Assembly (NCBI GenBank): GCA_001871075.1
Contig: MNUP01000120.1
Location: 1 to 5,893 of the forward strand
Reading direction: 5' to 3'
Length of the DNA stretch: 5,893 bases
Origin: Candidatus Desantisbacteria bacterium CG1_02_49_89
Lineage (GTDB): Bacteria; Desantisbacteria; UBA1551
A program made the translations under genes and the position numbers. This document shows, piece after piece, positions 1-5,893 of this stretch (the stretch's first letter is position 1; each line of letters starts with the position of its first letter). The notes below the pieces were generated by a model. The model was not told the DNA's origin. It saw only the letters and a program-made list of their open reading frames with translations, and did no database searches.

Positions 1-41
1 TGATTTTTAAACCAGCCAGCCTAAATAATTTTCCCCCGGCT

Positions 42-87
42 ATGTGACACTTTGATTGTTCCCAATGTGACCTTTTGATTATTTCCG
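42..87. repeat. Two-copy 23-bp tandem direct repeat, possible insertion-sequence end
   Basis: Two adjacent 23-base units (42-64 and 65-87) match at 18 of 23 positions. Their first 16 bases are ATGTGACACTTTGATT and ATGTGACCTTTTGATT. Closely spaced direct repeats beginning TGTGAC are known at the ends of integrase-type insertion sequences such as the IS21 and IS481 groups, where transposase binds. No transposase reading frame is visible in the window, so this would be a solitary or decayed end, or the edge of an element lying outside. The repeat itself is seen; the IS link is inference. Confidence 0.5.
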
Positions 88-511
88 CACAGGAAAAAAT
101 AGTATTGTAATGCTTTTCATCCAATTTAAACCTTTCTGGCACCGTCCCAGCTCTCTTTTCTACCCTATTTTTTATGTCATTTTCCCTAATTATAGCCCCT
201 GTTCTCATAAACCAGTGCCATGTCCTATCTCTTTGCAAATTCTCTTTTTTCCCCTTATGATACAAGTATTATTCCAGGCCCTCATTTTTTTACTTTCACT
301 CTTAGCCTACTGTGACCAGTACTGTGATCAATAAAAACCCCTATTTTCCCTATTTTTCAGGCTTTTGTCCGTTCCAGGCTCCTTTGCCTGCTTGCCAGGT
401 TTAGCCCTGTTTTCAAGCCTCAATACTTGTCCTTTCCTAAGCAGGAAGCCCCACAGAAGCCATTGGGACAGCCCTGGCAGCGCCCATTATACTCTGTTGT
501 CAAGGATTTGG
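88..511. other. Intergenic region with no supportable gene
   Basis: This stretch is T- and C-rich on the plus strand as far as about 365, then more balanced. Possible frames at 110-334 and from a TTG at 365 lack a well-placed ribosome binding site and give low-complexity or repeat-derived translations. The only internal structure I see is a 12-bp tandem repeat at 308-331 and a 9-bp doublet CCCTATTTT at 339-347 and 348-356. It may be decayed sequence left by an insertion. No tRNA or recognisable RNA motif was found. Confidence 0.6.
308..331. repeat. Two-copy 12-bp tandem repeat
   Basis: The units TACTGTGACCAG (308-319) and TACTGTGATCAA (320-331) are directly adjacent and match at 10 of 12 positions. 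The half-site TGTGA resembles many regulator half-sites, but no gene begins downstream on either strand, so a regulatory role is not supported. Confidence 0.55.
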
Positions 512-516
512 GGCTC

Positions 517-540
517 CCGCCCCGATGGACATCGGGGCGG
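517..540. repeat. Perfect 11-bp inverted repeat
   Basis: CCGCCCCGATG (517-527) is the exact reverse complement of CATCGGGGCGG (530-540), with GA between them. The inner arms recur at 722-740. Confidence 0.85.
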
Positions 541-548
541 ACAAATCA

Positions 549-566
549 CGCAACCTGAAGGTTGCG
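549..566. repeat. Perfect 8-bp inverted repeat
   Basis: CGCAACCT (549-556) pairs with AGGTTGCG (559-566) around the centre GA, the same two-base centre as the palindrome at 517-540. It is followed by GGCTACCTAC. Confidence 0.85.
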
Positions 567-673
567 GCTACCTACAATATTACGAGGCTCCCGCCCGCTT
601 CGTGGTCGAGGTCTTCGAAAAGCCTCTACTCCTTAAAGGACGCAAGCCTCCCACCTTAAAAATTGGCAGCTTG

Positions 674-694
674 CCCGCCAGTTAGTTTGGCGGG
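674..694. repeat. 7-bp stem with 7-nt loop
   Basis: CCCGCCA (674-680) pairs with TGGCGGG (688-694) around the loop GTTAGTT. Confidence 0.8.
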
Positions 695-713
695 GGTCTA
701 CGAAAAGGCTTGC

Positions 714-748
714 CTCCGATGCCCCGATGTTACATCGGGGATGCGGAG
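714..748. repeat. Two-tier hairpin with CCCCGATG core
   Basis: The inner palindrome CCCCGATGTTACATCGGGG spans 722-740. An outer stem CTCCG (714-718) pairs with CGGAG (744-748), separated from the inner stem by a symmetrical 3x3 internal loop (ATG on both sides). Its 8-bp core arms match those at 520-537. Confidence 0.8.
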
Positions 749-767
749 TCCGACAGAATCGTCGGAC
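748..767. repeat. 7-bp stem with 6-nt loop
   Basis: GTCCGAC (748-754) pairs with GTCGGAC (761-767) around AGAATC. It shares one base with the preceding outer stem, so the two hairpins are directly abutted. It is followed by CTAC, as with the 549-566 palindrome. Confidence 0.8.
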
Positions 768-785
768 CTACGCGTAATCACTGAG

Positions 786-811
786 ATTGCCGCGTCCTTC
801 GGACTCGCAAT
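786..811. repeat. Two-part hairpin, widespread ATTGC...GCAAT intergenic type
   Basis: ATTGC (786-790) pairs with GCAAT (807-811), and an inner GTCC (794-797) pairs with GGAC (801-804) around TTC. Intergenic repeats of the form 'CATTGCGAG...GCAATCTC' are widespread in unrelated bacterial genomes, and this minus-strand sequence fits that pattern. It starts about 16 bases after the activase stop and could stabilise the 3' end of that transcript, but there is no T-run for intrinsic termination. Confidence 0.65.
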
Positions 812-827
812 GACAATCTAACAATTC

Positions 828-1739
828 TTAGCCATAATGCACGACTTCTAAACCTGCGTTGACTGCTATCGTTTCAAGTTCTTTTATGTATTCAACGGGC
901 TGGGGTTTGGTGCAGGAAAGAGGATAGGCGAGGTTAAGCCAGGAATACTTGCCTGCGGACGCGGGGTTGAACGGAAGCAAAGAAACTTTTATTACGCCTG
1001 TTTCCTTTATCCTGCCTGCAGTTTCTCTGACCGTCTGAAGGGAATCATTGTACCCGGGTATCAGGGGTAAACGCACTACAACGTTTGCACCTTTCTTTAT
1101 GAGCCTGGCAAGGTTCCCGAATATCAGGCTGTTGGATACGCCGGTATAAGCGCGGTGCAGCTTGTCATCAGGATGCTTTATGTCGAATAAAAACAGGTCC
1201 GTAACTTCGGCGATCTTCTCAAAAACTTTCCACTGAGCGTAACCGCTGGTTTCCACCGCTGTATGCATGCCTTTTGACCTGCACAGCTTCAAAACTTCAA
1301 CCGTAAAATCCATCTGAAAGGCAGGTTCCCCGCCCGTGATCGTTATGCCCCCGCCGGACCTTCGGAAAAAAGGAGCCAGCTTTTCTGCGTATTCTGCTAT
1401 CTCAAGCGCGGTTGTTTCCTTCCCTTTTACTTCAAGAGCGCCGTTCATGCATGCCCGGAGGCACATTCGGCGGCATTTTTTGCATTTATTCCTTAATTCA
1501 GGGTCGATCCTGCCAAAGGATATTATTTTATCCGGACAGGCTTTTGAACATTCATTGCACTTCTTGCATTTCGCGGAATACCACACAACTTCAGGCTCAG
1601 GAGAAATAGATTCCGGGCTGTGGCACCATGCGCACCTCAGCGGGCAGCCTTTAAGGTAAACGTTCATGCGCAGGCCCGGCCCGTCATGAGAAGCGGTTTC
1701 GTCAACCGCGAAAATAATGCCTTTAACCGGACCTTTCAT
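828..1739 (-). CDS. Glycyl-radical enzyme activating protein (radical SAM, PflA family)
   Basis: This 303-residue enzyme is predicted to use S-adenosylmethionine and an iron-sulfur cluster to abstract hydrogen from the glycine of the partner GRE, in the cytoplasm under anoxic conditions. The radical-SAM motif CX3CX2C is at Cys32, Cys36 and Cys39, within the typical DGPGLR...GCPLRCAWC context. A ferredoxin-like insertion follows, with Cys58/61/64/68 (CX2CX2CX3CP) and Cys86/89/93/97 (CX2CX3CX3C), predicted to hold two more [4Fe-4S] clusters. This places it with the glycerol-dehydratase-type activases rather than the short PflA of pyruvate formate-lyase. The GGEP SAM-binding motif is at 136-139. 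The start ATG overlaps the GRE stop as ATGA, so translation is probably coupled. Length and motifs look intact. Family is certain; the exact partner is inferred from adjacency. Confidence 0.95.
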   Translation of the reverse strand: MKGPVKGIIFAVDETASHDGPGLRMNVYLKGCPLRCAWCHSPESISPEPEVVWYSAKCKKCNECSKACPDKIISFGRIDPELRNKCKKCRRMCLRACMNGALEVKGKETTALEIAEYAEKLAPFFRRSGGGITITGGEPAFQMDFTVEVLKLCRSKGMHTAVETSGYAQWKVFEKIAEVTDLFLFDIKHPDDKLHRAYTGVSNSLIFGNLARLIKKGANVVVRLPLIPGYNDSLQTVRETAGRIKETGVIKVSLLPFNPASAGKYSWLNLAYPLSCTKPQPVEYIKELETIAVNAGLEVVHYG

Positions 1740-3910
1740 AAGCCCATCTCTGCCCTGGCAACAACCTCGTCCTGAGCGTCCCTGGGCAGGAGCGTGAAAG
1801 GAACAAGGTACCCTCCTATGCGTATGAGAAGGTTCTGAAAATTCTCCGGGTGCTCCTGCGCGTCCTTCAGGACATCGGTGCCGGTAATGTTTATCTGCAC
1901 CTGATAAAGCCCTTTTCGGAAAGCCGTTTCAATAACGTCCTTCATACTTTCAATGCCTTTGTCGTTTTCGAGAGAACCTGAGGAAAAACGCAGGTTAAAA
2001 ACCGTGCCTCCAAGCCCTCTTGACTGGTCGAATTCCAGGGATGAAAGCAGCATTGACAGTATGCCCTGCAGTTTCACGCCGGTGCAGGGGCCGATCGAGT
2101 TGGCAAGCGGGACGCCCGCTTTTCGCCCGTCGGGAGTGGCAGGCGTTTCCCTTCCCATCTGTATCCAGACAGTCCAGCCAAGGAACCCGGGAAAAACCGG
2201 GCCGTTCAGGAAATTCCCGGACCCTTCTATCGAAGAACACCACTTACCGGCAACTTCGGCAAAAAGATCGTTCACCCACCCAGTATTGTTGCCGTATTTC
2301 GGGCAGTCAAAAAGGACGGCTCGCTCCAGCTCGCCGCATCCCTCAAAATTGCCTTTTATCGCTGAGCGGAAATCATCAAGCGTGAAGCGGTTGTCCCCGG
2401 TAAGCGTTTTTATCGCGGCAAGGCTGTCAACCGCGTTCGAGATCCCCACAGCCTCGGGCTGGAGAAAATTGTAGGTCGCCCCGCCGTTTGATATGTCCTT
2501 CGCGTTCTTAAGGCAGTCCTGGACAAAACACGAAAGCAGGGGGAACGGCCGGTATAATGATTCGTTCTTCTGGTCATTCACGCCCTGGGAGACAGCGTTC
2601 CCTGCCAGGCGCTCGATCTGTTCCATGAAAGCTTTTTTCAGCTCTTCGTAATTCCGCGGCATTCCCGTCTTAGGGCCTTCCTGTTTGCCTGTCGCCGGAT
2701 TGCACCCGTCAAACATCGCGTGCAGAAGCGACATCGGTATATTGACGTAAGGCCAGGCAACCCAGGGGTTTGTCCTGCCCTGTATCGAAGCTTCCGTGCA
2801 GGTGCTGGGAAGGTAGTCAACAGCGTGCTCAAAAGGTATATTGTAGCGCTTCAGGCCTTTTGCTATCAGGTCAAAGTTAAAGAACGAGGGCTGGCCCATG
2901 CCGTTTTTCAGGAGCCTGAACGCGGCTTTCATGAAATCTTCGCTTATGCCTTCGTGCCACATTATGTCAATGCCCGGGTAATACATCCTGACCCTGTCAG
3001 ACGATTCGAGGCTTTTGAACGAAAGCTCGCTGGCCGCGTCTGTCCCGTCCGGGTTCCTGCCCGCGATGCCGACTATCACAGCCGACATGCTTGGCCCTAA
3101 AAACTCGTTACACTTTATGAAGAGCTGGTCTAAAAAAGCGTCAGCCTCCGCATCGTCAAGTTCCCCTGAAGCTTTTTCAGCCATGTAATAAGGCAGGAGA
3201 TACCGGTCGATATGGCCGGGATTGAAACAGGCATGGTGGTTACCGTTCTCCAGGGCCACGCCCAGGAAAACAAACCAGGAAAGCTGGACGGCTTCCCTGA
3301 AATTTCTTGCGGGCTCTGAGGATATCCGCCTGCATATGTCCCTGATCCTGCCCAGCTCCTCCTTCCAGTCCGAGTCGGTTTCTTCTTCTTCCATCTTTGC
3401 AGCGAGTTCAGCGTACCTGAGGATAAATTCCTGGAATGCCTTAATAGATATAAGGGCTGACTTATAAAAATCCTTACCCGGACCCGGACTAACCGATTTC
3501 TCAAGCCCAATGATCCGCTCTTTTATTTTATCAAGGCCTGTTCCGAGGATCGACGGATAATCAGGGGCCATGTGGCCCTCTGAAGCTGAAACCCAGTAAT
3601 TCTGCGCTCCCAGATACTTCTCAGCTTCCTGTATTTTTTTCAGGCCCGTTCCGTCATCCGGATGTGAATTAGGGTGCCAGCCTGCGAGTATCTCGCCTTT
3701 TCTTATCCTGAGGGGCATGTTCTTAAAAATATGGGCGGTGGCCTTGGCTACCCTAAGGCAGCGCGATCCTTCCCCTTCGGTCTGCCTGAAGGATTCCGCG
3801 GCAAGCACAGACCTTTCCCTGTATTCAGCGGCTTCTTTCTCCACTGAAACTTTCAGGTCCTCGCACCAGCCGCGCAGCTTCTCAGATCTTCTTGTTTTAG
3901 TTTCCAGCAT
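1736..3910 (-). CDS. Glycyl radical enzyme, PFL2/dehydratase-like, substrate unknown
   Basis: This 724-residue protein belongs to the pyruvate formate-lyase/glycerol dehydratase superfamily. The glycyl radical loop is near the C-terminus: Arg697-Ile-Gly-Gly700-Tyr, with Gly700 the predicted radical site. The thiyl-radical cysteine is Cys371 in STCTE. The CxE arrangement (Glu373) is known from dehydratases and C-N or C-S lyases, whereas pyruvate formate-lyase has CysCys without that Glu. Other family blocks are visible: GHMAPDY near 112-118, NPGHIDRYLLPYY at 230-242, NGGATYNF at 475-482, DSLAAIK at 495-501 and ATPDGRKAG at 591-599. It is somewhat shorter than the usual 780-850 residues but appears complete at both ends. 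The start is supported by AAGG five bases upstream. No microcompartment shell genes or transporters are in view, so the substrate cannot be named. Annotations of formate acetyltransferase would probably be wrong. Confidence 0.93.
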   Translation of the reverse strand: MLETKTRRSEKLRGWCEDLKVSVEKEAAEYRERSVLAAESFRQTEGEGSRCLRVAKATAHIFKNMPLRIRKGEILAGWHPNSHPDDGTGLKKIQEAEKYLGAQNYWVSASEGHMAPDYPSILGTGLDKIKERIIGLEKSVSPGPGKDFYKSALISIKAFQEFILRYAELAAKMEEEETDSDWKEELGRIRDICRRISSEPARNFREAVQLSWFVFLGVALENGNHHACFNPGHIDRYLLPYYMAEKASGELDDAEADAFLDQLFIKCNEFLGPSMSAVIVGIAGRNPDGTDAASELSFKSLESSDRVRMYYPGIDIMWHEGISEDFMKAAFRLLKNGMGQPSFFNFDLIAKGLKRYNIPFEHAVDYLPSTCTEASIQGRTNPWVAWPYVNIPMSLLHAMFDGCNPATGKQEGPKTGMPRNYEELKKAFMEQIERLAGNAVSQGVNDQKNESLYRPFPLLSCFVQDCLKNAKDISNGGATYNFLQPEAVGISNAVDSLAAIKTLTGDNRFTLDDFRSAIKGNFEGCGELERAVLFDCPKYGNNTGWVNDLFAEVAGKWCSSIEGSGNFLNGPVFPGFLGWTVWIQMGRETPATPDGRKAGVPLANSIGPCTGVKLQGILSMLLSSLEFDQSRGLGGTVFNLRFSSGSLENDKGIESMKDVIETAFRKGLYQVQINITGTDVLKDAQEHPENFQNLLIRIGGYLVPFTLLPRDAQDEVVARAEMGL

Positions 3911-3943
3911 ATATACCTTACCACGAAACCATAAAAAAATTTA

Positions 3944-3973
3944 ACCACGAATTAACACGAATTTCCACGAATT
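3944..3973. repeat. Three-copy 10-bp tandem array (NNCACGAATT)
   Basis: ACCACGAATT (3944-3953), AACACGAATT (3954-3963) and TCCACGAATT (3964-3973) follow each other with an exact 10-base period. A partial extra copy, ACCACGAA, lies at 3920-3927, next to the GRE ribosome binding site. The array is 33-63 bases upstream of the GRE start on the minus strand. From general recollection, similar 'AATTCGTG' runs occur as dispersed intergenic repeats in environmental genomes, so this may be a repeat family rather than a dedicated operator. Confidence 0.8.
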
Positions 3974-4012
3974 TTAACCTTTAGGCCATTAATCCGTTTA
4001 TCAAATATAAAC

Positions 4013-4040
4013 TCATGACACATGACTCATGACGCGTGAC
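4013..4040. repeat. Four-copy 7-bp tandem array (NCRTGAC)
   Basis: The units TCATGAC (4013-4019), ACATGAC (4020-4026), TCATGAC (4027-4033) and GCGTGAC (4034-4040) form a perfect-period heptamer array ending five bases from the purB stop codon. Heptamer tandem repeats of this general kind are known as STRR elements in filamentous cyanobacteria; whether this one is related is unknown. Confidence 0.85.
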
Positions 4041-4045
4041 TGTAT

Positions 4046-5338
4046 TTAAATTCCAAGACGGCGGAATATTCTGGGGATGTGGCGCAGGAAGTGCGAGAGG
4101 TTGAAACATCCTTCAATCTCTTTGCCCGAAAGGATTTTTGTTACCGCCAGATCTTTCTTTATTTCTTCTTTAAAATCAGTTTCATCCTTCCAGGTCTTCA
4201 TCGCGTTCTTCTGCACAAGGTCATACGCGGCTTTTGAGTCCATCCCCTTTTCAACGAGCCTTACGAGCACCCGCTGGGAAAAGATAAGGTTGCGGCTGGC
4301 ACTGAAATTCTCCTTCATCCTTCCGGCATACACGTTCATTTTTTCGACCAGGCCTGTGAATTTGCGCAGGATGTAGTCCGCAAGTATGCAGGAATCCGGC
4401 ACTATCACCCGTTCGGCAGAGGAATGCGAAATATCCCTTTCGTGCCACAGCGGCATGTTCTCAAAACCAGCGAGGGCGTTCGCCCTGATGACGCGGCTGA
4501 GGCCTGATATCCTTTCCGCGATCACGGGATTACGCTTGTGGGGCATGGCGGAAGAGCCCTTCTGCGTTGGGCTGAAATATTCCTCAACCTCAAGTATTTC
4601 CGTGTGCTGCAGATTCCTTATCTCCTGGCAGAATTTGTCAAGAGAGCTTGCGGTTATGGCAAGCGCCGAGAGGAAATGCGCGAGCCTGTCCCGCTGGATG
4701 ATCTGGTTTGAGACCGGAGCAGGCTTCAGCCCAAGCTTCCCGCACACGTACTGCTCCACGAAAGGCTCAACCTCCGCGTATGTGCCGACAGCCCCGGAGA
4801 TCTTGCCGCAGTTTATCTGCTCTGCCGCATCCCTGACCCTTTGCAGGTTGCGCTGCATCTCCGTGTACCATATGGCGAGTTTCAGCCCGAAGGTGATCGG
4901 CTGGGCGTGAACGTTATGCGTGCGGCCCATCATCACGGTATTTTTGTACTGCTTTGCCTTCGCCTTCAATATCCTGACCAGGCCTTCCATGTCCTTTACA
5001 ATGATCTCCGCGGACTGCCTTACCTGCAGGAAAAATCCCGTGTCCATTATATCGGATGACGTAAGGCCGAGGTGTATATATTTGCCCTCTTTGCCGGCCT
5101 GTTCGGCAAGGGAGCGGACGAAAGCGACAACCTCGTGGTTGGTAATTTCGTCAAGCTTGTGTATCCTTCCAAGGTTCACCTTGGCGCGCTTCCTTATTTT
5201 AGGGATCGCGGACGCGGGGATCTTGCCCAGTTTGGCGTTTGCCTCACAGGCAAGGAGCTCGATGTCCAGCCAGGTTCTGTACCTGTTTTTCTCTTCCCAG
5301 ATCGCGCCCATGTCGGGTAAAGTGTAGCGTGCTATCAT
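4046..5338 (-). CDS. purB: Adenylosuccinate lyase
   Basis: This 430-residue cytoplasmic homotetramer-type enzyme catalyses two purine steps: SAICAR to AICAR plus fumarate, and adenylosuccinate to AMP plus fumarate. The fumarate lyase signature GSSAMPHKRNP is at 261-271, with catalytic-serine candidates Ser262 and Ser263. His68 (NHEV), His89, TSSD at 93-96 and His141 (GRTHNVHAQP) match the known active-site residues of the Bacillus subtilis enzyme at the same numbering, as do Lys268 and Glu275. Length also matches that short bacterial type, not the longer E. coli type. I chose the ATG at 5338 over an in-frame upstream start at 5392 because GGAGGT lies five bases before it and the extra 18 residues would come from the AT-rich repeat. 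It is intact and stands 135 bp upstream of the GRE, with no other pur genes in view. Confidence 0.97.
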   Translation of the reverse strand: MIARYTLPDMGAIWEEKNRYRTWLDIELLACEANAKLGKIPASAIPKIRKRAKVNLGRIHKLDEITNHEVVAFVRSLAEQAGKEGKYIHLGLTSSDIMDTGFFLQVRQSAEIIVKDMEGLVRILKAKAKQYKNTVMMGRTHNVHAQPITFGLKLAIWYTEMQRNLQRVRDAAEQINCGKISGAVGTYAEVEPFVEQYVCGKLGLKPAPVSNQIIQRDRLAHFLSALAITASSLDKFCQEIRNLQHTEILEVEEYFSPTQKGSSAMPHKRNPVIAERISGLSRVIRANALAGFENMPLWHERDISHSSAERVIVPDSCILADYILRKFTGLVEKMNVYAGRMKENFSASRNLIFSQRVLVRLVEKGMDSKAAYDLVQKNAMKTWKDETDFKEEIKKDLAVTKILSGKEIEGCFNLSHFLRHIPRIFRRLGI

Positions 5339-5343
5339 GGTAC

Positions 5344-5349
5344 ACCTCC
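5344..5349 (-). promoter_or_regulatory. Shine-Dalgarno site that sets the purB start
   Basis: GGAGGT on the minus strand, five bases before the ATG at 5338. It is the strongest ribosome binding site in the window and rules out the longer upstream reading of purB. Confidence 0.9.
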
Positions 5350-5353
5350 AAAG

Positions 5354-5381
5354 AATTTCAAATTTCAAATTGTAAATTGCA
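5354..5381. repeat. Left heptamer array flanking the four-helix gene
   Basis: Four 7-base units: AATTTCA (5354-5360), AATTTCA (5361-5367), AATTGTA (5368-5374) and AATTGCA (5375-5381). The stretch AAATTGTAAATTGCAAA at 5367-5383 is the exact reverse complement of 5816-5832, on the far side of the four-helix gene. The array lies between that gene and purB, ending five bases from the purB ribosome binding site. Confidence 0.85.
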
Positions 5382-5420
5382 AAATGTCCCAAAGGGATTC
5401 CTTCGGAACAAAAGTAAAGG

Positions 5421-5783
5421 TCATTTTATATTACTCTTCGCGGTCAATACTGCTTTAGCAAATATCCTGCTTAATTCCTTTGCTTCTTCTAATAGTTTCT
5501 CTATTTCAGAACCTGGTATAAGTTCAGCTCGAATTATCAGTTTCAACCAATAATTTGATTCCTTCAGTTCCTTTAACACCAATTGCATCTTGTGTATGAA
5601 ATCTGCCCTACTCTCAGCCCCGCAGGCTTCTTCGTAATTTGCACCTGCTGAAGTAGCAGCTCTAATCAATTGATTATATACATATCCTGCAACTATGGCC
5701 TTTCTGGCTTTTGTTATAACTCTAATAATTTCTGCTGCATAATTGAGCAATCGCTGCGCCAAAGCATCGGCTTCACTCTGCAT
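5421..5783 (-). CDS. Four-helix-bundle protein, 23S rRNA intervening-sequence (S23) family
   Basis: This 120-residue all-helical protein has roughly four amphipathic helices at 5-26, 28-55, 58-86 and 92-117. Family features are Ser45-Ala-Gly-Ala-Asn49-Tyr50-Glu-Glu-Ala, Ser58-Arg-Ala-Asp61-Phe62-Ile and KELKES followed by Tyr78-Trp79-Leu80. Members were first found inside intervening sequences of 23S rRNA genes (Leptospira, Coxiella), but many lie elsewhere, as here; their biochemical role is not established. The related Avd protein of diversity-generating retroelements is an alternative, but no reverse transcriptase or template repeat is seen, and the window ends 110 bases upstream. A GAAAGG site lies about six bases before the ATG. 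It is flanked by inverted heptamer arrays, which hints at a cassette. Lower GC than the neighbouring genes fits acquisition by transfer. Confidence 0.88.
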   Translation of the reverse strand: MQSEADALAQRLLNYAAEIIRVITKARKAIVAGYVYNQLIRAATSAGANYEEACGAESRADFIHKMQLVLKELKESNYWLKLIIRAELIPGSEIEKLLEEAKELSRIFAKAVLTAKSNIK

Positions 5784-5812
5784 ATTATACCTTTCAATGT
5801 GGTCTTATCTTT

Positions 5813-5840
5813 CAATTTGCAATTTACAATTTACAATTTG
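5813..5840. repeat. Right heptamer array flanking the four-helix gene
   Basis: Four 7-base units with only the last base varying: CAATTTG (5813-5819), CAATTTA (5820-5826), CAATTTA (5827-5833), CAATTTG (5834-5840). It holds the inverted partner (5816-5832) of 5367-5383. It lies about 30 bases upstream of the four-helix start, so it could overlap that gene's promoter. Confidence 0.87.
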
Positions 5841-5893
5841 ACTTTTGCAAAACAGCTTTTTGTTAAATATCTATATTTTCTCTGTTCTCTCAA

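Follow-up and report, generated by a model that had tools for sequence, protein, structure and literature searches.

Genes for 23S rRNA intervening sequence proteins between inverted heptamer arrays outside rRNA: a likely small mobile element

Proteins of the S23 family have been known for decades as riders in the intervening sequences (IVSs) of 23S rRNA, with a solved structure and no function. IVP is used here as the name for members of PF05635/TIGR02436, the '23S rRNA intervening sequence protein'. The 23S IVS of Coxiella carries tandem GACAGAT heptamers before the S23p ORF, in a number that varies between strains, and has 28-bp inverted termini and an involvement of RNase III (PMC4990558). 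PF05635 has been described as resembling, or being homologous to, Avd (PMC10053308), and 18 IVP genes were reported in cas loci (PMC3936711). The IVP relatives Xcc0516 and DGR Avd form pentamers. Dispersed intergenic heptamers of about four units, known as short tandemly repeated repetitive (STRR) heptamers or G-rich heptamer repeats, have been described from Xanthomonas (GGGAATC) and from cyanobacteria such as Nostoc (GGGGATT) (PMC4692102) and from Beggiatoaceae (TAACTGA; PMC4679880). RAYTs are HUH (Y1) transposases, REPs are palindromes of 20-40 nt, and each RAYT lineage is matched to its own REP repeat. Beyond the Coxiella IVS paper, no link between IVP and heptamer repeats was found in the open-access literature that we searched (subscription papers were outside the scope).

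The window analysed here is a stretch of 5,893 nucleotides from Candidatus Desantisbacteria bacterium CG1_02_49_89 (GCA_001871075.1) and forms the start of contig C6 (MNUP01000120.1) in an assembly of 2.48 Mb and 150 contigs. Throughout the window genes are encoded on the minus strand, namely a glycyl-radical enzyme, its activase, purB and a gene of 120 aa (5421-5783). In profile searches the latter matched PF05635 at 62.7 bits (cut-off 33.8), with nearly the whole protein covered, and TIGR02436 at 80.2 bits (cut-off 24); PF05635 was its only Pfam match. The gene is enclosed by two heptamer arrays with the unit CAATTTR. On the minus strand, the left array (5354-5383; TRF period 7, 4.3 copies, 86% matches) reads CATTTTG/CAATTTA/CAATTTG/AAATTTG. 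The right array (5813-5839, plus strand; TRF period 7, 3.9 copies, 95% matches) reads CAATTTG-CAATTTA-CAATTTA-CAATTT and is thus inverted relative to the left one. The gaps between gene and arrays measure 38 bp on the left and 29 bp on the right. Positions 5367-5383 (AAATTGTAAATTGCAAA) and 5816-5832 (TTTGCAATTTACAATTT) are exact reverse complements, as found by repeat search and by direct reading, and the repeat search also returned longer inverted arms of 29 nt at 5358-5386 and 5813-5841 with 90% complementarity. When array contexts were compared, the outer tail of the right array (GACTTTTGCAA, 5840-5850, plus strand) turned out to be the most frequent outer end among CAATTTR arrays of this genome, and the palindromic insert adjoining the left array (TCCCAAAGGGATTCCTTCGGAA, 5387-5408) closely resembles inserts beside gene-less arrays at C35:5803 and C26:6491.

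One of the arrays lies directly before the ribosome-binding site of purB. At its end the window runs into a scaffold gap of 12 N, within contig C6 5864-5935, with the same 30 bp (TAAATATCTATATTTTCTCTGTTCTCTCAA) on both sides; this repeat likely represents overlapping contig ends, and the gap probably arose during assembly. Just past it, at contig positions 5933-5966, lies a third array, a directly oriented copy of the right one, and beyond the gap follows a gene which we take to be of the IMP-dehydrogenase type (IMPDH; from reading the sequence, not from a profile search). The IVP gene hence sits between purB and an IMPDH-type gene, outside rRNA, and no Rfam match was found in the 3.4-kb window locus. 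A first-pass annotation made from the sequence alone had claimed an S23-like gene between inverted heptamer arrays, a perfect 17-bp inverted repeat, and a location outside rRNA between ordinary genes. All of these claims held, and the S23-family assignment was supported by both profiles and by a four-helix model (see below). It had left undecided whether the unit is a mobile cassette or a transcript folded into one large stem-loop. Folding of the minus-strand RNA, which it had proposed, gave a terminal stem of about 25 bp that closes the unit (z = -3.3; none of 100 shuffles was as stable). The stem is therefore present in the RNA, but it is not an alternative to the cassette, because inverted arrays necessarily yield it.

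Some further features of the window were recorded. A second heptamer array (4011-4041; CATGACA-CATGACT-CATGACG-CGTGACT) lies between purB and the glycyl-radical enzyme gene and fits GTCATGA, the heptamer of L005, which is a further IVP gene in this genome. Close to these heptamers, at 3941-3974, is a short tandem repeat of a different kind, a period-10 array of the type CACGAATTTC / TTAACACGAA. Positions 481-780, which separate the activase gene from the start of the contig, hold dense GC-rich palindromic repeats (CCCCGATGNNNCATCGGGG, GCGGGC...) that appear to be another dispersed repeat family. The PFL-like glycyl-radical enzyme and its radical-SAM activase (828-3910) reached no specific equivalog.

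The AlphaFold2 model of the window IVP (pLDDT 92.4) shows a bundle of four helices at residues 4-25, 30-54, 59-85 and 91-117. It compared best with S23-family structures (2rld, Z 17.7; Xcc0516, 2gsc, Z 16.5). Against DGR Avd in its free and RNP forms (4dwl, 8ub7) Z was 13.6-13.7, and since unrelated helical bundles score 12-13.5, the Avd value of 13.7 is just above that background. No recombinase or nuclease motif was found in the IVP. The protein is under purifying selection: when related IVP genes outside rRNA were compared in pairs, dN/dS was almost always 0.07-0.23, and the lone exception (0.40) is a pair with merely five differences. The protein therefore matters at these loci, unlike the decaying copy of Coxiella.

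None of the nine further IVP loci of this genome (G000) has the window heptamer CAATTTR, and one could suspect that only the window's gene has arrays. This was rejected, since a search for any inverted flank found other heptamers at most of the other loci, namely CGTGTAA (L007), GCTCATA (L006), CGTCGTA (L003), AGTGATC (L002), GTCATGA (L005) and, at the decayed IVP copy L011, GTTAAAG. L009, at a contig end, shows GTGTCAG on its sole visible side, and nothing clear was seen in the flanks of L008. IVP genes with arrays of their own were seen in other genomes as well. We collected 80 relatives with organism names (Nitrospinota, Omnitrophota, Chloroflexota, Bacteroidota, Planctomycetota, Methanophagales and others), and the full comparison drew on 113 IVP loci spread over many phyla of bacteria and archaea. 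The control consisted of all other ORFs of these loci that reach 100 aa or more. Inverted flanks were present at 88 of the 113 IVP loci (78%) vs 6 of 268 other ORFs (2.2%; Fisher p 3e-55), and period-7 flanks at 134 of 226 IVP sides (59%) vs 25 of 536 (4.7%; p 7e-61). Likewise, period-7 arrays occurred in 57% of the 220-bp IVP flanks vs 2% of other stretches of these loci. The enrichment was limited to period 7 and its multiple 14, with the other periods between 4 and 13 at or near background. The left and right flanks of a locus matched in inverted orientation in 76% and in direct orientation in 7%, and inverted matches to the flank of another locus were seen in 14%. As the loci are related by descent and not independent, these p-values overstate the case, and it is the effect size that counts. 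A typical array has 4-5 units; the median distance to the gene is 22 nt upstream of the start codon and 14 nt downstream of the stop codon. IVP genes in general thus sit between inverted period-7 arrays, and chance co-occurrence is rejected by the controls for period, orientation and other ORFs. About a fifth of the IVP loci had no detectable inverted flanks (e.g. L008, and the phage locus L229, which had no arrays), and units of 8 instead of 7 nt were found at L004 and L044 (GTCTGGGA, CAATGAAC). A different arrangement of the family was observed in genome G009 (contigs C2, C3, C7, C12 and C13), with about 19 short IVP-like ORFs, many of them in divergent plus/minus pairs a few hundred bases apart.

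The heptamer is a property of the IVP lineage and not of the genome, and its orientation is fixed relative to the gene. This was shown by comparison of 87 loci with clear arrays, in which the similarity of heptamers on the same strand rose from 0.43 to 0.73 as protein identity rose from below 20% to above 80%, whereas similarity to the opposite strand stayed flat at 0.41-0.49. The Mantel correlation was 0.53, with none of 1000 permutations as high (permutation maximum 0.24), and remained unchanged once GC differences were removed. In the subfamily of IVPs similar to that of the window, units of the (A/T)(A/T/G)TGCAA type occur in bacteria and archaea alike.

Arrays are not restricted to IVP genes. 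Our sample of G000 comprised 540 kb in 40 stretches, of which the second 20 contigs were partly selected for arrays, so that only the first 20 contigs (221 kb) are unbiased. CAATTTR arrays without the gene occur at many places in this genome, with 12 merged arrays in the unselected 221 kb. These contigs contain 55 period-7 arrays altogether, and most of them are closest to the heptamers of G000's own IVP genes. A scan of the 540 kb for three units with up to 2 mismatches returned 22, 16, 15, 6, 6, 1 and 0 arrays for the heptamers of the genome's own IVPs. Among 19 heptamers of foreign IVPs, 18 gave no array and one gave a single match. For three heptamer families of G000 (AATTATG, AGCTCAA and GATGCAC) no IVP partner was found. 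A reversed-pattern control of CAATTTR was as frequent in G000 as the real pattern; it was rejected as a background rate, since its matches are the TTTAACC family of the decayed IVP gene L011. Three successive CAATTTN units matched 91 times in G000 vs once in its IVP-less sister G001. Across genomes, IVP-rich ones had 12.9 period-7 arrays per 100 kb vs 0.64 in IVP-negative ones (p 0.004); this comparison is dominated by three genomes, and the sampled stretches of the other IVP-rich ones held few arrays or none. IVP-bearing genomes thus contain dispersed arrays and array-ended derivatives that lack the gene. The first-pass annotation had stated that its idea would fall if arrays occurred equally often without the gene. 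Taken literally this is the case, as there are far more arrays than copies of the gene, yet the idea is not refuted, because non-autonomous copies look like gene-less derivatives that share the ends and because the G000 arrays carry the heptamers of its own IVP genes. It had likewise named the presence of the same gene in all relatives without arrays, which was not seen, as G001, the only same-order genome compared, has neither the gene nor arrays.

Evidence for mobility comes from multicopy cassettes and from filled and empty sites. Genome G054 contains four cassette copies that are 97-99% alike at four places, with a gene 59% identical to that of the window. Arrays, inverted as they are in the window, form the ends of the shared unit, and about 35 gene-less copies have the same ends with a spacer of about 60 bp in place of the gene, some of them in tandem clusters. 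In cyanobacteria, an IVP unit with CGCAATT ends lies inside a DNA cytosine methyltransferase gene on three plasmids, and the gene is intact on three others; filled and empty sequences cease to match 4-6 bp beyond the arrays, and the unit takes the place of about 430 bp of the gene. Two cyanobacterial plasmids carry a unit between cas1 and cas2, with the end of cas1 replaced, and in two others these genes abut. Within a single strain, Nostoc sp. C052, a unit with CGTAATT ends is present in pC052_A and absent from pC052_D, which is 95% identical; the unit has 36-bp inverted termini whose ends form the junctions, and it replaces about 205 bp. These pairs show that the unit is present at some orthologous sites and absent from others, and that the differing stretch stops at the arrays or no more than about 6 bp from them; in the three pairs 60-430 bp of target are replaced. 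Neither a target-site duplication nor arrays were found at the three empty sites. Replacement of the target is unlike a classical transposon and could possibly include later deletion. These filled and empty sites of the same architecture, together with the four near-identical cassettes of G054, support the mobile-cassette reading that the annotation had offered. It had also suggested looking for an empty site at purB, and here the result was less clear. In G001, the only genome of the same order that was compared, a glycosyltransferase-like gene lies between purB and the IMPDH-type gene, with neither IVP nor arrays at this locus, so that no clean empty site exists for the window's own locus. 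An orthologue of this glycosyltransferase-like gene was not found in G000 (only matches of 26-31%).

With respect to the enzyme that moves the unit, no RVT_1 match was found in G054 (99% complete, with recent copies), G017 or G040, and G000 has a single partial match on another contig. As RVT_1 is absent from three IVP-rich genomes, a reverse transcriptase partner is not a general requirement. All four genomes checked have HUH Y1 transposases, and therefore a trans-acting enzyme remains possible. Two observations concern the surroundings of such units. The tandem gene-less clusters of G054 (e.g. L317, L318 and L061) have a period of about 201 bp or of 187 bp, and their joints, which read AAGACGTTAAGCGC / AAGACGTTAAGC, resemble GTTRRRY cassette junctions; it is conceivable that they are integron cassettes, although only the joints are alike and an attC structure is not established. 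IVP units also lie between cas2 and cas1 in Nostoc TCL26-01 (L224, 1489-1845) and between drmD and an MmeI-type gene in Planktothrix (L226, 2980-3339), and defence operons may be frequent landing places.

We consider it likely (probability about 0.76) that the arrangement of array, IVP gene and inverted array is a small mobile element and one of a large class; recognition of the array and the chemistry of transfer are inferred. An IVP oligomer would bind its own heptamer array, probably as a folded RNA stem or as single-stranded DNA, for which there are no binding data. The 4-5 units per array would suit one unit per subunit of a pentamer, although only a monomer was predicted for the window IVP. 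Binding may protect array-ended units or present them for recombination into new sites. The recombination itself, in which target DNA is replaced, would be carried out by as yet unidentified enzymes of the host or acting in trans. Units with and without the gene would both spread, by analogy to REPs with RAYT proteins, and the IVSs of 23S rRNA would be a special case in which such an element has settled in rRNA and RNase III cleaves this stem. A bolder reading, for which belief and doubt are evenly balanced, is that IVP and arrays form a mobile-element class of their own, without transposase or reverse transcriptase, in which each lineage recognises a private heptamer and arrays are both the ends and the non-autonomous progeny; the heptamers of cyanobacteria, xanthomonads and many uncultured phyla and the 23S IVSs would all be its products. 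If the mobile-element reading were right, the function of IVP and the origin of intergenic heptamer repeats would become one testable question. A tiny Avd-like protein without a recognised catalytic domain would then drive or enable the spread of cassettes in bacteria and archaea, reaching CRISPR operons, restriction/DISARM operons and rRNA. The pairing of protein and heptamer would moreover be a natural, readable recognition code, with dozens of lineages whose cognate 7-mers can be read from genomes.

Other explanations have to be weighed against the mobile element. The arrays might be simple-sequence repeats formed by slippage, into which IVP genes insert or between which they are captured. 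The large excess of arrays over IVP genes and the families AATTATG and AGCTCAA without an IVP partner speak for such a target preference. We nevertheless regard it as very unlikely, since empty sites lack arrays, the two arrays are inverted and not direct, and the heptamer tracks the protein lineage strand-specifically across genomes and domains; furthermore, foreign heptamers are missing from G000 (none for 18 of 19) and such arrays from G001 (one CAATTTN match). A role in regulation has somewhat more in its favour but remains unlikely. Here the arrays would be sites through which IVP controls many mRNAs, its own flanks would be autoregulatory and spread would be incidental. This would agree with arrays in intergenic leaders, such as the one in front of purB, with a conserved protein related to the RNA-handling Avd, and with the regulatory role proposed for the TAACTGA heptamers of Beggiatoaceae (PMC4679880). 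However, the inverted symmetry of both flanks, the insertions in methyltransferase and cas operons and the multicopy cassettes favour an element, and up to ten different heptamer-IVP pairs per genome would be odd for a host regulon.

Two further alternatives assign the central role to RNA, and both appear very improbable. In an RNA-only selfish element the stem alone would matter, with excision by RNase III as in 23S rRNA, and the protein would be expendable. The terminal stem in the RNA and the S23p of Coxiella, which has deletions and is apparently unexpressed (PMC4990558), are consistent with this. It does not hold in general because of the purifying selection found in nearly all pairs outside rRNA (dN/dS 0.07-0.23), and the heptamers co-vary with the protein sequence; it could hold for single decayed copies. 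In the case of retro-mobility, an Avd-like IVP would hand the stem RNA to a reverse transcriptase acting in trans, and the cDNA would replace the target. The Avd-like fold (4dwl and 8ub7, Z 13.6-13.7), the homology of PF05635 and Avd (PMC10053308) and the replacement of the target instead of a clean insertion would fit, but G054, G017 and G040 have no RVT_1 match and G000 only the partial one, and a Z of 13.7 is near the background of helical bundles.

Compared with the described systems, the mobile element proposed here shares with the 23S rRNA IVSs of Salmonella, Leptospira and Coxiella the protein family, the complementary, stem-forming ends and a size of about 430-500 bp. It differs in that the window unit is not in rRNA but between protein genes and has its own heptamer, which is dispersed in the genome, and in that the array architecture is general at non-rRNA loci. 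The arrays of the window's genome resemble heptameric STRRs in being tandem 7-nt repeats, mostly of about four units, dispersed and intergenic; the STRR reports (PMC4692102, PMC4679880) mention no S23 or four-helix gene, whereas here the heptamers belong to IVP genes. The likeness to DGR Avd rests on the four-helix bundle (Z 13.7 to Avd chains, near the helical-bundle background), and no reverse transcriptase, template repeat or variable repeat was found near the window gene. Inverted termini and gene-less derivatives are reminiscent of MITEs and of insertion sequences with TIRs; here, however, the termini are heptamer arrays, there is no transposase gene inside, and the target is replaced with no duplication seen. 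Like RAYT/REP, the unit has a gene with short inverted repeats on either side, the repeats are also scattered between genes, and each protein lineage goes with a repeat of its own. It differs in that IVP lacks a transposase fold and its repeats are tandem heptamers, and no Y1 (HUH) transposase was found between the inverted repeats of the window, where the enclosed gene matches PF05635 alone in Pfam. The window gene is therefore filed as a member of PF05635 and neither as a 23S IVS, for which it is in the wrong place, nor as DGR or RAYT/REP. By analogy, the system among these that the window unit would most resemble in the way it works is RAYT/REP.
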